From IMG/VR virus record IMGVR_UViG_3300008113_000076, positions 9,273 through 62,836 of that record: a DNA stretch of 53,564 nt; one strand, 5' to 3'. The notes beneath the pieces were generated by a model. The model had not been told where the DNA came from. It was given only the letters and a program-made list of their open reading frames with translations, and made no database searches. Positions within the stretch are counted from its first letter, which is position 1, and each line of letters begins with the position of its first letter. The stretch comes from a virus. This document shows, one piece after another, positions 1 to 53,564 of the stretch. The position numbers were made by a program, and so were the translations under genes.

Positions 1-2
1 AT

Positions 3-158
3 AAGAATGACTTTATCCTTTATATACTCTCTACAAAGGATACAGAGGTCGTACTCAACGAGGTTGAGAAACTCGACCTATCTCTTATTTCTAATGATGA
101 TGGGATTATCTCGTACGAAGATGACCCCTTTTTGCTCACGCAAATTAGGCATAACTAG
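3..158 (+). CDS. C-terminal end of an unidentified rightward gene (5' truncated)
   Basis: An open frame enters from the left edge and ends at TAG 156-158, giving 51 residues. The composition is acidic and protein-like (ILSTKDTEVVLNEVEKLDL is part of it) with no recognised motif. It converges with the leftward metallophosphoesterase gene, whose stop lies 22 bases away. It is not in frame with the HNH gene that leaves the right edge, so the two are not shown to be one gene. The function is unknown. Confidence 0.5.
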   Translation, partial: KNDFILYILSTKDTEVVLNEVEKLDLSLISNDDGIISYEDDPFLLTQIRHN

Positions 159-179
159 AATAACTACAAACAATATTTG

Positions 180-1214
180 CTAAAATATATGACTGATTCT
201 AGCTACCTGTCCCTCAGTTGGGTGGTGAATGAATGCGTCAATCCCTTTAGGTGAATGGGCATACCCGTTGCGGTGATGCCAAGAGTCTGGGCCAGATGGA
301 CTTCTCATAGATTCTATGGTAACTCCCATGTAGTCCTTTGACTTCTTGTGGTGGATATGGTGGGTGTAAAAGTATTTGTGCTTGCATTCAGACCAATCCT
401 TTCCGGATTCGTGAGCCATCAAAAGTGGCAGGTCTGCTTCCTTCGCTCCGTCACCATGCGTAGTTCCTATTAGGTTATTGTGATACCTAAAGTATTTCCT
501 GTGGGATACAGAGGTGTTGAAGGTAACGTGTTTGCTGTTCGAGAACCAAGAACTTATGGTATCAGCTAGGAAGAACCCAGACATGTAGTCGTGGTTGGAT
601 GGGTCGTATTGTACGTAAACGTCAGCTATCTGGATGAGAGACTCAATGACGGATATGTGCAACCTCTTGGCTATCAGAAAGTTCTCATGCCACATACCTA
701 CAGTATCCTGTGGAGTACCGCTAGTGGTCGTTCTTTTAGGATTATCCGTATGTAGGATGTCGTTGCCAATGATGTACATAACCTTGTCAACCTTGAACCC
801 AGAGCATTTTACGATGAGAGACTTGACGGCTTCCAATACTCTGAGTACTGCAATTGAGGAGTTGTAGTCTTCGCCTGTCTCACTCTTTACGGATAGCTTT
901 CCTATGTGTACATCGGCAGGGTCTATAACAAGCAGGTGAGCGTCTTTACTCTTCTCACGTTTTATTGACGGATACTTTGGAGCATGCTTCTTCATATCCG
1001 CTACAATCTCATCCCTAACGTCTGTGTAGGACATTACAGGAGATTTAACATTGATGGAGAATTGTTCGCCTTTGTACCAGTAATACTTTACATCTTCTAC
1101 CGGAATCCCTTTCTCTTGACACTCTCTTACTAACGCTTCATGTTTGTTCCGGATGTCGCTTAAAATTTCATACTCTTGGGCGGTAACTCTTGGCCTAAAC
1201 TGTTTAGAAGCCAT
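180..1214 (-). CDS. Calcineurin-like metallophosphoesterase
   Basis: This 344-residue protein carries the metal-ligand signatures of the calcineurin-like phosphoesterase superfamily: D-x-H at residues 101-103 (PADVHIGKL), GND at 150-152, NHD at 207-209, HGD at 253-255 and a HHIHH cluster at 285-289. Family members are two-metal phosphodiesterases or nucleases, and phage versions are often placed with DNA repair and recombination genes, as here. The first 90 residues are charged and precede the catalytic core. It is the last gene of the leftward early block. The substrate cannot be read from the sequence; an Mre11/SbcD-like nuclease or a phosphatase are both possible. Confidence 0.85.
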   Translation of the reverse strand: MASKQFRPRVTAQEYEILSDIRNKHEALVRECQEKGIPVEDVKYYWYKGEQFSINVKSPVMSYTDVRDEIVADMKKHAPKYPSIKREKSKDAHLLVIDPADVHIGKLSVKSETGEDYNSSIAVLRVLEAVKSLIVKCSGFKVDKVMYIIGNDILHTDNPKRTTTSGTPQDTVGMWHENFLIAKRLHISVIESLIQIADVYVQYDPSNHDYMSGFFLADTISSWFSNSKHVTFNTSVSHRKYFRYHNNLIGTTHGDGAKEADLPLLMAHESGKDWSECKHKYFYTHHIHHKKSKDYMGVTIESMRSPSGPDSWHHRNGYAHSPKGIDAFIHHPTEGQVARISHIF

Positions 1215-1241
1215 AGATGGTTGTTTGGTTTATTTGCTAAT

Positions 1242-1601
1242 TTACAACTTTTTGATAATATTCACCACCTCAATGCATTCTTTTTGGTTTCTGGGAAAGT
1301 GGATATCCGGATGAGAATCCTTGTGCAAGTACTTAAAAAACTTCCACTTTAGCTTGTTATCATTCCTCATGAATCCCTTGGTATCAACTATGACATTTTT
1401 GCCATATCCGGTAAAGTCAAAGTCCACAGTCAGAGTCATTGCTCTAACCGTGGCTTTGTTGTATCGGAACGATGGGTGCAAGGTATAGGTAACTTGGAAG
1501 TCAAACTTTAACTTCTCCTTTTTTAGAAGTTCGTAAAAGTATAACTCCAACTTTGAGTCAAACTTCAGTCCGTACTTATATTGTTTCTTTATCTGTCTCA
1601 A
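1242..1601 (-). CDS. DUF1064-family PD-(D/E)XK nuclease-like protein
   Basis: The 119-residue protein has the DUF1064 pattern: FDSKLE near residues 14-19, then LTVDFDF and IVDTKGF, which supply the E, D and D-x-K of a PD-(D/E)XK fold. The family is common in phages and is predicted to act as a structure-specific (Holliday-junction-type) endonuclease. The start overlaps the stop of the upstream gene by four bases. The location in a recombination/replication block fits. The nuclease role is inferred from the motif. Confidence 0.75.
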   Translation of the reverse strand: MRQIKKQYKYGLKFDSKLELYFYELLKKEKLKFDFQVTYTLHPSFRYNKATVRAMTLTVDFDFTGYGKNVIVDTKGFMRNDNKLKWKFFKYLHKDSHPDIHFPRNQKECIEVVNIIKKL

Positions 1602-1846
1602 TGGCTGAATAGTTCTTTATGCACGGATGGATTAATCTCATACAATAGATTCAATTTATCTGAAAGTTGCATAGCGGTCTTAGTTGACTCATCTATGGCC
1701 GTATCTTTTAAGTTACATTCCAACTTCAAACTATCTACAGTTTTATTTAGACTTGTAATCTTTTTGTAGTCTTGTGTAGTAATGTAGACAAGAGTAAGGC
1801 AGGTGGTAGACAGCATTATCAATAATGTCGCTAATACTTTATTCAT
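1598..1846 (-). CDS. Small membrane-anchored protein with coiled-coil tail
   Basis: The 82-residue protein has one N-terminal hydrophobic segment (about residues 4-22) followed by a charged, heptad-like helical region. This is the architecture of a single-pass protein with a periplasmic coiled coil, as in inner-membrane spanins, but there is no outer partner and no lysis gene beside it, so a spanin role is only a possibility. It is embedded among nuclease genes and is probably translationally coupled to the next gene. Confidence 0.6.
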   Translation of the reverse strand: MNKVLATLLIMLSTTCLTLVYITTQDYKKITSLNKTVDSLKLECNLKDTAIDESTKTAMQLSDKLNLLYEINPSVHKELFSH

Positions 1847-1849
1847 ATA

Positions 1850-2089
1850 TTAGAATTTTATAATGTGTACTGGTGTAAAGTCTCCCATATGAGCAGACAG
1901 GATGTTGTACTCCGCATAGTCTATAGCTTCATCTAGTGTCATCTCTGATTGACTCATGAGAATCTCGTGGATGATATTGATATCGTATACGGCCTGTCCG
2001 TTTGTTGTCAATCCTATGATGGCTTCATCTAGGTCATCCCATACTATAGCTTCCGGATTGAGTTCTGCTACCTTTTCTCTCATTGTCAT
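1850..2089 (-). CDS. Hypothetical acidic phage protein
   Basis: The 79-residue acidic protein has no recognised domain. Its start overlaps the stop of the upstream gene through ATGA, so the two are likely translationally coupled. It contains a conserved-looking core (VWDDLDEAIIGLTTNGQAVY) of the kind seen in small phage early proteins. No function can be assigned. Confidence 0.65.
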   Translation of the reverse strand: MTMREKVAELNPEAIVWDDLDEAIIGLTTNGQAVYDINIIHEILMSQSEMTLDEAIDYAEYNILSAHMGDFTPVHIIKF

Positions 2090-2484
2090 AACATATTCAT
2101 TTCTTGTTTAGAATAGGAGAGTGCGCTTCTAAGCAAGTCCATCTTGTAATGGGCTTCCTTAATTAGCATTTCGCAAAGTGAGTTATAGAAGGAGCAGTCA
2201 CCAATCTCGTAGGCTATGATAACCTTCTTCTCTGTAGCGCTCATGTCATCATTGTTCAAGTTCATAGCTTTCTGGAAGGATAGCTTTTCCGTAAGGAACT
2301 GGAACTGTGCTTTACAGGTTACGCCAATACTCATAATCCCAGTTAACTCTGTCATGTGTGCTACAATCTGTGCAGGGTCAGCACAATCAATCTGCTTGGA
2401 TACAACCTGTCTGAATGTTTCGTACTGCTCTATGGTTTTCTCGAAAGCAGTCTGTAGTGCTTTGTCTTTAAATACTTCTTTCAT
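2086..2484 (-). CDS. Hypothetical helical protein
   Basis: The 132-residue protein is predicted to be almost wholly helical and contains four cysteines (about residues 33, 57, 97 and 104). No family was recognised. It sits between the PD-(D/E)XK nuclease gene and a small coupled gene in the early block, and its start lies inside the 3' end of the nuclease gene (17-base overlap). Confidence 0.65.
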   Translation of the reverse strand: MKEVFKDKALQTAFEKTIEQYETFRQVVSKQIDCADPAQIVAHMTELTGIMSIGVTCKAQFQFLTEKLSFQKAMNLNNDDMSATEKKVIIAYEIGDCSFYNSLCEMLIKEAHYKMDLLRSALSYSKQEMNML

Positions 2485-2845
2485 ATAGTTGTTTTATGTT
2501 TACAAGAATCATCTCTGAATTGTTACCATCTCCACCACATACAACATGTCCAAGACGATAGTTCTTTCTAGCCACTTCTTTCAGCTCTTCAGTTCGTATC
2601 ATGATTATAAGTTTCCCGTCTAAAAGTACAAATGCCCAATAGTCTGCTTCGGTTGTAGAGATACCGCTCCTCCTACCATTACACCTAAACTCTACGGCTA
2701 CATTCCCTGTAACGTGAGCTAACCTATCTGTTTTGACTTCAACCTTCTTAGCCCCCTTCAGTATGGATAACAAGTGTGATTCACCTGCTTCCCCATACTC
2801 AAGGTCTAGGTCAAAGTTTCTGAACATGCTTCCTACCTGTTTCAT
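2468..2845 (-). CDS. PD-(D/E)XK nuclease-like protein
   Basis: The 125-residue protein shows an early Glu pair (YGEAGE), then the E-x-K element VEVKTD at about residues 35-40, then a strand (VAVEF) and RRSGISTTEADYWAFVL. This order matches small PD-(D/E)XK endonucleases of the resolvase/restriction type. It overlaps both neighbours, including an ATGA overlap with the upstream gene. It probably cleaves branched or host DNA in recombination or resolution. The alternative is a catalytically diverged member of the fold. Confidence 0.65.
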   Translation of the reverse strand: MKQVGSMFRNFDLDLEYGEAGESHLLSILKGAKKVEVKTDRLAHVTGNVAVEFRCNGRRSGISTTEADYWAFVLLDGKLIIMIRTEELKEVARKNYRLGHVVCGGDGNNSEMILVNIKQLYERSI

Positions 2846-3078
2846 CTTTTAGGTTTGAATCTTATTGCTACTTCCTTCTTTAACAATGGAGCATACACCC
2901 TCTTCCTAGATGCAATAGAAGTCCTAATTACATTGTAGGATATTCCTAAGTTCTGTGATGCTAGCTTCATCGTTTTATAAGTCTTCACTTTTTTCTTTCT
3001 CTCTTCTATGTCTTCTATGGATACGTCGTAAACAAGTACTGGGACACTATCCCCATCAATCAAATCTATTGCCTTCAT
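2842..3078 (-). CDS. Small DNA-binding-like protein (NUMOD1-like segment)
   Basis: The C-terminal half of this 78-residue basic protein reads KTYKTMKLASQNLGISYNVI followed by RTSIASRKRV. This is the pattern of the NUMOD1/HTH DNA-binding repeats that accompany homing endonucleases. There is no nuclease domain here. It is coupled by ATGA to the primase-helicase gene upstream and to the nuclease gene downstream. Its role as an accessory DNA-binding protein is inferred. Confidence 0.6.
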   Translation of the reverse strand: MKAIDLIDGDSVPVLVYDVSIEDIEERKKKVKTYKTMKLASQNLGISYNVIRTSIASRKRVYAPLLKKEVAIRFKPKR

Positions 3079-4886
3079 ACTTTATAACCCTGTATTAATA
3101 ATTCTGCGTCTCTGTTTATAGGACTTGTTCCGTCCTCGTTTAAAAATTCTACCTTGTCCTGCATTCTCAGAATGACTGGCTCTGCTCTAGGCGTTGGCCT
3201 ACCACCTGTGTCATCATTCCTAACCTTATCTATGGATACTTGAGTGTACATGAACTCAGCGTTATCCTTAATCTTCCGGTGTATGGTAATGAAGTTGTCA
3301 CATCTATTATATAGCGCACTACCTCCTTCAGCATCCGTAGCGTGTGGCATCACTTGGTTACCCTGTCCATCCTTCTCCCTCTGGGCTGCTGTAGTTGTGT
3401 GGCAACTCAAGAACAAAGATGTATTGTACCTCTTTGTGAAGGTGAGCATGGAACTATATGCCTCGTAGTCATACGTGTACTTATTCTCCTTGTTACCCAT
3501 GTCCATCTTCAAAGAATTGTATGGGTCAATGAATACACCTTTCAAGGATTTGTAGTCCATCAGTTTGACGGCATGGTGGATGATATCCTTGTAGCTATAC
3601 AATACGTTGCTTGACAGGAGGAAGAAGTGGTCATCAACAAACTTGAGCGCTAGCTTCTGCTCGTATTCCGTAAACTTCTGTATCCTCTTACCAATCAAAA
3701 ATTGCATTAACTTTATCTTTACTGAAGCAGAGCTATTCTCTCCACAGTATACCATAAAGTTCCAATCGTATTTCAATGCTGCTAAGAATAAGAACCATAG
3801 TGTTAGCGTACTCTTACCGATATGGGAATGGCCAAGAACTGCATAAAACTCACCTTCCTTTAGAAGAATATGCTCATCTAGTCTGTAGTGACCCAATGGC
3901 AATCCTTGTGGTATCAGTCCTAGCCTAAACCTGTGAATGTAATCTTCATCGGCTTTGTTGTCCGTAAGGAATGATAAGTCCTCTTCTGCTAGTCCAATCA
4001 TCTCAATCGCCTCGTCATATACTTTCTCCACATCTTGAGTAGGAACAAGCATACCAGCGTTAAGACCATCTTTAATAGTTTTTTCAGCGTGACTTAAATC
4101 TCGGATATCTCTCTTAGATATCTCGTGTCTTAAAATGTTATAGGCTATATCGTACTCAACTGTGTTGGTAGCTACAAATCCACCCATAAGGTATGCAGCC
4201 TTGTTAAGTACGTAATGCTTCTGACCATCTTCTGCAGACCTAATCATTCTGACGGCTATGTCTAGCTTCTTGTAGTCCGTACCACCATCCCCCATCTTGT
4301 ATACGGATACCTTCTTTTCTTCGTTCTCGATGTCGTAGAATGTATCACATGATTCATTGACGTAAATGTTCGGGTCGTAAGAAACGTAGAGAACCCTTGA
4401 CGGATTCTGCGCAGTCTTATCCAACCCATCTATCATGTTCATCAATGCCCTGTAGTGTTGGGAGTGTTTGTTTGGGTCTCCTATCTTGACTAGTCCGTGT
4501 ATACCTTTTCCGGATGAGGATACCCATAACGCATAGACATATGGAATCTGGCTAAGTTCAGCCATCTTCTCTTCTATGTCCGTAACATTATCTAGGTCTA
4601 TTGGAACTAATCCGCTATGCTTCTTGAGTGAGCGGTCATCCCTGTATGAGATGTACTTCTTTCCGTCTTTATCTTTCTCTACACCATTAGTGAACTCTCC
4701 GCAGAACAACACACAAGGGAGTTTGCCTTTCAGCTCCCTCCGCTTGTTGTCGTCTGTTTCACCTCTGACTGCATCTATTTTATCCTTATACCTACCCGTT
4801 TTGATTGCGTCTATCACTGCGGATAACTCAACAACCTTTGGGTCAGATACTGAGTGGATATCTGAAAACATGGTAACCATAAGCAT
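3075..4886 (-). CDS. Primase-helicase: BT4734/VirE-N primase-like domain plus RecA-type helicase
   Basis: The 603-residue protein joins two domains. The N-terminal part (about 1-180) matches the BT4734-like/VirE N-terminal primase domain: LPCVLFCGEFTNG, GLVPIDLDNV and YALWVSSSGKGIHGLVKI supply the acidic and SSGKG elements. The C-terminal part (about 330-590) is a DnaB/RecA-like ATPase with Walker A GHSHIGKST near residue 350 and Walker B GVFIDPYNS. It should prime and unwind the phage fork. Three in-frame ATGs lie within the first six codons, so the exact start is uncertain. No DNA polymerase was seen in the window, so the phage may use the host enzyme or encode one outside. Confidence 0.85.
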   Translation of the reverse strand: MLMVTMFSDIHSVSDPKVVELSAVIDAIKTGRYKDKIDAVRGETDDNKRRELKGKLPCVLFCGEFTNGVEKDKDGKKYISYRDDRSLKKHSGLVPIDLDNVTDIEEKMAELSQIPYVYALWVSSSGKGIHGLVKIGDPNKHSQHYRALMNMIDGLDKTAQNPSRVLYVSYDPNIYVNESCDTFYDIENEEKKVSVYKMGDGGTDYKKLDIAVRMIRSAEDGQKHYVLNKAAYLMGGFVATNTVEYDIAYNILRHEISKRDIRDLSHAEKTIKDGLNAGMLVPTQDVEKVYDEAIEMIGLAEEDLSFLTDNKADEDYIHRFRLGLIPQGLPLGHYRLDEHILLKEGEFYAVLGHSHIGKSTLTLWFLFLAALKYDWNFMVYCGENSSASVKIKLMQFLIGKRIQKFTEYEQKLALKFVDDHFFLLSSNVLYSYKDIIHHAVKLMDYKSLKGVFIDPYNSLKMDMGNKENKYTYDYEAYSSMLTFTKRYNTSLFLSCHTTTAAQREKDGQGNQVMPHATDAEGGSALYNRCDNFITIHRKIKDNAEFMYTQVSIDKVRNDDTGGRPTPRAEPVILRMQDKVEFLNEDGTSPINRDAELLIQGYKV

Positions 4887-4895
4887 AGGATTATT

Positions 4896-5168
4896 TTAAA
4901 ATGGAAGGTCGTTAGCGCTAGGCTTGTGACTGTTCTTCTCGAACGACGTGTTGTCGGCTAACGGCTTGTTTCCTGTTGGAGTGTTTGGCTTTACGTAGTT
5001 GTCTACGTATGCGTTGTAGTCTGGAGACTTCTCGCTGCTCTTGAAGTTATTCTTCCAAGCATTGTACCTAACTCCGTTTACGCTGAAGGAGAGAACTTCC
5101 TGTGGGCCACTCTTGGTGTTGACACTCTTGACCCAGATACCGAAATCTGATTTTCTTTTTTCTGACAT
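4896..5168 (-). CDS. Small SSB-like protein with acidic DLPF tail
   Basis: The 90-residue protein has a beta-rich first half (FGIWVKSVN, VLSFSVNGVRYNAW), a low-complexity Asn/Pro/Lys linker and a C-terminus ending ANDLPF. The last residues resemble the D-D-I-P-F tip that bacterial SSBs use to recruit repair and replication enzymes. It lies directly upstream of the primase-helicase gene in the same transcription unit. The SSB role is inferred from the tail and position; the OB-fold was not proven. Confidence 0.55.
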   Translation of the reverse strand: MSEKRKSDFGIWVKSVNTKSGPQEVLSFSVNGVRYNAWKNNFKSSEKSPDYNAYVDNYVKPNTPTGNKPLADNTSFEKNSHKPSANDLPF

Positions 5169-5190
5169 ATGTGATGGTTTAATTGGTGAC

Positions 5191-5221
5191 TAAAAAATAG
5201 CCCAGCCTAGACAAGCCGGGC
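5191..5221 (-). terminator. Intrinsic terminator (leftward)
   Basis: On the minus strand GCCCGGCT pairs with AGGCTGGGC across a short loop, with two wobble pairs. After one A comes a run of six T (5192-5197). It sits between the gene ending at 5237 and the SSB-like gene and could attenuate read-through into the replication genes. Confidence 0.65.
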
Positions 5222-5236
5222 GTATGCTTATGATTC

Positions 5237-5512
5237 CTATGGATTGACTACCGAACTCCAGAGTTCTTTCTTCTTTGGATTCGGCTTGACAACTATATCT
5301 ACATCGAATCCGTTCTCATTGAGAACATCGATGATTGCGCCTAGAGAAACGCTTCGTTTACCACCTGCAGGGCTTACGTACTTTCCGTCGTAGTTAGCAA
5401 AGAACCAATAGTGTTTCTTCTTGTTAACCTGTTCGATTTTATCAAGCACGTCTGCTACATTAGGATAGCTTACTTTTAGTTTTGATTTGGTTATTCCCCT
5501 ACTCATGTTCAT
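5237..5512 (-). CDS. Hypothetical protein
   Basis: The 91-residue basic protein has no recognised motif. It has an aromatic stretch (KKHYWFFANYDGKYV) and a predicted alpha/beta C-terminal half. It overlaps the upstream gene by four bases (ATGA) and is followed directly by an intrinsic terminator, so it closes the short unit started by the promoter at 5867-5897. Confidence 0.6.
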   Translation of the reverse strand: MNMSRGITKSKLKVSYPNVADVLDKIEQVNKKKHYWFFANYDGKYVSPAGGKRSVSLGAIIDVLNENGFDVDIVVKPNPKKKELWSSVVNP

Positions 5513-5862
5513 ACTATTGAAAGGAGTCTGATGTATTTAATCTCTCCCTTTGTGAATTTGGCTTGGAACGTGTAAAGACTTTCGTACGGCTTACCGTAGA
5601 ACATAACAACTCCGGTATGACTAGATGCTACCTGACCATCGTCTACCCTAGACAATATCTTCTTGAAGAATCCGTCGTTGTCAACCAGTTCATAGTGGTA
5701 GTCCATATATGTCAACTTACCATCCTTGCCCACATGATACTCAAGAAACTCACGTTCTAGGTCTTTGGTCTGAAATTCAAGACCATCAATCTCACTGAGT
5801 TCCTTCTCAGTAAGCCCCTTGAAATGAATCGTATCAATGCGTATATAATCGTATCTAGACAC
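5509..5862 (-). CDS. Hypothetical protein with a leaderless GTG start
   Basis: The 117-residue acidic protein is unrecognised. The start codon at 5860-5862 is GTG, only four bases after the -7 box at 5867-5874, and there is no in-frame ATG until well inside the protein. The mRNA would have almost no 5' leader. The next gene is coupled through ATGA. The start choice is supported by the promoter position and by the absence of other candidates. Confidence 0.6.
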   Translation of the reverse strand: MSRYDYIRIDTIHFKGLTEKELSEIDGLEFQTKDLEREFLEYHVGKDGKLTYMDYHYELVDNDGFFKKILSRVDDGQVASSHTGVVMFYGKPYESLYTFQAKFTKGEIKYIRLLSIV

Positions 5863-5866
5863 CTTG

Positions 5867-5897
5867 CAAATCTACAACTCTTTTGCAATCATGCAAA
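5867..5897 (-). promoter_or_regulatory. Leftward Bacteroidota-type promoter
   Basis: On the minus strand TTTG (5894-5897) is followed after exactly 19 bases by TAGATTTG (5867-5874). This is a full match to the primary sigma consensus TTTG-N19-21-TAnnTTTG of Bacteroidota. It drives the gene beginning at 5862. A second TAAATTTG overlaps the -33 element just after the exonuclease stop codon. Confidence 0.75.
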
Positions 5898-5898
5898 T

Positions 5899-6666
5899 TT
5901 AGTTATTAACATCCCAAGGTAGCTTGATAATAACTCCATCCTCATGGTAGAAGTCATAACCTTCGTTCCACTTGTTGGAGTACATGCAGTTCATGAACTT
6001 CCTAGAGTAGTAGCCAAAGTCTTGCGCACCCTTCTCGATATAGGACTTGTCTGCTAGTGCTACATAGTTGATATACGGAGCGCTTGTCTCTACAACGATA
6101 TAGTACACATCCTTGCCAAGGGAGGCCGTAGAGTATAGTGCTGCCTGCATATGGTACTTACGCTTGTAGAAGTCAGACATTACGCTCTTGGGATTGCCGT
6201 CACTTATAGTCTTTATCTCGATGACGTAATCATCTGCTACAGCATCATAGAATCCCTTGAACGGGAGGTCATTTATTTCTGCACCCCATTCCTCTTCAAA
6301 GGCGTAGCAATGGTTCAGCAGGTTCCTAACGTACGGATTGGCTAGTACGCCATCTGATAGCCTCCTAGCGTGCTCATAGTCATCGTTGGATAGGATATCC
6401 TTACCCTCGTTCTGTGAGGCAAATAGAGCCCATTCTTCCTTGCCTGCATTGGTTCTCTTGTTTATCTCAGGTGCTACTGCGAACTGGTCATTAAACAGCT
6501 CTGGAGTGAGAATCATGCAATGTACGGCTGACCCTAGCTTCATAGCATCCGTAGGTGGTGTCTTAGGTCTAGATATATAGTCCATGTAATGCTTAGGACT
6601 CTTAGCGAACTCCTTCAAGGAGGAGAAGGAGAGTGGCCTCTCCTCTAACATTTCTCTTGTTACCAT
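5899..6666 (-). CDS. RecE-like PD-(D/E)XK exonuclease
   Basis: The 255-residue protein has the phage exonuclease layout. It starts with a LSFSSLKEFAKSPKHY segment, then GSAVHCMILTPE, the catalytic core FKGFYDAVADDYVIEIKTI (D and E-x-K) and the QxxxY-type motif YHMQAALY. These define the YqaJ/RecE-like (DUF3799) group, which resects double-stranded ends to expose 3' strands. The ERF annealing gene is immediately upstream, so the pair forms a two-component recombination system. A tRNA lies between them. Confidence 0.85.
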   Translation of the reverse strand: MVTREMLEERPLSFSSLKEFAKSPKHYMDYISRPKTPPTDAMKLGSAVHCMILTPELFNDQFAVAPEINKRTNAGKEEWALFASQNEGKDILSNDDYEHARRLSDGVLANPYVRNLLNHCYAFEEEWGAEINDLPFKGFYDAVADDYVIEIKTISDGNPKSVMSDFYKRKYHMQAALYSTASLGKDVYYIVVETSAPYINYVALADKSYIEKGAQDFGYYSRKFMNCMYSNKWNEGYDFYHEDGVIIKLPWDVNN

Positions 6667-6683
6667 AGTTATTGTTTTTTTTG

Positions 6684-6756
6684 TAGTCGGGACAGGACTC
6701 GAACCTGTATCAATGCAGATAGCTACTCCACAGCGTCACCATTGCGCCACCCGACT
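6684..6756 (-). tRNA. tRNA, anticodon best read as AGC (Ala), CCA not encoded
   Basis: On the minus strand a 73-nt cloverleaf can be drawn: acceptor AGTCGGG/CCCGACT (7 perfect pairs), D-arm GGCGCAATGGTGACGC, anticodon stem GTGGA/TCTGC with two wobbles, and T-arm ACAGG-TTCGAGT-CCTGT with a canonical T loop. The seven-base anticodon loop GTAGCTA puts AGC at 6722-6724. G at position 32, unmodified A34 and a six-base variable region are unusual, so identity is uncertain. It lies seven bases after the ERF stop and 17 bases before the exonuclease start, within the same operon. Confidence 0.8.
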
Positions 6757-6763
6757 AGCCTGT

Positions 6764-7315
6764 TTATGCCAATAGCTTTTGTTCAACTGCCTTGGATACC
6801 TTAAACTTCTTCCTGACATCTGCAATGGTGAAACCATTCTTCAGTGATGACTTCACCTTGTCCCATGCCTCGTGTCCTTCATTCAACCAAGGTAGGTCAT
6901 TGGTCTTAGGCTTCACAGATACTGGCTCTGCGTTACCGAATGTAGCTTTGTTCCCATCATCATCCTCATCTTGGATGGTTAGGTTGAGAAGACCACTCAG
7001 ACTATACCTCTTGGCATAGCTTACTGCACTTCCGTACTCTTGAGCTGTAGGCTTGGTTACTACCACAGGGAACTCAGACTCAATGTACTCTCCGGACTCC
7101 ACATGCCATACCGTGGAAACTACAATTGCGTTACCTTCTACCACCTTGTTTGCTTGTGTTACTACAAGTCCGTTGTTCTGTAGTGGTTTACGGATATGCT
7201 CTTGGATTGCGTCTAAGGTCGCATACTTAGACTTAAAGAATGGGTTGTCTGCACTCTTGGTTACTGGAGTACATTCTGCATGGAACAACGCTAATGCTTC
7301 TAGTAGATTCTTCAT
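6764..7315 (-). CDS. erf: ERF-family single-strand annealing protein
   Basis: The 183-residue protein carries the ERF superfamily signature YGSAVSYAKRYSLSGLLNL followed by an acidic EDDDGN, plus the N-terminal NPFFKSKYATLDAIQ element. ERF proteins anneal complementary single strands during phage recombination and genome circularisation. The C-terminal tail (after about 125) is variable and contains NDLPWL, resembling an SSB-like tip. The partner exonuclease lies immediately downstream, past the tRNA. Confidence 0.9.
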   Translation of the reverse strand: MKNLLEALALFHAECTPVTKSADNPFFKSKYATLDAIQEHIRKPLQNNGLVVTQANKVVEGNAIVVSTVWHVESGEYIESEFPVVVTKPTAQEYGSAVSYAKRYSLSGLLNLTIQDEDDDGNKATFGNAEPVSVKPKTNDLPWLNEGHEAWDKVKSSLKNGFTIADVRKKFKVSKAVEQKLLA

Positions 7316-7414
7316 ACTATGTTTGTTTAATTGGTTACTATCTAGTTAGCAAGGGCGCAACCCAAATGCGCCCCTATGCTACATTTACGGATAAAAAAAT
7401 ACAAAAAATGTGGC

Positions 7415-7850
7415 TACCGTTTACAAAAGGACATAGTAAGTCCTATATAAAGGTAGGAAGCCTAGTGGCTTTCGCAAGTCTAAGTAGTGTATCGCAACAC
7501 CTCTCTCTTGCTCTGTAGGCTGGCAACCATATACCTACACCGTTCGGCTTCGTTACTAACATGCGGTTGGCATCTTGCCCCTTTCGGACTATTCGCATTC
7601 TTATTCACTTACCACCCTCACATGCTTATGCTGTCACTTCAGCACCGCTAACATGTAACGCCATTTCTGGAACGCCTTTCCTCCGGTTGTCCTATCCTGT
7701 ACGATGGTGCGCATTGCTCAGGGATTACTTCCTTTGGAAGCCAATCCGAAAACAAAAAACCCACACAGGTTGCGGCTGCATGGGTTCAATGAAAGAGGGT
7801 TCTCTTAAATCAAACCCGAGTGTATACCGCAACTATCCAATCGGATTGAC
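7415..7850 (-). ncRNA. Candidate large structured noncoding RNA (early-block leader)
   Basis: About 435 nt without a credible gene. On the minus strand it folds into many local hairpins: CC-GAAA-GG and GC-GAAA-GC with GNRA loops, GGC-AAGAT-GCC, TGCTG-AAGTGA-CAGCA, CGTTA-CATGT-TAGCG, and an 11-bp hairpin at 7758-7786. The loop of that hairpin is complementary to an upstream 7-mer. AGGAC/GTCCT followed by TTTTG near 7415-7433 may end it. The GNRA loops appear only when read leftward. This resembles the large ornate phage RNAs (GOLLD, ROOL) in style, but no family match was established. Confidence 0.5.
7758..7786 (-). other. 11-bp hairpin with long-range loop pairing (pseudoknot) and T-rich 3' side
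   Basis: Minus strand AACCCATGCAG pairs with CTGTGTGGGTT (11 pairs, two G-U) around the loop CCGCAAC. That loop is the exact complement of GTTGCGG lying upstream in the transcript (plus-strand 7827-7833), so a 7-bp pseudoknot is possible. The hairpin is followed by TTTTGTTTT, so it could instead act as an intrinsic terminator or attenuator. Loop pairing and termination would then be alternatives. Confidence 0.55.
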
Positions 7851-7853
7851 TAT

Positions 7854-7886
7854 GCAAAGTACGGATAATTTTTTCAACCCACCAAA
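7854..7886 (-). promoter_or_regulatory. Leftward promoter for the 7.4-7.85 kb RNA
   Basis: Minus strand TTTG (7883-7886) is followed after 21 bases by TACTTTGC (7854-7861). The -7 element is one base shorter than TAnnTTTG, so it is a near match. It overlaps the 3' end of the small membrane gene 7874-8008. Transcripts would begin near 7848 and run through the structured RNA towards the ERF operon. Confidence 0.5.
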
Positions 7887-8008
7887 TATTTTTTTAGTTT
7901 GAGGAGAAAAAAAGATATCTCCATGGCTAGGTAGATGGTGAAGAAAACAAATAGTCCACCTGTGAAGAACCAGAGGAATCCCAATGCGTGGATGATTTTC
8001 TTTGTCAT
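7874..8008 (-). CDS. Small two-segment membrane protein
   Basis: A 44-residue protein beginning MTKKIIHALGFLW. Almost the whole chain is hydrophobic (about residues 8-38), with KKIIH at the start and KLKKY near the end. It is suited to one long or two short membrane spans. Its ATG overlaps the upstream stop as ATGA, which supports it as a real gene. The function is unknown; a holin or superinfection-exclusion role would be speculation. Confidence 0.55.
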   Translation of the reverse strand: MTKKIIHALGFLWFFTGGLFVFFTIYLAMEISFFLLKLKKYLVG

Positions 8009-8223
8009 AGTTTTTCTATTTCTTGTTTTACTTCTTCCCAATATGTTATATGGTCATCTAATTCATCTAAATCTTCTGCAGGATAATGTAAATCAAATAT
8101 CTCATCTACTGCTATTAATGCACATCTTTTAGCAATCATATATTCACCACCAAGACAATCTACTTCATATGCTTTAATAAGCATTTTATTAAATATTTGT
8201 TCTGCTTTTTCTTTTGGTGTCAT
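8005..8223 (-). CDS. Hypothetical small acidic protein
   Basis: The 72-residue protein reads as a small helical protein (MTPKEKAEQIFNKML start) with several acidic stretches. Similar small proteins occur in many Bacteroidota phages, but no function is known to me. It is coupled by ATGA overlaps at both ends. Confidence 0.65.
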   Translation of the reverse strand: MTPKEKAEQIFNKMLIKAYEVDCLGGEYMIAKRCALIAVDEIFDLHYPAEDLDELDDHITYWEEVKQEIEKL

Positions 8224-8411
8224 AGCTTCTTGATGTAGTCTTTCACAAATTTAACTCTCCAATCGCCTGTATGACCATCCTCATCCAAGGCATGGTACAT
8301 AGCCTCCTCTATTTGGAGTGTTTCGTAGATGAGGAAGTTGTGTCTAACCTTTGGGTCAATCTCAATCCCTTGATTTTCAAGGTGTTGGATAAGTGCTTGT
8401 ACGGCCGTCAT
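8220..8411 (-). CDS. Hypothetical small protein
   Basis: A 63-residue, mostly helical acidic protein (contains IQHLENQGIEIDPKVRHNF). It overlaps the upstream and downstream genes by four bases each, as expected of a tightly packed phage early operon. No domain was recognised. Confidence 0.6.
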   Translation of the reverse strand: MTAVQALIQHLENQGIEIDPKVRHNFLIYETLQIEEAMYHALDEDGHTGDWRVKFVKDYIKKL

Positions 8412-8629
8412 TGTTTCCAGTTTTTAGGTATTTCTACATCCCACCCATTCCCGTTCATTGGGTTATCATATATAATAATATCATCAGAGTAATAGTGCTT
8501 TACTTGTCCACCTCTTAGCCTAACCACCCAAACACTATTTACGTCAATCCCGTAGTCTATAAATATTATTGCATTACCCTCTCCATGTGGAGTGTGAACA
8601 GGTATGCTATTCTTTAGTTCGTGTATCAT
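8408..8629 (-). CDS. Hypothetical small protein, beta-rich
   Basis: The 73-residue protein is beta-rich (GEGNAIIFIDYGIDVNSVWV, RLRGGQVKHYYSDDI) and may be a small barrel-like domain. No family was recognised. ATGA couplings are present on both sides. Confidence 0.6.
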   Translation of the reverse strand: MIHELKNSIPVHTPHGEGNAIIFIDYGIDVNSVWVVRLRGGQVKHYYSDDIIIYDNPMNGNGWDVEIPKNWKQ

Positions 8630-8847
8630 TTTCCGTATGTTTCGTTGTAGTATTGTTCACCGTTAATGTTTTCTTCTAGGAAGTACCTAGGAACTATCCT
8701 ACTACCTCTTTCATCCCAAGCCTTAACTATCTGCTCTTTCTCCATTGCTTTGACTTGTTCAAATATTTCTTTCCATTCTATTTCTGTTCGTAATTCCTTT
8801 TCTGCAATTTCATTTATCAACCATTCAATTGCTGTTAGTTGTGCCAT
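8626..8847 (-). CDS. Hypothetical protein, paralogue of 9877-10158
   Basis: The 73-residue protein has a helical first half, then EKEQIVKAWDERG and an ending QYYNETYGK. The same EKEQI-xxAWD...Y-x-x-x-Y arrangement occurs in the protein at 9877-10158, so they form a small family within this genome. No biochemical role is known to me. Confidence 0.65.
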   Translation of the reverse strand: MAQLTAIEWLINEIAEKELRTEIEWKEIFEQVKAMEKEQIVKAWDERGSRIVPRYFLEENINGEQYYNETYGK

Positions 8848-8850
8848 AGT

Positions 8851-9009
8851 TTAATCTTCAAATTGTATTTTAATTACTTCCATATCAAGCCAATCCTTCA
8901 GCAAAGCCAATACTTCCATTCTCCTTTCCTTGTCAAGAAGCTTGTAGTCGGGACTTATGGTGAATACTTCTATATTTAGTTTCCCTTCTTCGTCTATGTA
9001 ATGTGCCAT
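8851..9009 (-). CDS. Hypothetical small acidic protein
   Basis: A 52-residue frame starting MAHYIDEEGKL and ending KIQFED. It fills the gap between two called genes, ends three bases before the next start and has protein-like composition. No motif was recognised. Confidence 0.55.
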   Translation of the reverse strand: MAHYIDEEGKLNIEVFTISPDYKLLDKERRMEVLALLKDWLDMEVIKIQFED

Positions 9010-9012
9010 AGT

Positions 9013-9258
9013 TTATTGCTGTTTTTTAATGTGCAATTGTACCAATTCTTCGTATATCTTTAGCCATACATCATTGCCTTCCGGAGTTTCGCTCCAAAAG
9101 AATGACTGCGCCAAGATTACGGCAGAAGATTCTAGCTTCAATATGTTATCCATATACCATTCAATGTCAACATTCTTGAAGTACTTTCCTACCATGGATG
9201 CGCCTCCTGTGTAATACAAATCATTGATAAACAGCTGTGATTTTTCTTGTATATTCAT
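9013..9258 (-). CDS. Hypothetical small protein
   Basis: An 81-residue helical protein (MNIQEKSQLFINDLYY start). It is the first gene after the structured leader at 9271-9405, so it may be controlled by that RNA. No domain was recognised. The pre-start sequence is A/T-rich with no Shine-Dalgarno. Confidence 0.6.
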   Translation of the reverse strand: MNIQEKSQLFINDLYYTGGASMVGKYFKNVDIEWYMDNILKLESSAVILAQSFFWSETPEGNDVWLKIYEELVQLHIKKQQ

Positions 9259-9270
9259 AGTTGTATGTTT

Positions 9271-9405
9271 AAAAATGTAGGTTGTTCTGGCACAACCCTA
9301 AGCCTCCCTGCTATCTTTAGTGGTGTTGAACTTGCTCACATGTGCAGATACCAATGGCAAGATAGCTATGTCTAACCCAACCCCGAGACAAGGGTACAAG
9401 GGAAA
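9271..9405 (-). ncRNA. Candidate structured leader RNA
   Basis: A 135-nt stretch between the zinc-ribbon gene and the gene starting at 9258. On the minus strand GCTATCTT (9359-9366) can pair with AAGATAGC (9310-9317), and CTTGC/GCAAG can form inside. A separate hairpin GGTTGT-GCCAGA-ACAACC (9280-9297) is followed by TACATTTTT, resembling a terminator. This could be a cis-regulatory leader or a small RNA. No known riboswitch class was recognised. Confidence 0.4.
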
Positions 9406-9531
9406 TCAATTCCGCACATGTCTATTATCTGTTTTGCACTTAGGGCAAATGGGTATGCTTTTCTTTTTCTTGTAGATTGTCTGCGTAAACTTAGACCTAC
9501 AATTGAAACATGTTATGAACTTACCTTTCAT
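9406..9531 (-). CDS. Small zinc-ribbon protein
   Basis: A 41-residue basic protein with two C-x2-C knuckles (TCFNCRS near residues 7-13 and ICPKCKT near 28-34), the standard four-cysteine zinc ribbon. Between them is a lysine-rich turn (KKKK). The ATG overlaps the stop of the Nmad1-like gene as ATGA. Small zinc ribbons of this kind often bind nucleic acid or a protein partner; the target is not known. Confidence 0.7.
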   Translation of the reverse strand: MKGKFITCFNCRSKFTQTIYKKKKSIPICPKCKTDNRHVRN

Positions 9532-9923
9532 TGTTCCATCTTTAGAATCATGTACAGCAATGCTGCGTAGTTAGCTAAATCGATAACACTATCTTGGATG
9601 CTTTCATTCTCTGCTGTCTTATCCGTATTCAGAAGTTGACCTAGCCTAGCTACCTTAGTGCCTATGAGATTGAGGCAGTTCAAGGCATCGGGATGTTTAG
9701 ATGTTTGGTTGACAATCATCCCTGCCAGTCTGAAGTTAGAGAGGAGGTCTTCTCCTGCATAGTCATTACTCTTTCTTTTTAGAATCTTCTTCTGCTCTTC
9801 AAAGAGATTATCTAGCAGCTTGTCTCTAAGGTCATCTTTCAACGGCTCGTGGCTGTACATTGGGCCGTACTTAGGGTTAATGATTTGTCGTGGTAGAATT
9901 GCGTCTTTTAGTGCCTTTAGCAT
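9528..9923 (-). CDS. Nmad1/DUF1599-like protein
   Basis: The C-terminal part shows SNDYAGEDLLSNFRLAG, LIGTKVARLGQLL and SIQDSVIDLANYAALLYMIL. This is the DUF1599 (nucleotide modification-associated domain 1) pattern, related to all-alpha NTP pyrophosphohydrolases. These are proposed to act with modified nucleotides. The start at 9923 (MLKALKDAIL, 131 residues) is preferred. A longer frame to 10043 would overlap the upstream gene heavily, and even the chosen start overlaps it by 47 bases. Confidence 0.6.
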   Translation of the reverse strand: MLKALKDAILPRQIINPKYGPMYSHEPLKDDLRDKLLDNLFEEQKKILKRKSNDYAGEDLLSNFRLAGMIVNQTSKHPDALNCLNLIGTKVARLGQLLNTDKTAENESIQDSVIDLANYAALLYMILKMEQ

Positions 9924-10158
9924 AGTCGTAGTTTTTGGTGAAATAATCGTTTGAATCTTCGTAGTCAGTGTCAGACCACGAGGCAAAGTGTGGTATGTTT
10001 CCTTGTCCGTCATCCCAAGCCATTTTAATTTGTTCTTTCTCATAACCTATGAGGTCTTCTATAGCCTCAATAACCACTCTCCTATACATCATAGCATCGG
10101 ATGTATTAGCAGGAGTCAACTCTATTGCTTCTTTCAGAATGGTTAGTGGTGTCTTCAT
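9877..10158 (-). CDS. Hypothetical protein, paralogue of 8626-8847
   Basis: The 93-residue protein contains YEKEQIKMAWDDGQGNI and a tyrosine/asparagine-rich tail, matching the arrangement in the protein at 8626-8847. The last residues (KRRNSTTTNH) look like frame drift into the overlap with the next gene. It overlaps the upstream gene by four bases. The function is unknown. Confidence 0.6.
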   Translation of the reverse strand: MKTPLTILKEAIELTPANTSDAMMYRRVVIEAIEDLIGYEKEQIKMAWDDGQGNIPHFASWSDTDYEDSNDYFTKNYDYAKGTKRRNSTTTNH

Positions 10159-10403
10159 GATTGGTGTTTATTTAATAGTTCTTCAAAGTCGCTGATGTGC
10201 ATGTATACAATCATTGAACCACCATACCTAAAGTCAACATGTATCGCTTGTCCTTCGTTCTCCATTGACGGCCTGTATACATCTATGGACATTGGATTAA
10301 CCATTGCATAGGAGTCTATTGTTTCCTCAACACCAGTCAGCAATGATTCTTCTTGGTTAAATAGTTTGATTGGTAGTTTGACGTAGCGTCGTGTGAAATT
10401 CAT
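10155..10403 (-). CDS. Hypothetical small protein
   Basis: The 82-residue protein has mixed alpha/beta character (GQAIHVDFRYGGSMIVYM near the end). No domain was recognised. ATGA overlaps link it to both neighbours. Confidence 0.6.
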   Translation of the reverse strand: MNFTRRYVKLPIKLFNQEESLLTGVEETIDSYAMVNPMSIDVYRPSMENEGQAIHVDFRYGGSMIVYMHISDFEELLNKHQS

Positions 10404-10702
10404 TTCAATGTTTTTAGGTATTCGATAATGATTGATTCTAGTTCATCTTGCTGCTTTTGATTGAGTGTAGTCATGAGCCTCAGCACCTCATCAAACCTAA
10501 TGAGGTCAACGCTTTTGGATAGGTCTACACCTAGCTTGATGTTGATGGCGTTCTTTATCCAAAACAACCTGTCTCTGACAACCCGTATAGAATCTCTAGC
10601 GGGCTTGGATAAATCCTCTAGCAGTAGGTTATCTGCATACGTTAGGCCATTGGATACATTGACATAGATGAGGTGGAGGGACTCCATTTGTCCGTTCGTC
10701 AT
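10400..10702 (-). CDS. Hypothetical helical protein
   Basis: The 100-residue protein is almost entirely helical and charged, with a C-terminal QKQQDELESIIIEYLKTLK. It sits immediately downstream of the DnaA-domain gene with an ATGA overlap and may be co-produced with it. The function is unknown. Confidence 0.6.
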   Translation of the reverse strand: MTNGQMESLHLIYVNVSNGLTYADNLLLEDLSKPARDSIRVVRDRLFWIKNAINIKLGVDLSKSVDLIRFDEVLRLMTTLNQKQQDELESIIIEYLKTLK

Positions 10703-11055
10703 ACGTTTACGTTGTCTAGTATTAGGTGAACTTTGTTTCGGAAAGATTCTTCAGTCTCGTATAGGTTATTAAACTTACGGATTGAATTGATGACTGTTGA
10801 ATGGTCTCGGTTACCAAGATATTTAAGCCCTGTATTTCCAAGGGTAAGACCTAGCTTCTTGACTAGTATGTAGCAGACGATGTGTCTAGCTTCACATACA
10901 TCTTTCTTTCTATTCTTACCCATGAAGTCATCTATCTCTATGCTCAGAACTTCACATGTAGTCTTGATAATCTTGTTTGGTGGTGTTTTCTTTACGAACA
11001 ATTGTACGGGTATCTTAGCACCCTTGAGGCCGGGGAATGTGTATGGATTCAGCAT
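10699..11055 (-). CDS. Stand-alone DnaA domain IV (double-strand DNA-binding)
   Basis: Residues 45-110 of this 118-residue protein match the C-terminal DNA-binding domain of DnaA: CEARHIVCYILVKKLGL, then IG-like spacing and the signature NRDHSTVINSI. The AAA+ ATPase part of DnaA is entirely absent. The first 40 residues resemble a short basic linker. It could recognise DnaA boxes or a phage-specific site, recruiting or competing with host DnaA at an origin or promoter. The alternative is a repurposed HTH regulator. Confidence 0.85.
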   Translation of the reverse strand: MLNPYTFPGLKGAKIPVQLFVKKTPPNKIIKTTCEVLSIEIDDFMGKNRKKDVCEARHIVCYILVKKLGLTLGNTGLKYLGNRDHSTVINSIRKFNNLYETEESFRNKVHLILDNVNV

Positions 11056-11268
11056 TTACATAATTTGAAACAAACCAATGTCTGCGATGTTGACGATGGT
11101 GTTGTTGTTTAGTTTATATATTTCTATTCTAGTGGAGTCTACAATGAACTGAAAGACTAGCTTGTAGCTTTGTGGGATTGACTTCCAATTCAAGTAAGCT
11201 ACCAATTGAATGTCATTGAACCCTAGAGACTTCATTATCTCTAGAGCCTTAATCATCTTATCAATCAT
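11056..11268 (-). CDS. Hypothetical small protein
   Basis: The 70-residue protein starts MIDKMIKALEIMKSLGF. It is followed without a gap by the DnaA-domain gene and coupled to the gene upstream. No domain was recognised. Confidence 0.55.
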   Translation of the reverse strand: MIDKMIKALEIMKSLGFNDIQLVAYLNWKSIPQSYKLVFQFIVDSTRIEIYKLNNNTIVNIADIGLFQIM

Positions 11269-11519
11269 AGGAGAATGGTTGTAGATGCTACGTGTCTCTT
11301 CAATACTTCTACACTATTGTCTTCCTTGGTTGCGACTAGTGTCATAACAAACTCACCACCTAGGTCGGTAAGGTCTTCGGATACTTGTCCGAAGGTGAGA
11401 GTGTAGTAGTCACTAGCATCCGTGTAGTTGTCGAATTCCCTAACGTTTCTATCAACTTCGGGAGTTGTTTGGTCGAACCTACTTGTGGGGATTCTTTCCC
11501 CGATTACTTTGTAAATCAT
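11265..11519 (-). CDS. Hypothetical small acidic protein
   Basis: The 84-residue protein is acidic in its centre (TTPEVDRNVREFDNYTDASD) with a beta-rich C-terminal half. No family was recognised. Four-base overlaps link it to both adjacent genes. Confidence 0.55.
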   Translation of the reverse strand: MIYKVIGERIPTSRFDQTTPEVDRNVREFDNYTDASDYYTLTFGQVSEDLTDLGGEFVMTLVATKEDNSVEVLKRHVASTTILL

Positions 11520-11722
11520 AGCTTTGAAATTTTTTCTTTTTGTTCATTCTTAATCTCTTCCAACCTATTTGTTAGGTATTTTGATACGCGCTCCCTATAT
11601 GTTGGGCTATCCTCTTTTAGGGATTCTAGAGCGAATTCTAGTAGCGCTTCGTATCTGCCAACCTTTGATGTGGCAATGAAGAGAAGGTCTTGACATATCT
11701 TGTGAGTAATTTCTGATACCAT
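11516..11722 (-). CDS. Hypothetical small helical protein
   Basis: The 68-residue protein is helical and charged, ending with NRLEEIKNEQKEKISKL. It is the first gene after the promoter-like element at 11756-11763, so it probably opens a transcription unit that includes the DnaA-domain gene. Confidence 0.6.
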   Translation of the reverse strand: MVSEITHKICQDLLFIATSKVGRYEALLEFALESLKEDSPTYRERVSKYLTNRLEEIKNEQKEKISKL

Positions 11723-11755
11723 GTGTGTAAAATTAAGTTAATGTTTGCAAACAAA

Positions 11756-11763
11756 CAAATATA
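11756..11763 (-). promoter_or_regulatory. Leftward -7 element TATATTTG
   Basis: The minus strand carries a perfect TAnnTTTG (TATATTTG) in an A/T-rich 42-base gap, about 35 bases before the ATG at 11722. No TTTG is seen at the expected -33 position, so strength is uncertain. Confidence 0.45.
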
Positions 11764-11764
11764 T

Positions 11765-11980
11765 TTATATGAATCTAATGTATGAGTTGGAGAAGTCGAA
11801 TAATTCATCGTGGTTGTATGCGTTTTCGAATCCTCGTTCCGTGTATACATCACCAGAACGTTTAGCAATTTCCATAAACTCTTCGTCTGATAAATTTGAA
11901 AGGAATTTAGATTTGTTTTTCATGACGAGGTCCGTGTCTTCTTCCGTAAGATTCTTAGTGTTGATAAGATAGACTTTCAT
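11765..11980 (-). CDS. Hypothetical small acidic protein
   Basis: The internal ATG at 11980 (MKVYLINTKNL) is chosen over a longer frame because it forms an ATGA overlap with the membrane peptide gene upstream, giving 71 residues. The protein is acidic and contains SKFLSNLSDEEFMEIAKRSG. The function is unknown. Confidence 0.6.
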   Translation of the reverse strand: MKVYLINTKNLTEEDTDLVMKNKSKFLSNLSDEEFMEIAKRSGDVYTERGFENAYNHDELFDFSNSYIRFI

Positions 11981-12054
11981 TTTCTTTGTTTTATGTGGTA
12001 GTAAATAATGAGTGTGAATATTAGTCCCCAATAGATGATGATTGCTTTTTTCAT
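11977..12054 (-). CDS. Single-pass membrane micropeptide
   Basis: A 25-residue peptide beginning MKKAIIIYWGLIF: positive start, one hydrophobic span and a basic end (HIKQRK). ATGA overlaps at both ends argue that it is translated. Several such micropeptides occur in this block. Confidence 0.5.
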   Translation of the reverse strand: MKKAIIIYWGLIFTLIIYYHIKQRK

Positions 12055-12248
12055 ATCTCGAAGTTTCCGTCTGAGAAGTAGTCAACTAGGCATTCATACA
12101 GGCCTCTATTGGAATCGTTGTAGGGTGATTCCGCGAATCTTTCCCAAAGGATATGGGCTAGGTCGTACTGAGTGTCGTATGCTAGGTTTTCGTACTCGGT
12201 GTTATAGTGACGGAGTAGGCATGAGAATAGGAAGATGTCGTAGTTCAT
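12051..12248 (-). CDS. Hypothetical small acidic protein
   Basis: The 65-residue protein is rich in Tyr and Asp (LRHYNTEYENLAYDTQYDLA). No family was recognised. It is coupled to the micropeptide downstream and to the gene upstream. Confidence 0.55.
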   Translation of the reverse strand: MNYDIFLFSCLLRHYNTEYENLAYDTQYDLAHILWERFAESPYNDSNRGLYECLVDYFSDGNFEI

Positions 12249-12427
12249 TTCTTTTTGGTTTTGATGTTAAATAATTCCTTGCCTGTCTCCATTACGTTTG
12301 CGAATACGGATATGCAGAACTGAGGGTATGTTATCCCCTTGTCCTTTGCCTTGGACTTTTTGTAGTCACTCTTGAGCATGTCTTCGAAAGAACCACAAAA
12401 GTCGTAGAATAGTTCAAATGCTTTCAT
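12245..12427 (-). CDS. Hypothetical small basic protein
   Basis: The 60-residue protein is aromatic at its start (MKAFELFYDFCGSF) and lysine-rich at its end. No domain was recognised. The sequence before its ATG is A-rich (AAACTAAATAAC), typical of Bacteroidota leaders. Confidence 0.55.
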   Translation of the reverse strand: MKAFELFYDFCGSFEDMLKSDYKKSKAKDKGITYPQFCISVFANVMETGKELFNIKTKKK

Positions 12428-12443
12428 GTTATTTAGTTTTATT

Positions 12444-12674
12444 TTAGTACTCCCAAGTTGGTCTTAAAATGGCGGTGTATTTCAATCCATCATTAGACAT
12501 TTTAGCTTGAACTTTGTAGCTATTGTATTCTATCTGATTAATATCAATCCGCAATACTTCATCACCAGTTTCATCTTCTATAGCTTGAATAACTCTGCCT
12601 TTAAAATTTTCAGATTTAATTACTGCAACGAAATCGTTATCTTCATTGATAAGCGCATAGTGTGTGTTGTTCAT
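12444..12674 (-). CDS. Hypothetical small protein
   Basis: The 76-residue protein is predicted to be mainly beta (MNNTHYALINEDNDFVAVIK start, TAILRPTWEY end). No family was recognised. Confidence 0.55.
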   Translation of the reverse strand: MNNTHYALINEDNDFVAVIKSENFKGRVIQAIEDETGDEVLRIDINQIEYNSYKVQAKMSNDGLKYTAILRPTWEY

Positions 12675-12679
12675 TGTGT

Positions 12680-12868
12680 TTAGTTTTGTTCGTTATTATT
12701 TTCTTCATCAAATAATTCTGCCCTGTACATTACTTCTGAATTGCTTACCATTATGTCGTAGCTGCTATTTATCACGACATATAGTTCTTCGTTACCCTGT
12801 ATGTAGCATTCGATTCCTCTAGATTCAAACCAAAGTTTAGCTTTTTGAAGTTCAGTTGATTGATTCAT
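12680..12868 (-). CDS. Hypothetical protein, probable paralogue of 14489-14686
   Basis: The 62-residue protein has the order LQKAKLWFES...GIECYIQGNEELYVV...SEVMYRAELF. The 14489-14686 protein shows the same order (LQYAKMNLDAF...GFAIFISQGGLYLQL...DEVEYQAEEY). The pair probably arose by duplication within the early block. The function is unknown. Confidence 0.55.
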   Translation of the reverse strand: MNQSTELQKAKLWFESRGIECYIQGNEELYVVINSSYDIMVSNSEVMYRAELFDEENNNEQN

Positions 12869-12879
12869 GTTTTTTAGAT

Positions 12880-13023
12880 TTATTGGTTAAGCATTTCAAT
12901 TTCAGCATCATCTAAGTAAATGATACATCCGTCAGATAGTTTTATCCAATTTTCATTGGCTTCAATAATAGTTTTACCGACAAGATTTTCAATGGCGGTA
13001 TCTGATAGTTTTGTTGTTATCAT
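12880..13023 (-). CDS. Hypothetical small acidic protein
   Basis: A 47-residue frame beginning MITTKLSDTAIENLVGK and ending AEIEMLNQ. It fills the gap between two genes, with 10 to 12 bases to each neighbour. The small alternating beta pattern is plausible for a folded domain. No match is known to me. Confidence 0.5.
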   Translation of the reverse strand: MITTKLSDTAIENLVGKTIIEANENWIKLSDGCIIYLDDAEIEMLNQ

Positions 13024-13033
13024 GGAGTGTGGT

Positions 13034-13228
13034 TTATTGGTTTTGAATAGATACTTTCCAATGAAAAGGAAGTTGGTGAAACATGACTACCTCTTCGTTC
13101 CCGTAGCACTCTTTTTCTGCCTTCTCTCTAGTGTCAAACATCATGACCTTACCATTATCCTCATATTGAGCGACATGGTCATTTGCCTTGTCGTATAGTA
13201 CATAGCTGAATAGATTAAGTTTATTCAT
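13034..13228 (-). CDS. Hypothetical small protein
   Basis: The 64-residue protein starts MNKLNLFSYVLYDKANDHVA and ends with an aromatic segment (FHWKVSIQNQ). It follows the terminator that ends the DUF932 gene. No domain was recognised. Confidence 0.55.
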   Translation of the reverse strand: MNKLNLFSYVLYDKANDHVAQYEDNGKVMMFDTREKAEKECYGNEEVVMFHQLPFHWKVSIQNQ

Positions 13229-13246
13229 GGCGTGTATTTTATGATG

Positions 13247-13277
13247 AAAAAAATGGGGTGGAGATTGCTCCCCACCC
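13247..13277 (-). terminator. Intrinsic terminator after the DUF932 gene (leftward)
   Basis: On the minus strand GGGT plus GGAG pairs with CTCC plus ACCC around a CAAT loop, with a two-base GG bulge. It is followed by CA and seven T residues (13247-13253). It lies 11 bases after the DUF932 stop and separates that gene from the small genes beyond. Confidence 0.75.
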
Positions 13278-13287
13278 TGTGAAAAAT

Positions 13288-14232
13288 TTAGACGTGAGCG
13301 AACTTGATGATAGTTGAATAGGCCTCGTTGTCGATGTCTGCGCCCATACCAACATACTTAGATTCAAGCCTTCCGTTCAATCTATTCGGTGTCCTCATGA
13401 CATGTGAGGTGTAGTGAGTTACACCACTAAACAATCCCCACAATGTTTGTCCTTTGCTTTCCATCTCAGATGCAATGGATGATGTCAGTTCACCCGCACG
13501 ATTGATAGATTGGCTGCTATAGATATCCGTAGCAGTACTTCTAGGTGTGCTGATGTCAACACCCGTTACATTCTTGACAATGGATACTATATGTTTCTCA
13601 GTAACTGGTACTTCAGATAGCTTGATGAAGGTGTCGAAGATACTCTTCTCTTGCAAGGTCACGCCTTCAATCTCACGGATACTTCTCTCCACCCTATCGT
13701 GTATGGATGATGTATGCCTAGCACTATTCTTCAAGCTACCCTTAGCTGCTGCGAAGGTATTCCTACAGCATATGGTGAAGTTGACTGAACCCCATTTCAG
13801 AGAGGTAGTTCCGTCGTGACCATTGATTCCTGTCACGAATCCCTTGACGGATGTCCTGTTATTACCTATGCCTTTGATTTCGTTACCCGTATTCAGTTGA
13901 AGGTATACTTTCCCACCACCATTGAATTCTCCACCACTATGGATTTCGTATCCTGTCTTGTCTGAGATACGGATGAGCAGTTCAGCTAGTTCACTATTTT
14001 GATAGGGGACATAGCTATCCTTACATGTGGTGAAGACTTGTTTGTTGTCATCTCTTACGACTGCGAAGTAAGGTGTATCGCTTCCGTCGGGGAGGATGAG
14101 TGGCTGCTTGGATACTGACCACCTTAGTCCATAGTTATCTAGCATAGTGGCTACCCTTTCTGCATTGGAAGGGTCATTGAGAGTGAGTCCGTTGAAAGTT
14201 GCTGCGAGGATGTCGTTTGCGAAGTTGTTCAT
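13288..14232 (-). CDS. DUF932 protein
   Basis: The 314-residue protein matches the DUF932 phage/plasmid family: an N-terminal region with YGLRWSVSKQPL, the conserved FAVVRDDNKQVFTTCKDSYVPYQN, a central VKGFVTGINGHDGTTSLKWG and the ICCRNTF cysteine motif. The family is widespread in plasmids, phages and conjugative elements and has no settled biochemical role. A private terminator after it, and a gap before it, suggest it is transcribed at a level separate from its neighbours. Confidence 0.85.
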   Translation of the reverse strand: MNNFANDILAATFNGLTLNDPSNAERVATMLDNYGLRWSVSKQPLILPDGSDTPYFAVVRDDNKQVFTTCKDSYVPYQNSELAELLIRISDKTGYEIHSGGEFNGGGKVYLQLNTGNEIKGIGNNRTSVKGFVTGINGHDGTTSLKWGSVNFTICCRNTFAAAKGSLKNSARHTSSIHDRVERSIREIEGVTLQEKSIFDTFIKLSEVPVTEKHIVSIVKNVTGVDISTPRSTATDIYSSQSINRAGELTSSIASEMESKGQTLWGLFSGVTHYTSHVMRTPNRLNGRLESKYVGMGADIDNEAYSTIIKFAHV

Positions 14233-14268
14233 GTTGTTTGATTTTTATTTGTTATAGATGTGATTTAC

Positions 14269-14424
14269 TTAGTCTTTTATAATGATGCTAGATTCAAATT
14301 CTACATCAGTCTCTCTACAATATTCAATAGCACATTCAATCATTGTCTCTCTTTCCTTGTCATCGCTAGTGTAGTGTAGGATGAAGTTTTCAATAATCAT
14401 TTCTCTAAGTTCATTTCTAGTCAT
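14269..14424 (-). CDS. Hypothetical small acidic protein
   Basis: A 51-residue frame starting MTRNELREMIIENFILHY and ending SSIIIKD, with two cysteines (IECAIEYC). It fills the gap upstream of the DUF932 gene. The composition is protein-like; the family is unknown. Confidence 0.5.
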   Translation of the reverse strand: MTRNELREMIIENFILHYTSDDKERETMIECAIEYCRETDVEFESSIIIKD

Positions 14425-14488
14425 GGCATTTGAGTTTAGTATGTGTTACCAATTTTGATTTCAGGTCAACCATTGCAGTTCGGGGGGA

Positions 14489-14686
14489 TTAGAACTTAAT
14501 TAACTCAATTTCACTCTTTAGGTACTCTTCGGCTTGATACTCTACCTCATCATCAGATATTTTCAAATTTCTTCCGTTTGGTAATTGTAGATAGAGTCCT
14601 CCTTGAGATATAAAAATTGCAAAGCCATTCTCATTTGCAAATGCATCTAAATTCATTTTTGCGTATTGAAGTGTTTTTGTGTTCAT
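14489..14686 (-). CDS. Hypothetical protein, probable paralogue of 12680-12868
   Basis: The 65-residue protein shares the helix-strand-strand-helix order described for 12680-12868 (LQYAKMN... ISQGGLYLQLPNG... DDEVEYQAEEY). It is isolated by short A/T-rich gaps. The function is unknown. Confidence 0.55.
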   Translation of the reverse strand: MNTKTLQYAKMNLDAFANENGFAIFISQGGLYLQLPNGRNLKISDDEVEYQAEEYLKSEIELIKF

Positions 14687-14714
14687 GTGTGTGGTTTTTA
14701 ATGATGGTTTTTAT

Positions 14715-14816
14715 TTAGTCTTCTAATTCTTCAAAGTCGCAATGGTCTTGGCAGTCGGGACATATCCCGTAGTCAATCATGTCGGTTTCTGCTCCGCAGC
14801 AAGTTGATATGTACAT
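14715..14816 (-). CDS. Cysteine-rich zinc-binding micropeptide
   Basis: A 33-residue acidic peptide starting MYISTCCGAETDM with a second knuckle ICPDCQDHC, so CC and CxxCxxxC can form one zinc site. It lies two bases before the next gene. Similar tiny zinc proteins are common in phage early regions and usually have no known role. Confidence 0.6.
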   Translation of the reverse strand: MYISTCCGAETDMIDYGICPDCQDHCDFEELED

Positions 14817-14818
14817 GG

Positions 14819-15100
14819 TTATATTTTTTTGATGTTACCGAATAGGTCTTTCAAGATGTCTTCCTCCCACCAAAAGAGATTGGTGTCGTATTCTAGTCCG
14901 TCGAATTCGTCATAGTTATTCCACAGGCAGCATCTCTCATCTTTCTCATACATGTCTAGCTTGTTACTAGACCTTACCTTGAATAGCTTTCCGTATCCGT
15001 CTTCTAGTTCGATACGATAGTGAACGTTAACATCTAGCTCGTAGCTTTCGGGCTGAGTCTCATAGACAATCATGTTGTCTTCGGTGAATTTAGTGTACAT
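14819..15100 (-). CDS. Hypothetical acidic protein
   Basis: The 93-residue acidic protein is rich in Tyr, Trp and Asp (NLFWWEEDILKDLFG near the end) and beta-rich in the middle. Such strongly acidic small proteins can be DNA mimics, but nothing specific supports that here. It lies next to the GP88-family gene. Confidence 0.6.
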   Translation of the reverse strand: MYTKFTEDNMIVYETQPESYELDVNVHYRIELEDGYGKLFKVRSSNKLDMYEKDERCCLWNNYDEFDGLEYDTNLFWWEEDILKDLFGNIKKI

Positions 15101-15106
15101 AGTTAT

Positions 15107-15793
15107 TTAGTTTTGAATTACGAATCCGCTTGTATCTTTCTTTGCCTTTCCTTTAGCCTTCAGACCTACAATCACATTGATAGGGTCATAGTATCTAAGG
15201 TCAGTCTCATCTCCATTGATTACTTTGTATCCTTCGTAATAGTCTGGGATGTAGTCAGAGAATACCATTGCTACATTTCCTCCATTCTTCAGTACTTCCA
15301 TAGCTTTGGCATCATTGCATTCGCTTCTGCTGAATGTTAGTTTGTATTTAGTTCCCGCATATTTACGGATGATGTTTGGATTCTTGGTGTAGTCATAGAA
15401 GATTACGTGTTCAGACTGCAGCCAATCGCATCCCGCATATCTTTTCAGCATATCAAGATGGTCAACATCGCTTGTCCCGTTCAGTCTGACGGCTATTGTC
15501 TTACCTTGTTTCTGCGCTTTCTTATGGATAGCGTGAAGTTCCATGTTCAATTGCTCATAGAATCCATACCTATCCTCTGCCCAAAATTTAGTCTTGGCTA
15601 TCCTAGCTTCTTGGACATTGGTGAATGCTCCTCTACCAGCACTATACAGGCATACCTTCATGCATCCTTCCGATGCGAAGGGACATAGGTTTGCAGTTCC
15701 TATCGTGTTGGCGGGAGCGAGATAGAGAATGTATGTTTCAAGTTCATTCTTTGTTGTCTTGGCATTGGTGTTGCCATTGGATAATAGTTTCAT
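15107..15793 (-). CDS. GP88-family phage protein
   Basis: The 228-residue protein shows the GP88 family core: NTNAKTTKN near the start, then LYLAPANTIGTANLCPFASE, the cysteine cluster CPFASEGCMKVC and LYSAGRG, followed by VRLNGTSDVDHLDML and a C-terminal beta region. The family is found in phages of many hosts, and the conserved cysteines suggest a metal or Fe-S site. The reaction is unknown. It is among the first genes of the leftward block, consistent with early expression. Confidence 0.75.
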   Translation of the reverse strand: MKLLSNGNTNAKTTKNELETYILYLAPANTIGTANLCPFASEGCMKVCLYSAGRGAFTNVQEARIAKTKFWAEDRYGFYEQLNMELHAIHKKAQKQGKTIAVRLNGTSDVDHLDMLKRYAGCDWLQSEHVIFYDYTKNPNIIRKYAGTKYKLTFSRSECNDAKAMEVLKNGGNVAMVFSDYIPDYYEGYKVINGDETDLRYYDPINVIVGLKAKGKAKKDTSGFVIQN

Positions 15794-15811
15794 ACGATTT
15801 GATTTAGTGGT

Positions 15812-15904
15812 TTACCATGTAGCTTGTTCATTTCCGCTGATGCATAGCAAGATGGCTGCTATTACTATTACAATTGCTAGTGTTGTGATGTCTTTATTTT
15901 TCAT
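15812..15904 (-). CDS. Single-pass membrane micropeptide
   Basis: A 30-residue peptide starting MKNKDITTLAIVIVIAAILL with one strong hydrophobic span and a short polar tail. ATGA overlap with the upstream gene supports translation. The function is unknown. Confidence 0.5.
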   Translation of the reverse strand: MKNKDITTLAIVIVIAAILLCISGNEQATW

Positions 15905-16092
15905 ATAGCATACAATTGAGGGTTTGACATTTGGGTTTTGAGGATGAAATCCCGATACATTTGTCTAGCTTGACGGATATCACATCCGAATAGTTCCATG
16001 TACTTACGGATGATGCCTTGTTCCTTGGTTTCCATCTTTGATTCCGTAGGTCTGAACTTAGACCTTACGGGCATTTGTTTACGCTGTCTCAT
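15901..16092 (-). CDS. Hypothetical small basic protein
   Basis: The 63-residue basic protein contains IRKYMELFGCDIRQARQMYR, a possible helix-turn-helix. It could be an early DNA-binding regulator, but the match is weak. It is the second gene of the leftward block. Confidence 0.55.
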   Translation of the reverse strand: MRQRKQMPVRSKFRPTESKMETKEQGIIRKYMELFGCDIRQARQMYRDFILKTQMSNPQLYAI

Positions 16093-16107
16093 TTGATTTG
16101 GTTTTGG

Positions 16108-16302
16108 TTAAAATTCTAAATACTCAAGGGAATGACAAACAGGGTAGTAATATCCTTTGTCTTCCTCCCATGTTGTTGGCTTACCATCTTTGAAATAAAA
16201 CGAATGGCATCTTACAAAACCATCGTTTTTCATGCCTTCCCAAGTGAGCATGTCTTTTTGTTCTTGGGTTAATTCAGTTCCTTTGATTAATTGAATTTCC
16301 AT
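16108..16302 (-). CDS. Hypothetical small protein, first gene of the leftward block
   Basis: A 64-residue protein starting MEIQLIKGTELTQEQKDML. Its ATG lies only 20 bases after the closing stem of the large structured RNA candidate at 16322-16875, so it is probably translated from the same transcript. The A-rich leader (AAAACCAAACAAA) has no Shine-Dalgarno. Confidence 0.6.
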   Translation of the reverse strand: MEIQLIKGTELTQEQKDMLTWEGMKNDGFVRCHSFYFKDGKPTTWEEDKGYYYPVCHSLEYLEF

Positions 16303-16321
16303 TTTGTTTGGTTTTGATGTG

Positions 16322-16875
16322 GACTGCGTGAGATTGGTCGAAATCTCATAGAACGTATCTTTTTCAACACGTCACCATTCCTAAATTTTACGCAGTCAAA
16401 GGTGATTTTGTAATATGCAGTCCCTCTGCGTATCTGAGTGTGAACGTCACTCAGACCTTGCCTTCTTACCTATCGGAGGATGAACTTTTCGACTAGTTAC
16501 CTAGTCCGTCTCTACCCTCATTCCGATTCCGGTTTGGCTACTACACTACTCCCTATTTGGCTTTCGTGTGACTATTGTGTTAATCGGTTTAGTCAACCGC
16601 TAAGTTTAACCACATTGCAGGTGGGATACGTCTTGTAGGACTAGTGCATCAAACTAGGGAACGTGAGTGGCATTGAATTCGGTCATTCGCTAGGTAACTC
16701 GCAATTGCATCGAATGTGCTGCCGTTCCCGTCTCGTGCATTTCCTAGGTTTGGTGTTCACCTTCTCATTGCTATCATTTCGACAGGCGAGAAGGGATGCA
16801 TTTCCCTAACTAGGTGTGAGACATCATCTGAAAGAACTTCGGCAGATAGTGTGCTGCCGTTCACATTGTAAAATT
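16322..16875 (-). ncRNA. Candidate giant structured noncoding RNA (about 550 nt)
   Basis: There is no credible gene, but perfect helices are dense: GACTGCGT/ACGCAGTC (16322-16329 with 16390-16397), an 8-bp hairpin at 16433-16455, a 6-bp hairpin with GTAA tetraloop at 16491-16506, GGGAACG/CGTTCCC enclosing CATTCG/CGAATG (16657-16729), CCTTCTC/GAGAAGG (16760-16794) and CGGCAG/CTGCCG (16840-16859). The GNRA loop fits the minus strand. A near -7 element (TTAGTTTGC) lies just upstream at 16876-16884. The style is that of GOLLD/ROOL phage RNAs; the family was not established. Confidence 0.6.
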
Positions 16876-16967
16876 GCAAACTAAATTTCAGATAAAATGT
16901 TAAAGCCTTGTGAAGAAATAAGCTTTAAGAAAGTTTTAACAAATGGCCATCATGCTATATGGAAATG

Positions 16968-17006
16968 GCGCGCACATGCGCACATGTATGCGCACACACG
17001 CGCGTA
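16968..17006. repeat. 39-bp perfect alternating purine/pyrimidine tract (Z-DNA-prone)
   Basis: Every step alternates R-Y from 16968 to 17006, built of GCGCGCACATGCGCACATG and related CG/CA dinucleotides. Such tracts readily adopt Z-DNA under negative supercoiling. It lies at the divergence between the leftward and rightward blocks, next to TTAAC-rich DNA and iterons. Confidence 0.8.
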
Positions 17007-17297
17007 AGGGAAAAATGTGTTAAAAAAAAGCCAAAAATAGTGTTAAGGAAAACCAAAAATGCCCAAATTTGGCATATCTCCGCTTGGGTAAGGTATAGCT
17101 ATCAAACAGGCATACAGGCCCTAGAAACGCCTGTAATGGCCTTAAAACGCGTTAAAGAATTTAACATAAATCTTTGTTAAAGCTTTCACCTTAACAGCTT
17201 TTTAACGAAATTTCAATTAGTGGTTTTCCGTAAGTTATACGGATGGAGGAGGGTTTGCATGGGGTTTGTCCTATAGGGGTTTTCTAGGATATTGGGA

Positions 17298-17315
17298 GGG
17301 GTTATCCCCTTTTTT
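17298..17315 (+). terminator. Terminator-like hairpin
   Basis: GGGG-TTAT-CCCC followed directly by six T. It can be extended by outer GGAGG/CCTCC. It would stop a rightward transcript before the iterons. No clear promoter for such a transcript was found, so it may instead be a structural element of the origin region. Confidence 0.5.
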
Positions 17316-17329
17316 AACACCTCCTTAAC

Positions 17330-17463
17330 GTTCCATGTGGAACATATCCTACCAATCTAGTAGACTAAATATGTCAATGTTGGAACATCGAATCGCATAT
17401 CAGTGTTGTAACATTGTTTATCTATGTTGGAACATCAATGTTGGAACTTTAATGTTTGAACAT
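17330..17463. repeat. Six iterons, consensus ATGTTGGAACAT (candidate origin/operator array)
   Basis: Copies are seen at 17330-17345 (GTTCCATGTGGAACAT, a near-perfect palindrome), 17377-17388, 17403-17414, 17424-17435, 17438-17449 and 17452-17463. The last three start exactly 14 bases apart. Each half-site pair ATGTT/AACAT makes the unit a near-palindrome, suited to a dimeric DNA-binding protein. The array lies about 235 bases upstream of the RepL-like gene in the divergent intergenic region, so it is a candidate replication origin or repressor operator. Confidence 0.75.
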
Positions 17464-17661
17464 CGAAGGTACTCGGTCTAGGAATCCGACTTTCCTCAGG
17501 CGGGCCACAAAGCCTAGCGCGCGGAAGTCCCTTCGGACACTAAATATCTCACGGATTTGCGTAGTAGATAAATACAATTGTATACGCATTAATACTATTA
17601 AGAAGAAAACCTCATAACTAATTGGTAATCAATACTAGCATTCCTCTATAGCGGAATAGAA

Positions 17662-17692
17662 TTTGTCATTTGCGGAAAATGGGGTATATTTG
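17662..17692 (+). promoter_or_regulatory. Rightward promoter of the RepL-like gene
   Basis: TTTG (17662-17665), 19 bases, then TATATTTG (17685-17692): an exact match to the Bacteroidota consensus. The ATG of the next gene starts five bases after the box, so the mRNA would be essentially leaderless. Confidence 0.8.
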
Positions 17693-17697
17693 GATGT

Positions 17698-18159
17698 ATG
17701 AAGCATGAGTCATATTTCGAGAGTCCGTACAAATATATGAAGATTGAGGAGCGGGCGTATGTAACCAAGGAGAACGAGGAGATTACTACCAATCTGACTA
17801 CTGGTGAGTTGTTTGTGATGAAGAAGATAGCTGAGAACAAGACGGTCATGCATGACTCTCTGGTTTACACCAAGGTGTTCCAAGAATCAATCCATCAGTT
17901 AATGGGACTAAGCTCTGGAGCCTTGAAGATATTGCTGTACGCAATGGCAACGGTACGGCCTCTTTCTGAGATTGTAGTGCTTAACGGCCCAGATGTGATG
18001 CTATTCTGCAAAATAGGGAAGACTTCCTTTTATGAGGGTATAACCGAACTGCTTGACAAAAAGATACTATGCAAGAAGCTAGGAAGCAGTATTGAGTTCT
18101 GGTTTGACCCAAACATATTCTTCAACGGAAATAGGACCAAGCTTGTAAAGCACTCGTAA
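17698..18159 (+). CDS. RepL-like winged-helix replication protein
   Basis: The 153-residue protein has the RepL-type layout: LSSGALKILLYAMATV, then KTSFYEGITELLDKKILCKK (winged helix with recognition helix and wing), and the family-like ending FWFDPNIFFNGNR. RepL proteins initiate replication of small plasmids, and phages carry relatives as replication or regulatory proteins. The iteron array directly upstream strengthens an origin-binding role. A transcription regulator of the same fold is the alternative. Confidence 0.7.
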   Translation: MKHESYFESPYKYMKIEERAYVTKENEEITTNLTTGELFVMKKIAENKTVMHDSLVYTKVFQESIHQLMGLSSGALKILLYAMATVRPLSEIVVLNGPDVMLFCKIGKTSFYEGITELLDKKILCKKLGSSIEFWFDPNIFFNGNRTKLVKHS

Positions 18160-18176
18160 TTTACGAATTTTGGTAC

Positions 18177-18791
18177 ATGAAGTACGAAATCCAAGATGAG
18201 TTCAAGCCATTCATGGCATACGTCAAGAGAATGTGTAAGATGAACAAGGTAGAGCTCATGCTGTCCCCTTCCAAGACTGTTGTACTGACGGATAACTTCT
18301 CCGCTGACTGTTCCGGTTACTTTGATGGGGAGGATAGGGTTTTAGCCGTAGCCTGTGGTAAACCATTTGAGGAATGGATAGAGATACTCATACATGAGTT
18401 TGGACATATGCAACAATGGTTGACGGATGAGAGATGGCCCAATTGGATAGAGGGGTGTCTCTCTCTTTGGGAGTGGCTAGATAAATGCAAGATGATGAAC
18501 AGCTCCCAACTGAACTCAGTAATAGATTCCGTCATTGAGCTGGAGAGAGATTGTGAAGTGAGGGCACTCGGTTTGATGGACAAGTGGAAACTACCCATAA
18601 ACAGGTCAAGGTACAAGAGAAAGGCTAACCTATACTTGTACAGCTACAGGCTTATGCCTATGCTAAAGAAGTTTCCTACTGGTATATACTATAATGAGAG
18701 CCTCGTATCCATGTGCCCACCCAGAATGATGAAGAAGTACAATAAGGTCCCAGAAATAATCAAGGAAACCATCATACGGACTTATATGTAA
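18177..18791 (+). CDS. HExxH metallopeptidase-like protein
   Basis: The 204-residue protein contains LIHEFGHMQQW with H73, E74 and H77 of a zincin active site, and a downstream ELERDCE (about 121-127) able to give the third zinc ligand. This is the gluzincin arrangement seen in phage and ImmA/SprT-like peptidases. It follows RepL by 17 bases and is probably co-transcribed. The target could be a host repressor or a phage protein; neither is visible. Confidence 0.7.
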   Translation: MKYEIQDEFKPFMAYVKRMCKMNKVELMLSPSKTVVLTDNFSADCSGYFDGEDRVLAVACGKPFEEWIEILIHEFGHMQQWLTDERWPNWIEGCLSLWEWLDKCKMMNSSQLNSVIDSVIELERDCEVRALGLMDKWKLPINRSRYKRKANLYLYSYRLMPMLKKFPTGIYYNESLVSMCPPRMMKKYNKVPEIIKETIIRTYM

Positions 18792-19031
18792 AAGTGTAAC
18801 ATAGTGCCCATTTATTCGGAATTATACCGAATTGCGTATAGATACTTTACATATAGTGCACTATTAAGCACTTAAAAGCGTATTTGCTGTGCACAAATAA
18901 GAAGATGAGCCGAATGTTGATATTAATCGGCTCACATCAAACCTATTTGTCGCTCAGATTTGGATAATTATGAACTACAAACTTGTAAATGTAGTAATAA
19001 ATAAATCTGTATTTTTGTGCAAATAGATTTT
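18792..19031. other. Noncoding gap with inverted repeats and a rightward -7 element
   Basis: No gene was seen in this 240-base gap. It holds ATTCGG/CCGAAT (18814-18832), the perfect palindrome ATAGTGCACTAT (18853-18864) and the 8-bp hairpin TGAGCCGA/TCGGCTCA (18906-18934). TATTTTTG at 19010-19017 is a -7 box for the gene starting at 19032. The palindromes are candidate operators or part of a short structured RNA. Confidence 0.5.
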
Positions 19032-19217
19032 ATGAAGGCAAAACTCGGAAGCGGAGCTAAGTTCGCAGCAATGTCAAAAGACGTAGCAAAGAGCTACATG
19101 AAGAAAGGTGTACCTGCTAAGAAGGCTGAAGCTATTGGTAAGGCCGTAGCTGCAAAAGCTGGCATAGCTAAGTACGGCCAAAAGAAGATGACTCAAATGG
19201 CTAAAAAAGGTAAGTAA
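19032..19217 (+). CDS. Small basic protein
   Basis: The 61-residue Lys/Ala-rich helical protein starts MKAKLGSGAKFAAMSKDVAK. An upstream in-frame GTG at 19017 overlaps the -7 promoter box, so ATG 19032 is chosen. Three small basic proteins follow one another here. They may be virion-associated or nucleic acid-binding proteins. Confidence 0.7.
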   Translation: MKAKLGSGAKFAAMSKDVAKSYMKKGVPAKKAEAIGKAVAAKAGIAKYGQKKMTQMAKKGK

Positions 19218-19218
19218 G

Positions 19219-19341
19219 ATGGCAAAGGCTAAAGGTGGCAACGAGAAAGTTAAGGTAACGTTCGGCAAGAGGAAGAAAGGTGCTGCACAGAAGTCTTTTA
19301 ACAAACATGATAGGAAGGACAGGAAATACCGTGGCAAATGA
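19219..19341 (+). CDS. Conserved 40-residue basic phage protein
   Basis: A highly basic peptide starting MAKAKGGNEKVKVTFGKRKK and ending DRKDRKYRGK. Near-identical short proteins are, to my knowledge, recurrent beside structural genes of crAss-like and related phages. Its stop overlaps the next ATG (ATGA). The role is unknown; electrostatic DNA or RNA binding is likely. Confidence 0.7.
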   Translation: MAKAKGGNEKVKVTFGKRKKGAAQKSFNKHDRKDRKYRGK

Positions 19342-19724
19342 GTACGGCTACAAAATCAAAACCAACGTTATGGAAACAAATAGTTGCGCGTGTAAAGGCA
19401 GGGTCAAAAGGTGGTGGTGCAGGTCTCTGGTCTGCGAGGAAAGCCCAATTAGCGGTAGCTTTATACAAAAAGTCTGGTGGTGGATATCGAGGAAAGAAGT
19501 CAAGCTCAAACTCGTTGTCGAAATGGACGAAACAGAACTGGACAACCTCTTCTGGGAAGCCTTCGGAGGGGAAGCGTCGGTATTTACCGGAGAAAGCGTG
19601 GAAAGCGTTGAGCCCAAGCCAAAGAGCCGCAACAAACCGAGCAAAAGCAAAGGGGAACAGTCAGGGAAAGCAGTTCGTTCCTCAGCCAAAAAGCATAGCA
19701 CAAAAAGTAAAAAAGTATAGATAA
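19338..19724 (+). CDS. DUF5872 protein
   Basis: The 128-residue basic protein follows the DUF5872 pattern: GLWSARKAQLAVALYKKSGG, SLSKWTKQNWTTSSGKPS, RRYLPEKAWKALSP and KGKQFVPQP-like ending. The family is found in large and medium phages and giant viruses and has no assigned function. A rival frame at 19280-19720 is Cys/Trp-odd and overlaps two real genes, so it is rejected. The gene ends with a one-base overlap with the next. Confidence 0.8.
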   Translation: MSTATKSKPTLWKQIVARVKAGSKGGGAGLWSARKAQLAVALYKKSGGGYRGKKSSSNSLSKWTKQNWTTSSGKPSEGKRRYLPEKAWKALSPSQRAATNRAKAKGNSQGKQFVPQPKSIAQKVKKYR

Positions 19725-19936
19725 TGCCTAAGCTAAACCTACAACGGATAAAAGATATTCTCGCCAAAAAACAACTTGACGAGATGGAAGAAGACATGGT
19801 GGAGGAGGAAGGTGATGATGAAGAACTCAAGAACGTAATGTCAAAAAGATATCCCGGAAAGAATCCAGAAAGAAAGAAGGAATTTGATGCTGCTAAGAAG
19901 AAGGTAGCAATGATGATAAAGAAAAAGCTCATCTAA
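19724..19936 (+). CDS. Hypothetical small charged protein
   Basis: The 70-residue protein has an acidic middle (EEDMVEEEGDDEEL) and a lysine-rich end. It is tightly linked to both neighbours. No domain was recognised. A fully coiled or disordered linker protein is likely. Confidence 0.6.
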   Translation: MPKLNLQRIKDILAKKQLDEMEEDMVEEEGDDEELKNVMSKRYPGKNPERKKEFDAAKKKVAMMIKKKLI

Positions 19937-19937
19937 G

Positions 19938-20768
19938 ATGCCAGAAGATAAAAAGCCATCATCTGCTACAATTGCTAAGATTGCTGCTAAGGCACTCATA
20001 CCAGCTGTAGGTCCTGCACTAGCTGCTAGGGATATTGTCAGCAAAGTGGCTTTGACCCGTATGGCTGAAAACCTAGACCCATACAACTATTCAGATGAGG
20101 GTACAGGTAAGACTGCTGTACAGAGGTTTATAGAAGGAGTAGTACTGAACAAGAAGGAGCCGTCAAGGATGGAGTCCGAACAATATCTAAAAGAAGGATA
20201 CGGATTGAAGCCCGGCATTGCGTTCAAAGAAAGAGTAGACCTACTCCAAATGTTAGCTGGTAAAAAGCAGAAGTACAACACAATAGAACAATCCAAGTAT
20301 AGACCATCCGTAGGAGCAGAAGAGGGTAAGCAATATGTTAGCTCTAGAGGTATTGAGGATGAGATTATTAAGGATTTGAAGCTTGACGAAAAAGATATAC
20401 GCAGCGCAAAAGATGTTCTGGACATCATCATGCCAAAAGCATCTATAGACGAAAAAGGTAAACCTATGATTGGTAAAGGTGGTGTAGTAACTACCGTACC
20501 CGGTCTAGGACAAGCAACATACGGAGTAAAGAGAGATGAGAAAGGTAGACTCTACCTATCCTACGGAGATGTATGGGACTTGAATCCCGGTCAAGGTATT
20601 TACGCAGACAAGAAACAGGCTACTGGCCAAACGCTTGAAGACCTAAAGAATATGGCCATGCAAGGCATCAAAAGCGCAGGAACCAATATCATAAATGCTA
20701 CTGCTACCGCACCAAACGTATACGGAAGAATATATTTCGACCCAAAAACTGGTAAACCTATTCGCTAA
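19938..20768 (+). CDS. Hypothetical protein
   Basis: The 276-residue protein starts with a helical, alanine-rich segment (about residues 9-40, AAKALIPAVGPALAARDIV) that could touch membrane. A soluble region with a GKGGVVTTVPGLGQATYGVK beta stretch follows, ending with PNVYGRIYFDPKTGKP. The ending resembles repeats in phage virion or internal proteins. The function is unknown. Its 3' end overlaps the antisense membrane peptide gene by 11 bases. Confidence 0.65.
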   Translation: MPEDKKPSSATIAKIAAKALIPAVGPALAARDIVSKVALTRMAENLDPYNYSDEGTGKTAVQRFIEGVVLNKKEPSRMESEQYLKEGYGLKPGIAFKERVDLLQMLAGKKQKYNTIEQSKYRPSVGAEEGKQYVSSRGIEDEIIKDLKLDEKDIRSAKDVLDIIMPKASIDEKGKPMIGKGGVVTTVPGLGQATYGVKRDEKGRLYLSYGDVWDLNPGQGIYADKKQATGQTLEDLKNMAMQGIKSAGTNIINATATAPNVYGRIYFDPKTGKPIR

Positions 20769-20874
20769 AACACATACCCCCAACAAGTAGTACTTGTAGT
20801 TGAGTGGGCATCATAAACATAGCTATAAGCCACAATCCAGCAACAACGGCCACTCTAAGCTTTAGACTTTTCAT
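20758..20874 (-). CDS. Small membrane peptide, antisense islet gene 2
   Basis: A 38-residue peptide starting MKSLKLRVAVVAGLWLIAMF with two hydrophobic stretches. It is on the minus strand inside a rightward block and overlaps the upstream islet gene by 20 bases. The pair of tiny membrane proteins could be holin-like, but there is no lysin nearby. Confidence 0.45.
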   Translation of the reverse strand: MKSLKLRVAVVAGLWLIAMFMMPTQLQVLLVGGMCFSE

Positions 20875-21022
20875 TTCTGAAGTAGGCTTTATAGATTAGG
20901 AATAGTGTGAAGATTGGCCAAATAATGCAGAACACAATAACGTTAATCTCTTCGTAAGTAATGTTGAAGATTTGTGCCCAGTAGACTAAGAAGTCTACGC
21001 ACCAGTTAAAAACATCATTCAT
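20855..21022 (-). CDS. Small membrane protein, antisense islet gene 1
   Basis: A 55-residue protein with an amphipathic start (MNDVFNWCVDFLVYWAQIFN), then YEEINVIVFCIIWPIFT, one strong transmembrane span, and a basic end. The EEINVIVFxIIWP segment recurs in small proteins of Bacteroidota phages to my knowledge. Its ATG is 17 bases from the leftward promoter at 21039-21069. Confidence 0.65.
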   Translation of the reverse strand: MNDVFNWCVDFLVYWAQIFNITYEEINVIVFCIIWPIFTLFLIYKAYFRNEKSKA

Positions 21023-21027
21023 AGTTG

Positions 21028-21069
21028 TATATTTGTGTGCAAAGTATATACTTTTTGTATATTAGCAAA
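21028..21069. promoter_or_regulatory. Overlapping divergent promoters
   Basis: Leftward: TTTG at 21066-21069, then 19 bases, then TACTTTGC at 21039-21046, one base short of the consensus -7 box. Rightward: TATATTTG at 21028-21035. The two -7 elements are separated by three bases, so polymerase binding should be mutually exclusive. The rightward unit would start the gene at 21080 and the leftward one the membrane islet. Confidence 0.55.
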
Positions 21070-21079
21070 AAATATTTTT

Positions 21080-21385
21080 ATGATAGAGTACAGGGGTGAG
21101 AAGTTCTCCGGATATAACAAGCCTAAAGACGCTAACGATGGCGTTCATAAAAAGGTTGTTTTAGCGAAAGAAGGTGACAAGGTACGCCTTGTTAGATTCG
21201 GTGCGAAGGGGTACTCATCCAACTACTCTCCAGAGGCTAGGGCTCAGTACAGGAAGAGACATGCCAAGGAAGCCAACAGCTCTAAACTTACGGCTGGATG
21301 GTGGGCCTACCACTTTTTGTGGGGTAAGAACTCACAGGTATACAGAAGCGGTAAGACATCTGGGAAAGGAGAAAGGTTTAAATAA
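21080..21385 (+). CDS. Conserved small basic phage protein
   Basis: The 101-residue protein starts MIEYRGEKFSGYNKPK and contains VVLAKEGDKVRLVRFGAKG and an arginine-rich middle. To my knowledge this VLAKEGDKVKLIRFG-type protein is widespread in marine and gut phages and is uncharacterised. ATG 21080 is chosen rather than a start at 21035, which would overlap the promoter. Confidence 0.7.
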   Translation: MIEYRGEKFSGYNKPKDANDGVHKKVVLAKEGDKVRLVRFGAKGYSSNYSPEARAQYRKRHAKEANSSKLTAGWWAYHFLWGKNSQVYRSGKTSGKGERFK

Positions 21386-21411
21386 ATCTTGTTTCACGGC
21401 TACTATCGCCG

Positions 21412-21419
21412 TAAATTTG
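21412..21419 (+). promoter_or_regulatory. Rightward -7 element TAAATTTG
   Basis: TAAATTTG lies 21 bases before the GroES-like gene. CTTG at 21388-21391, 20 bases upstream, is a near-match to TTTG. The leader before the ATG is A-rich. Confidence 0.55.
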
Positions 21420-21440
21420 TAATATATCAAACCAAGAAGC

Positions 21441-22025
21441 ATGTTTAATACAATCAAACCGATTAAAGGTAGGGTTATTGTATGCCCACAGTCTAAGGAA
21501 TCCCACATTATCAAGAACGAGAAAGGAGAAGATGTAGAGTTGTATATGGACAACACCTACAACTGGGACAGTAGAGTTACCAATTCTACGCATGGACTAC
21601 TCATGACGGACTACAAAAACTTAAAAGCAGGAACATATGTCATATACAATCACAAGACCATATCCGACGAGAATAAGCTGGACATCGAATACAACGGGTC
21701 TCCCATTCACTCCATCGAAGAATACCTCATATACTTTGGTGTGGACGGTGACGAAATAATCTGCCTAGATGGTATGATGATGGTTGAGAGGGTGTACGAC
21801 GAGGACGCAGTATCACCCGGTGGCATCATTCTTGTAGAGAAGAAGAAGCAGGACTCATTGATGAAGGTTGTAGCAAAAGCATCAGACATTGAAGACTTTG
21901 AAGTTGGCGATATAGCCGTAGTCTACAAGAAGTCAGACTATGAGATACCACATAACATAGGTGGTAAGCAGATGAAACTTATTCGTTTAAAATATTCAGA
22001 TTGTCTAGCAAAATGGGAAAACTAG
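21441..22025 (+). CDS. GroES-like co-chaperonin fold protein
   Basis: The 194-residue protein opens with FNTIKPIKGRVIVCPQ. Its second half reads VSPGGIILVEKKKQDSLMKV, then DFEVGDIAVVYKKSDYEI, GGKQMKLIRLKYSDCLA. This follows the GroES order: I-P-x-x-D-R-V-L-V, GGI-ILP, VGD-x-V and the final I-R-x-x-D-I-L-A. A mobile-loop-like insert is present at about residues 17-60. Phage GroES analogues (T4 gp31) help fold the capsid protein, and this one lies just before the packaging and head genes. Remote similarity only. Confidence 0.6.
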   Translation: MFNTIKPIKGRVIVCPQSKESHIIKNEKGEDVELYMDNTYNWDSRVTNSTHGLLMTDYKNLKAGTYVIYNHKTISDENKLDIEYNGSPIHSIEEYLIYFGVDGDEIICLDGMMMVERVYDEDAVSPGGIILVEKKKQDSLMKVVAKASDIEDFEVGDIAVVYKKSDYEIPHNIGGKQMKLIRLKYSDCLAKWEN

Positions 22026-22309
22026 AAGATAAAATAAAACTGTACGAAGCTGATGGAATTGTAGGTGCTTACTACGCACTCAATAGAAAGCTGAATGAAA
22101 TAACTGAGTTATTGAATAAGAAGGATATCTCAACGCTAGACCTGTCAGACAAAGATGACGGCTCTTGGGAAAGAGTAATGAAGCTTTTCAACTCTGTTGG
22201 AGATATCAATGAGGTGATGAAAAAACTTAGAATGGATAACCAACTATCTGGTGATGAGGAGAAAGATAAGGCGAGAAGGAAACCATTGATAGAAGAACTA
22301 GTAAGATAA
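22013..22309 (+). CDS. Hypothetical helical protein
   Basis: A 98-residue charged helical protein starting MGKLEDKIKLYEADGIVGAY. Its start overlaps the GroES-like gene by 13 bases. ATG 22013 is preferred to an upstream TTG at 22001. The stop and the next ATG share one base (TAATG). Its position before the terminase genes suggests a packaging or head role, but nothing specific shows it. Confidence 0.6.
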   Translation: MGKLEDKIKLYEADGIVGAYYALNRKLNEITELLNKKDISTLDLSDKDDGSWERVMKLFNSVGDINEVMKKLRMDNQLSGDEEKDKARRKPLIEELVR

Positions 22310-23031
22310 TGTTTGAGAAGAAAGCAGACTTTAAATACATAACCAAGAACACGACTAGGGAAGAGCTTGTTGAAGAATGCAGGAGGCTGAAGAACTTGAT
22401 ATGCCAACTCAGGCACACAAAAAAGAAGCACAGGATAACCAAGCACGAGGAAAAGAGAAAAGCAGCAAAACATTGGAAGGAGAGATTCCATGAGATGAAG
22501 TATGACTCGTATAAAAAGAGTCAACTCATTTGGGGCAAGAACGTACACATAGAAAGACTACGGAAAAAGAACAGAACCATAGAAACAAAAGGTGTTAAGC
22601 GTGGATACCAAATGGCGATGAAGAAGATTCTGGTCAACCACTATAAAGTAAAACACGTAGCCCAGTTCTTGATGAAGGTTCACACCGTAATGGAGATATA
22701 CAAACTGAACTTCAAGGAGTACTCATTTCTGTTGTGGGCTGGTAGATATGACTTCTTTACGAGGAAAGATTTCCTTCTGACAATCGGTGACGTAGACATA
22801 AACTTCTACAAAACATTGAACGGATTGATGAAAAGAAACCTAATATCCGTTGTGTCTGAAAATATAGGACATAAGGCTAAAGCTTTTAGTCTAACTGGTA
22901 CTGGTGTGGATATGTACAATAAGATAGCTAAGTTTACAAATAAATTCTTAAAGAGTGATACAGGAACATCAGGTGTACGGGATAACGTACAAAACGCCGG
23001 AAGTGCCGAAAAGGTTTCCATCCGGAAATAA
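22309..23031 (+). CDS. Coiled-coil plus winged-helix protein, candidate small terminase
   Basis: The 240-residue basic protein has a long coiled-coil-like N-terminal half (about 15-100) and a winged-helix-like segment at about 145-215 (FTRKDFLLTIGDVDINFYKT, LNGLMKRNLISVV). Its 3' end overlaps the large terminase start by 77 bases. DNA binding plus coiled coil plus position immediately before TerL fit a small terminase subunit. The usual TerS helix-turn-helix signature was not recognised, so this is inference. Confidence 0.5.
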   Translation: MFEKKADFKYITKNTTREELVEECRRLKNLICQLRHTKKKHRITKHEEKRKAAKHWKERFHEMKYDSYKKSQLIWGKNVHIERLRKKNRTIETKGVKRGYQMAMKKILVNHYKVKHVAQFLMKVHTVMEIYKLNFKEYSFLLWAGRYDFFTRKDFLLTIGDVDINFYKTLNGLMKRNLISVVSENIGHKAKAFSLTGTGVDMYNKIAKFTNKFLKSDTGTSGVRDNVQNAGSAEKVSIRK

Positions 23032-24952
23032 GTTCTATAAAATAGAAATTCCGGAATCTTTTAGCGAACTTGAGTTCGATGAAGAAGGTTCCCCTGTATA
23101 CTCAGATGAGCAGGTGACATTCATACAAGACGAATTCAACAAAGTATTAAATGGGCACTGGTTCATAAACAATAAAGAAAAGACATACATAACAGGACTT
23201 CACTACTTTTACCTAAACTATTGGACACTTGAAGACGGCAATACACCAGACTATAGGGACGTTGATAGGAGATACTTCTACTACCAAGAATACTGCGAAA
23301 AGCTCCCGCAATGCTACGGCGTTGTCCGTATTAAAAAGCGTAGGGAAGGTGCTACATCTCAAGCTACCTGCTATCTGGTTTGGAAAGCAATAACACAGAG
23401 AAAGTCTTTCTGCGGAATCATCTCAAAGACTGGTAAGGACGCATCCGATGCATTCCTATACATGGTGATGAACGGATACAGAAACCTACCAGTATTCTTT
23501 AAGCCTAGGGCTGAGGATGATGAGACAAAGACTGAGTTGGTATTCAAAAAGAAGAAGGATAGAAGGAAGTCAAAGGGAAGAGAGAAGGGTCAAATATTTG
23601 ACAACGACATTGGTCTAGAGTCTAAGATTAACTTCAAGAATACCGCACTAAACTCATACGATTCTGGCAGGGTTACGGCATTGCTTATGGATGAGGCAGG
23701 TAAGTGGCCAAAAGAAGTAGCCGTAAACCAGTACTGGCCAATCGTAAAGAAGACGATGATGCGCGGTGCTATCAAGGTTGGGTTCTGCCTCATTCCTTCA
23801 ACGGCCAACGATGCCAAGAGTGGAGGTGAGCCGTACAAAGCACTGTTTGATGAAAGCAACCATTTTGAAGACCCATACACCGCTACAGGACTATATAGAT
23901 ATTTCTGCCCAGCTTACGACGGCTATGAAGGTTTTATAGATGAATATGGCATGTCTATTGTAGATGACCCAACGGAAGAGCAAAAGAAATACATACAGGA
24001 AAGGTATGGGATGAATATAGACTGTGGGGCAAAGGAGTATTTGATTAGGCAAAGAAAACTCATCAAGGATAAGAAAGCGTTATCAGAAGAGATACGGATG
24101 AACCCATTCGACGAGAATGAAGCTTTCATGATTGACCAGAAGAAGTGCTACTTTAATTCTGAGAAGATATACAACCAGATAGACTTTCTGAAAGAGGAGA
24201 GAGTAAAGCTTAGGAGGGTTAGGTTATTCTGGAAGTCTACCAATTCAGTAGACTGGGCTGATGACCCAGAAGGCCCTTGGGTGGTTTATAAGTTTCCAGA
24301 TAAGGATACACAGAACAAGATAAACGAGAAGGATGGGATAAGGACTCCGGGCAATGGCCATAGGTTTGTATCTGGTATTGACCCATTCAAATCATCCGTC
24401 ATATCGGGGAAGGGCTCAATGGGTGTTTGCTATGTATTTGAAAGGCTAGACCCGTCAGACCCTAATAACAGTTGTATGCCTATAGCTGAATATATGGATA
24501 GGCCAAGGCTAAAGTCCCTATTTCATGATGAGATGTTGAAGGGGGCGATATTCTGGGGATACAAAGCCTGTTACGAGAATGACGTTGGTGATGACTTTGT
24601 TGACTATTTCAGCAACAAGGGATTCAAGGGGTATCTAATGAAAACACCAGAGTCTGCTATAGATAAGAACAGGAGGAGGTCAGTAACCAAGTATGGAGTC
24701 ACCTCTGGTGATGGTTTCGCTTTGGCTAGACAGCTGGACACATGTATATCATATATCGAGAACCATTGCGAGAAGATATACTTCCCAGACCTATTGGAGG
24801 AGCTTCTTCAATATGACCATGAGAACAGAACTCCATTCGATAGGAGTGTCGCTTTCATGATATCTCTTTTGTCTGGGGTGTCTGTAGAAGCTGCAAAAGT
24901 GGAGCGGGAATCCCATGCCATCCCCATACGGACCTTTAGTATTAGGCTATAA
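22955..24952 (+). CDS. terL: Terminase large subunit (DNA packaging ATPase-nuclease)
   Basis: The 665-residue protein has a deviant Walker A (KKRREGATSQA, about residues 126-136), Walker B LLMDEAGKW at about 242-250, and a nuclease domain starting FVSGIDPFKSSVISGKG (first Asp near 474). It pumps DNA into the prohead and makes the packaging cuts. The start is GTG at 22955; a second GTG at 22973 is possible. The closest relatives by layout are TerL proteins of crAss-like and other Bacteroidota podoviruses. Confidence 0.9.
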   Translation: MIQEHQVYGITYKTPEVPKRFPSGNKFYKIEIPESFSELEFDEEGSPVYSDEQVTFIQDEFNKVLNGHWFINNKEKTYITGLHYFYLNYWTLEDGNTPDYRDVDRRYFYYQEYCEKLPQCYGVVRIKKRREGATSQATCYLVWKAITQRKSFCGIISKTGKDASDAFLYMVMNGYRNLPVFFKPRAEDDETKTELVFKKKKDRRKSKGREKGQIFDNDIGLESKINFKNTALNSYDSGRVTALLMDEAGKWPKEVAVNQYWPIVKKTMMRGAIKVGFCLIPSTANDAKSGGEPYKALFDESNHFEDPYTATGLYRYFCPAYDGYEGFIDEYGMSIVDDPTEEQKKYIQERYGMNIDCGAKEYLIRQRKLIKDKKALSEEIRMNPFDENEAFMIDQKKCYFNSEKIYNQIDFLKEERVKLRRVRLFWKSTNSVDWADDPEGPWVVYKFPDKDTQNKINEKDGIRTPGNGHRFVSGIDPFKSSVISGKGSMGVCYVFERLDPSDPNNSCMPIAEYMDRPRLKSLFHDEMLKGAIFWGYKACYENDVGDDFVDYFSNKGFKGYLMKTPESAIDKNRRRSVTKYGVTSGDGFALARQLDTCISYIENHCEKIYFPDLLEELLQYDHENRTPFDRSVAFMISLLSGVSVEAAKVERESHAIPIRTFSIRL

Positions 24953-24962
24953 AAGTATTTTG

Positions 24963-24970
24963 TACTTTTG
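24963..24970 (+). promoter_or_regulatory. Rightward -7 element TACTTTTG before the portal gene
   Basis: TACTTTTG matches TAnnTTTG and ends five bases before the portal ATG, implying a very short leader. No clear TTTG at -33. Confidence 0.5.
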
Positions 24971-24975
24971 CTAAT

Positions 24976-27276
24976 ATGGAGAATAAGAACATTTTAAATT
25001 TCCACCTCTCTAACTCAAAGTTAAAGAGAGACGAAAAGGAAGGAATTAAGGTATCTAGGTTTATAGAGAAAGCTTATAACAGCGGATACTTTAATCGAAG
25101 AAACAAGAAGTTTGAAAAGAACAGGATGTTTTCCAGAGGAAGGCAACCTATGTCTGAATTTCTTGACCTTCTAAACGTAGATGGGAAAGAGGCTTTCGTA
25201 AACCTTGACATGAAGGCTCCTGCCATAGCCCCTAAGTTTATGCAGGTAATACTCGGAGGTTTCATGAAAAGACAGGAAGTTGCCAAAGCTTCAGCCATTG
25301 ACCCCATATCCGTAGATAGGAAAAAATACGACAAAGACGAAGCTGAGTTCCGAATGAACTTCGGAGATGAGGTAAGGAATATAGAGCAGCAGTCTGGCGT
25401 AAAGTTGATGGCAGAAGGTAAGTTTACTCCAGAAGATTATGAAGAACTTGAACTTTATTTTGGATTGGAGTATCAACTGCCAGAAGAGATATTGTTCGAG
25501 AAAGGTATATCCTACGTAACATACGAGAATGGATGGGACGTCATCAAAAGGAAGATACTTGAGGACTTAATTGAGACAGGTGTAGCAGCAACTAAAACAT
25601 CCGTAGCTCCTAACGGAAAGATTAATATCAGAAGGGTAATACCAGAAAACCTAATCTACTCATTCTCTGAGTATGATGACTTTAGGGATGTTTCTTTTGT
25701 TGGTGAGGTTGTTTCCATGAAAATAGTTGACATAAGGAACAACTATCCAAACATGGACGAAAAGCAGATATTCGAGCTGTCAAGGAAAGCCAAGCAATTC
25801 AACGGAAACGTTAAGTGGGATGAGCGCTATCGCTTTTCTATAGATAGGCCGTATGATGACTGGACTGTTGATGTTATAGACTTTGAGATTAAGACTATAG
25901 ACACCATGATTTACCAAGCTAAGATTAACAAGTTTGGTAACCTCATTGTTGAGAGAAAAGAAAAGGAGCCACAAAGACTCGGTGATAATAAGGAGTTGAT
26001 TAAGAAAGACATGTACGTTATCTATAGGGGCGTATATGTTATGGGCACAGAAATGATGCTTGAGTGGGGTCCTGCCAAGAACATGATTAAGCCGTCTGTA
26101 GCAAAGGAGATTGCTGATGTTTATTTCAGCTACTCACTCTACATGTACGAGAATCTTGACCTTCTGAATATGGCGCTTCCAGAAAGGATGGAAACGTCAA
26201 TTAGGCAGATGACACTTGCTCACCTAAAGATTCAGCAACTAGTAGCTAAACTTCGTCCTTCTGGTTTGATTATTGATATCGACTCATTGACGGATATTAG
26301 CCTTGGGCAAGGTAAAAACATTACCCCTCTTGAGATTCAAAAGATATACGACCAAACAGGTAATATCTATTATAGAAGGAAGACAGAGGATGGAGATGGA
26401 ATGAATGGAGTTCCTATTGCAGAAGCTCCAAACAGCTCAAGCATAGGACAGATTCAAGAACTCATTACCGTTTACAACCACTACCTAGAAAGACTGAGGG
26501 ATGAGATTGGCGTAAACGAATATCGTGAGGGAGCTACTGTAAATCCAAAGATTGGTCTTGGTGTTCAACAGGCCCAGATTGCAGCATCTAATAATGCTAC
26601 CGACTTTATCTACGATGCGTTCTTATCAATATACCAACAAACATCTTTGAAGATAGCCCTTCTGCTGTACGATTCAGTTATATATGGTGGTCAGCAGTAC
26701 AAAGAGTACCTGACTCCAGAGAAAGTTGAAGGCAGAGTGTTTGATGTTAGGATAGATATATTGCCAGACGATAGGGAGAGGCAGTTTGTAGAATCTATGA
26801 TTCAGACGGCCCTTTCTGCTGGTATGATAGACTTTGAAGATGCCTTCCGCGTTAGGAGCATCAAAAACACCAAACTTGCTGAAATGTATCTTTCCAAAGC
26901 TAAGAAAAGGAAAGAGAAGGCAGACATGGAGAAGGCTCAAGCCAACTCTCAGATGAATGCACAATCTCAGCAACAGTCCATAGCAGCTAAGGCGCAGGCT
27001 GATGCACAGCTAGAGCAGATTCAGTCTCAAGGAAAGCTTTTAGCCGTACAGACAGAGATGAAGATGAAGCAGGACTTGGCAGAGCAAGAATTTGTTCAGA
27101 TGGTAATGATGAAATCATATGAGTTAGGCAAACCACTTAGCCCAGAACTTCAAAGTATTGTAGCTGCATATTTCCAGAAAAAACAAATGGAACAGGCTGC
27201 TATAGAACAACAGGCTATGATGGAGCAGCAACAAGCTGCTGAGGCTGAACAGAATATGATGCAAGAACAACAATAA
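24976..27276 (+). CDS. Portal protein
   Basis: The 766-residue protein lies between TerL and the scaffold/capsid genes and has the podoviral portal layout. There is a long alpha/beta N-terminal half and a central stem/wing region (YFSYSLYMYENLDLLNMALP, VNEYREGATVNPKIGLGVQQ). The glutamine-rich helical C-terminus after about residue 660 would form the barrel inside the head. It forms the dodecameric DNA entry ring. The size is close to portals of crAss-like phages. Confidence 0.85.
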   Translation: MENKNILNFHLSNSKLKRDEKEGIKVSRFIEKAYNSGYFNRRNKKFEKNRMFSRGRQPMSEFLDLLNVDGKEAFVNLDMKAPAIAPKFMQVILGGFMKRQEVAKASAIDPISVDRKKYDKDEAEFRMNFGDEVRNIEQQSGVKLMAEGKFTPEDYEELELYFGLEYQLPEEILFEKGISYVTYENGWDVIKRKILEDLIETGVAATKTSVAPNGKINIRRVIPENLIYSFSEYDDFRDVSFVGEVVSMKIVDIRNNYPNMDEKQIFELSRKAKQFNGNVKWDERYRFSIDRPYDDWTVDVIDFEIKTIDTMIYQAKINKFGNLIVERKEKEPQRLGDNKELIKKDMYVIYRGVYVMGTEMMLEWGPAKNMIKPSVAKEIADVYFSYSLYMYENLDLLNMALPERMETSIRQMTLAHLKIQQLVAKLRPSGLIIDIDSLTDISLGQGKNITPLEIQKIYDQTGNIYYRRKTEDGDGMNGVPIAEAPNSSSIGQIQELITVYNHYLERLRDEIGVNEYREGATVNPKIGLGVQQAQIAASNNATDFIYDAFLSIYQQTSLKIALLLYDSVIYGGQQYKEYLTPEKVEGRVFDVRIDILPDDRERQFVESMIQTALSAGMIDFEDAFRVRSIKNTKLAEMYLSKAKKRKEKADMEKAQANSQMNAQSQQQSIAAKAQADAQLEQIQSQGKLLAVQTEMKMKQDLAEQEFVQMVMMKSYELGKPLSPELQSIVAAYFQKKQMEQAAIEQQAMMEQQQAAEAEQNMMQEQQ

Positions 27277-27280
27277 TATA

Positions 27281-27288
27281 TATCTTTG
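27281..27288 (+). promoter_or_regulatory. Rightward -7 element TATCTTTG before the scaffold gene
   Basis: TATCTTTG matches TAnnTTTG and lies 16 bases before the ATG at 27305. It can give extra transcription of the scaffold and capsid genes down to the terminator at 29770. Confidence 0.6.
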
Positions 27289-27304
27289 CATAAATCAAAA
27301 AACC

Positions 27305-28414
27305 ATGTCAGAAGAAACATTCAACCCGTTTGATGTAAGCGGTTACGCAACAGAATCAACTGCGCAATCACAGCCAGTTGAGCAAACTCCAGCAGAACCA
27401 GTAGCATCAACAACTGAGCCAGAGCAGACAACTGCTGTAGAGCCAGAAGTAAAGATTGAACAAACAACTACGGATACGGCAGTAACAGACGTTCCAAAGA
27501 GCGATGTTCAACAACCAGAAGTAAAGCCGTTTGAATGGAAGGATGACCTTTCTAAAACGATTTACGAGAAGCTTGTGAATAAGGATGTATCGGATTTAGC
27601 CGATATTCTTTATGAGCAAAAAGTTCTTTCTAGTTTGGATTCTATGGACGATGCGGATATCATCAAGCTTAGTATGGCTTATGAATATCCTGACCTGACT
27701 CCAGAGGAAATAGAAGAAGAGTTTAACTCCAAATTCAAGGTTGAAACAGAACTTGATGAGGATTTATACACTCAAGAAGAATTGGTGGCTAAGAGGAAAG
27801 AGATAGAGAAACAGCAGAAAGCCATCAACAGGGAGATGAAGAAATTGGTTAGAGAAGCCAAGAATTCACTCTCTGAAATGAAACAGGACATTGACTTCCC
27901 AGATATTCTTAGTCAGATTCAAAACACTAATCAAGTGTCTCCGGACGATGTAATTAGTCAGTATCTGACAAAGCAACAACAGGAACAACAAGCAGCCTAT
28001 CAAGAGTCTAGAAAGATGTTCGAATCGAGCATACAGGACGGACTTAAGAACTTCGAAGGCTTTTCTGTCAACTACAAAGACGAGGATGTCTCTTTTGACG
28101 GAAAGTATAGCTTAACAAACGAGGACAAGGCTGAACTTCAAGGCGTGTTGCAAAACTTCGACCTTGATTCCTTCTACGGTAATCGTTACTTCAAGGATGG
28201 AAAGTACGATACCAAGCAGTTGGCAGAGGATGTCTATTTCTTGCAGAACAGGGATAAAATTGTTAATGCCATGGTGACACAGGCCGTGTCTAAGGCAAAG
28301 TCAGATATCCTTAAAAGCATGAAAAACATAGACTATAGTAATCAACCTAGGCCTTCGTCTAGTGCGAACAGAAGCGACTTCGATGAGATGGTAAGTTATA
28401 TGTACAAACTTTAA
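27305..28414 (+). CDS. Scaffold-like head assembly protein
   Basis: The 369-residue acidic protein begins with a Thr/Glu/Pro/Gln-rich disordered region (about 15-75), followed by coiled coil (KRKEIEKQQKAINREMKKLV) and helical segments. Composition, acidity and position between portal and capsid genes are those of a scaffolding protein that guides prohead assembly and is then lost. No protease gene was recognised nearby. The assignment is by context. Confidence 0.65.
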   Translation: MSEETFNPFDVSGYATESTAQSQPVEQTPAEPVASTTEPEQTTAVEPEVKIEQTTTDTAVTDVPKSDVQQPEVKPFEWKDDLSKTIYEKLVNKDVSDLADILYEQKVLSSLDSMDDADIIKLSMAYEYPDLTPEEIEEEFNSKFKVETELDEDLYTQEELVAKRKEIEKQQKAINREMKKLVREAKNSLSEMKQDIDFPDILSQIQNTNQVSPDDVISQYLTKQQQEQQAAYQESRKMFESSIQDGLKNFEGFSVNYKDEDVSFDGKYSLTNEDKAELQGVLQNFDLDSFYGNRYFKDGKYDTKQLAEDVYFLQNRDKIVNAMVTQAVSKAKSDILKSMKNIDYSNQPRPSSSANRSDFDEMVSYMYKL

Positions 28415-28437
28415 CAAAAAAATTAAAATAATTTAAA

Positions 28438-29745
28438 ATGGCCGTATTGCAACCCGGTGGTGTATCCACCTCGATTAATAGGCAGTTCGTATCCGACCTG
28501 TCTATTCTGAAGCCACAATACTTCCCTCAATTTATTGAGAAGTATGGCTCTCAAAACTATGCTCAATTGCTCGAAGCTTTGGGTATGAAAGCAACCGTTC
28601 CTGCTAAGAAGTTCGGTCACTTTGAATCTCGCGGTAAGCTTCATGACAACGTGAAAGTAGCTTCTATCAGCGGAGGTGCTTCTGCTGGTGCTACCATCAC
28701 TATTGAAGTTGACGCAGCTTCTACCAACAACTCAAGAAGCCCAGTTCGTCTTGGTGAGGTTGTAGAAAACGCAAAGAATGGTAAGCAGTACAAAATCACT
28801 ACTGTTACCGACTTCAACACTTTCACAATGACTCCGTTTGACTCTACAGAGGTAGCAAATACTACTGTAGCAGCTGCTGACTTCCTGTTGTTCCGCGGTA
28901 TCTCTGAAGCTGGTGAAGCATCAACTAAGTTTGATTCTTTGACTGGTCTTATCGAAGAGAAGACTTTCTACACTACTGAGATTCGTGAAGATTTCACCAT
29001 CACAGACCGTGCTAAGATTGAAGAACTGTGGTTCGAAGTAAATGGTCAACCTTACTACACCTACAAAGGTTTGGATGAGGCTGTTCGCCGTTTTATGAAC
29101 AACAAAGAATTCAAGTTGATGTTCGGTAAGCCTCAAGGTGCTCAAGGTTCTACCGGTTTGATTCCACAAGTTGAAGCTGGTGGTCAAGTAACCACTTGGG
29201 GTAACACCTTCGACATCGATGATTTCCACAATCTCTCTCGTCTTGCTGACTTCAACGGTGGTGCTCAAGAATACCACTTCCTCATGGACAGCTACCTCCG
29301 TAGCGCTGTTGATGATGCTTTGTTCGCTAAGTATCAGAACGGTTCTATCGTATGGGCTTCTGTAGGTGGTTCTAGCGAAGTAGCTGTTAAGTATGGCTTC
29401 GATTCTCTGAAGATTGATGGTACTACCTTCCACTTGAAGAAGTATCTGCCTTTCAACGCTGAAGCAGTTTACGGACAGTCTATCGGTACTTCCGGTTACT
29501 ATGCTCGTACAGGTCTCTTGATTCCTGTGAAGGATGGCCGTGACGCTCAAACTGGTGACAAAGTTCCTTCTCTCCGCATTGTTTACAATGAGGTTGAGCC
29601 CGGAAAAGAAATCAAAGTTTGGGAAACTGGTGCTCTCGCTAAAGTTCCAACTTCCGACAAGATGGAATTGAACGTACACCACATGTCTTACTGCGGTATC
29701 CAGCTGTTCGCAGCTAACCAATTCATGAAAGTAACCTACGCTTAA
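28438..29745 (+). CDS. Major capsid protein (HK97-type expected)
   Basis: The 435-residue protein begins MAVLQPGGVSTSINRQF and has a long mixed alpha/beta body rich in Ala, Gly and Asn. Codon use differs from its neighbours, with many GGT, GCT, GTT, CGT and AAG codons, indicating very high expression. It follows the scaffold gene and precedes a strong terminator. These features mark the major head subunit, and the HK97 fold is expected for tailed phages. No homologue was computed. Confidence 0.85.
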   Translation: MAVLQPGGVSTSINRQFVSDLSILKPQYFPQFIEKYGSQNYAQLLEALGMKATVPAKKFGHFESRGKLHDNVKVASISGGASAGATITIEVDAASTNNSRSPVRLGEVVENAKNGKQYKITTVTDFNTFTMTPFDSTEVANTTVAAADFLLFRGISEAGEASTKFDSLTGLIEEKTFYTTEIREDFTITDRAKIEELWFEVNGQPYYTYKGLDEAVRRFMNNKEFKLMFGKPQGAQGSTGLIPQVEAGGQVTTWGNTFDIDDFHNLSRLADFNGGAQEYHFLMDSYLRSAVDDALFAKYQNGSIVWASVGGSSEVAVKYGFDSLKIDGTTFHLKKYLPFNAEAVYGQSIGTSGYYARTGLLIPVKDGRDAQTGDKVPSLRIVYNEVEPGKEIKVWETGALAKVPTSDKMELNVHHMSYCGIQLFAANQFMKVTYA

Positions 29746-29769
29746 TCGTAGAACTATATGAATAAAGAG

Positions 29770-29798
29770 CCCCGCCTAGTGCGGGGTTTTCTTTTTTT
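29770..29798 (+). terminator. Strong intrinsic terminator after the capsid gene
   Basis: CCCCGC-CTAGT-GCGGGG followed by TTTTCTTTTTTT. It lies 25 bases after the capsid stop and ends the highly expressed head unit. A new promoter box begins three bases later. Confidence 0.9.
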
Positions 29799-29800
29799 AG

Positions 29801-29808
29801 TATATTTG
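29801..29808 (+). promoter_or_regulatory. Rightward -7 element TATATTTG
   Basis: A perfect TAnnTTTG directly after the terminator, 21 bases before the ATG at 29830. It restarts transcription for the next gene at an independent level. Confidence 0.7.
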
Positions 29809-29829
29809 CTGAAACCAAAAATTAAGACC

Positions 29830-30759
29830 ATGGCAAAAGCAGCACGAAAAACATTAGACGAAAATGGAAACATCGTCGAACTATCTGGAGAAATACCATT
29901 TAGTGAAAACCTAGGAGCTCTAAACACAGTACAACAAACAGAGGCGCCAAAGAAAAAGAAAGAACCAAAAGAGTACATTTTCCAACTTATTGACAGGTTC
30001 TACACTACCACATCTAATTATCCAAGACCTCCATATCCAGAGACCTACTTCATAAAGAATACGGATGTTATTTATGACGAGGAGACTGGAACAGAGAGGA
30101 ATATCAGATATCTGGAAGGTGTTAGCACAATCTACGAAGATGAGCAAGAGCATCTGTCAGACTTCAAAAAAAGGCAAAGGCCAGAGATTAAGTTCATCAA
30201 TGGAGTTCTTACTGTTCCTACCAATAGAACATCTCTGTTGAAGTTCTTGCTTTTGAGTAATATGAATGAGGGTAACAAAAACCCAATTCATGGAACTAGG
30301 AAGATTTATAGGGTTTTAGACTTCCAAGCACAGGAAGAAACTGCAATCAACAAGGCAGAAACTAGGATGGAAGCCATGAAAATGGCAATGGATGCCCCAA
30401 TTGAAACCATGATTCCTCATGCTCAATACCTTGGCGTTAAGTTCAAGAACAGCTACGGAGAAGAAAGGGGTGACAAGGCCATTAGGGTTGACTACCTTGA
30501 CTTTGCTGATAAGAATCCAGACATATTTATTAAGACATATAACAATCCGTTGGTTAAAGTTGAGTATGCTATCAGAAAGGCAATAACTCTTGGATTGATT
30601 AGTCTTGACACCATCAAGGGTCAGGCTATTTGGGGTGACACCAAAAAGTTCATTGCTCAGATACCAGACAGGAAAGATGCAACCAAATACCTTTCTGAGT
30701 TCTCTTTGACGGACGCAGGTAAGGAATTCTACTCTCAACTAAAGTCCATTACGGCATAA
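29830..30759 (+). CDS. Hypothetical virion-region protein
   Basis: The 309-residue protein starts MAKAARKTLDENGN; an upstream in-frame start at 29758 is rejected because it overlaps the terminator and promoter. The N-terminus is charged and probably disordered. The body contains YIFQLIDRFYTTTSNYPRPP and a C-terminal helical domain. Its own promoter and terminator frame it as a monocistronic unit, which suggests a specific dosage. Genes in this place in crAss-like phages code for virion or head-associated proteins of unknown function. Confidence 0.65.
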   Translation: MAKAARKTLDENGNIVELSGEIPFSENLGALNTVQQTEAPKKKKEPKEYIFQLIDRFYTTTSNYPRPPYPETYFIKNTDVIYDEETGTERNIRYLEGVSTIYEDEQEHLSDFKKRQRPEIKFINGVLTVPTNRTSLLKFLLLSNMNEGNKNPIHGTRKIYRVLDFQAQEETAINKAETRMEAMKMAMDAPIETMIPHAQYLGVKFKNSYGEERGDKAIRVDYLDFADKNPDIFIKTYNNPLVKVEYAIRKAITLGLISLDTIKGQAIWGDTKKFIAQIPDRKDATKYLSEFSLTDAGKEFYSQLKSITA

Positions 30760-30793
30760 ACTAGCTTCGTGTTTCTTATGGTTTGATTGGTTA

Positions 30794-30824
30794 TTCCCCT
30801 AGTGTCTACTGGGGGAATTTGTTT
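30794..30824 (+). terminator. Intrinsic terminator
   Basis: TTCCCCTAGT pairs with ACTGGGGGAA around GTCT (about ten pairs, one G-U), followed by TTTGTTTT. It ends the 29830-30759 gene's transcript, and the T-rich tract runs straight into the next -7 box. Confidence 0.85.
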
Positions 30825-30832
30825 TATATTTG
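30825..30832 (+). promoter_or_regulatory. Rightward -7 element TATATTTG before the connector genes
   Basis: A perfect TAnnTTTG four bases before the ATG at 30837, overlapping the T-run of the terminator. Transcripts would be nearly leaderless. Confidence 0.7.
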
Positions 30833-30836
30833 CATT

Positions 30837-31505
30837 ATGAACATTAATGAGGTTTATAAGCTTGTGTCATATTTGGTAGATAAGTACCAAGGGACATATC
30901 TATCTCCAGATGACTTTAATATGGTCATAAACATGGCGCAAAATCAATACCTGTCATTTCTTACGGATGATACAGGGGCTCCAAATAGGAATCCAAAGAA
31001 TCCTGTTGGTATGTCCGTTTCTGCTATTGTTGCTGATACATTATCTGGATTCCTTACAGAATCAACAGTTGCAATAGCTTCTCAGCTTGGTGCAAAACCA
31101 GCAGACCTTTATAAGACAGTAGCTATAAGAACAACTGATGATGACTATTCCGTAAGGTTTGTAGCTTCTGATAGGGTTGCATCTTATATCGGTAATGCTA
31201 TTGATGCGCCTACTACAACTGAGCCAATATACTACGAGCTTGGGTCTAATTATAAGGTATACCCAAACACAGTAACTTCAATAAAGGTATCCTATATAAG
31301 GAACCCTCAGACATTGAAATGGGCATACACAGGTAATCTAGTTTATGATGCAGCTAATAGTGTTCCAGCAAATAATGCTGCAATTGAGTGGGGTGATACA
31401 GACGTATACGAAATCATATATAGAACCGTAGGTATTATAGGTATCAACTTGAAGGATGGGGATTTGATGAGGGCTTCGCAGTTAGTAAAAAATGATGGTC
31501 TATGA
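30837..31505 (+). CDS. Putative head-tail connector / ring protein 1
   Basis: The 222-residue protein starts MNINEVYKLVSYLVDKYQG, with the promoter deciding this ATG over an earlier in-frame start. The helical N-terminus (LSPDDFNMVINMAQNQYLSF) followed by a beta-rich region is typical of small adaptor proteins that bind under the portal. It is the first of three similarly sized proteins before the large tail protein. The role is inferred from order and size. Confidence 0.6.
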   Translation: MNINEVYKLVSYLVDKYQGTYLSPDDFNMVINMAQNQYLSFLTDDTGAPNRNPKNPVGMSVSAIVADTLSGFLTESTVAIASQLGAKPADLYKTVAIRTTDDDYSVRFVASDRVASYIGNAIDAPTTTEPIYYELGSNYKVYPNTVTSIKVSYIRNPQTLKWAYTGNLVYDAANSVPANNAAIEWGDTDVYEIIYRTVGIIGINLKDGDLMRASQLVKNDGL

Positions 31506-32125
31506 CAAGGAAAGTACTTATAGAACAGATAAGGAGGCTTTATTATGGTGGCACTCCGAGCGATGACTCTAACCTAACGGAAAAAGAGGTAAACCACTAC
31601 ATTAATCAAGCAATAGCCTACATAGCTAAAGTTAACTATACCGATTCAATCAAAATTGACGGAATTGAGACTGTTAGTGATGCTTTTTATACTACATTCA
31701 AAAATCTTGCCGTAGCTAAGGATAACGATACTGGATACTATTACGCAACACTACCACAGCCACCGCTGGGACTTTCGAGAGGATATGGTATTTCTTCTGT
31801 CACATTCCCCGTAAATACTGGTTTGGCAAAAGCGCCTACAGCCGTATCCCCTCGTGAGGTTGACTACATTGAGCAGATTAAGCTCCCACCGAGTAAGATA
31901 TTTTATTGGGCAGAAGGAAACAAGCTTTGGATGAAAAGCTACACCAACTTGGTTGGAAGGTTTGCTATTGTGAGGATGATTAGCGCTGAGAACTCAGACA
32001 TGACTTCAGAGTTGAATGTTCCTAGTGAGTATATTTCTGATATGATTAACTGGATTATGAATCAGTTAAGAATGAGAAAACAAATGCCAGAGGATACAAC
32101 AAACGATGGTGTAGATACTAAATAA
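31502..32125 (+). CDS. Putative head-tail connector / ring protein 2
   Basis: The 207-residue protein has an N-terminal helix (TRKVLIEQIRRLYYGG), an adaptor-like LTEKEVNHYINQAIAYIAK and a beta middle. It overlaps the gene before it (ATGA). The size, fold pattern and place match ring proteins of podoviral tails, which join portal to tail. The family was not verified. Confidence 0.6.
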   Translation: MTRKVLIEQIRRLYYGGTPSDDSNLTEKEVNHYINQAIAYIAKVNYTDSIKIDGIETVSDAFYTTFKNLAVAKDNDTGYYYATLPQPPLGLSRGYGISSVTFPVNTGLAKAPTAVSPREVDYIEQIKLPPSKIFYWAEGNKLWMKSYTNLVGRFAIVRMISAENSDMTSELNVPSEYISDMINWIMNQLRMRKQMPEDTTNDGVDTK

Positions 32126-32130
32126 CTAAT

Positions 32131-32901
32131 ATGGCAAAGGATACCGCACAATGGGTAGGTCTCGCAGAAATAATCTACCAATATATAGACCAAGCAAAGC
32201 TTACATCAGCTGAGTTTAGGAGACTTTGGACTATTGGCGTTAGGGGCGTTGAGGAGATTGGGCTGGATGTTCACATGACTCCAAAGACTGTTAAACTTAT
32301 GGTCAATGCAAATAAAACAGTTACTCTTCCGGCAGACTATGTAGCATTTTCTAAAGTTGGTGTTTTCAACCCAGAAGGCGAAGTTGCTACTCTGAGAAGA
32401 AACCCTAACCTTACTGCTTATAAGATTGACCAAAATGATAGGCTTACTAGTAACGTTGATAATACTGAACTTGAGTCGTTTAGGCTTCAAGACTTGGCTT
32501 ACATAAACTATTATGACGGAGCTAGGTATGTAAACATATTTGGAGCAGGTTCTCTCCTTAATTCAGCTGGTGAGTTTGATATATCTGAGGATGAGGGAAT
32601 ACTGTATCTCAACAATGAATACAATTATACGTACGTAGTTATGGAGTACTTATCTTCACCTGCTGACGATGTGGATTATAAGATACCTTTCCAAGTGAAA
32701 GAAGCCGTACTGGCTTACATTGCTTGGAAGGATATTGAGATGCTTCCATCTGGGAGGCGTGTAACTCTTGGTGACAAGCAGATTAGGAGAAAAGAGTACT
32801 ACAATCAGAAAAGGTTAGCAAGGCTTAGAGTAAACCCTGTAACTCCTTGGGATGCCAACGAAGTTATTAGGATGGGTCAAAAACTTGTAGCAAAAGCATA
32901 A
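32131..32901 (+). CDS. Putative tail adaptor / ring protein 3
   Basis: The 256-residue protein has an N-terminal helical pair (WVGLAEIIYQYIDQAKLT, AEFRRLWTIGVRGVEEIGLD). Then VNANKTVTLPADYVAFSKVG and an EAVLAYIAWKDIEMLP helix follow. The LPADYVxxxKVGV element is common to podoviral tail tubular A-like adaptors. It sits directly before the large tail stabilisation gene. Confidence 0.65.
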   Translation: MAKDTAQWVGLAEIIYQYIDQAKLTSAEFRRLWTIGVRGVEEIGLDVHMTPKTVKLMVNANKTVTLPADYVAFSKVGVFNPEGEVATLRRNPNLTAYKIDQNDRLTSNVDNTELESFRLQDLAYINYYDGARYVNIFGAGSLLNSAGEFDISEDEGILYLNNEYNYTYVVMEYLSSPADDVDYKIPFQVKEAVLAYIAWKDIEMLPSGRRVTLGDKQIRRKEYYNQKRLARLRVNPVTPWDANEVIRMGQKLVAKA

Positions 32902-32902
32902 G

Positions 32903-35900
32903 ATGAAGATAGAAAGAAAAATGTTCTCTGGAGTGATGAATTTGGATGACCCAAATGAATCAATGCCCGGCACACACCATCGTGAGGCTTTTAATGTATT
33001 GTTTAAGGGTAACCCCGGAGACATGAGGATTGAAAACATTAAAGGCAATCAAGCCGTAACAAATGCTGGTCTTCAAGCTGGAACTAATGTTTGCATTGGT
33101 TCATACTATGACGAACTGAAACAGAGGGTCTTCTACTTTGTCTACAACTCAAACGGATATGACGCAATATTCGTTTACAACACAATAACAAGAGGTATTA
33201 GTACATTATTGATGTCTAAGGTTGACTCTTTGGAGACTGAGGCATTGTTTGACTTTAGCCCAAATCATCCTATAGCATCCGTAAATATATTGTACAGAAC
33301 AGAGGAAGATGGGGATATCTTGCATTGGACGGATAGGAACAATCGCCCAATGAAGCTGAATATCAAGGAGGCTGAGGTAGCAGGCAAAACATACAATGGG
33401 AACTGGAAAAAGAAGTATCTGACAGTTGCTAGACCTATGCCACTAGTATCTCCCATATGTAAGTATGAGGATGATGCTACAACCACAATAAATAACCTCA
33501 GAAGTAAGCTGTATCAGTTTAGGTATCGTTGGGTTTATCGTGATTTTACCAAGTCAACTTGGAGTCCTTGGAGTAGGCTATTTGCACCAAGCAATATAGA
33601 CACTTTGGCAACAGAGATTGACCCTACTAAAAATAATAGGATATCTATAACTTATCAGACTGGTGATGATGATGTAGTTAAGATAGAGATAGCTTCTAGG
33701 CAGAGTATTGACACAACATTCTCTGACCCATTTTTGGTAGAAACAGTTGACAAAACAGGTGTTCCAGATAATAGCCCGTACGAGTATTTGTTTTACAATA
33801 CTGAGGCATATCCGTATGTTGATGTGGCTGAGTCTAATCAGCTTTTTGACTACATACCACTAAAGGCAAACACTCAAGAACTGTTGAATGGTAATGTAGT
33901 AATATACGGTGGTATCACAGAAGGAAGAACTGCAGGCATAACGCCAAGCGTTAGTAAAACGCTTAGTTTGGTTCAGAACACAAACACGTCTACATCATTT
34001 ACAATGTCCTCTTACAATAGGTATACATTTACCTATTATCCAGAGTATAACGTAACGGGTGGTTATCACTATATTATATTTGACGGAACTCCTCAAGTAG
34101 GAGATGTGTACAACTTTACTTTATCTTTTAGGAAGGATGAAGGTTCTGGTGTTCAATCAACTTCTGTAAACTTCTCACTTACCGTAGCTGCAGGTAGAAA
34201 CACGCAACAATTTGTTGAGGCTGACTTACATGCTCTTGTAATAGCAAATGCTACACTTCAGAACTACTATTTAGCTAGTTATGTATCTACATTACAACTT
34301 GTAGAGCCGGGTGAGTTTAATGGTAAGCGTGGATTGAAGTTTGCTGGTAATCCTACTGTAAATGCATGGATACTCGATTCATATAACTTTTCATATACAT
34401 ATGCTGGAGGTGGTGGACTTCCTGCTGACCCAACAGGTGTAAACACAGCTTGTTATAAGCACAAGTCTAGGTACACATTTGGTATGTGTTACTTTGATGA
34501 GTATGGTGTAACCAATGGTGTTATAACTACGGATAACTTTAGGGTAATTACACCTGAGATTGAATCAGCAGACCTGTCTGGTACTCAGTTGACTATACCG
34601 CTCATAGAGTTTTCTATCAGCCACCAAGCTCCAACTTGGGCTAAATATTTCTCCTTTGTGAGAACTACTAATCTTACTGTTTCTGACTTTAAGACTATAA
34701 TTACCACTACAACTGGGGTAGATACAGCTAACAAATACGCTTATCTTGACATAACAGAATACCAGACAAACAAGAACGGATATCCTGCATATTCCTTTGC
34801 GAAGGGAGACAGGGTTAGGATTATTGGCCGTAAGAATCAAGCAGACCTTGTTTCTGATTCTGTTTCCAATGATTATCCTGTTCTGGCTCTGATGACAAGT
34901 GCTGATATAACCAACTCAACAGGTATGACAACACCTGCGAGTGTACCTATCAATAAGATATGGCTTAGGATACCATACGACAACGCTACCATGAGTTCAT
35001 TCAACTTTGGTAACGCATCCTACTACAACTACTATATTGAGGTTTATACACCTGCGATAAACGCTTCGGAAGAGAGTCAAGTATTCTATGAGTTTGGTGA
35101 GATATATCCTGTCATAGAAAGTGGTGCTAACAGATATCACACAGGTATGACTCAGAACCAAACAGCTTCACTACCCGCTATCTACAAGTTTATAAGAGGT
35201 GACGTATACAGTAGGCAAAGAGGCTCTGTTGTAGTTGCTGATAATAACTGGGTAATAGACAGGTCTTTGTCTGACAAGTACGGCTCAAGGGTGGATGGAA
35301 ATGGAAGGCCATTTGTGGTTGATGACTACGCTAAAGAAGCATACTATCCAACACTAGTTAGGTATTCTCTTGAGTATCAATCTGGTACATCCATCAACCA
35401 GACCAACAGGTTTTACGCAGCTAACTTTGATGAATACGATAGGGAAAGAGGAGATATACAAAGGCTTAAAACTAGGGGCCGTCAGTTGAGGGTATTCCAG
35501 AATAGAGCATGTGGCGTTGTCCCAGTATTGCAGTCAGTAGTTCAAACAGCTGACGGTAGTGGGGTGCTTTCTCAAAGTGCAGAGATTATTAATAAGATAC
35601 AATACTATCTTGGAGACTACGGACTTGGAAATCAGTTCTGTTCTCTCTCCTCTTCTGCCAATGCTGACTACTTTACTGACCCTGTAAGGGGTGCTCAGAT
35701 TAGGCTTTCTGGAGACGGACTTACTCCTATAAGCGAGCTTTACAAGGCTCACTTCTATTTGAATCCGTTGATTACAAAGTACAATAAGGTTAGGAATAAC
35801 ATAAGTGGCCAAGGTAAGGCGAAGATTCTGTCTATCTACGACCAATTCAATGAGGAGGTTATTACGGTCATGCAGGAGAGTGCTGCAGGTGATGACAAGA

Positions 35901-36412
35901 GCAATCCGTATACTTTCGGTTTTAACGAGTTTAGGAACGCATACACCTCATTCTACGACTATAGTCCAGAGTGGATAATCTGTGCTGAGAATCTCATTAT
36001 TTCTTGGAAAAATGGGGTACTTTACACACACGATAGCTCAACGTATTGTAACTTCTACGGAACTCAGTACAAGCCAAACGTGACGCTTATATTTAACCAA
36101 TTTGAGACCATTAAGAAACGGTATAACACCATAACAATGTTAGCTAGCACCCCTTGGGTTCCGGATACAAATGGAGACATAAGCACCAACTTGGGTCAGT
36201 CATCTAGCCTACAAACTACGGACTTCCTAGCTAAGGATGACAAGCTTCATGCTGCATTTAAGAGGGATTCAGCTAGTACTGGTGGCCTGTATAATGGTAA
36301 TGTGCTGAAGGGTAATTGGGCTAAATTGAAACTAAAGCCTTCAAGTGGTAATTCATTCGTAAATTTGTACTATATAGAACTAGCAATTTTAGAACCTTTT
36401 TATAATAGATAG
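32903..36412 (+). CDS. Large tail stabilisation / nozzle-type protein
   Basis: The 1169-residue beta-rich protein begins SGVMNLDDPNESMPGTHHRE followed by AFNVLF and GDMRIENIKGN. This opening is characteristic of the large podoviral tail tube or stabilisation proteins of crAss-like phages. The body has repeated Tyr/Asn/Thr beta segments and an immunoglobulin-like stretch near residues 340-480. It probably forms the tail hub below the rings, on which fibres attach. The same opening pattern in relatives is recalled, not computed. Confidence 0.75.
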   Translation: MKIERKMFSGVMNLDDPNESMPGTHHREAFNVLFKGNPGDMRIENIKGNQAVTNAGLQAGTNVCIGSYYDELKQRVFYFVYNSNGYDAIFVYNTITRGISTLLMSKVDSLETEALFDFSPNHPIASVNILYRTEEDGDILHWTDRNNRPMKLNIKEAEVAGKTYNGNWKKKYLTVARPMPLVSPICKYEDDATTTINNLRSKLYQFRYRWVYRDFTKSTWSPWSRLFAPSNIDTLATEIDPTKNNRISITYQTGDDDVVKIEIASRQSIDTTFSDPFLVETVDKTGVPDNSPYEYLFYNTEAYPYVDVAESNQLFDYIPLKANTQELLNGNVVIYGGITEGRTAGITPSVSKTLSLVQNTNTSTSFTMSSYNRYTFTYYPEYNVTGGYHYIIFDGTPQVGDVYNFTLSFRKDEGSGVQSTSVNFSLTVAAGRNTQQFVEADLHALVIANATLQNYYLASYVSTLQLVEPGEFNGKRGLKFAGNPTVNAWILDSYNFSYTYAGGGGLPADPTGVNTACYKHKSRYTFGMCYFDEYGVTNGVITTDNFRVITPEIESADLSGTQLTIPLIEFSISHQAPTWAKYFSFVRTTNLTVSDFKTIITTTTGVDTANKYAYLDITEYQTNKNGYPAYSFAKGDRVRIIGRKNQADLVSDSVSNDYPVLALMTSADITNSTGMTTPASVPINKIWLRIPYDNATMSSFNFGNASYYNYYIEVYTPAINASEESQVFYEFGEIYPVIESGANRYHTGMTQNQTASLPAIYKFIRGDVYSRQRGSVVVADNNWVIDRSLSDKYGSRVDGNGRPFVVDDYAKEAYYPTLVRYSLEYQSGTSINQTNRFYAANFDEYDRERGDIQRLKTRGRQLRVFQNRACGVVPVLQSVVQTADGSGVLSQSAEIINKIQYYLGDYGLGNQFCSLSSSANADYFTDPVRGAQIRLSGDGLTPISELYKAHFYLNPLITKYNKVRNNISGQGKAKILSIYDQFNEEVITVMQESAAGDDKSNPYTFGFNEFRNAYTSFYDYSPEWIICAENLIISWKNGVLYTHDSSTYCNFYGTQYKPNVTLIFNQFETIKKRYNTITMLASTPWVPDTNGDISTNLGQSSSLQTTDFLAKDDKLHAAFKRDSASTGGLYNGNVLKGNWAKLKLKPSSGNSFVNLYYIELAILEPFYNR

Positions 36413-36414
36413 AT

Positions 36415-37161
36415 ATGGACCCTAAAGGAAGTAGTCTTGGTTTGTCGGGAATAGCTTCAATAGCGAATATTGGACTTTCTGCATTACCATTGTTTTTCGG
36501 AGAGAATAATATTTTTAGCGGTAAGGCTAGGCAGGCAAATAGAGAACTGGAGAAAAACTTCAGAGCTTCTCAGTCTATGCAGCTTCCCGGAGAGTATACA
36601 GAGGCTATGCAGAACATTAGGTCTCAAGCCAATGTAGGCATCCCGTCAGCTGCTCTTGGTCTTTATCAGCAACAAGCAGGAAGGCAACAAGCTTCCCAGT
36701 TGGGTGCTTTGGGTTCTAGGAGGTCTGCACTTGCAGGAATCGGTAATATAGCTCAGGCTGGTCAAGACGCAGCGCTTAATCTTGCAAGTATGCAGGGTCA
36801 GGCATTGCAATCTGGACAGCAAAGACTTAATAGTGCTCTGATGCAGATGGGTGGTTTGCAGTATCAAGAGCAACTTAGAAAACAACAAGAAGCCGCTGAC
36901 TACTGGGGAGGAAGAAGGGCTGAGGCTAATCAAGCTGTATCTGGAGCTTTGGCTGCTGTTGGACAAGCAGCTGGTTCAGCAATTGCTTCTGGTGCTTTTG
37001 ATAAAGTAGGTGGTGGAATGTCAAATCTACAAAAATCAAAAAGCCAATTTGCTGGATTATTGTCTGGTTTTAATCCGCAGATTAACTTTAATGCGCCAGC
37101 TGTAAAATCTCCTTCTCCAATAAGAGGAATGCAACCAAACATATATCAACAAGGATTTTAA
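36415..37161 (+). CDS. Internal virion protein-like (glycine/glutamine-rich)
   Basis: The 248-residue protein has a hydrophobic N-terminus (IASIANIGLSALPLFFG), a Gln/Ala-rich helical middle and a small-residue AAVGQAAGSAIASGAF segment. Such proteins in podoviruses (T7 gp14 type) are packaged in the head and ejected to form a channel in the envelope. Position between tail and other cargo genes agrees. The role is inferred. Confidence 0.6.
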   Translation: MDPKGSSLGLSGIASIANIGLSALPLFFGENNIFSGKARQANRELEKNFRASQSMQLPGEYTEAMQNIRSQANVGIPSAALGLYQQQAGRQQASQLGALGSRRSALAGIGNIAQAGQDAALNLASMQGQALQSGQQRLNSALMQMGGLQYQEQLRKQQEAADYWGGRRAEANQAVSGALAAVGQAAGSAIASGAFDKVGGGMSNLQKSKSQFAGLLSGFNPQINFNAPAVKSPSPIRGMQPNIYQQGF

Positions 37162-37162
37162 T

Positions 37163-38512
37163 ATGGCAACATATAGACCATCATTTGTAGACGTTTCTGG
37201 ATTAACTCAAGGTATAACCCGTGGGTTAGAAATGGCTGCACAACGTAAGAGACAAGAAGATGCTTTGTCAGAAGCTAGAGTGGATGATTTCATGAAAATG
37301 TATCAACCCGGAAAGCTTCGTGAAATAGATATACCTGACTTTACAAAAGCATATAACGACTATAAGCAGTCTGCGTTAACATATTCTAGGCTTAATCGTG
37401 GTGGTGGTAAACCAGAGGATTTGTCAATAGCTAAGGCTAATATGGATAAAGCTCTTACTGGTTTAAATAATGTATATAGTTCATCCGTAGGTGCTGCAAA
37501 TAAACTTGCTGAGTTTGGAGATGCTATAAAGATTGCAAGGCAGAAAGGTTTGTCAGTACCAGCTGAGATGAATCAATACTCTCAGATTTTGTCTTCATCT
37601 CCAATATCTAAAATAGACATAAGTAGCATTCCTTCTGCGTATACATATCAGTTATTGTCAGAAGATGTTGACTACACTAAGTTATATAAAGACTTAGATG
37701 TATTGGGTGCAAAGAAATCTCCTAGGGTAGATTATATAGTAAATAAAAACCCTATGTATACATTTAGTGGTAAACCAATATATTCTAGGGAGAAGGTTAC
37801 AACTGAGTCGCTTGACCCAATGAGTGTAGCTGCAAAGTTGCCAATTCTGTTGGCTGACCCAACATACAACGGATTGAAGATACAGATGGATAAACAATTC
37901 AATCGTTTCAAATCATCAGACCCACAAACCAAGAAGGATGTTGTTGATGGTCTTCGTGACTACTTCCCCAATATTCAAAGTGAGTCTGACGTAACTCCTT
38001 ACATGTTATACTCAACTCAGCTTTCATCAACAGGTGTTACAAAGAGAGAGGAAGATAAGAGTTTCATAGATATGCAGGTTGATGAGATAAAGATGAGAAA
38101 TGCAAGCCTAGAAAAAGCAAAGGATAGGGCCTTGCAAATGCAGGGTAAAGTGGATAAAATGGGCGTTAATCAACCCGGACATCCTTATAACATAATACAA
38201 GGAATTATGTCAAAGGCTGGTACTGGAGTTAGTTATGATGCAACAAAAGAGCTTCAGAGGTATAACCTTCCAAGTACGCTTGGTGGTAGAGAAATGATTC
38301 GACAGGCTACATATAACCCAGATAAGAATGTCTTCTATGTTAAAACACTTACTGGTGAAATTGGAGAGATAACTCCAGAAGCATTAGAAAGCCAAATAGT
38401 TGAAGCATCTGGTGAGTATAAAGCTAGAACAGAGACAACAACCAAGCCTAAGGTGCCTAGTACAAAATCATATCGAGGTTTAGACCAATTCGGTAACCCT
38501 ATCATTAAATAA
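37163..38512 (+). CDS. Internal virion / ejection protein-like
   Basis: The 449-residue, mostly helical protein starts MATYRPSFVDVSGLTQGITR, has tropomyosin-like charged helices, and ends in a flexible Lys/Pro/Thr tail. It is followed by the giant polyvalent protein with no gap. The composition and place match the second ejected internal protein of podoviruses. No domain was recognised. Confidence 0.6.
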   Translation: MATYRPSFVDVSGLTQGITRGLEMAAQRKRQEDALSEARVDDFMKMYQPGKLREIDIPDFTKAYNDYKQSALTYSRLNRGGGKPEDLSIAKANMDKALTGLNNVYSSSVGAANKLAEFGDAIKIARQKGLSVPAEMNQYSQILSSSPISKIDISSIPSAYTYQLLSEDVDYTKLYKDLDVLGAKKSPRVDYIVNKNPMYTFSGKPIYSREKVTTESLDPMSVAAKLPILLADPTYNGLKIQMDKQFNRFKSSDPQTKKDVVDGLRDYFPNIQSESDVTPYMLYSTQLSSTGVTKREEDKSFIDMQVDEIKMRNASLEKAKDRALQMQGKVDKMGVNQPGHPYNIIQGIMSKAGTGVSYDATKELQRYNLPSTLGGREMIRQATYNPDKNVFYVKTLTGEIGEITPEALESQIVEASGEYKARTETTTKPKVPSTKSYRGLDQFGNPIIK

Positions 38513-38513
38513 C

Positions 38514-41500
38514 ATGCCAGACAAAGTACTCAGCAAACAACAACTTGAGCAGTTAGATTCAAACATTAGAAAAATGGTTGATTCTGGGCTAGGAGAGGAA
38601 GACATCATGTCTTATGCTAAGGAATTTAAAAGCAAATATGGTGCAGACTCAGGTCCTGTTCCTACTAAACAAGTTACACCTGTAGGATTGCCAACATTTC
38701 AAGAGCAACAGGCCACATTACAACAAGTACAGTCTAAGTACGATAAGGCCGTACAAGATGACAGGAGTAAGGCTGGAAAGTTAGCAGCTACGGTATACAA
38801 TGGGCTTGTAGGCTCATTGGAATCACTTGCAGGATTTGGAGCAGAAGCTTTTTCTGAACTTGCTCAAAGAATACCAACACCAGCAACTGATTTTGGAGGC
38901 AATAAATTAGTTGGTGGAGGAATTTATGAGTTAACTCCAGAGGAGAAAAAACAAGCTAGGGTCGAACTTAAAAAGAGTGTAAAAGCTGGAGGTGATGTTC
39001 TTAGGTCTGGATATGTGACAAGAGAAGAGGAAAAGCAACTACAAGGAAAGTTTGATATAACTAATGGTTTAGGTCTTGATGATTTTGTAGGTCTTACAGC
39101 TATGTCTGGCAGGATTGCTGGGGACTTAGGTCTTGGTGCTCTTACTGGAGGTACTTCATTTGTTATGCAAGGATACAGCGATGCTGTTGATGATTACGAT
39201 GAAGCTGCAAAGAACATGGGGCTACCAGAAAATCAAAACGCTAGAGCTCTTTATGGAATTGCAGGAGGAACAATTAACGGATTGTTAGAGAAATTCGCTA
39301 TAGATAAGTTGGTTGGAGATGGACCTGTGTTTAAATCAATACAGAAGAAAGCGATAGCAAATGTTCTAAAGAACACATCAACAATGACTGGTAAAGCAGC
39401 AATTGATGGTATTGAGAAATTTGCGAAAGAAGAAATAAAGCAACTTACTTCTAATCTTAAATCAAAAGGTTTAAGAGCTGGGTATAGAGCACTTGTTGAG
39501 GGAGGCACTGAAGGATTGCAGGCTGCACTAGAAGACGGCGCAAAGTTTGCAAGCAACTGGGCTCAAGGACAAGAAGTATTTAACGAAGAAGAGATTAAAA
39601 ATAGTTTTGCAAAAAACATATTTAACTCAGCTGTAGCAGGTTCAGTATTTGGTCCTGTTATAGGTTTTGGAGTTGATAAGACATTTGGCAGAAATATCAA
39701 TACAGAGATACTGAATGATATTGCGAATGCAAAGTCTCAAGAAGACATTGATAAGATTAATCAAGACCTAGAAGAAACATTCAATAAGAATAACTTCAGC
39801 GAAGAGGAGAGAAAAATTGTGATGGACAATGCTAGGAGATATGCTGAGGTAAAACAAACTTTACCAGCAGATACACCTGAAGAAGTTCAGAAATTAGCCA
39901 TACCTAAAATAGAAAGCAGGCTAAAGATTGACAACGAAATTCAATCAAAGAAAGCTGAACTTGAAACTGTTGATGAGTCCGTAAAGCCGTCATATGAACA
40001 GGAGATATCACTTCTCCAAGACAAGAGGGCACAGATAAACGATGATATAAGGGAAGCTATTACTGGTCAAAAGTTCCAGTATACAGAAGAGAATGGTAGG
40101 TTCTTCAAGCAATCCCCAGACGGACAAAAAGAAGAAATATCAAAAAACAGATACGATTTAGAACAAATAAAACTAGAAGACGATGCCACTACTAAAGGCC
40201 AAGGGCCAATCCAAGAAGGCGGTACAGCAGGCGATATCAGCCAACGTGCGGGAACTCAAGAAAGAGGGGCACAAGAAGCGCCCGCTAAAACAGATTCTCG
40301 CTATCGCAATATCAGCAGCGAAGAGGCGGTAGGAATCCCTAAATTCTTAGGTTCAACAGTTGTTTATAAACTTCCAAATAGGAAGATAACAGGAACACTC
40401 ATTCAAGAAGGTCAAACACTTTCCGTAGAAGATGAAAACGGAGATGTTGTGGCAGAACTTGGAAACATAGATGAATTATCTAATATGTCTCCAGAACAAA
40501 TGAATCTTACTGTTATTGAGCCAAACGTTGAAACTACAGAAAAAGGATTTACCGTTGATGGGAAGGAGTTGCTCAATGAGAACGAAAACCCATTTGATGC
40601 AGTAAGTGTAGATAAGAATGGTAACGTGATGAACGTAGTACTAACTACGGCTGGCGGTAAGAGGCGTAAGTTTAGAGGTCGTGTTGCTCAGAAATTAGCA
40701 GACCAGATAAGCCAGAAGGAAGACCAAAGGCTACAGCAAGAATTTGCTTTACCTACGCCAACAGCGCCAAAGGTTATAACTACGCAGCCAACTATAGCTA
40801 AGATTACTGAAGAAAATATTTCAGAGTTAGATAATGTTCAAGGAACTCCTATACAAAAGAAAGTCTTGAATGATGTAAAGACGGTTGTATCAGCGATTGG
40901 TGCTGCAGTAAGGAACATTACAGGTTTCCCTGTATCCGTAAATGTGCACAACCAAGAATCTTTTGGTAAGGCTGTTATAGAAGCTGGTGGTACAGAACAA
41001 GATTCTTCATCAAGAGGATTCTATATGGCTTCTGACGGAAGCATCCATTTGAATATGGATAACATAGATTCTGATACTATGCTACATGAGGGATTTCATC
41101 CTATATTGGATATCCTTGAAAGATATAATCCGGAAGTTATAAACGAGCTTTTTACTCAGCTTGAAAATATAACAGAAGCTGCTCCTATTATTGAGCAAGC
41201 AAAAAGAAACTACACTGGTGATATCACACAGAAAAAAGAAGCAATCACCGATTTTGTGGCTGGAGTAGCTGACGGAAGGATAGTACTTAACCCAAGCAAC
41301 TTTGAGAAGATAAAGAACTTCATCCTAGACATGCTTAACAAGATAGGCATTGGAGGTGGAGGTTCTACCTTGATGAATGTTCAGAATGAGCAGGACTTGG
41401 TAAATCTTGCAAAGTTTGTGACAGAGAAGTTCACAACTGGAGAGACAATTACTCTTGAAGGTTTAGCTCCTTTCATTGAGAACAGAAAAGATACAGAGTC

Positions 41501-44500
41501 TGGAGAACAGGGATTGGTTATGGCTGCCGGAGAAATAACTCCAGAAAGAATACAACAATCTAAGGTAAGCGATGTCAATCCTATTCAATTCAGCAAGCCA
41601 GAAAAGTTCAAAGAAGTAGAACTGGTTTCACTTCCTGTGAAGAGCATGAATGATGTGTACAATGAGTTTGGAGGCAGGGCTATTGCAATCAATAGTGACC
41701 CAACTAGGGTTGGTAACCTAAAGATGCCATCCGGGAAAGAGATATTCATGTATGGAGGTCTTAACTATACTGCGCTGAAACCAAATGTTGATGGTGAGAT
41801 AGGTTTTGCATCTACTAGGATGGCAAAGCCAGAGCAGGTAGCTAGAATTACAAAGTCTATATTTAAAGATAGGAATGGTGAAGGTGTTGTGCTTGTTACG
41901 GCTCAAAAGCCAGACAGCATGTTGGGAAATGCGTATGCCTTAGAGTATACTTTGGACGCAATATCCGCTTTGCCAAAATCACAACTTAGGTCATCCCAAT
42001 TTAAGGATGAATTCTTTGGTAAGGATATCGTAGCTATCAAAGATGCTTTTGGTGAAAAAGAATATAAAGAGTTCGTAAAGAAGTTTAGAGGAGCAGATTT
42101 GAGCAATCCGGCCGTAATGAACGACATGATTGAGACTCTACTTACGGATATAGGAAACAACTTTATAGCTAGGAATTCACTTGTAAGCAATATGCTTGCT
42201 GGAATAGTAGCGAAGTCAACAAGGGCAGCTACTAAAGGAGAGCCCGGATATGTTTCCGTATCTCCAAATAAGTTTATAGCAAAACAACTATTTGATAGGT
42301 TTGGATTAAACCAAGAGAAGTTGTTCTATGAAATTGGTGAGAAAGGAATTGTAGATGAGTATATGAATAATGGCAATTGGGGATTTGTCACTACAGGATT
42401 TACTCTTGACGGAAATATTGACCCCAATACCATACAGGACAAAGGTGTTGTACACCCACAGTTTAATGCGAAGTTTCACGGAAAGAATCCGTTCATTTTA
42501 GATGGTGGATACTTGATTGACAAGTTATTCCCACCAGAAGAGATTATCACTAAGACTGGGAAGCCATACACAAAAAAGGCATCTTTGATGGTTGCCGGAA
42601 GCATGTATCCTAAAGGAGCTATTCAGAAGGTAGAAGCTCCACAGGCTGAAGGTGTACCTCAATTCCAAAAGTCTCCTACAAAGACAGTAAAGCAACCCGT
42701 AAAAAGGTTCTTGAAAGACCAGTTTATTGTAGGCGGCATCTTGGGTAAAGAGGTTATGGGATTAAAAGAGGAGATGGCTGGAGAACTAGCAGATGAGATG
42801 ACTAAGGCTGAGGAAGCATCTAAAAAAGCAAGCAACTTAATTAAGAAATACTCTTCCGTAGTCACAAGCAATGATATTGAAGATTTCTTGACAGGTAAGC
42901 CAAACGCAAACCGTCAGATTCCAATGGACTTGGCTGCTGTACTTTCAGAGATGAGGGCGCACGTAGACAACCTAACAGAGAGGCTCATAAACCTAGGCGT
43001 TATCGATGACCCAGAGGAAGTAGCTAAGTACAGAGAAAACAAGGGTAAATACTTGCTCCGTTCTTATGAGATATTCAACGCACAACCTACGGCTATAGAG
43101 AAGATGTTGTTGGGTAAGTCAAAGACTAGGATAGATATAGACAATGTCAAGAAGAAGCTGAAGAATGTAGACCAAGCCAAGGTGGACAATGCTCTTAGAT
43201 TCCTTGAAAGGGAGATATTGAAAGGAGACCCAACACTTACACCAGAACAGGTAAAGGAGCAGGCTATCATTGAAGCCAATAAAATACTTTCTGATACTGA
43301 GAGTAAGTTTGCTCCAAAGAAGTATATAGGCTCTACCAATGTAAAGTCGCTTGAGGCTAGGCTTGATATAGCTCCAGAGATTAGGGCATTGATGGGAGAA
43401 TACACAGACCCAATATATAACTACTACGCTTCTATCTTCAAGCTTGCAGCTTTGACTTCAAACAGGAAGTTTTTGAATGATTTGAAGGAGCAGGGTATGG
43501 GCAAGTTCCTATTTAAGGATGCCACAAGGGAAGCTAGTGTTCAGATAGCTTCTGAAGGCTCTGAGGCGCTGAAACCACTTGCTGGTCTGTACACATTCCC
43601 AGAAATCAAGGAAGCCCTTGAAAAGCAGGAGAAGCTACAGGCGAGCATTATAGACAAGATGTTGGGTAGGTTTAGGATGCTGAAAACCGTATATAACCCC
43701 GGTACTCACGTCAAGAACATAATTGGTAACGCTGGATTCTTTATATCCAACGGACACTGGACGTACATGGACAAGGTCTGGGATTTGATGAAAAGCAATC
43801 CAAAAGAGCGTGAGGAATTGATGAGTATATTGAGGAAACAGGGTGTACTTAATAGTTCAGTTGGAATAGGAGAACTTAACTCTTATTTCGATAGGTATGA
43901 TAATGTTGAAGACTTCCTAGAATCAATTCAAAAGGAAGCCAATGATAAAAGCATTAAGGGTAAAACCAAGGAGAAAATTAATGCAATAAAGAGGACAGCT
44001 AAGGATGTAAACGCAGCCATCAAAAAGGCATATCAGCTTGAGGATGATGTCTTTAAGATAATGGCATTTGTGAATGAATCTAATAGATATGCAAATGCTT
44101 TGTTTAACAAAGACTATTCTAAATTAAACAATGATGAGAAGGCAGAGGTAAATAAGGTAGCCTCTGAGAATGTAAAGAACACATATCCAACCTTTAGCAG
44201 GGCTCCAAAGTTTGTAAAAGGTCTTAGCAAGTACCTATTGTTGGGTAACTTCTTGACCTTCCCAGTTGAATCCGTACGGATTTCCTATAACACTTTAAAG
44301 CTAGCTAAGGATGAAATAGACAGCGGAAATCCAAAGCTTAGGGCCATAGGAATGAGTAGGATTATCGGAACTCTTGCCTACAACTCTCTATTCTCAACCC
44401 TTATGTACTATACTTCAATGGCAGGTGTTGGGCTTGGTGGAATGCTTGGCTCTATGTTTGATGACGAAGAAGAGAAGGAGACTAGGAAAGCCATTAATTT

Positions 44501-45320
44501 ATTAAGGGAGCCGTTCACAAACAATAGTGATATCATACCTACCAAGTTCTCTGACGGCAAACTTGTATATACGGATATTGGTTCGCTTGACTCATACAGC
44601 TACCAGAAGAAGGTTTGGAATGCATTCTGGGACAATTTAGGGGATGAGGAAGGATTCAAGAAGGCTATATATGCGTCTACAAAGCAATTAGTTGACCCGT
44701 ACATGACATTTGACTTTACCTTCCAAACATTCAAGGACCTCTACGATAACAATGAGGAAGCTACCGGAAGACAGGTATACAATCCAGAAGCTAAGTACGA
44801 TGACAAGGTTGTGGACGTAGGAAGGTTTTTGGTTAGGAAGTTTGGGCCCGGAATAGTCAACTCAATGCTTAAATCTTATGCATTCTATCAAGAGGGTGAT
44901 GCCGAAAAGCTAAAAAATGAAATTATTTCACAGGGTGTCCGTACCTATACCATAGATACTGAAAAGAGATTTGTCAGAAACATCTATGCTGAAAGGGCTG
45001 AAGGCAATAAAATGACTGATGTAGGGTTCAAGGAAAGGCTGGATGACGCAGAAAGGATTTATACTGATGTTAAAAATGACAAGGCAGCTAGTCAGCAGAA
45101 AAAGGATGCAGCTTATGCTGAGGCGATAAAGGCTTATAAAAACATATTGAATGATGTAAGCAAGTATTACCAAGCTAGTCTTCGTTCTGGAGTTCCACAG
45201 GAAAAGCTTATAGTTGCATTGGCTAAGGCAAGACTTGGAGACCAGAGAGGAAGGCCAGAGATATACAGCATAATGAAAGGTGTCGCAGATTTACCAGACG
45301 AAACATATATTAGAAAGTAG
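38514..45320 (+). CDS. Giant polyvalent virion protein with HExxH peptidase motif
   Basis: The 2268-residue protein combines several parts. There is a helical N-terminus with glycine-rich, membrane-active-looking stretches (about 195-390) and a linker at about 550-610. A zincin motif LHEGFHPIL (H858, E859, H862) has a possible third ligand E909. A central alpha/beta region lies at about 1000-1370. The C-terminal region has an LPD38-like YNPGTHVKNIIGN element near residue 1727 and hydrophobic helices. This is the polyvalent protein plan: cargo injected with phage DNA, modifying host targets. Adjacent internal protein genes agree. Confidence 0.7.
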   Translation: MPDKVLSKQQLEQLDSNIRKMVDSGLGEEDIMSYAKEFKSKYGADSGPVPTKQVTPVGLPTFQEQQATLQQVQSKYDKAVQDDRSKAGKLAATVYNGLVGSLESLAGFGAEAFSELAQRIPTPATDFGGNKLVGGGIYELTPEEKKQARVELKKSVKAGGDVLRSGYVTREEEKQLQGKFDITNGLGLDDFVGLTAMSGRIAGDLGLGALTGGTSFVMQGYSDAVDDYDEAAKNMGLPENQNARALYGIAGGTINGLLEKFAIDKLVGDGPVFKSIQKKAIANVLKNTSTMTGKAAIDGIEKFAKEEIKQLTSNLKSKGLRAGYRALVEGGTEGLQAALEDGAKFASNWAQGQEVFNEEEIKNSFAKNIFNSAVAGSVFGPVIGFGVDKTFGRNINTEILNDIANAKSQEDIDKINQDLEETFNKNNFSEEERKIVMDNARRYAEVKQTLPADTPEEVQKLAIPKIESRLKIDNEIQSKKAELETVDESVKPSYEQEISLLQDKRAQINDDIREAITGQKFQYTEENGRFFKQSPDGQKEEISKNRYDLEQIKLEDDATTKGQGPIQEGGTAGDISQRAGTQERGAQEAPAKTDSRYRNISSEEAVGIPKFLGSTVVYKLPNRKITGTLIQEGQTLSVEDENGDVVAELGNIDELSNMSPEQMNLTVIEPNVETTEKGFTVDGKELLNENENPFDAVSVDKNGNVMNVVLTTAGGKRRKFRGRVAQKLADQISQKEDQRLQQEFALPTPTAPKVITTQPTIAKITEENISELDNVQGTPIQKKVLNDVKTVVSAIGAAVRNITGFPVSVNVHNQESFGKAVIEAGGTEQDSSSRGFYMASDGSIHLNMDNIDSDTMLHEGFHPILDILERYNPEVINELFTQLENITEAAPIIEQAKRNYTGDITQKKEAITDFVAGVADGRIVLNPSNFEKIKNFILDMLNKIGIGGGGSTLMNVQNEQDLVNLAKFVTEKFTTGETITLEGLAPFIENRKDTESGEQGLVMAAGEITPERIQQSKVSDVNPIQFSKPEKFKEVELVSLPVKSMNDVYNEFGGRAIAINSDPTRVGNLKMPSGKEIFMYGGLNYTALKPNVDGEIGFASTRMAKPEQVARITKSIFKDRNGEGVVLVTAQKPDSMLGNAYALEYTLDAISALPKSQLRSSQFKDEFFGKDIVAIKDAFGEKEYKEFVKKFRGADLSNPAVMNDMIETLLTDIGNNFIARNSLVSNMLAGIVAKSTRAATKGEPGYVSVSPNKFIAKQLFDRFGLNQEKLFYEIGEKGIVDEYMNNGNWGFVTTGFTLDGNIDPNTIQDKGVVHPQFNAKFHGKNPFILDGGYLIDKLFPPEEIITKTGKPYTKKASLMVAGSMYPKGAIQKVEAPQAEGVPQFQKSPTKTVKQPVKRFLKDQFIVGGILGKEVMGLKEEMAGELADEMTKAEEASKKASNLIKKYSSVVTSNDIEDFLTGKPNANRQIPMDLAAVLSEMRAHVDNLTERLINLGVIDDPEEVAKYRENKGKYLLRSYEIFNAQPTAIEKMLLGKSKTRIDIDNVKKKLKNVDQAKVDNALRFLEREILKGDPTLTPEQVKEQAIIEANKILSDTESKFAPKKYIGSTNVKSLEARLDIAPEIRALMGEYTDPIYNYYASIFKLAALTSNRKFLNDLKEQGMGKFLFKDATREASVQIASEGSEALKPLAGLYTFPEIKEALEKQEKLQASIIDKMLGRFRMLKTVYNPGTHVKNIIGNAGFFISNGHWTYMDKVWDLMKSNPKEREELMSILRKQGVLNSSVGIGELNSYFDRYDNVEDFLESIQKEANDKSIKGKTKEKINAIKRTAKDVNAAIKKAYQLEDDVFKIMAFVNESNRYANALFNKDYSKLNNDEKAEVNKVASENVKNTYPTFSRAPKFVKGLSKYLLLGNFLTFPVESVRISYNTLKLAKDEIDSGNPKLRAIGMSRIIGTLAYNSLFSTLMYYTSMAGVGLGGMLGSMFDDEEEKETRKAINLLREPFTNNSDIIPTKFSDGKLVYTDIGSLDSYSYQKKVWNAFWDNLGDEEGFKKAIYASTKQLVDPYMTFDFTFQTFKDLYDNNEEATGRQVYNPEAKYDDKVVDVGRFLVRKFGPGIVNSMLKSYAFYQEGDAEKLKNEIISQGVRTYTIDTEKRFVRNIYAERAEGNKMTDVGFKERLDDAERIYTDVKNDKAASQQKKDAAYAEAIKAYKNILNDVSKYYQASLRSGVPQEKLIVALAKARLGDQRGRPEIYSIMKGVADLPDETYIRK

Positions 45321-45331
45321 GGGTTTTTGGG

Positions 45332-45339
45332 TATATTTG
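45332..45339 (+). promoter_or_regulatory. Rightward -7 element TATATTTG before the tail fibre genes
   Basis: A perfect TAnnTTTG 11 bases after the stop of the giant gene and 15 bases before the ATG at 45355. It gives the fibre genes their own promoter. No TTTG was seen at -33. Confidence 0.6.
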
Positions 45340-45354
45340 CATAAATAGAATACC

Positions 45355-45909
45355 ATGCCTTTTACAACATCTTTTACTGTTACTCAAGGTGGTGACTGTT
45401 CCCAATTTCAAATCAATGATACATCCACCTATAACGTGGAGGCTACGGGCACATTTACAGCCAGAAAGGTAACAATCCAAAAATCAGACGGCACATATCT
45501 AAAGGTTGGAGCAACTACATATAATGAATATGTATGGCCTTTTGCAGCTGGTAATACGCTGACTATTAGTGGGGTAGACCAATACAATGTCCCCTACATA
45601 GGACAAGACTATTCATTTCTGATGACACTAGCTTTGACATCTTCTTCTCCGCAAGGTGGAAGCGTATATACCAAACAAAATACGGCTGTGCTTACTTGTT
45701 ACACAATGAGTGGATTTTACACTTTTGCAAACAAGATGGCCGTCAATCCGTCACTAGAGAAGGATTATAAGTTTGTAAAGGATGTCATGAGGCTATGGAT
45801 TGAGCAGGAATCTGCTAAGAATGCAGGTATAGACGGTGATTTCCAGAGTTCACAAGCAGCTCTTAACAGGGCAAAATACATTATCGATAACTTAACAGTA
45901 GGTTACTAA
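45355..45909 (+). CDS. Hypothetical tail-region protein
   Basis: The 184-residue protein is beta-rich in its first two thirds (TSFTVTQGGDCSQFQINDTS) and helical at the end (DYKFVKDVMRLWIEQESAK). It lies one base before the fibre gene. It may be a fibre adaptor or baseplate-like element. The function is not known. Confidence 0.55.
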   Translation: MPFTTSFTVTQGGDCSQFQINDTSTYNVEATGTFTARKVTIQKSDGTYLKVGATTYNEYVWPFAAGNTLTISGVDQYNVPYIGQDYSFLMTLALTSSSPQGGSVYTKQNTAVLTCYTMSGFYTFANKMAVNPSLEKDYKFVKDVMRLWIEQESAKNAGIDGDFQSSQAALNRAKYIIDNLTVGY

Positions 45910-45910
45910 T

Positions 45911-48900
45911 ATGGCATACTCAAGCGTTCAGATATCTGATATTCTTCTCAAGGCAGATAAAACCATGTACAAGCTTGGTGATGTAGCCTATGAGAACATG
46001 TTCGATGAGTTAGATGAGGCATATGATTATGAGAGGGATATTATATTCATCTACAAGAAAGCCGTAGAATACGGGGATAACTATTTTGTAGGAACGCTAA
46101 AGCTAGACCAAATTGTAGAGAGGTTAGCAGCAAAGCTAAATATCTACGACTACGGAACATTAGCTCCTATCTATGTTGATGTATACACACAGGTAGACCA
46201 AGGTTTAAACATTATATATGTTCTCAAGACAACATCTCTTGACTTGGGCCCCGGTCTTACAGGAAGCACAGACTTCAGTCAGTCACAGATAGATATAGAT
46301 ATAGACTATGCATATCTCAATAATGTATATGTTATAGATGAGAGGACGCTTACCATCAATGGGGTAACCTATGACCTTTCTGCCAATAGAACTTGGACGC
46401 TTAATCTTGATAGTGTTACAGACCAAGGCTCAGTAACAACAAACAGCATAACTGTTGGGAGTGTATACCTAACCAACATGACTGCTGGTAGTGGTGCTTT
46501 GTACTATGGTGTTGGTGCGAATAGGCTTACCCTTGCCAACTACAATGCAGGAGGTTCTGTATATATAGAGGTAAATGGAGGTCAATATTCAGCCGTATTT
46601 GGCTCAGATTTGAGCTTTACCTCCTACGGAACAATAGCTGGTGTATTTAACAATGCAACTGTTGACACAGACAAGTTTATTGTCTCAGATGGTGGAGTTC
46701 TAAAATATAGAACTGGCACTCAGTTGCTATCCGACATAGGCGGTCAACCTGCTGGTAATTATGTTCTAGAATCTAGAACTTTAACCATAAACGGTACTAC
46801 ATACGACCTATCAGCAAATAGGTCTTGGGCTGTAGGTACTGTTACATCGGTAAACATGACCGTTCCTACAGGGTTTACGATTTCGGGAAATCCTATTACA
46901 AGTGCAGGAACATTGGCTTTGGCTATGGCTTCGGGTTATGCGATACCTACCACAGCAAGTCAAGCGAATTGGGATAGTGCATACAATGACAAAATCAATT
47001 CAGCAGCAGTTACAGGAACTACCACCAAGACATTGACTTTGACCCAACAAGATGGGGGAACAATTACTGCTTCTTGGACAGATGACAACACCGATGCTGT
47101 GAGTAGTGTATTTGGAAGGACAGGAGCGGTTACGGCACAGAATGGTGATTACAACACATCGCAAGTAACTGAGAACACTAACCTTTATTTCACAGATGCA
47201 AGAGCAAGGTTAGCTATTAGTGAAACAATCACAGGTATTGACTATGATAATACCACAGGTGTATTTAGTCAAACAACGGGTTATTCTATCCCTACAACAG
47301 CATCTCAAACCACATGGGATACAGCCTATAATGATAAAATTAATAGTGCTTCAGTAAGTGGCACAACAACAAAAACATTAACGTTAAATCAGCAGGATGG
47401 CGGTATCATTCAAGCCTCTTGGAGTGACTTGGATACAGGCTTAACTTCTGTTGGTTTGTCTATGCCATCTGCTTTTACTGTTAGCAATAGTCCATTAACA
47501 AGCAATGGAACGATATCGGTAACAGGTGCAGGATTGGTTACTCAATATGTTAGGGGTGATGGCTCTTTGGCTGACTTCCCTACTGGCGGTGGCGGTGGTG
47601 GTGCATCCGTTAGCTACTATCTTAATGGTTCTGTCAATCAGGGAACATTCGGAGGGAATGTTTATTATGAGATGAACAAGACCCCAATTTTGGGTACGGG
47701 TACTGATTTTACAATTTCTTCAAATGGATACATTGCTCAGTTCATAACCGATGCCAATGACCCTGCTTTGTTAAAAATACCTGGGGGGAATTGGAATTTT
47801 GAAACATTCTTCTCAGCATCTTCAGGCGGTGGCAGTCCGACATATTATGTGGAACTTTACAAATATGATGGAACTACATTCACTCTCATTGCGAGTAGCT
47901 CTAGCAATCCTGATGTAATTACAGGAGGCACAGCAGTTGAGGCTTACTTCTCAACTTTGCCTGTTCCTGAGACTGTATTGACAGCCACAGACCGACTTGC
48001 TATTAGGATTTATGTTACAACTGCTGGAAGGACTATTACCTTGCATACAGAGGACAATAACCTTTGTCAAATTATCACAACCTTCAGCACAGGGTTGACT
48101 GCTTTAAATGGACTGACTGCACAAGTGCAATACTTTGCAACGGGAACGAGTGGCAGCGATTTTAATATCAATAGCAGTTCAGCTACCCATACATTCAATC
48201 TACCTACGGCAAGTGCATCTAATAGAGGTGCATTGTCAACGGCAGATTGGACAACTTTTAACAATAAGCAGAACGCTATTACTCTCACTACAACAGGTGA
48301 TAGTGGTGCTTCAACTTTTGTTTCCAATACTCTTAATATCCCGACTTATACCATACATGGTTTGGGTGGAGTTCCCGAAACAAGGACACTGACCATTAAT
48401 GGTACTGCATACGATTTATCAGCAAATAGGACATGGACAATCCCTACTCATGATGCGGTAACGGTTGGTCAGGAGTTATCTCTTGCATTAGCGAGTGGTA
48501 GTGCCAATGGAGCATTGAGTTCAACCGATTGGACAACTTTTAATTCCAAACAAGCTGCTCTCAATGGAACGGGTTTTGTTAAGATAAGCGGAACGACAAT
48601 AAGCTATGATAATAGCACATATTATTTGGCATCCAACCCAAGTAATTATATTACATTGACATCTTTGTCAGGTACAAGTCCTATCTCTTATAACAATACA
48701 ACAGGTGCAATATCTATAAGCCAAGCAAGTGGAACAACCAATGGCTTTCTTAGCAGCACCGATTGGAATACCTTTAATAATAAGCAATCAACTATAACTT
48801 TGACCACAACAGGGTCAAGTGGTGTAGCTACTTTTACTTCTAACACCTTAAATGTTCCAAACTATACATTGTCAGGTTTAGGCGGTGTTCCTACTTCAAG

Positions 48901-51271
48901 AACAATAACAATAAATGGAACAGCTCTTGATTTATCGGCTGATAGGACATTTGATGTAGGTACTGTAACATTTGTTGGTCCATTGACAATTGGAACAAGT
49001 GGTAATAACATAAATTCAAGTGTTGCAACAGGAAATACAACTCCTGTTATAACTTTGAATATCCCAACCGCTTCAGCAACCAATAGAGGTGCTTTGAGCA
49101 GTACCGATTGGACTACATTCAACAACAAGCAGTCAGCTTTAACCAACCCAGTAACGGGAACGGGAACGACAAACTACTTGCCTAAGTTTACGGGGAGTAC
49201 AACGATTGGTGATAGTGTTGTTCAAGAATCAAGTGCAAATATAGGTATTGGTGGAACTCCTTCCAGAAAGCTACATTCATATGGAACTATAAGAAGTTCA
49301 AATGGTGCAAATACTATATATAGCGAATTGCAATATGATGGCGTATATGCTACGGCTACTGATTTATATTTGTTAGCACCATCAACGAAAGCAATAGTTT
49401 ATTATGCTAACAATACCGAGGGAATGCGCCTCACCTCCACAGGACTTGGCATCGGAACCACCAACCCACTTGTTAAACTTGAGATTGTTGGTGATTACAG
49501 GCAGAAGGCACTTGTTGGAAATTCCAATGGATTCAATATATCTATAAACAGTTCAACGGATGTTGTTTCATTAATCAATTATTACAACGCAGGTCTTGCA
49601 TTCGGTGTTAATAATGCCGAGGGGATGCGCCTCACCTCCACAGGACTTGGTATTGGTACGACATCGCCTTCCGCTAAGTTGGATGTTGTTGGTGCAGTTA
49701 GAGTATCAAATTCTGGTGTAAATACAACTTTTGATAGTGGTGCTGCTTCTGATGCAAGGTTAGAGTTTAAGAGGAACGGAACAAGATTGTCTATTTTAAA
49801 CTGGGATACAGGCGTTACAGGATTCCAAATGGATAGTAATAATAGTTTCTATATTACTGGTGGTAATGTCGGCATCGGATTAACGACCCCCGGAGCTAAA
49901 TTAGAAATCCTTGGTACATCAAGCGACCAATTAAGATTATCAACAGCAGCAACGGAGCATTATAGAATAGGTAGGAATGCATCAACGGGTTATTTAGATT
50001 TCTATGGTAGCCAAACAGGATATGTAGGTTATCTATGGAGTGGTGTTGATGGTACAAGAATGACTCTATCATCCTCCGGACAACTTGGTTTGGGTGTTAC
50101 TCCGAGTTCATGGGGCAGCCCTTTTAATGTTTTAGAAGGAGGAAGCAGAATTGCTGATGGTGGGAGTAGTAATACTCAATCTTATATTGGATTTCAACAG
50201 AATGTTAGTTCATTAAAATTAGGTACTAATAATTATTATCTTGGTAATTATTTATATAGATTTACTGGTGCTGCTACAAGGTATGACATTAACGATAGTA
50301 ATTTTGTTTGGAACATAGCAGCAAGTGGAACGGCAGGTGCTACCATTACGTTCACCCAAGCGATGACGTTGACGGCAGGTGGAGATTTAGCTTTGGGTTT
50401 AACATCTCCACAACAAAGGCTTCATGTCCATAATTCTGGAACAAGCTATGTTCAAATATCAAATGACACAACAGGAACAGGTGGTAGTGATGGTGCAGAT
50501 ATAGGATTCTTTAGTGGACAGAGTAGTTTGCAGATAAATAATAGAGAGAATGCTGACATGGTTTTCTCTACTAACAACACCGAAAGATTCCGTATCGCTT
50601 CCACAGGTGCAGCTACTTTTAGTTCAAGTGTAACGGCAGGGGCAAGAATACAAGCAAGTGGAAGCAATGGTGCTGGTTTTGGACAAGGAGGTTACTTAAT
50701 TAATTATAGTGCTGATACTGCAAGTCGTACATGGCTGATAAACAATGACAATCAACTTTATGGTGATTTTGTTATTGCTCAATCAACTACACAAACAGGT
50801 TCTACTTATGTGAATCGTTTGTATATTAATCCTTCTGGTAATGTCGGCATCGGAGATACAAATGCAGCAGAAAGGCTGACGGTTGCAAATACTGGAACAT
50901 CGGATATAATATCTGCATACAGACCACAAAATAGTAATAATAATTTGGCAGGATATGTATTTGCACAAAATAACTCATCAAATGCTAAAGTTAACATAGG
51001 TGGTATTTATTCATTATTAGAATCTAATACCGCTTCATCTGAAAGCGGTGGATTAATATTTTACACAAGAAGTTCTGGTTCATATTCCGAGCGACTCCGC
51101 ATCACAAGTGGGGGTAATGTGGGGATTGGAAGTACAAGCCCTGTTTTAAAACTTGATGTTGTATCTACTTCACAATGGGATGGTATAAGGGTATATAATA
51201 CAAGTGCTGCACAAGGAGCTGATATTCGTGAGCTGATATTCGTGTTGGCAACGATACAAATAATAATTTAG
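45911..51271 (+). CDS. Very long tail fibre, N-terminal part (frame broken)
   Basis: The 1786-residue product has a virion-attachment N-terminus (about 1-130), then repeated modules. At least four TLTINGTTYDLSANR-type units, several GALSSTDWTTFNNKQ units, a VSSVFGRTGAVTAQNGDYNT unit and many LGIGTTSPSAKLDV beta-helix repeats are seen. It binds the host receptor. After residue about 1773 the frame shifts at a 14-bp tandem duplication and stops at 51271. Removing one copy joins it exactly to the next frame, giving a 2355-residue fibre. An assembly error, a mutation or phase variation could explain it. Confidence 0.85.
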   Translation: MAYSSVQISDILLKADKTMYKLGDVAYENMFDELDEAYDYERDIIFIYKKAVEYGDNYFVGTLKLDQIVERLAAKLNIYDYGTLAPIYVDVYTQVDQGLNIIYVLKTTSLDLGPGLTGSTDFSQSQIDIDIDYAYLNNVYVIDERTLTINGVTYDLSANRTWTLNLDSVTDQGSVTTNSITVGSVYLTNMTAGSGALYYGVGANRLTLANYNAGGSVYIEVNGGQYSAVFGSDLSFTSYGTIAGVFNNATVDTDKFIVSDGGVLKYRTGTQLLSDIGGQPAGNYVLESRTLTINGTTYDLSANRSWAVGTVTSVNMTVPTGFTISGNPITSAGTLALAMASGYAIPTTASQANWDSAYNDKINSAAVTGTTTKTLTLTQQDGGTITASWTDDNTDAVSSVFGRTGAVTAQNGDYNTSQVTENTNLYFTDARARLAISETITGIDYDNTTGVFSQTTGYSIPTTASQTTWDTAYNDKINSASVSGTTTKTLTLNQQDGGIIQASWSDLDTGLTSVGLSMPSAFTVSNSPLTSNGTISVTGAGLVTQYVRGDGSLADFPTGGGGGGASVSYYLNGSVNQGTFGGNVYYEMNKTPILGTGTDFTISSNGYIAQFITDANDPALLKIPGGNWNFETFFSASSGGGSPTYYVELYKYDGTTFTLIASSSSNPDVITGGTAVEAYFSTLPVPETVLTATDRLAIRIYVTTAGRTITLHTEDNNLCQIITTFSTGLTALNGLTAQVQYFATGTSGSDFNINSSSATHTFNLPTASASNRGALSTADWTTFNNKQNAITLTTTGDSGASTFVSNTLNIPTYTIHGLGGVPETRTLTINGTAYDLSANRTWTIPTHDAVTVGQELSLALASGSANGALSSTDWTTFNSKQAALNGTGFVKISGTTISYDNSTYYLASNPSNYITLTSLSGTSPISYNNTTGAISISQASGTTNGFLSSTDWNTFNNKQSTITLTTTGSSGVATFTSNTLNVPNYTLSGLGGVPTSRTITINGTALDLSADRTFDVGTVTFVGPLTIGTSGNNINSSVATGNTTPVITLNIPTASATNRGALSSTDWTTFNNKQSALTNPVTGTGTTNYLPKFTGSTTIGDSVVQESSANIGIGGTPSRKLHSYGTIRSSNGANTIYSELQYDGVYATATDLYLLAPSTKAIVYYANNTEGMRLTSTGLGIGTTNPLVKLEIVGDYRQKALVGNSNGFNISINSSTDVVSLINYYNAGLAFGVNNAEGMRLTSTGLGIGTTSPSAKLDVVGAVRVSNSGVNTTFDSGAASDARLEFKRNGTRLSILNWDTGVTGFQMDSNNSFYITGGNVGIGLTTPGAKLEILGTSSDQLRLSTAATEHYRIGRNASTGYLDFYGSQTGYVGYLWSGVDGTRMTLSSSGQLGLGVTPSSWGSPFNVLEGGSRIADGGSSNTQSYIGFQQNVSSLKLGTNNYYLGNYLYRFTGAATRYDINDSNFVWNIAASGTAGATITFTQAMTLTAGGDLALGLTSPQQRLHVHNSGTSYVQISNDTTGTGGSDGADIGFFSGQSSLQINNRENADMVFSTNNTERFRIASTGAATFSSSVTAGARIQASGSNGAGFGQGGYLINYSADTASRTWLINNDNQLYGDFVIAQSTTQTGSTYVNRLYINPSGNVGIGDTNAAERLTVANTGTSDIISAYRPQNSNNNLAGYVFAQNNSSNAKVNIGGIYSLLESNTASSESGGLIFYTRSSGSYSERLRITSGGNVGIGSTSPVLKLDVVSTSQWDGIRVYNTSAAQGADIRELIFVLATIQIII
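49424..49650 (+). repeat. Pair of identical 26-base repeats inside the fibre gene
   Basis: ATGCGCCTCACCTCCACAGG plus ACTTGG occurs at 49424-49449 and again at 49625-49650. The C-rich codons differ from the A/T-rich surroundings. The identity at DNA level, not just protein level, points to recent duplication or conversion of a repeat unit. Confidence 0.75.
51216..51243 (+). repeat. 14-bp tandem duplication splitting the fibre frame
   Basis: GAGCTGATATTCGT occurs twice in direct succession (51216-51229 and 51230-51243). With both copies the frame reaches a stop at 51271. With one copy it reads GADIRVGNDTNNNLG and continues to 52992. Confidence 0.95.
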
Positions 51272-51324
51272 GGTTTTTAAGAGTTGGTGGTTCAACATCT
51301 GGTGGTAACAATCAAAATACATTA

Positions 51325-52992
51325 ATGGTTGGTACTGGAGGTGGTTATGATATACATATTGCTCCAAATGGTACACCTGCAATAACTGCAAAAAGTGGGG
51401 GTAATGTCGGCATAAACACTTCTGCACCAAGTGAAAAATTGCATATAAAAAATGGTAATCTTTTACTTGATTCTGATGCTGGGTTTAGTCCGGGTATATG
51501 GATGCCTGACTTGAATGGTAATCCAAGTTTTAGAATTGTAACAGACCAGATTGATGCAAGTTTTACAAGCATTATTAATGCGTGGGGAGCGCCAAATCCG
51601 GGTGTCACTGTTGGTACAACAAGAAATGATGGTACTGCTTTTCAAGTTAGAAGTGGAGTTTCATTAACAAATGGATTTGCCACAGACAGCGGTACTACAA
51701 GATTTTTAGTAAGAGGAGATGGTAATGTCGGCATTGGAGATACTGCTCCGAGTGTATCTTTGGTCGTAAATAGAGCAAACGCAGGTGGAACTATGGGTAT
51801 GTTTATTACCAATAGTGCAACTTCTACTTTGTCTAATAGTGCTAATATATGGTTTGGAACTTGGTCAGGAGCTACAATAGGAAATGTACACAATGCGAGA
51901 ATATCTGCATTAAGTGTGGATGCCGGAAGTGCAGCAACTGATTTGCTTTTCTATACTTATTCCGGAAGCGGTTCGTCTACTGGAGTAACAGAAAAAATGA
52001 GAATAAAAGGAGATGGTGGTAACGTAGGAATCGGAACAAGCAGCCCTGCCTATAGATTAGAAGTAAACAACTCTACAGGCGATAGCCATATGGCAGCAGT
52101 TGGTACAGCACCAAGCTTGCAGTTGATGAGTGCTAATACTAGTCCTGCTAACTGGGGTACTATAGGTATGGCTACTGCTACCAATAACTTTATAATAGGT
52201 TCAGCAGCAGGTGACTTAGCAATAACAAACAGAGGAACAACAGCAGGTAATATTCTTTTCGGATTTAATAATTCTGAGAAGATGAGGCTGACAAGTGGGG
52301 GGAACTTGTTATTCGCAGGTACTACAGCAGGTACTGGTAATAGTATAGCATTAAGAGGAGATAACGGAGGTGCTTCCGGGTATGCTTATTTACAAGTTTC
52401 TGGCAGTGGCTCTATTACCGAAGGAATGTATTTGTATAATTCAAGTGCATTAGTAGGTTCAATAGGTACAAATTCCACTTCACTAACGTTTTCTACTGGT
52501 ACAACAGAGAGAATGCGTATCACAAGTGGGGGTAATTTACTGGTTGGAACAACTACAGAAAATGGTAATACTAAAGGAATACAAGTTAATAGTGGCAGTG
52601 GCACTAACTTTGTATCTATAAATACAGCTTCAGTAGGTATTGCAATGAGATTTTTTACCAGCACTAGTACCCAAGCTGGTTATATAGTTGCTGACGGAAG
52701 TACTACAAGTTATGTTACAAGCTCAGATTATAGGTTAAAAGAAGATTTGAAAGAAATAAATGGTTTGGATAAAATATCCAATATAAAAGTTTATGATTTT
52801 AAATGGAAAGATTCCAATAAAAGGATGGATGGTGTTTTAGCACATGAATTGGCAGAAATTTTACCTTATGCTGTAAGTGGAGATAAAGATGGTAAAGATA
52901 TTCAAGGTGTAGATTATAGCAAAATTGTACCAATACTTATAAAAGGAATCCAAGAACTCAAAGCAGAAATAGAACAACTTAAAAACAAATAG
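51325..52992 (+). CDS. Tail fibre C-terminal part with S74 intramolecular chaperone
   Basis: The 555-residue frame continues the GNVGIG-type beta repeats and ends with the peptidase S74 domain at about residues 465-555: SSDYRLKEDLKEINGLDKI, VYDFKWKD, GVLAHELAEILP, GVDYSKIVPILIKGI and a coiled-coil tail. This chaperone trimerises the fibre and cuts itself off before the serine of SSDYRLK. Translation from 51325 is possible but the protein reads as the continuation of the previous frame from 51244 on. It should be regarded as the end of one gene. Confidence 0.85.
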   Translation: MVGTGGGYDIHIAPNGTPAITAKSGGNVGINTSAPSEKLHIKNGNLLLDSDAGFSPGIWMPDLNGNPSFRIVTDQIDASFTSIINAWGAPNPGVTVGTTRNDGTAFQVRSGVSLTNGFATDSGTTRFLVRGDGNVGIGDTAPSVSLVVNRANAGGTMGMFITNSATSTLSNSANIWFGTWSGATIGNVHNARISALSVDAGSAATDLLFYTYSGSGSSTGVTEKMRIKGDGGNVGIGTSSPAYRLEVNNSTGDSHMAAVGTAPSLQLMSANTSPANWGTIGMATATNNFIIGSAAGDLAITNRGTTAGNILFGFNNSEKMRLTSGGNLLFAGTTAGTGNSIALRGDNGGASGYAYLQVSGSGSITEGMYLYNSSALVGSIGTNSTSLTFSTGTTERMRITSGGNLLVGTTTENGNTKGIQVNSGSGTNFVSINTASVGIAMRFFTSTSTQAGYIVADGSTTSYVTSSDYRLKEDLKEINGLDKISNIKVYDFKWKDSNKRMDGVLAHELAEILPYAVSGDKDGKDIQGVDYSKIVPILIKGIQELKAEIEQLKNK

Positions 52993-52995
52993 AAA

Positions 52996-53358
52996 ATGGC
53001 AACACAATTTTCATGGGTAATTAGTGCAATGGATGAATACCCAACATCCGAAGGTTTAAGCGATGTGGTTTTTAATGTGCATTGGAGGAGACAGGCAAGT
53101 GAGGTGGATGGCGATAAGTCCTACTTCGCAGACATTTATTCTGTCCTCTCAGTTTCTGCACCCGACCCGTCATCATTCGTACCTTATGACCAACTTACTC
53201 AAGAGATGGTGGAAGGATGGCTTAACGCAGGATTGGATGTAGCTTCTATTGATGCTTCTTTAGCAGCTCAAATAGAAGACCAGAAAAACCCTAAGGTAAT
53301 CTCTTTACCACTCCCATGGGCTCAACCAAGTGTAAGTCCTGCGGCAGCGACTTTGTAA
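52996..53358 (+). CDS. DUF7936-like small tail-associated protein
   Basis: The 120-residue protein starts MATQFSWVISAMDEYPTSEG, with SDVVFNVHWRR, APDPSSFVPYDQLTQEMV and an ending KVISLPLPWA. To my knowledge this is the small family annotated DUF7936, often placed after tail fibre genes in phages. It may be a fibre assembly or structural partner. The role is unproven. Confidence 0.7.
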   Translation: MATQFSWVISAMDEYPTSEGLSDVVFNVHWRRQASEVDGDKSYFADIYSVLSVSAPDPSSFVPYDQLTQEMVEGWLNAGLDVASIDASLAAQIEDQKNPKVISLPLPWAQPSVSPAAATL

Positions 53359-53564
53359 AGAGACTCAGCACGGACAGGTTCTGTTCCTCTAAGTGCGCCT
53401 ATGCCCATAAAAAGCCCCTTAAACGGAGTGCTATAAAGCATAAGGTGTCCAAGAGTAACAGGACCTTTCATGCCGTAAAGGTAGAGATGGCTGAACAGCT
53501 CATGCACGACCCTCATTGTCAGCATTGTGGAATACCTACCTATTCTCTAGACCTACACCATATA
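53316..53564 (+). CDS. HNH endonuclease with N-terminal zinc ribbon (3' truncated)
   Basis: The frame opens at ATG 53316, overlapping the previous gene by 43 bases, and runs off the window after 83 residues. It begins MGSTKCKSCGSDF and FCSSKCAYAHK (zinc ribbon). Then come a basic linker and CQHCG, then LDLHHI, the first half of an HNH/His-Me finger site. HNH nucleases near phage structural genes act as homing or packaging-associated nucleases. The rest of the active site lies outside the window. Confidence 0.75.
   Translation, partial: MGSTKCKSCGSDFVKRLSTDRFCSSKCAYAHKKPLKRSAIKHKVSKSNRTFHAVKVEMAEQLMHDPHCQHCGIPTYSLDLHHI

Follow-up and report, generated by a model that had tools for sequence, protein, structure and literature searches.

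The window analyzed here, 53,564 nt of a virus record of 62,836 bases, encodes on its minus strand (16322-16875) a structured RNA whose reality is borne out by the syntenic relatives of the phage. A sequence-only reading had proposed a noncoding minus-strand RNA of about 550 nt that follows a promoter and leads the leftward operon, and the compensatory base changes found among homologues in four alignments support this proposal. The portal protein of the window resembles PHROG 6547 (~26-30% identity to the portals of Flavobacterium, Cellulophaga, Maribacter, and Tenacibaculum phages), the terminase is PHROG 6681, and the host of the phage is a Bacteroidota-type bacterium. Leftward genes include a helicase-primase, an exonuclease and Erf, and the structural genes run rightward. 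The RNA heads the leftward early operon, with a long unbroken run of leftward genes behind it, and separates this operon from a divergent gene (the 17698 gene); the same place is occupied in the syntenic relatives, which carry a homologue of the 17698 gene (table 1). A tRNA-Ala with the anticodon AGC is found at 6683-6756 of the window.

Table 1. Features of the RNA, of the sequence that precedes it and of the gene that follows it (window positions).
Feature	Position	Strand	Remarks
-7 promoter box TTAGTTTG	16877..16884	-	one mismatch to TAnnTTTG; same place in syntenic relatives
5' hairpin CGGCAG-loop-CTGCCG ahead of boxA	16840..16859	-	hairpins of other sequence there in relatives
boxA-like GTTCTTT	16831..16837	-	GYTCWTT at a conserved place in group 1
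5' domain P1-P3 (model R1)	16654..16825	-	both-sided changes in 16/43 pairs; R1 finds L113
P4 stem GATGC/GTATC and neighbourhood	16594..16653	-	covaries with L085 (AATCC/GGATT) and L088 (GATAC/GTATC)
Central domain: long-range helix and GTAA hairpin (16491-16506)	16459..16593	-	L085 near identical
3' domain	16322..16458	-	TCTGAGTG hairpin; closing helix GACTGCGT/ACGCAGTC around hairpin with TCGACC loop
First leftward gene behind the RNA	16108..16302	-	64 aa, without family; start 19 nt past the end of the closing stem (16322)

Further elements are located between the RNA and the 17698 gene. A 17-nt repeat, AATGTTGGAACATCGAA, is present in four copies between the divergent operons (17376-17467) and might be an iteron or operator cluster, and an alternating purine-pyrimidine stretch, gcgcgcacatgcgcacatgtatgcgcacacacgcgcg, is located at 16966-17003, where most relatives have a varied version. 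About 70 bases just upstream of the 17698 gene (17589-17657) are ~77-86% identical in many relatives whose surrounding noncoding DNA is otherwise different, and this segment is probably the promoter or leader of the rightward operon.

The longest frames with an ATG, GTG, or TTG start across the RNA region encode ~50 aa, stops are present in every frame, and none of the nine indels between the window sequence (WIN) and the relative L085 within the homologous part (1, 8, 2, 2, 31, 1, 1, 1, and 1 nt) is a multiple of three. No conserved reading frame as expected of a protein gene was found, and the absence of a gene that had been noted from the letters is borne out by the frames and the indels. 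The dense perfect stems reported at the same time hold up against shuffled sequences: the region contains 41 perfect stems of 6 bp or more (27 +/- 5 in shuffles) and 18 of 7 bp or more (6.5 +/- 2.3), a number that was reached in 0 of 60 shuffles. The minimum free energy is lower than in dinucleotide shuffles on both the minus strand (z = -3.7) and the plus strand (z = -3.1), so that energy alone does not choose the strand, and the z score was dropped as evidence because it is close to 0 in most homologues. The stem excess is real, yet energy alone would not prove an RNA, and the convincing evidence is the covariation.

Syntenic relatives were retrieved with the window terminase and the 17698 gene as queries. 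The 11 closest relative loci were defined as group 1, some of them being near kin of each other (L102/L122 and L109/L111); homologues are few, with 2 to 4 in each group 1 alignment, and all of them come from uncultured phages. DNA similarity to the window RNA extends over 478 nt in L085 (71%), 236 nt in L088 (78%) and the first 70 nt in L125, and is faint in others. A covariance model of the 5' domain (R1) that was built from WIN, L085, and L088 identified L113 at its syntenic place in a search of 0.94 Mb (20.7 bits, E = 0.038), followed by a single further match at chance level, and did not match any relative of group 2 (described below). R1 found no match in 201 Flavobacteriaceae genomes, a set that holds no positive control, and none in one elemo phage and MW202828, which is weak evidence because the same search also misses L113. 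DNA pattern scans of IMG/VR with the 5' end and with a core string returned no contigs beyond the relatives already found. The GP88 relatives (L002-L081) were set aside as homologues, being neither syntenic nor in possession of the RNA.

The 5' domain was analyzed in an alignment (A7) of 172 nt of the window (16654-16825, minus strand) with the two relatives L085 and L088. A structure of 43 pairs accommodates the three sequences with 94.4% of the pair cells paired, and both-sided changes occur in 16 of the 43 pairs; shuffles give 5.5, and sliding the partners leaves 0-2. This comparison is somewhat biased in favor of the structure, which was drawn from the same three sequences, but the same conclusion follows from a column-shuffle test with a new fold prediction for every shuffle. 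The consensus fold lies far below the column shuffles in all four alignments (z = -7.6 for A7, -5.4 for A9, -6.0 for A10, and -6.0 for A4), and no shuffle reaches the observed compensations in any of them. The alignments of only two sequences contain 15 (3' half of L088/L125), 17 (L113/L122), and 20 (WIN/L085, whole RNA) compensated pairs, with consensus energies 5.4 to 6.0 standard deviations below the column shuffles. The outermost helix P1 is invariant among the window, L085, and L088 and varies once L113 and L122 are added (GTCTC/GAGAC, AGTCC/GGACT, and GGGTC/GACCC). L113 and L122 were placed by the motif ACAC...AAATGCAC, and both-sided changes are then present in 8 of 10 pairs of P1-P2, a count biased in favor of the structure by the hand alignment of the sequences as strand pairs. 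The match of R1 to L113 does not depend on this placement. With respect to the strand, the RNA (minus) strand outscores its complement in all four alignments, and the pairs of A7 include seven G-U and no A-C combinations. Neither outcome that the sequence-only reading had named as refuting, a lack of compensatory changes among homologues or a conserved protein frame, was observed.

The remaining domains are supported to different degrees. The 6-bp hairpin capped by GTAA that had been described from the letters was confirmed on the minus strand, and the central domain around it displays little covariation because L085 is nearly identical there; by eye, L088 and L125 carry a hairpin of different sequence in a matching context. 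The P3 loop AGTTACCTAG (16690-16699) and the GTAA hairpin CTAGGTAACT (16495-16504) form a perfect 10-bp complement of which 6 bp are retained in L085, a possible loop-loop contact or alternative fold. The 3' domain is the least certain part of the model; its closing helix is present with differing sequence in L085, L088, and L125, and the domain cannot be aligned in detail. The distance from the end of this helix to the first early gene agrees with the earlier description. No terminator or processing site was found at the 3' end of the RNA in the window. A tRNA-like 3' end, suggested by the TCGACC loop under the closing helix, was rejected based on the lack of a tRNA match in Rfam.

TAnnTTTG is the consensus of the Bacteroidota -7 box. 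The near -7 box that had been placed at the upstream edge of the RNA was confirmed, exact matches to the consensus are present in 6 of the 11 group 1 loci (L084, L088, L089, L102, L111, and L122), and transcription would be expected to start at ~16870; no -33 box is evident in the window. The string TAnnTTTG occurs in two published studies (PMC6847099, PMC9723704). A heptamer, GYTCWTT, follows 34-55 nt downstream of the -7 box in 11 of 11 group 1 loci, and a short hairpin of changing sequence stands between the two in most of these loci (by eye, CGGGG/CCCCG in L084, ATATCGG/CCGATAT in L113, GGGG/CCCC in L122, and another in L125). The element of L089 is GTTCATTGACAT, with which the rrn-spacer string GTTCWTTGACATATTGG begins, and L089 is the only group 1 locus with this Bacteroidota rrn form. 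A scan of GTDB genomes for GTTCWTTGACATATTGG placed 72 of the 119 matches listed in an rRNA operon, usually between 16S and 23S, as judged by a 16S end upstream and/or a 23S downstream (both in 42 of the 119 matches listed). In the rrn operons of Escherichia coli, boxB-boxA-boxC is found both where the operon begins and ahead of 23S, and boxA is both required and sufficient for the rrn antitermination complex (PMC10250234); the gamma-proteobacterial boxA consensus is GYTCTTTAANA (PMC5725501). Based on the occurrence of GTTCWTTGACATATTGG in rRNA operons, the E. coli order and this consensus, we read GYTCWTT as a putative rrn-type boxA, which in the window itself amounts to seven bases at a conserved place: only GTTCTTT is shared with the rrn string, and the octamer AGTTCTTT, with 6 matches in the window against 3.7 expected, is no rarity there.

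Behind this head the RNA varies rapidly. L084 and L089 are 80-93% identical on both flanks of the RNA, and L109 and L113 are 90-97% identical, but in neither pair can the RNA body be aligned by blastn. Part of the L113 RNA recurs in L122, not in L109, and L125 has its first 70 nt in common with the window and its 3' half in common with L088. The mosaic sharing and the unalignable bodies between close kin indicate that the RNA is modular and exchanged. The first gene behind the RNA also differs between relatives, and the position of the RNA is kept. The sequence-only reading missed the boxA-like element, the hairpin ahead of it, and the swapping of the RNA between close relatives in the manner of a cassette.

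A different arrangement was found in group 2 (L095, L098, L105, L121, L124, L127, and others), where a gene of ~130-155 aa comes first and is followed by a noncoding stretch of 550-890 nt. Judged by eye, this gene and the one that follows the RNA in L125 are related. A GTT(T)CWTTGA element is located within the noncoding stretch in L095, L098, L100, L103, L124, and L126 (e.g., GTTCATTGACATATTGG in L103 and GTTTCTTTGACATATTGG in L095), which suggests that the element travels with the noncoding stretch; in L121 and L127 a strict boxA precedes the first ORF and not the RNA. Covariation within group 2 is weak (z = -2.9, three compensated pairs). The 3' end of the noncoding stretch in L127 (2519-2570, minus strand) and the matching place in L095, L096, L099, and L121 form a minihelix with an acceptor-like stem of 6-7 bp, a canonical T-loop (TTCRANY) and a T run after it, possibly an RNase P site or a tRNA mimic, and L127 gives weak partial matches to the tmRNA and mascRNA models of Rfam through the T-arm-like hairpin. 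L095 and L096 contain a second T-arm-like element (AAAAAAG ... AGGGGTTCGACTCCCCT CTTTTTT, u ~1198-1262) that overlaps the stop codon of the first leftward ORF, so that their noncoding stretch is flanked by two tRNA-like hairpins.

The explanation that we favor, with confidence that is evenly balanced, is a discrete multi-domain structured phage RNA that acts in trans and whose synthesis, together with that of the operon, is protected by antitermination of the NusB/S10 type. We infer transcription, Nus loading, a separate RNA product and action in trans as follows. A Bacteroidota-type promoter would direct leftward transcription, with the RNA as the first product of the early operon, and the 5' hairpin and the boxA-like site ~40 nt past the promoter would recruit the NusB/S10 antitermination complex of the host in the manner of an rRNA leader. 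Protected from Rho termination, the polymerase could then cross ~500 nt of folded RNA that is not translated, and this complex would also take it into the long leftward operon. The RNA would work as a folded molecule in its own right, as suggested by its size, its conserved form, its fixed place despite changing neighbours and the boxA-like element in both arrangements, and its turnover suggests a changing partner.

The main rival is a cis-acting leader for processive antitermination, in which hairpin, boxA, and folded RNA modify the polymerase so that the long early operon is read and the RNA has no life of its own (cf. lambda nut and HK022 put). HK022 put is an antitermination site near the promoter of an early phage operon, and far fewer than 100 nt are enough for a nut or put site. 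Such a leader, a serious but unlikely possibility, would be consistent with the place at the operon head behind a promoter, a boxA-like site, and a hairpin before boxA, and with the long uninterrupted gene run downstream. It explains the position but not the 550 nt, the several separately covarying domains, or group 2, in which the noncoding stretch sits behind the first gene. Doubtful is the further reading of an exchangeable RNA cassette behind a constant rRNA-like head of promoter, hairpin, and boxA: whole RNAs would be swapped between close relatives like the specificity modules of an arms race, and the product, made through the host mode of rRNA transcription, would be a trans-acting effector that targets a host factor, for instance as a decoy or a scaffold. 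Control of the first gene or genes by a 5' leader of the attenuator or riboswitch type is improbable. The closing helix does end 19 nt upstream of the ATG, and its 3' strand GCAGTCC has two possible partners upstream, the GACTGC copies at 16417-16423 and 16390-16397, which might constitute a switch, but the duplicate GACTGC is not seen in L085, L088, and L125, the first gene varies between relatives while the RNA keeps its position, and the RNA is far larger than known switches. A DNA-level element with inverted repeats that fold only by chance, such as a replication origin or a binding region for a regulator, can nearly be dismissed, since the four 17-nt repeats and the alternating GCGC stretches of the adjoining 16880-17650 that would suit it fall outside the RNA, and both-sided changes in stems that lie far apart, together with G-U pairs on a single strand, fit an RNA and not DNA sites.

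Only a small number of large structured RNAs have been described from bacteria and phages, and GOLLD and ROOL still lack an assigned function. The discrete trans-acting RNA favored here, if true, would add a structured noncoding phage RNA of Bacteroidota to the users of boxA, beside rRNA and lambdoid phages; the constant head hints at the way in which these RNAs are synthesized, and the variable body hints at host-driven change. A cmscan search with Rfam 15 (gathering thresholds on the whole window, E up to 5 on 15800-17700) returned nothing beyond chance matches, and nine relative loci gave no Rfam match. GOLLD and ROOL, both suggested by the sequence-only reading, were rejected as identities because neither Rfam 15 model matches the window at gathering or relaxed thresholds, with the relatives also negative for ROOL; the undescribed class named as the alternative is supported by the covariation and the lack of an Rfam match. 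The RNA belongs to no described family as judged by the Rfam 15 models.

In kind, the window RNA is comparable with the ornate GOLLD and ROOL: a large noncoding, phage-encoded RNA of hundreds of nucleotides with extensive, elaborate structure supported by covariation. GOLLD has a less conserved 5' region (PMC12286853). The window RNA differs from both in heading an early operon behind a boxA-like site and in having no tRNA island beside it, the single tRNA-Ala being 9.6 kb away. The leader and spacer of rRNA operons (PMC10250234) resemble it in having a hairpin close to the promoter, then a boxA, for which the window has a boxA-like site, and then a long folded RNA that is not translated, but the window RNA is phage-encoded, has no rRNA match in Rfam and has only a short boxA core. 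Lambda nut and HK022 put share the head of an early phage operon and RNA signals near the promoter; in contrast to these, no N-like protein was identified, and the window RNA is many times longer and adopts a multi-domain covarying fold.
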